8,743 nt of DNA, taken from Thermoprotei archaeon (GTDB lineage Archaea; Thermoproteota; Thermoprotei_A; Marsarchaeales; UBA168). The stretch is taken from positions 1 through 8,743 of the forward strand of contig DSEZ01000062.1 in the NCBI GenBank assembly GCA_011055275.1, given 5' to 3'. Below the pieces are notes generated by a model. The model saw nothing but the letters and a program-made list of their open reading frames with translations. It ran no database searches and was not told the DNA's origin. The translations under genes were made by a program, and so were the position numbers. Numbering within the stretch: the stretch's first letter is position 1; every line of letters starts with the position of its first letter. This document shows positions 1-8,743 of the stretch, piece by piece.

Positions 1-683
1 AGCACGAGATCCGCCAGTCCCTCTTTAAGAACCCGGTTTGCGACCTTAAGGGAATCCGTCGGCTTAGCTCCTCCAAGCACGTAAATGGCTGGGTGCTCTG
101 GGTGGCTCAGCGCCTTGGTAAGCGCCTCGAGCTCGGCCTGCATAACACGGCCTATAGCCTTTCCCAGCACGACGGGAAAACCCATCATCGATACATGAGG
201 TCTATGCGCAACGCTGAACGCGTCTCCAACGTAAAGGTCGAAAAGAGGGGCAAGCTTCCTCACCATTATGGTCTTCGCCTGCAAATCGGCGTCCTTCTCG
301 ATCATCTCTTCCGAATAGAACCTAACGTTCTCCAGCACAAGCACATCTCCTTCCTTAAGGCCTTCAATTGCCTCCCTAGCACTTTGACCAAATATCTCAT
401 CTACAAACTTAACCTCTTTATTGAGCACGCTCGACAAAACCTTGGCATGCGCTTCCAGGGATGTAAAATCCTCATCTCCAGGCCGTCCCTGATGGGCCAT
501 TACTACCACCTTGGCGCCCTTCGAGGCAAGCTCTCCTATAGTTTTTCCGTGTTCCCTTATCCTCGACATATCCATTATCGAGCCATCGGTAGGATTTATG
601 GGCGAGTTGAAGTCAACCCTAACCAGCACTTTTTTTCCTTTAACCTCCACTTGATCCAGCGTGGTGAAATCTGAAATTTCCAT
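1..683 (-). CDS. pgk: Phosphoglycerate kinase, N-terminal part (runs off left edge)
   Basis: Interconverts 1,3-bisphosphoglycerate plus ADP and 3-phosphoglycerate plus ATP in cytosolic glycolysis/gluconeogenesis. Only 227 codons are present; the family is about 400-415 residues, so what is seen is the N-terminal, 3-phosphoglycerate-binding domain and the start of the hinge/nucleotide domain. Visible family motifs are VRVDFNSP (21-28), AHQGRPG (63-69), LENVRFY (117-123), GDAFSVAHR (153-161) and GGAKPTDSLK (204-213). The wording (HQGRPGD, DAFSVAHRPHVSMMGFP) is of the archaeal type. The ATG at 683 lies about 26 bp from the centre of a strong TATA box (705-713), which fits a leaderless message. 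An in-frame GTG six codons upstream is possible but would sit inside the promoter-to-start interval. The gene follows glyS and a small unknown gene on the same strand but seems to have its own promoter. Identification is secure. Confidence 0.97.
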   Translation of the reverse strand, partial: MEISDFTTLDQVEVKGKKVLVRVDFNSPINPTDGSIMDMSRIREHGKTIGELASKGAKVVVMAHQGRPGDEDFTSLEAHAKVLSSVLNKEVKFVDEIFGQSAREAIEGLKEGDVLVLENVRFYSEEMIEKDADLQAKTIMVRKLAPLFDLYVGDAFSVAHRPHVSMMGFPVVLGKAIGRVMQAELEALTKALSHPEHPAIYVLGGAKPTDSLKVANRVLKEGLADLV

Positions 684-685
684 TT

Positions 686-701
686 GTGCATAAGCATGCA
701 C
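686..701. repeat. Inverted repeat between pgk TATA box and start codon
   Basis: GTGCAT and ATGCAC form 6-bp arms around a 4-bp spacer (AAGC). The element fills the stretch between the TATA box and the ATG of pgk, covering the expected transcription start, where an archaeal repressor could block RNA polymerase. The symmetry is seen; the operator role is inferred, and a short imperfect palindrome like this can arise by chance. Confidence 0.4.
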
Positions 702-704
702 GCG

Positions 705-713
705 TTTATAAAA
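705..713 (-). promoter_or_regulatory. TATA box of pgk
   Basis: The minus strand reads TTTTATAAA, centred about 26 bp upstream of the pgk ATG at 683. This is the expected archaeal TATA-to-start spacing for a leaderless transcript. Confidence 0.7.
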
Positions 714-735
714 TTGTCGGGAAAAATCCGCATAT

Positions 736-747
736 GAAAATAAAATC
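736..747 (-). terminator. Possible U-rich terminator after the 81-residue gene
   Basis: On the minus strand GATTTTATTTTC follows the stop codon at 773 by about 25 nt and precedes the pgk TATA box. Archaeal RNA polymerase terminates at U-rich tracts without needing a hairpin, so this could separate the upstream genes from pgk. The case rests on base composition and position only. Confidence 0.3.
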
Positions 748-772
748 ATAACGTCCTAAGCCCGGCCCACGA

Positions 773-1018
773 TTAGCTCCCAGAATAAGCCCTGATCGTT
801 GCAATGCTGTTATCCGCGACGCCAGACTTGGTCATGTCATCTGGGCATGCCCATATCTCACTTGCTGGAACATCTGCTCCTGTCAGCGCCTTAAGAACAA
901 ACTTTCTCTTGCCAGCAACCACGACTTCAAGGGAATCCACTATCTTGAGCTGTGTCGCAGTTTGGGGATTAATCTTCGCCTGGCCCTCCTTGACCGAGTC
1001 GTTCTTCTTCACCCTCAT
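773..1018 (-). CDS. Uncharacterised 81-residue protein, possible double-psi beta-barrel
   Basis: Function not recognised. The protein is small, soluble and has a single cysteine. It starts MRVKKNDSVKEG and has alternating hydrophobic strands with LEVVVAGKRKFVLKAL in the middle. It ends with a segment of the form DDM-x-KSGVADNSIATIR. The pattern 'KINPQTATQL ... VVVAGKRKF ... DDMTKSGVADNS' loosely recalls half-barrel motifs of double-psi beta-barrels such as the CDC48/VAT N-domain; that is a fold-level guess. The frame opens at ATG 1042, eight codons earlier, but the ATG at 1018 is preferred: an AT-rich, TATA-like stretch (1046-1056) lies about 30 bp upstream of it and would be too close to 1042. 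An AGGAGG string touches the 1018 ATG directly, too close for a normal ribosome site. The gene begins 63 nt after the glyS stop on the same strand, so it could also be read from glyS. Confidence 0.72.
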   Translation of the reverse strand: MRVKKNDSVKEGQAKINPQTATQLKIVDSLEVVVAGKRKFVLKALTGADVPASEIWACPDDMTKSGVADNSIATIRAYSGS

Positions 1019-1045
1019 CCTCCTCTCTATCCTGTGTTCCATAGC

Positions 1046-1056
1046 ATTATTATTTA
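1046..1056 (-). promoter_or_regulatory. Weak TATA-like element upstream of the 81-residue gene
   Basis: The minus strand reads TAAATAATAAT, centred roughly 32 bp before the ATG at 1018. It is AT-rich in a GC-moderate region and lies in the 39-nt gap after the glyS stop. It is the main argument for the later start codon, but it is a weak match. Confidence 0.35.
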
Positions 1057-1081
1057 GAACAGGCGCTTATCAGTTTTCGCG

Positions 1082-2794
1082 CTACCGCTCCTTTGGCAAG
1101 TCCATCTGATAGAGCTTTTCACCAGACCTCAGCCTACTGAGTACCGATAGAACTTGACCATCGGCGACTCTCCACTGTTGCCAGCTATCTCTATCCCTTA
1201 TGGTTACGCCCTCTCCTTTCAATGATCTGTCGTCCACAGTTATGGCCCAAGGCACGCCAACCTCGTCCACCCTTGCATACCTCCTACCTATGGTCCCATC
1301 ATCGTCATAAAGCACGTAAAATCCACTGGACCTCAACGCTGACACCAAGCCTAAAGCCTTAGTCTTCATTGCTTCGTCGTCTATTAGCGGGAAAACCGCT
1401 ACGTCATAAGGGGCCAGAATTGGGGGTAACGATAGGATCTTCCTCCCTTCCCTTTCTGTTATCGAGTGATCTATCACCGCGTAAAGAAGGCGATCGGCTC
1501 CAAAGGACGGCTCAACGACATGAGGATAAAACTTCCGAGTGGTGACCCGCTCGCTCACCTCTTCGAATTTCACCATTCCCTCGTCGAGCTCCACCGAGCC
1601 AAATGATAAGTTAAGGATGACCTTTCCATGAGGCATTCCAGAAGCCGCCAGCTGGTTTATGGCGTCTATGACCTCCTTTGACCTCTCCCCAAACCTCTTG
1701 CCTATAGCTGCCCTGTCCACCTTTGCGCGAACCACAGTGCGCGTATATGGCTGAGGAATGGCAACCGACACTGAAAGGTCCTCGCCGCTTTTCTGAGAAT
1801 GATGCCTAAGATCGTAATCGGTTCTGTACGCTATGCCAGCGACCTCTACATCTCCCCACCCCTTGGTGGGCACCATAACGTCGAACGTCTGCGAGCTGTA
1901 GTGCGCTCTCTCTTTTTCGCCTTTCTCGAGGAATAATACCTCGCCGGTAGAAAAACCGAGAGCGCTCATAAAGGTCAGGGTGCGATATATGAAGTAAGCC
2001 ATCCAAGCGTTTGCCACGTAACCGTTTTTTAGGGCATCTCCAAGCGCGCCAACGTAGAGCTGACCGGACGAAAGCTTGATCCTGACCTCGATATCGGCAA
2101 CTTCTTTGGGCAGCGCCACGCCATCCTCTGGATCGAAGAAGAACTCAAACTCCATTATGGTGAACTCCCTCATTCTTATGAGGCTCTGCCTGGGAGATAT
2201 CTCGTTCCTCGCAACGCGGCCTACTTGAGCCACCCCTAGTGGAAGCTTTCTGCGAGCTGTCTCAAACGTGCGCTTAAAAGCCGTAAATATACCCTGAGCT
2301 GTTTCTGGCCTTAGGAAAGCCCTTTCAGAATTAAACGGTCCAATCCACGTCTGAAACAGTAGGTTAAACGACTGAACGCTTTCAAGCCTCGTCCCGCATG
2401 CCTCGCACTTTACGGTTTCCTTGGAGTAAAGCTCGTTTAGCTGGTCAATCGTCATGCCCTCCGTTTTAATACCGAGCTGAAGCTCCGCTAACTGATCCGC
2501 CCTATAGACCCTGTGGCACTTTGGACATATGGTGAGCGGGTCTGTAAAGGACTCAACATGCCCACTGGCCTCTAGGACCTCATAAGGTGTTACCATGGGT
2601 GTCTCTATTTCCACCATCGGATACTGCGACGACCTTATGAAGTGATCTCTCCAGAGCTGAATGATGCGATTCTTCACGCTAGTGCCATTAGGTCCAAGAT
2701 CATAAAGCCCACCAACCCCTCCGTATATCTCGTAACTCGGCCAATAGAAGCCTCTCCTTCTAGCAAGCTCATCTAGGTCTTCCCGTTGCGCCAA
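1082..2794 (-). CDS. glyS: Glycyl-tRNA synthetase (class II, dimeric archaeal/eukaryotic type)
   Basis: Charges tRNA-Gly with glycine using ATP in the cytosol. The 570 residues match the single-chain alpha-2 enzymes of archaea and eukaryotes, not the bacterial alpha2-beta2 form. The N-terminus carries the GlyRS signature RRGFYWPSYEIYGGVGGLYD (13-32). Two CxxC pairs (C90/C93 and C130/C133) form a probable zinc site in the insertion. FLRPETAQGIF (160-170) is followed by class II motif 2, RNEISPRQSLIRMREF (196-211), and motif 3, EPSFGADR (428-435). The C-terminal anticodon-binding domain runs from about 458, with YDDDGTIGRRYARVDEVGVP (496-515). The start is TTG: no ATG, GTG or other TTG lies between it and the upstream in-frame stop, residue 1 aligns with the usual GlyRS N-terminus, and a TATA-like box sits about 28 bp upstream. 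It follows the zinc-ribbon membrane gene by 48 nt. Confidence 0.97.
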   Translation of the reverse strand: MAQREDLDELARRRGFYWPSYEIYGGVGGLYDLGPNGTSVKNRIIQLWRDHFIRSSQYPMVEIETPMVTPYEVLEASGHVESFTDPLTICPKCHRVYRADQLAELQLGIKTEGMTIDQLNELYSKETVKCEACGTRLESVQSFNLLFQTWIGPFNSERAFLRPETAQGIFTAFKRTFETARRKLPLGVAQVGRVARNEISPRQSLIRMREFTIMEFEFFFDPEDGVALPKEVADIEVRIKLSSGQLYVGALGDALKNGYVANAWMAYFIYRTLTFMSALGFSTGEVLFLEKGEKERAHYSSQTFDVMVPTKGWGDVEVAGIAYRTDYDLRHHSQKSGEDLSVSVAIPQPYTRTVVRAKVDRAAIGKRFGERSKEVIDAINQLAASGMPHGKVILNLSFGSVELDEGMVKFEEVSERVTTRKFYPHVVEPSFGADRLLYAVIDHSITEREGRKILSLPPILAPYDVAVFPLIDDEAMKTKALGLVSALRSSGFYVLYDDDGTIGRRYARVDEVGVPWAITVDDRSLKGEGVTIRDRDSWQQWRVADGQVLSVLSRLRSGEKLYQMDLPKER

Positions 2795-2817
2795 CCTTCT
2801 TGAAATTAAGCGGTCGC

Positions 2818-2825
2818 AATTATGC
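2818..2825 (-). promoter_or_regulatory. TATA-like box of glyS
   Basis: The minus strand reads GCATAATT, centred about 28 bp upstream of the TTG start at 2794. The same ten bases, AAGCATAATT, occur in the enolase promoter at a similar distance. This supports both the TTG start and a promoter for glyS separate from the membrane gene before it. Confidence 0.5.
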
Positions 2826-2842
2826 TTATCTCGCGCTCAGCA

Positions 2843-3439
2843 TCATCTAAACACCGCGCGACTTCTTACCAAGTAGACCAGAATCGCTAATGATGCCAAA
2901 AAGATGAAAGCAAAGACAAAATCAAGAAGCACTACCACGTAAAGAAGTGAGGACAGGGTCATAAAACCAGCTATTATGATCGAAAGCACAAGCCCCCATC
3001 TCTTCATGGCAAGTAGCCCTGCGGCCGACATGAACATAAAGACCGACATCGCCAGAGACGCGACACCCATGTAAAGCGAGTACGACATTATCTCAGAATA
3101 GGTGACCGTTATACCATAAGTCGAGAGGACTTGCAAGTTAAGCTGGTTAAGTAACGAGGGCGTTAACATGACTCTCATGGCAAGCATAACCGCACCGAGG
3201 AATAGCAGCACTACGCCCGTCAAAATCGATAAGACGCCTATAACGAGCACACCGATAGGCCTTTTCCTTGTGCTGCGTGGGGTTGCATCGAAACCTGAAG
3301 TCGGTGAACCCGTGGTTGCTGAACCTGTAGTAAGCTTGGCATTTTTTAAAGATGATCCACAATAAGGGCAGTACCATATTTGCCCGGGAGGCAGTTCATG
3401 CCCACAGTAAGGACAATACCTTTTCTCCTGATCCGACAT
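2843..3439 (-). CDS. Zinc-ribbon membrane protein of unknown function
   Basis: A 198-residue protein with an N-terminal cytoplasmic-type zinc ribbon, YCPYCG (8-13) and YCPYCG (23-28), giving C9/C12 and C24/C27 as probable ligands. A Ser/Thr/Gly-rich linker (about 29-57) follows, then a basic RKRP. The rest is strongly hydrophobic: a helix at about 62-88, a 25-residue polar loop, then helices at about 118-144 and 149-191 (one long or two short), giving three or four membrane passes. Zinc-ribbon-plus-membrane proteins of this layout are common in archaea and mostly uncharacterised; no specific function is recognised. The ATG at 3439 is preferred to an in-frame TTG at 3463, because the TTG would lie inside the promoter region and the ATG sits about 27 bp from a TATA-like stretch. 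It is divergent from the Lrp-family gene and 48 nt upstream of glyS. Confidence 0.85.
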   Translation of the reverse strand: MSDQEKRYCPYCGHELPPGQIWYCPYCGSSLKNAKLTTGSATTGSPTSGFDATPRSTRKRPIGVLVIGVLSILTGVVLLFLGAVMLAMRVMLTPSLLNQLNLQVLSTYGITVTYSEIMSYSLYMGVASLAMSVFMFMSAAGLLAMKRWGLVLSIIIAGFMTLSSLLYVVVLLDFVFAFIFLASLAILVYLVRSRAVFR

Positions 3440-3459
3440 AATGTAAGCGCTTGGAGTGC

Positions 3460-3470
3460 TCAAAAGTTTT
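3460..3470 (-). promoter_or_regulatory. Weak TATA-like element of the zinc-ribbon membrane gene
   Basis: The minus strand reads AAAACTTTTGA, centred about 26 bp upstream of the ATG at 3439. It is a poor TATA match, judged mainly by position, and it overlaps one arm of the inverted repeat at 3465-3486. Confidence 0.35.
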
Positions 3471-3486
3471 CCCTTTCTGGAAAACT
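3465..3486. repeat. Perfect inverted repeat, candidate operator
   Basis: AGTTTTCC and GGAAAACT form perfect 8-bp arms around a 6-bp spacer (CTTTCT). The element lies in the 144-bp space between the divergent zinc-ribbon membrane gene and the Lrp-family gene, and overlaps the TATA/BRE region of the membrane gene. Lrp/AsnC proteins bind dyad-symmetric AT-rich sites and often regulate themselves and neighbours, so this is a candidate Lrp site. That role is inferred. Confidence 0.5.
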
Positions 3487-3554
3487 CTGACGTACTGAGT
3501 TGCGCGCGAATTCCTACCTAGCCCAAGTTGCATTCTCTTGGAGAGCTTAGCCAA

Positions 3555-3563
3555 ACTTAAAAG
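3555..3563 (+). promoter_or_regulatory. TATA box of the Lrp-family gene
   Basis: ACTTAAAAG lies with its centre about 25 bp before the ATG at 3584, the classic archaeal spacing for a leaderless transcript. No Shine-Dalgarno sequence precedes the ATG. Confidence 0.65.
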
Positions 3564-3583
3564 AGAGTGACTGCGTAACACGT

Positions 3584-4042
3584 ATGGAAGTAGATGAGCT
3601 CGATCTAAAAATTCTGGAGCTACTTCAGGAAAATGGAAAAATGGGTTACAGAGAAATGGCCGAAAAATTAAACACAAATCCCAGCACGATCTTTAACAGG
3701 GTTCGGTCTTTAGAAACTAACGGAATAATAAGGAAATATACAGCAATCCTTAACCCGGATAGCCTAGGTTACGAGATCACCGCGGTGATCATGATAAGGG
3801 CAAGTGGCCCCCGTATAGTCGACATCGAAAAAGAGCTGGCTTCCATGCCCGAAGTATCCCTAGTTTACGACATAACAGGAGAATTTGACATAATGGTAGG
3901 AGCGAAATTCAAAGACAGAAATTCTCTGAACAAGTTCGTCAAGAAAGTACTAGCCCTCCAAGGAGTTGAAAGGACCACGACGAACTTGGTGCTCAACGTG
4001 GTCAAGGAAGAGCCAGCGCTTCCCATTCAAGTCGACGATTGA
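3584..4042 (+). CDS. Lrp/AsnC-family transcriptional regulator
   Basis: A DNA-binding regulator with the standard Lrp/AsnC length (152 residues) and two domains. The N-terminal winged helix-turn-helix begins ELDLKILELLQENG (5-18), with the recognition helix around 33-46 (PSTIFNRVRSLETN), followed by the hinge GIIRKYTAILNPDSLGY (47-63). The C-terminal RAM ligand-binding/oligomerisation domain spans about 64-142 and includes YDITGEFDIMV (95-105), the conserved turn that helps form the effector pocket. Known family members sense amino acids or related small molecules and assemble into octamers; the effector here cannot be read from sequence. The gene has its own TATA box and no SD, diverges from the zinc-ribbon membrane gene, and its last 16 bp overlap the end of the convergent stomatin-like gene. 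Targets may include itself and the neighbouring promoters that carry palindromes. Confidence 0.95.
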   Translation: MEVDELDLKILELLQENGKMGYREMAEKLNTNPSTIFNRVRSLETNGIIRKYTAILNPDSLGYEITAVIMIRASGPRIVDIEKELASMPEVSLVYDITGEFDIMVGAKFKDRNSLNKFVKKVLALQGVERTTTNLVLNVVKEEPALPIQVDD

Positions 4043-4947
4043 TCTCTTTTTTCGCCTTCCTCGGTATAGGCCTTCACGAAGTCAGATATGGGCTTAAGCA
4101 TTGTCACGAACTCCATCGGGAATATGTACTTAGTTGAAGGGCTTGATCCTAGCTGCTTAAGTGCGTCAAAGTACTGAAGCGTCATCGTCTTCGCGTCGAT
4201 GGTCTTCGCGGCTTCAGAAATCGTTTTCAGCGCGGTGGCAAGGCCCTCCGCCCTTAGTATCGCTGCTTGCTTGTCACCTTCAGCTCTTAATATTTCGGAT
4301 TGCTTGTCACCTTCAGCTACGGTGATCGTTGCCGTCTTCTTTCCATCTGCCTCGATGACTATCGCCCTTCTGTTCCTCTCGGCAGACATCTGCTTGATCA
4401 TGGCGTCCTGAACATCCTTAGGGGGTATTATCTCCCTTATCTCAACGCTCGATACCTTAACTCCCCATCTCGCAGTGACCTCGTCCAGCTTGCTCCGCAG
4501 TATGGCATTTATGGTATCTCTTTTCGCCAATATTTCGTCCAGCTGGATGTCACCGATGACAGCCCTAAGGGTCGTCGTGGCTATTCCCGTAGCTGCGCCT
4601 TCGAAATTTTGCACTTGAACCACAGAATCCGTGGCATTAAACACTTTCGTGTATATTAGAAAGTCTATGTCCACTGGCGCGTTATCTTTCGTTATGCATG
4701 TCTGATGAGGGACGGTTATGTAACGTTCCCTGAGGTCCACCTTCTTGGGCACGTCTACGAAAGGTATTATGAAAACTATGCCAGGTCCTTTCTCACCTAT
4801 GACTCTCCCAAACCTGAAAACGACCAACCTCTCGTACTCCCTAACTATCCTTATGGAGTAAGCAAGAAATATTATAATTATTATCAGAACGACTATTGCG
4901 GCTATAACGGAGGCTGAGGCTACCGCAACCTGTTCAAAAAATATCAT
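4027..4947 (-). CDS. SPFH/stomatin-like membrane protein (band 7 family)
   Basis: A membrane-anchored scaffold protein of the stomatin/prohibitin type, 306 residues. One N-terminal hydrophobic segment (about 9-31) is followed by the band 7 domain: REYERLVVFRFGRVIGEKGP (36-55), IIPFVDVPKKVDLRERYITV (60-79), a long beta-rich core, and RDTINAILRSKLDEVTARWG (143-162). Then comes SVEIREIIPPKDVQDAMIKQ (167-186) and a charged coiled coil (about 187-240) with two 11-residue repeats starting AEGDKQ. Archaeal stomatins are often cleaved by a partner NfeD-type protease; no such gene adjoins this one. The ATG at 4947 is preferred to an in-frame TTG at 4968, since the TTG lies within the TATA box. The gene overlaps the convergent Lrp-family gene by 16 bp. 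Function beyond membrane organisation or protein quality control cannot be specified. Confidence 0.95.
   Translation of the reverse strand: MIFFEQVAVASASVIAAIVVLIIIIIFLAYSIRIVREYERLVVFRFGRVIGEKGPGIVFIIPFVDVPKKVDLRERYITVPHQTCITKDNAPVDIDFLIYTKVFNATDSVVQVQNFEGAATGIATTTLRAVIGDIQLDEILAKRDTINAILRSKLDEVTARWGVKVSSVEIREIIPPKDVQDAMIKQMSAERNRRAIVIEADGKKTATITVAEGDKQSEILRAEGDKQAAILRAEGLATALKTISEAAKTIDAKTMTLQYFDALKQLGSSPSTKYIFPMEFVTMLKPISDFVKAYTEEGEKRDQSST
4044..4052 (+). terminator. Possible U-tract terminator of the Lrp-family gene
   Basis: CTCTTTTTT follows the Lrp-family stop codon by one base and lies inside the 3' end of the convergent stomatin-like gene. U-rich tracts are the known archaeal termination signal. 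On the opposite strand the same bases encode the Glu-Lys-Arg near the stomatin C-terminus, so the T-run could also simply be lysine codons. Confidence 0.4.
4267..4318 (-). repeat. Direct repeat in the coiled coil of the stomatin-like gene
   Basis: A 19-bp sequence (TTGCTTGTCACCTTCAGCT on the plus strand) occurs at 4267-4285 and again, identical, at 4300-4318, a period of 33 bp. On the coding strand it gives two successive 11-residue units beginning AEGDKQ. DNA identity as well as protein identity suggests a recent or gene-converted tandem duplication, though this repeat is common in stomatin coiled coils. Confidence 0.75.
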
Positions 4948-4966
4948 AATTGCTAATCTCGCGCGC

Positions 4967-4974
4967 AATTATAA
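4967..4974 (-). promoter_or_regulatory. TATA box of the stomatin-like gene
   Basis: The minus strand reads TTATAATT, centred about 24 bp before the ATG at 4947. A short inverted repeat (AGGCTT at 4974-4979 with AAGCCT at 4985-4990) borders it on the upstream, BRE side. Confidence 0.65.
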
Positions 4975-4997
4975 GGCTTCCTGAAAGCCTAACGTTT

Positions 4998-5017
4998 GTA
5001 AGAATCAGGATTCTTAC
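4998..5017. repeat. 20-bp palindrome upstream of the stomatin-like promoter
   Basis: GTAAGAATC and GATTCTTAC form perfect 9-bp arms around 2 bp. It lies about 25-45 bp upstream of the stomatin TATA box and about 50 bp after the end of the cis-prenyltransferase gene on the same strand. A further near half-site, GTAAGAAC, is at 5061-5068. It could be an activator site for the stomatin-like gene or an RNA hairpin ending the upstream message, but no strong U-run follows it in the leftward direction, which favours an operator. The symmetry is seen; the role is inferred. Confidence 0.55.
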
Positions 5018-5069
5018 GTAAAATCCCCCTGAAGAGGTTACCATGGAGTTTCGCTTAACTGTAAGAACG

Positions 5070-5852
5070 CTACGAACCAAACCTCCTCTTGCGCCTTTGA
5101 AACGTGCGGATGGCCCTGTAGAGGTCTATTTTCCGAAACTGAGGCCAATAGGTATCCAAGAAAACGAGCTCAGAATAAGATGATTGCCAGAGCAGGAAGT
5201 TGCTCAACCTCTCCTCGCCTCCAGTTCTTATTATCATGTCCGGATCGTGAGAGCCGGCGGTATAAAGCGAGGAGGATACAACCTCCTCATCTATATCGTC
5301 GGGAGACAACTCTCCCCTAGCTACCCTTGAGGCGATACTCCTCACAGCTTTGACGATCTCATCCCTTCCGCCGTACCCCAAGGCTATTTGCAACAGCCGA
5401 TCATCGTTGTTTGCCGTCCTCTGCTCAACAAGCCTTATGGCATTTAATAAATCCTGAGAAAATAAGGAAAAGTCACCTATCACCTTGACCTTTACCCTTT
5501 TTTCAAATACATCTCTACTTTCTGCCAGCTCCGCAAGCCCCTTGGCGGATAGAGATAAAAGGTGTGAGACCTCATCTTTGGGCCTCCTAGATATATTCTC
5601 AGTTGACAACGCGTAAATCGTGACCTCCTTTACGCCAACTTCCCAAAACCAGTTCAACGCTTCCTTTAGCTTATTGTATCCGGCCTCGTGACCGTAATTA
5701 GGCGGAAAACCGAAAAGCGTCGCCCATCTCCTATTACCATCAAGGATGACGGCGATCGATGTCGGCATAGCTCCGTCTCTTATCTCTCTCCAGAGAACGT
5801 CTTCATATACCGCGTAAACCGGCCTCAAGACGCCAGTAATGACACGATGCAA
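5070..5852 (-). CDS. uppS: Cis-prenyltransferase (undecaprenyl/polyprenyl diphosphate synthase family)
   Basis: Condenses isopentenyl diphosphate onto an allylic diphosphate with cis double bonds, making the long polyprenyl diphosphate that archaea use as dolichol-type carrier for N-glycosylation. At 260 residues it has the usual family length. AVILDGNRRWA (34-44) holds the catalytic Asp38, and GHEAGYNK (54-61), YALSTENISRRPKDEV (80-95) and RTGGEERLSNFLLWQ (209-223) follow in order; the C-terminus ends with the family's basic RRKRRFG. The start is TTG at 5852, within a T7 run: the only later ATG (codon 29) would delete the N-terminal PVYAVYEDVLWREI segment, which archaeal homologues have. The gene begins 8 nt after the stop of the M24 peptidase and shows no promoter of its own, so the two are very probably co-transcribed. 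The product's chain length cannot be told from sequence. Confidence 0.95.
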   Translation of the reverse strand: MHRVITGVLRPVYAVYEDVLWREIRDGAMPTSIAVILDGNRRWATLFGFPPNYGHEAGYNKLKEALNWFWEVGVKEVTIYALSTENISRRPKDEVSHLLSLSAKGLAELAESRDVFEKRVKVKVIGDFSLFSQDLLNAIRLVEQRTANNDDRLLQIALGYGGRDEIVKAVRSIASRVARGELSPDDIDEEVVSSSLYTAGSHDPDMIIRTGGEERLSNFLLWQSSYSELVFLDTYWPQFRKIDLYRAIRTFQRRKRRFGS

Positions 5853-5860
5853 AAAAAGAC

Positions 5861-6925
5861 CTAAGGCACGACGGGCAGAGACGATAACCGCCTCACCTCT
5901 TTCTCCTCAGCCAAAAAATCGTCCTCTATCCTTATCCCTCCCACGCCCGGTATGTAAACCCCGGGCTCTATAGTGAAGACGTGGCCAGGCGAGAGGTGAT
6001 CTTTTGACGTTACGCTGAGGTAAGGATACTCATGAACGTCAAGCCCTATACCGTGGCCCAATGAGTGTATGTAGTACTTGTCAAGCCCATATTTCGCCAG
6101 ATTGGTTATGGCTAACTTGGCAACTTCTGAGAGAGGCTGCCCCACTTTCAACGAGTTATAGCACGTGTTTTGCGTTTCCCGGACGGCGTCAAAGCACCTT
6201 TTCATCATCCGGCCCACGTCTCCCATGAAGACCGTCCTAGTTAAGTCGCTGTCATAACCCTCATATTGCGCTCCAAAGTCTATGACCACTACCTCGCCAT
6301 CTCTTATTTTCTTGCTGCTTGACGTTGCATGTGGATTAGCTGCCCTCTCGCCACTGGCAACTATTGTGGGAAAAGCAACCCCTTCAGCTCCGCGTTCCTT
6401 CATTGCTTTCTCGAGTTCAGCTGCTACGTGATTCTCCGTAACGCCAGGCTTGACCTCTTCTAGCACTTCCTTAAATGAATCTTCGGCCACGCTTATAGCT
6501 CCTCTTATCCTTCTAAGCTCGTCTTCGTCCTTTATGGACCTGAGTTGTTCTATGACTTGTGAAATACCTGCCCACCTGTCGTTGTACTTCCTTATATGCT
6601 CATAAAAAGAAAGGGTCACGCTCTCATCTTCTAGGCCTAGTACCCCCTTCGAGGCCTCCTGGCCAACCGACCTCAACACTTCGTCTTGGAAGTTCTTGGT
6701 TTTCTCCACCACCACCAACTCGTCGTAGTTAGCGTCTTGAGCATCCGGAGCCTCCAGCTCTGTCACGTAAAGCCTACTCCTGCCGTCAGCACTGAGGAGG
6801 AGATAGGCTCCGCCAAGCCCCTTAAAGCCTGAAAAATACCTTAGCGATTCGTAAGAACTGATCAGGGCGTACTCAATAGAAGCTCCTTTGAACAGCGCTT
6901 GAATGCGCTTCTTAAAATCTATCAT
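5861..6925 (-). CDS. pepQ: M24 metallopeptidase, Xaa-Pro aminopeptidase/dipeptidase type
   Basis: Releases residues from peptides that have proline at the second position, a late step in cytosolic peptide recycling. The 354 residues show an N-terminal creatinase/prolidase-type domain (about 1-125) and the C-terminal pita-bread catalytic domain. All five dinuclear-metal ligands of the family are visible: D216 in VVVIDFGA, D227 in DSDLTRTVF, H291 in SLGHGIGLDVHE, E320 in FTIEPGVY and E334 in IRIEDDF. His199 in NPHAT and His298 are the usual accessory histidines. Whether it prefers dipeptides (PepQ) or longer peptides (PepP) cannot be decided here, so the gene symbol is tentative. The ATG at 6925 lies about 24 bp from an 18-bp palindrome that contains its TATA box. 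The gene follows the small four-cysteine gene by 47 nt and precedes uppS by 8 nt. Confidence 0.95.
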   Translation of the reverse strand: MIDFKKRIQALFKGASIEYALISSYESLRYFSGFKGLGGAYLLLSADGRSRLYVTELEAPDAQDANYDELVVVEKTKNFQDEVLRSVGQEASKGVLGLEDESVTLSFYEHIRKYNDRWAGISQVIEQLRSIKDEDELRRIRGAISVAEDSFKEVLEEVKPGVTENHVAAELEKAMKERGAEGVAFPTIVASGERAANPHATSSSKKIRDGEVVVIDFGAQYEGYDSDLTRTVFMGDVGRMMKRCFDAVRETQNTCYNSLKVGQPLSEVAKLAITNLAKYGLDKYYIHSLGHGIGLDVHEYPYLSVTSKDHLSPGHVFTIEPGVYIPGVGGIRIEDDFLAEEKEVRRLSSLPVVP

Positions 6926-6939
6926 GTCTTTACAGCGAA

Positions 6940-6957
6940 CAACGCTTATAAGCGTTG
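6940..6957. promoter_or_regulatory. 18-bp perfect palindrome containing the peptidase TATA box
   Basis: CAACGCTTATAAGCGTTG reads the same on both strands, with TTATAA exactly at its centre. The centre is about 24 bp from the peptidase ATG at 6925, so this is the TATA element of the peptidase-uppS unit. The dyad could be a repressor site competing with TBP. A symmetric TATA also leaves orientation to the flanking BRE, so some rightward transcription is possible. TATA placement is well supported; the operator role is inferred. Confidence 0.65.
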
Positions 6958-6972
6958 GCCGAACACCACCAG

Positions 6973-7131
6973 TTAGCGGACAACAGCTTGTTTTTCTGAT
7001 CTAGAAAGCCACATAGTTAAAACCGTGCATGTTTCAGGCGAGTGAATTGTACCTTCTTCGCACTCCATCGTGAACGGGCATGTAAAACATGGAGGCAAAC
7101 TGTTTATGTCAAGCTTAATGGTCTCCTTCAT
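6973..7131 (-). CDS. Stand-alone TFE-beta/RPC39-type Fe-S domain mini-protein
   Basis: A 52-residue protein with four cysteines, C15, C18, C24 and C35, in the order PPCFTCPFTMEC - EEGTIHSPETC - LTMWL. The pattern CxxCP...C-x-EG...SP..C..L..WL resembles the C-terminal 4Fe-4S domain of RNA polymerase III subunit RPC39/Rpc34 and of archaeal TFE-beta, which helps open promoters. That assignment comes from recalled motif similarity, not a search. The winged helices of full TFE-beta are absent, so this is either a domain-only TFE-beta or an independent small Fe-S/Zn protein. The ATG at 7131 is preferred to an in-frame GTG at 7155, because a TATA-like TTAAAC lies about 28 bp upstream of the ATG. It diverges from enolase and runs 47 nt ahead of the peptidase gene with no evident terminator between. 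Confidence 0.75.
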   Translation of the reverse strand: MKETIKLDINSLPPCFTCPFTMECEEGTIHSPETCTVLTMWLSRSEKQAVVR

Positions 7132-7156
7132 CCTATGAGAGTTACGAGCGGCCACG

Positions 7157-7163
7157 TTTAAGC
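7157..7163 (-). promoter_or_regulatory. TATA-like box of the four-cysteine mini-gene
   Basis: The minus strand reads GCTTAAA, centred about 29 bp before the ATG at 7131. It is a moderate TATA match, and its position favours the ATG over the upstream GTG. Confidence 0.45.
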
Positions 7164-7234
7164 CTAGCTGTCTTCAGCAACGATCATAGGAACCATCGCA
7201 CCAGAAGCAGGCGTCGCCATTGTCCGTGAGAAAA

Positions 7235-7243
7235 GCATAATTA
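7235..7243 (+). promoter_or_regulatory. TATA box of enolase
   Basis: GCATAATTA is centred about 24 bp before the enolase ATG at 7263, fitting a leaderless message. The ten bases AAGCATAATT also occur in the glyS promoter. GAGGT (7258-7262) abuts the ATG, too close to act as a normal ribosome site. Confidence 0.6.
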
Positions 7244-7262
7244 CCGCCGCTGGTTAAGAGGT

Positions 7263-8543
7263 ATGACTAAATACGCTATAGCTGATGTTAAAGCCAGATG
7301 GATCCTCGACTCTCGCGCAAATCCAACCGTGGAAACGGAGGTCAGAACTGAAGGAGGTACTGTGGCCGTGGCCGCTGTGCCCAGTGGTGCTTCCAAAGGA
7401 GAGTTCGAAGCGCTCGAACTCAGAGATGGAGGATCGGCATTTCATGGATTAGGCGTTAAAAAAGCCGTAGATAACGTGAACTCGATCATAGGGCCCAAGG
7501 TAAAGGGCATGGATGTCAGGGAGCAAAAGCAAATAGATGATACCATGATCGCGTTAGACGGCACGCCCAACAAATCCAAGCTGGGCGCTAATGCCGTACT
7601 CTCAGTTTCGCTTGCCGTTGCAAGGGCAGCGGCCCTTGCCCAAGGGATGCAATTGCACGAGTGGATATCCAAACTTTACGATAGAAAGCCGCTGTTACCG
7701 GTGCCGTTCTCAAATGTTCTCAATGGTGGAGAGCATGCTGGAAATGATCTCTCGATACAGGAGTTCATGGTGGTACCCGTTGGGCTTAAGACATTTCATG
7801 AGGCGCTACAGGCGGTCAGCGAAATCTACGTTTCGCTTAGATCGTATGTAACAAAGAGGTATGGGGCTGTAGCCAAGAACGTCGGAGATGAAGGAGGAGT
7901 TGCGCCGCCTATGGGTAACACCCAAGAGGCCCTGTCCGCGCTGGAAAGCGCAATCGCGGACGCCGGTTACTCAAACGGAAAGGAAATAAGGCTCGCCATG
8001 GACGCGGCATCGAGCACTTTCTTTATCAACGGAAAGTACAAAATTGACGGAAGGCTCCTAACTAAAGAAGAGCTCATGGATTACTGGAAACAGGTAATAG
8101 CAGCACATAAGATAATGAGCATCGAGGATCCGTTTGAGCAAAACGACTTTGAAACTACCGCCAAGTTCACTGCTCAAGTGAAACCAGTTCAGGTTGTCGG
8201 CGATGACATATTTGTCACACAAATCGCTCGCCTCAAGAGGGGCATAGATGCAGGAGCGTGCAACGCCCTGTTGCTAAAGGTCAATCAGGTGGGATCACTA
8301 ACGGAGGCAATTAACGCGGGCCTGCTCGCAATTAAGTCCGGTTACTCCGTGATGGTAAGCCACAGAAGCGGTGAGACCACGGACGATTTCATTGCCGATT
8401 TAGCTGTGGGTCTGGGCACTGGGCAGATAAAAACTGGGGCGCCGGCCAGAGGAGAAAGGGTAGCAAAGTATAACAGGCTACTCAAGATAGAGGATGATAC
8501 TGGAATTCCATACGCGGGGCCTTCGATTGCATCAAAAAGCTAA
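7263..8543 (+). CDS. eno: Enolase (phosphopyruvate hydratase)
   Basis: Interconverts 2-phosphoglycerate and phosphoenolpyruvate in cytosolic glycolysis/gluconeogenesis. At 426 residues it is full length. The N-terminal domain carries the mobile substrate loop SGASKGEFEALELRD (41-55). The TIM-barrel domain shows NGGEHAGNDLSIQEFM (154-169), the catalytic-acid loop GDEGGVAPP (208-216) with Glu210, the Mg ligands Asp247, Glu288 (SIEDPF) and Asp314 (GDD), the catalytic base Lys339 (LLLKVNQVG), SHRSGET (366-372), and Lys390 before TGAPARGERVAKYNRLL. All key residues are present, so it should be active. It has its own TATA box and diverges from the four-cysteine mini-gene. Its 3' end overlaps the likely start of the next, frameshifted gene. 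Confidence 0.98.
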   Translation: MTKYAIADVKARWILDSRANPTVETEVRTEGGTVAVAAVPSGASKGEFEALELRDGGSAFHGLGVKKAVDNVNSIIGPKVKGMDVREQKQIDDTMIALDGTPNKSKLGANAVLSVSLAVARAAALAQGMQLHEWISKLYDRKPLLPVPFSNVLNGGEHAGNDLSIQEFMVVPVGLKTFHEALQAVSEIYVSLRSYVTKRYGAVAKNVGDEGGVAPPMGNTQEALSALESAIADAGYSNGKEIRLAMDAASSTFFINGKYKIDGRLLTKEELMDYWKQVIAAHKIMSIEDPFEQNDFETTAKFTAQVKPVQVVGDDIFVTQIARLKRGIDAGACNALLLKVNQVGSLTEAINAGLLAIKSGYSVMVSHRSGETTDDFIADLAVGLGTGQIKTGAPARGERVAKYNRLLKIEDDTGIPYAGPSIASKS

Positions 8544-8743
8544 GAGCACCCTTCACGAATCGCTTCAAAATTTTTTTCGAAAGAAGGGGGCATAAAGGAA
8601 GCGTGTGTAGGGAGCTTTCGCATAGACGTGCTAAGGGGGAACGAGGCAATAGAGATACAGCTTAGCGAAGCCTATAAACTGAAGACGAAGATAAGGGCCC
8701 TACTAGGTATGGGCTACACGGTAAAGCTGGTAATACCGATACA
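8494..8743 (+). pseudogene. EIQ-motif nuclease-like gene, frame-disrupted and partial (runs off right edge)
   Basis: Two frames together read as one protein. The first frame opens at ATG 8494 (or TTG 8527) inside the enolase 3' end, gives STLHESLQNFFRKKGA and stops at the TAA at 8594-8596. The -1 frame is open from just after the enolase stop to the window edge and gives GGIKEACVGSFRIDVLRGN, then EAIEIQLSEAYKLKTKIRAL and LGMGYTVKLVIPI. The order 'LH..L...F - E..VG.F.IDV.RG..AIEIQ - K...L...VKLVIPI' matches, from memory, a family of small uncharacterised proteins with an ID..EIQ core like PD-(D/E)xK nucleases. The -1 frame has no ATG, GTG or TTG before the GTG at 8628, which falls inside the core motif. 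A T7 run (8571-8577) and a G5 run (8586-8590) lie where the frames must join. It may be a sequencing error, a real frameshift mutation or programmed slippage. Confidence 0.55.
8571..8577 (+). terminator. T7 run after enolase: possible terminator or slippery site
   Basis: Seven Ts follow AAAA, 27 nt after the enolase stop codon. As a U-tract it would be a normal archaeal terminator for enolase. In the frame that opens at 8494 it reads AAT TTT TTT, which puts T TTT TTT exactly in the X-XXY-YYZ register of a -1 slippery heptamer. The two readings are not exclusive, and neither is proven. Confidence 0.4.

Follow-up and report, generated by a model that had tools for sequence, protein, structure and literature searches.

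An apparently natural TFE-beta without a winged helix in the archaeal order Marsarchaeales

RESULTS

The locus and its neighborhood

The window, the whole 8,743-nucleotide stretch of Thermoprotei archaeon DNA analyzed here, contains a short gene that is single-copy in the source genome (G000: 806 kb in 168 contigs, 78% complete) (Table 1). By the ORF reading of the window, the gene starts with an ATG at position 7131 of the minus strand and encodes a product of 52 amino acids, here called the mini-protein. The CxxCP-x4-C-x10-C pattern with EG, SP, and LxxWL that the earlier note had read in this product is confirmed, with cysteines at positions 15, 18, 24, and 35 (C-x2-C-x5-C-x10-C) flanked by CP, EG, SP, and LTMWL. 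The earlier note also put the gene directly upstream of a peptidase and uppS, with enolase diverging from it, and Pfam bears this out for the window.

Table 1. Positions of the short TFE-beta gene and of other features in the window
Feature	Position	Strand	Remarks
89-residue ORF	773..1042	minus	Lies between the GlyRS and PGK genes; unmatched in Pfam at 1e-5; in three other genomes of the genus at 55–89% identity, one cut by a contig stretch
206-residue protein	2843..3463	minus	By eye, begins like a double zinc ribbon and has membrane-like segments; without a Pfam hit at 1e-5; 37–69% identity in three other genomes of the genus
SPFH/Band 7 protein	4030..4968	minus	Conservation unusually high: 93% identical in G022, where the other window genes present are 45–79% identical
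UppS-like undecaprenyl diphosphate synthase prenyltransferase	5070..5852	minus	Pfam; 8 bases after the peptidase
M24 (Xaa-Pro type) peptidase	5861..6925	minus	Pfam; 47 bases downstream of the short TFE-beta gene
Perfect 16-base palindrome around TTATAA	6941..6956		20-odd bases ahead of the peptidase start (by eye)
Short TFE-beta gene, without winged helix	6973..7131	minus	Stop codon follows 52 codons; C15, C18, C24, and C35 in an Fe-S-type domain
Gap to divergent enolase start	7132..7262		131 bases; a winged helix needs about 70 residues
TATA-like CTTAAA	7157..7162	minus	Spans −31 to −26 relative to the start codon; picked out by eye alone

The M24 peptidase adjoins the short gene in all four genomes of the genus, and the short gene, peptidase, and UppS occur together in all four; enolase lies elsewhere in G018. 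TATA-like boxes are also present, by eye, in the three other genomes of the genus, within 3 bases of the same place, so that such a box stands about 24–32 bases ahead of the start codon in four of four genomes. The position of the CTTAAA in the window would fit a leaderless transcript of the short gene. The TTATAA palindrome ahead of the peptidase suggests that the peptidase may also have a promoter of its own.

Beyond the genus, UppS lies near the short TFE-beta gene in four of six genomes of the second family of the order and near TFE-beta in both full-length regions examined at length (G013 and G033, the latter chosen because UppS was already visible there). Among the loci of about 3 kb, G033 is the sole full-length TFE-beta locus with UppS, and since UppS is thus rare at short range beside full-length TFE-beta, the neighborhood is taken as support only. 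In the second-family genome G001 the order of genes is FtsJ, short TFE-beta, Gar1 (below the Pfam cutoff, at 27.4 versus 29.3 bits), SRP19, and eS8, with UppS nearby; in the full-length region of G013 it is TFE-beta, TFB, and Gar1, followed by an eS8-like ORF, with UppS nearby. The surroundings of the short gene differ among second-family genera: Gar1 is next to it in L084 (G001), whereas in L087 (G014) eS8-, SRP19-, and Gar1-like ORFs are, by eye, divergent from TFE-beta, towards UppS.

Family assignment and the metal site

The proposal of the earlier note that the product is a TFE-beta/RPC39-like domain is borne out by profile comparison. An hhalign comparison of six mini-proteins with 26 full-length TFE-betas that represent eight other families of the class yields a probability of 98.5% and an E-value of 1.9e-15, and the alignment covers the C-terminal domain, the last third of TFE-beta. 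The cysteine spacing of 15/18/24/35 equals that of C92, C95, C101, and C112 in Sso TFE-beta (PMC4495717). At E < 0.1 the mini profile matches a single protein in the PDB, human RPC6 (E = 0.0014, C-terminal residues 285–314). The LDL-receptor module was considered and rejected, its matches being weaker than RPC6: LDL/VLDL receptor reached E = 0.29 in the search with the mini profile, and at best 0.21 in another mini-protein search in which RPC6 had E = 0.022. No unrelated zinc-ribbon family matched better than TFE-beta/RPC39 in the Pfam or profile searches.

With the single mini-protein sequence, Pfam returns RNA_pol_Rpc34 as the sole family, below its cutoff (E = 0.13; 12.1 versus 28.4 bits); a PF05158 search of the source genome gives nothing at E = 1, and NCBIfam matches neither the mini-protein nor a second-family form that was also searched. 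The AlphaFold model of the mini-protein is poor (mean pLDDT 68.7, pTM 0.39), and Foldseek with this model finds no PDB match. Searches of 5.8 billion proteins, admitting only candidates of similar length, returned two, four, and seven matches; those in organism-labelled databases are Marsarchaeota or "Thermoprotei archaeon," except for P0003, a partial Metallosphaera protein. The short TFE-beta protein of G020 is identical to B9Q02_08450 of Marsarchaeota G1 BE_D. A search for a relative of the mini-protein in phages gave no match. Judged from sequence, the mini-protein is a member of the TFE-beta orthologous group (archaeal RPC39/RPC34-like).

The nature of the metal is suggested by the characterized relatives. 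In Sso TFE-beta, four cysteines with this spacing bind a cubane 4Fe-4S cluster (PMC4495717), and according to a review four cysteines of human RPC6 carry a 4Fe-4S cluster in Pol III (PMC8837262). Both precedents make it improbable that the mini-protein has this fold and a TFE-alpha partner but holds zinc as a structural module, even though a 2009 description named the domain a Zn-finger (PMC2770514) and the two metals are indistinguishable by the computational tools used.

Short forms across the order and the TFE-alpha partner

The cysteine domain is present in all ten genomes of the order that were searched, which are incomplete assemblies (62–93% complete, the source genome included). In the genus of the source genome the proteins have 52–57 residues; in the second family they are forms of 79–93 residues, by the start codons chosen in the analysis. 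The stop-to-stop frames, which are upper bounds on length, span 54–66 aa in the genus and 90–155 aa in the second family, and the longest of them, the 155-aa frame of G016, is still devoid of a winged helix. The N-terminal extension of one second-family form is modelled as two helices with no strands, at low confidence (pLDDT 58.8). Three second-family genomes also gave four weak secondary matches (E = 0.13–0.48), which were rejected as additional TFE-betas, since their loci score at most 11.4 bits with the cysteine-domain profile, compared with at least 60.6 bits for the main short genes of the order.

The TFE-alpha model matches all ten genomes at 56.2–72.1 bits. Its cutoff of 22.9 bits is unspecific by itself, because 6 of 14 control genomes, at most four of the six being archaea, also pass it. 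All ten TFE-alphas have, by eye, a zinc-ribbon-like cysteine stretch. The source-genome protein, whose frame lies at G000:C147, around 9709–9969, has a TFIIE_alpha domain (56.1 bits) and a C-terminal tail; by eye its ribbon contains three cysteines, the number reported for Sso (PMC4495717).

A full-length TFE-beta was not found in the source genome or in the nine other genomes of the order, in agreement with what the earlier note expected of a minimal TFE-beta. Sso TFE-alpha alone was inactive, so a TFE-beta would be expected alongside the retained TFE-alpha. Of the roles that had been offered for the mini-protein, pairing with TFE-alpha is, by analogy, better supported than a free redox sensor, because TFE-alpha is present in ten of ten genomes and an engineered TFE-beta without its winged helix dimerizes with it (PMC4495717). 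That the mini-protein is a free Fe-S domain outside the basal machinery, serving as a small redox/oxygen sensor or acting with another partner, would be in line with the metabolic genes that adjoin it in the source genus and with the depletion of Sulfolobus TFE-beta under oxidative stress, whose cluster has been suggested to offer a point for inactivation. We consider this unlikely, however, as TFE-alpha is kept in every genome in which no other TFE-beta was found, and as the short gene of G001 still sits beside Gar1, SRP19, and eS8.

Absence of the winged helix

A winged-helix profile was built from the 26 full-length TFE-betas; in a leave-one-family-out control it recovered all 26, none below 31.9 bits. 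With this profile no in-frame winged helix was detected in any of the ten genomes of the order (−2.0 bits or lower, or no score), and no frame exceeds 1.6 bits within the 700 bases upstream (158 bases in G018). In the window itself, six frames over 700 bases upstream of the short gene give no signal, and there is no space for an upstream winged helix because the divergent enolase start is only 131 bases away. The earlier note had likewise seen no winged helix in the product.

Outside the order the pattern is the reverse. From 80 loci, four (L054, L057, L059, and L060) were dropped for want of a cysteine domain, and the remaining 76, all of them high-ranking matches and not a random sample, represent 59 distinct proteins. 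An in-frame winged helix of at least 40.4 bits is found in 59 of these 59, 33 of which are absent from the profile. Because some loci had been fetched with a family model that itself includes the winged helix, loci fetched by the cysteine domain were also counted separately, with the winged helix in 45 of 45 (27 absent from the profile).

In a scan of the class, 142 of 147 genomes match, 132 of them outside the order; among the 129 of these matches listed (without G081, G121, and G132), 128 have stop-to-stop frames of at least 121 aa, with four of the 128 alignments crossing one stop codon. The remaining match, in G136, has 97 aa and starts 169 bases into its contig. A scan of the phylum, which took genomes with completeness of at least 80 and excluded relatives in the order below that value, finds matches in 247 of 250 genomes, and among the matches listed the sole frame shorter than 117 aa is that of the source genome.

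It is very unlikely that the order has a split TFE-beta whose winged helix is supplied in trans by a separate gene. The genomes are incomplete, and a free match in G020 reaches 32.5 bits, close to the 31.9 bits of the most divergent left-out TFE-beta winged helix; that match, however, is a 189-residue MarR-like protein. The best free match in the genus, at 17.3 bits, is by Pfam a penicillinase-repressor-like protein, and 2 of the 10 genomes have no match at E = 1. The other free matches inspected appear by eye to be Lrp/AsnC-like, and the candidates for an independent winged-helix gene were accordingly rejected; a free TFE-beta winged helix was found in neither the source genome nor the nine others.

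Given that in all ten genomes the domain stands without a winged helix, we file the mini-protein as a winged-helix-free variant and not as a canonical two-domain TFE-beta. It looks like a natural TFE-beta lacking this domain. The simplest reading, as both families of the order are without it, is a single ancestral loss of the winged helix, which probably took place at the base of the order.

Conservation of the short gene

Conservation in relatives, on which the earlier note had made its reading depend, was found: orthologous short ORFs occur in three other genomes of the genus, at 94, 77, and 54% identity to the mini-protein, which is also matched by two proteins in databases, each exactly 52 aa long. 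Together these rule out a chance ORF. The start position is identical in four of four genomes, with ATG in three and TTG in G022. Between G000 and G005, the two closest genomes and the one pair in the genus from which dN and dS values were obtained, 46 codons contain 17 base differences, distributed 0/1/16 over codon positions 1/2/3, giving a dN of 0.029 and a dS of 0.833 (NG86) or 0.036 and 0.408 (YN00). All 38 aligned sequences keep Pro14 and the four cysteines (mini-protein numbering), and the N terminus of the mini-protein aligns as a short stretch immediately ahead of the PCxxC motif.

With the same start in four species and changes mostly at the third codon position, the gene looks functional. 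That the ORF is the decaying remnant of a TFE-beta gene, as its shortness and the loss of one domain might suggest, is scarcely credible in view of this codon-position bias, the shared start, and the retention of all four cysteines in every aligned sequence.

DISCUSSION

Our preferred reading, which we regard as probable, is that the TFE-beta of this lineage is reduced to its four-cysteine domain, which likely holds a 4Fe-4S cluster, pairs with TFE-alpha, and assists RNA polymerase in opening promoters without a winged helix. The cluster, the binding of TFE-alpha, and the role in promoter opening are likely by extension from Sulfolobus biochemistry. There, loss of the TFE-beta cluster abolishes the dimer with TFE-alpha (PMC4495717), and the deletion variant Sso TFE-beta delta 1-73 retains dimerization with TFE-alpha and clamp binding and sustains both melting and productive transcription, whereas delta 1-84 is probably unstable (PMC4495717). 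The mini-protein has 14 residues before its first cysteine, where delta 1-73 retains 18 and delta 1-84 has 7; aligned by the cysteines, its residue 1 corresponds to about residue 78 of the Sso protein. It thus begins between a tolerated and a probably unstable deletion, which suggests that it is close to the minimal working module.

In the mechanism that we propose, the four-cysteine domain would dock on the winged helix and tail of TFE-alpha, the 4Fe-4S cluster would keep the interface between TFE-alpha and TFE-beta together, and the pair would occupy the RNA polymerase clamp and promote DNA melting. The winged helix of Sulfolobus TFE-beta stabilized the PIC, and without it PIC stability in gel shifts dropped strongly, but it was apparently dispensable for melting and productive transcription (PMC4495717). 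As it seemed unneeded for these steps, initiation in this lineage probably proceeds with a TFE that is less anchored to DNA, or one that is anchored otherwise.

With archaeal TFE-beta (Sso0944 and Saci_1342; PMC4495717) the mini-protein shares the C-terminal domain, its cysteine spacing, the preceding strand, and the PCxxC motif. A TFE-alpha is likewise encoded in the same genome, and one second-family member shares part of the neighborhood of a full-length gene. The mini-protein differs in having no winged helix and 52 residues, in contrast to the 118–144 of the 26 aligned full-length proteins. Sso TFE-beta delta 1-73 covers nearly the same stretch, but it is a laboratory construct (PMC4495717), whereas the mini-protein is natural and conserved in its genus. 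Human RPC6 (RPC39) aligns over 30 residues that include all four cysteines, EG, SP, and TxWL; in contrast to the mini-protein, it contains winged helices and, at 316 residues, is a stable subunit of the polymerase. The TFE-beta of Haloferax volcanii also departs from the two-domain plan, and its winged helix is dispensable for dimerization, but the loss is the opposite one, the winged helix being kept and the cysteines lost (PMC5861453). No natural TFE-beta without a winged helix was found in the literature covered, subscription papers and bioRxiv lying outside that coverage.

The domain family is already known; the form without a winged helix appears, from the genomes, to be a variant of it that is present in every genome of the order sampled. 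Pure cultures of the former Candidatus Marsarchaeota exist (PMC12542729), and the claim is therefore testable in cells. For structural work, the mini-protein and TFE-alpha would offer a TFE pair of very small size. If the integrity of the cluster is the sole thing that holds TFE together, initiation could be gated directly by oxygen or redox state; the broader scenario, in which the whole order dropped the DNA-facing winged helix, relies on an Fe-S module that can be as small as 52 residues on TFE-alpha, and has redox-gated initiation genome-wide, is one that we advance only tentatively.

It was through engineered deletions that the roles of the TFE domains were established. An order that seems to carry the same deletion would provide a natural test of which domain is indispensable, and it points to the Fe-S domain.
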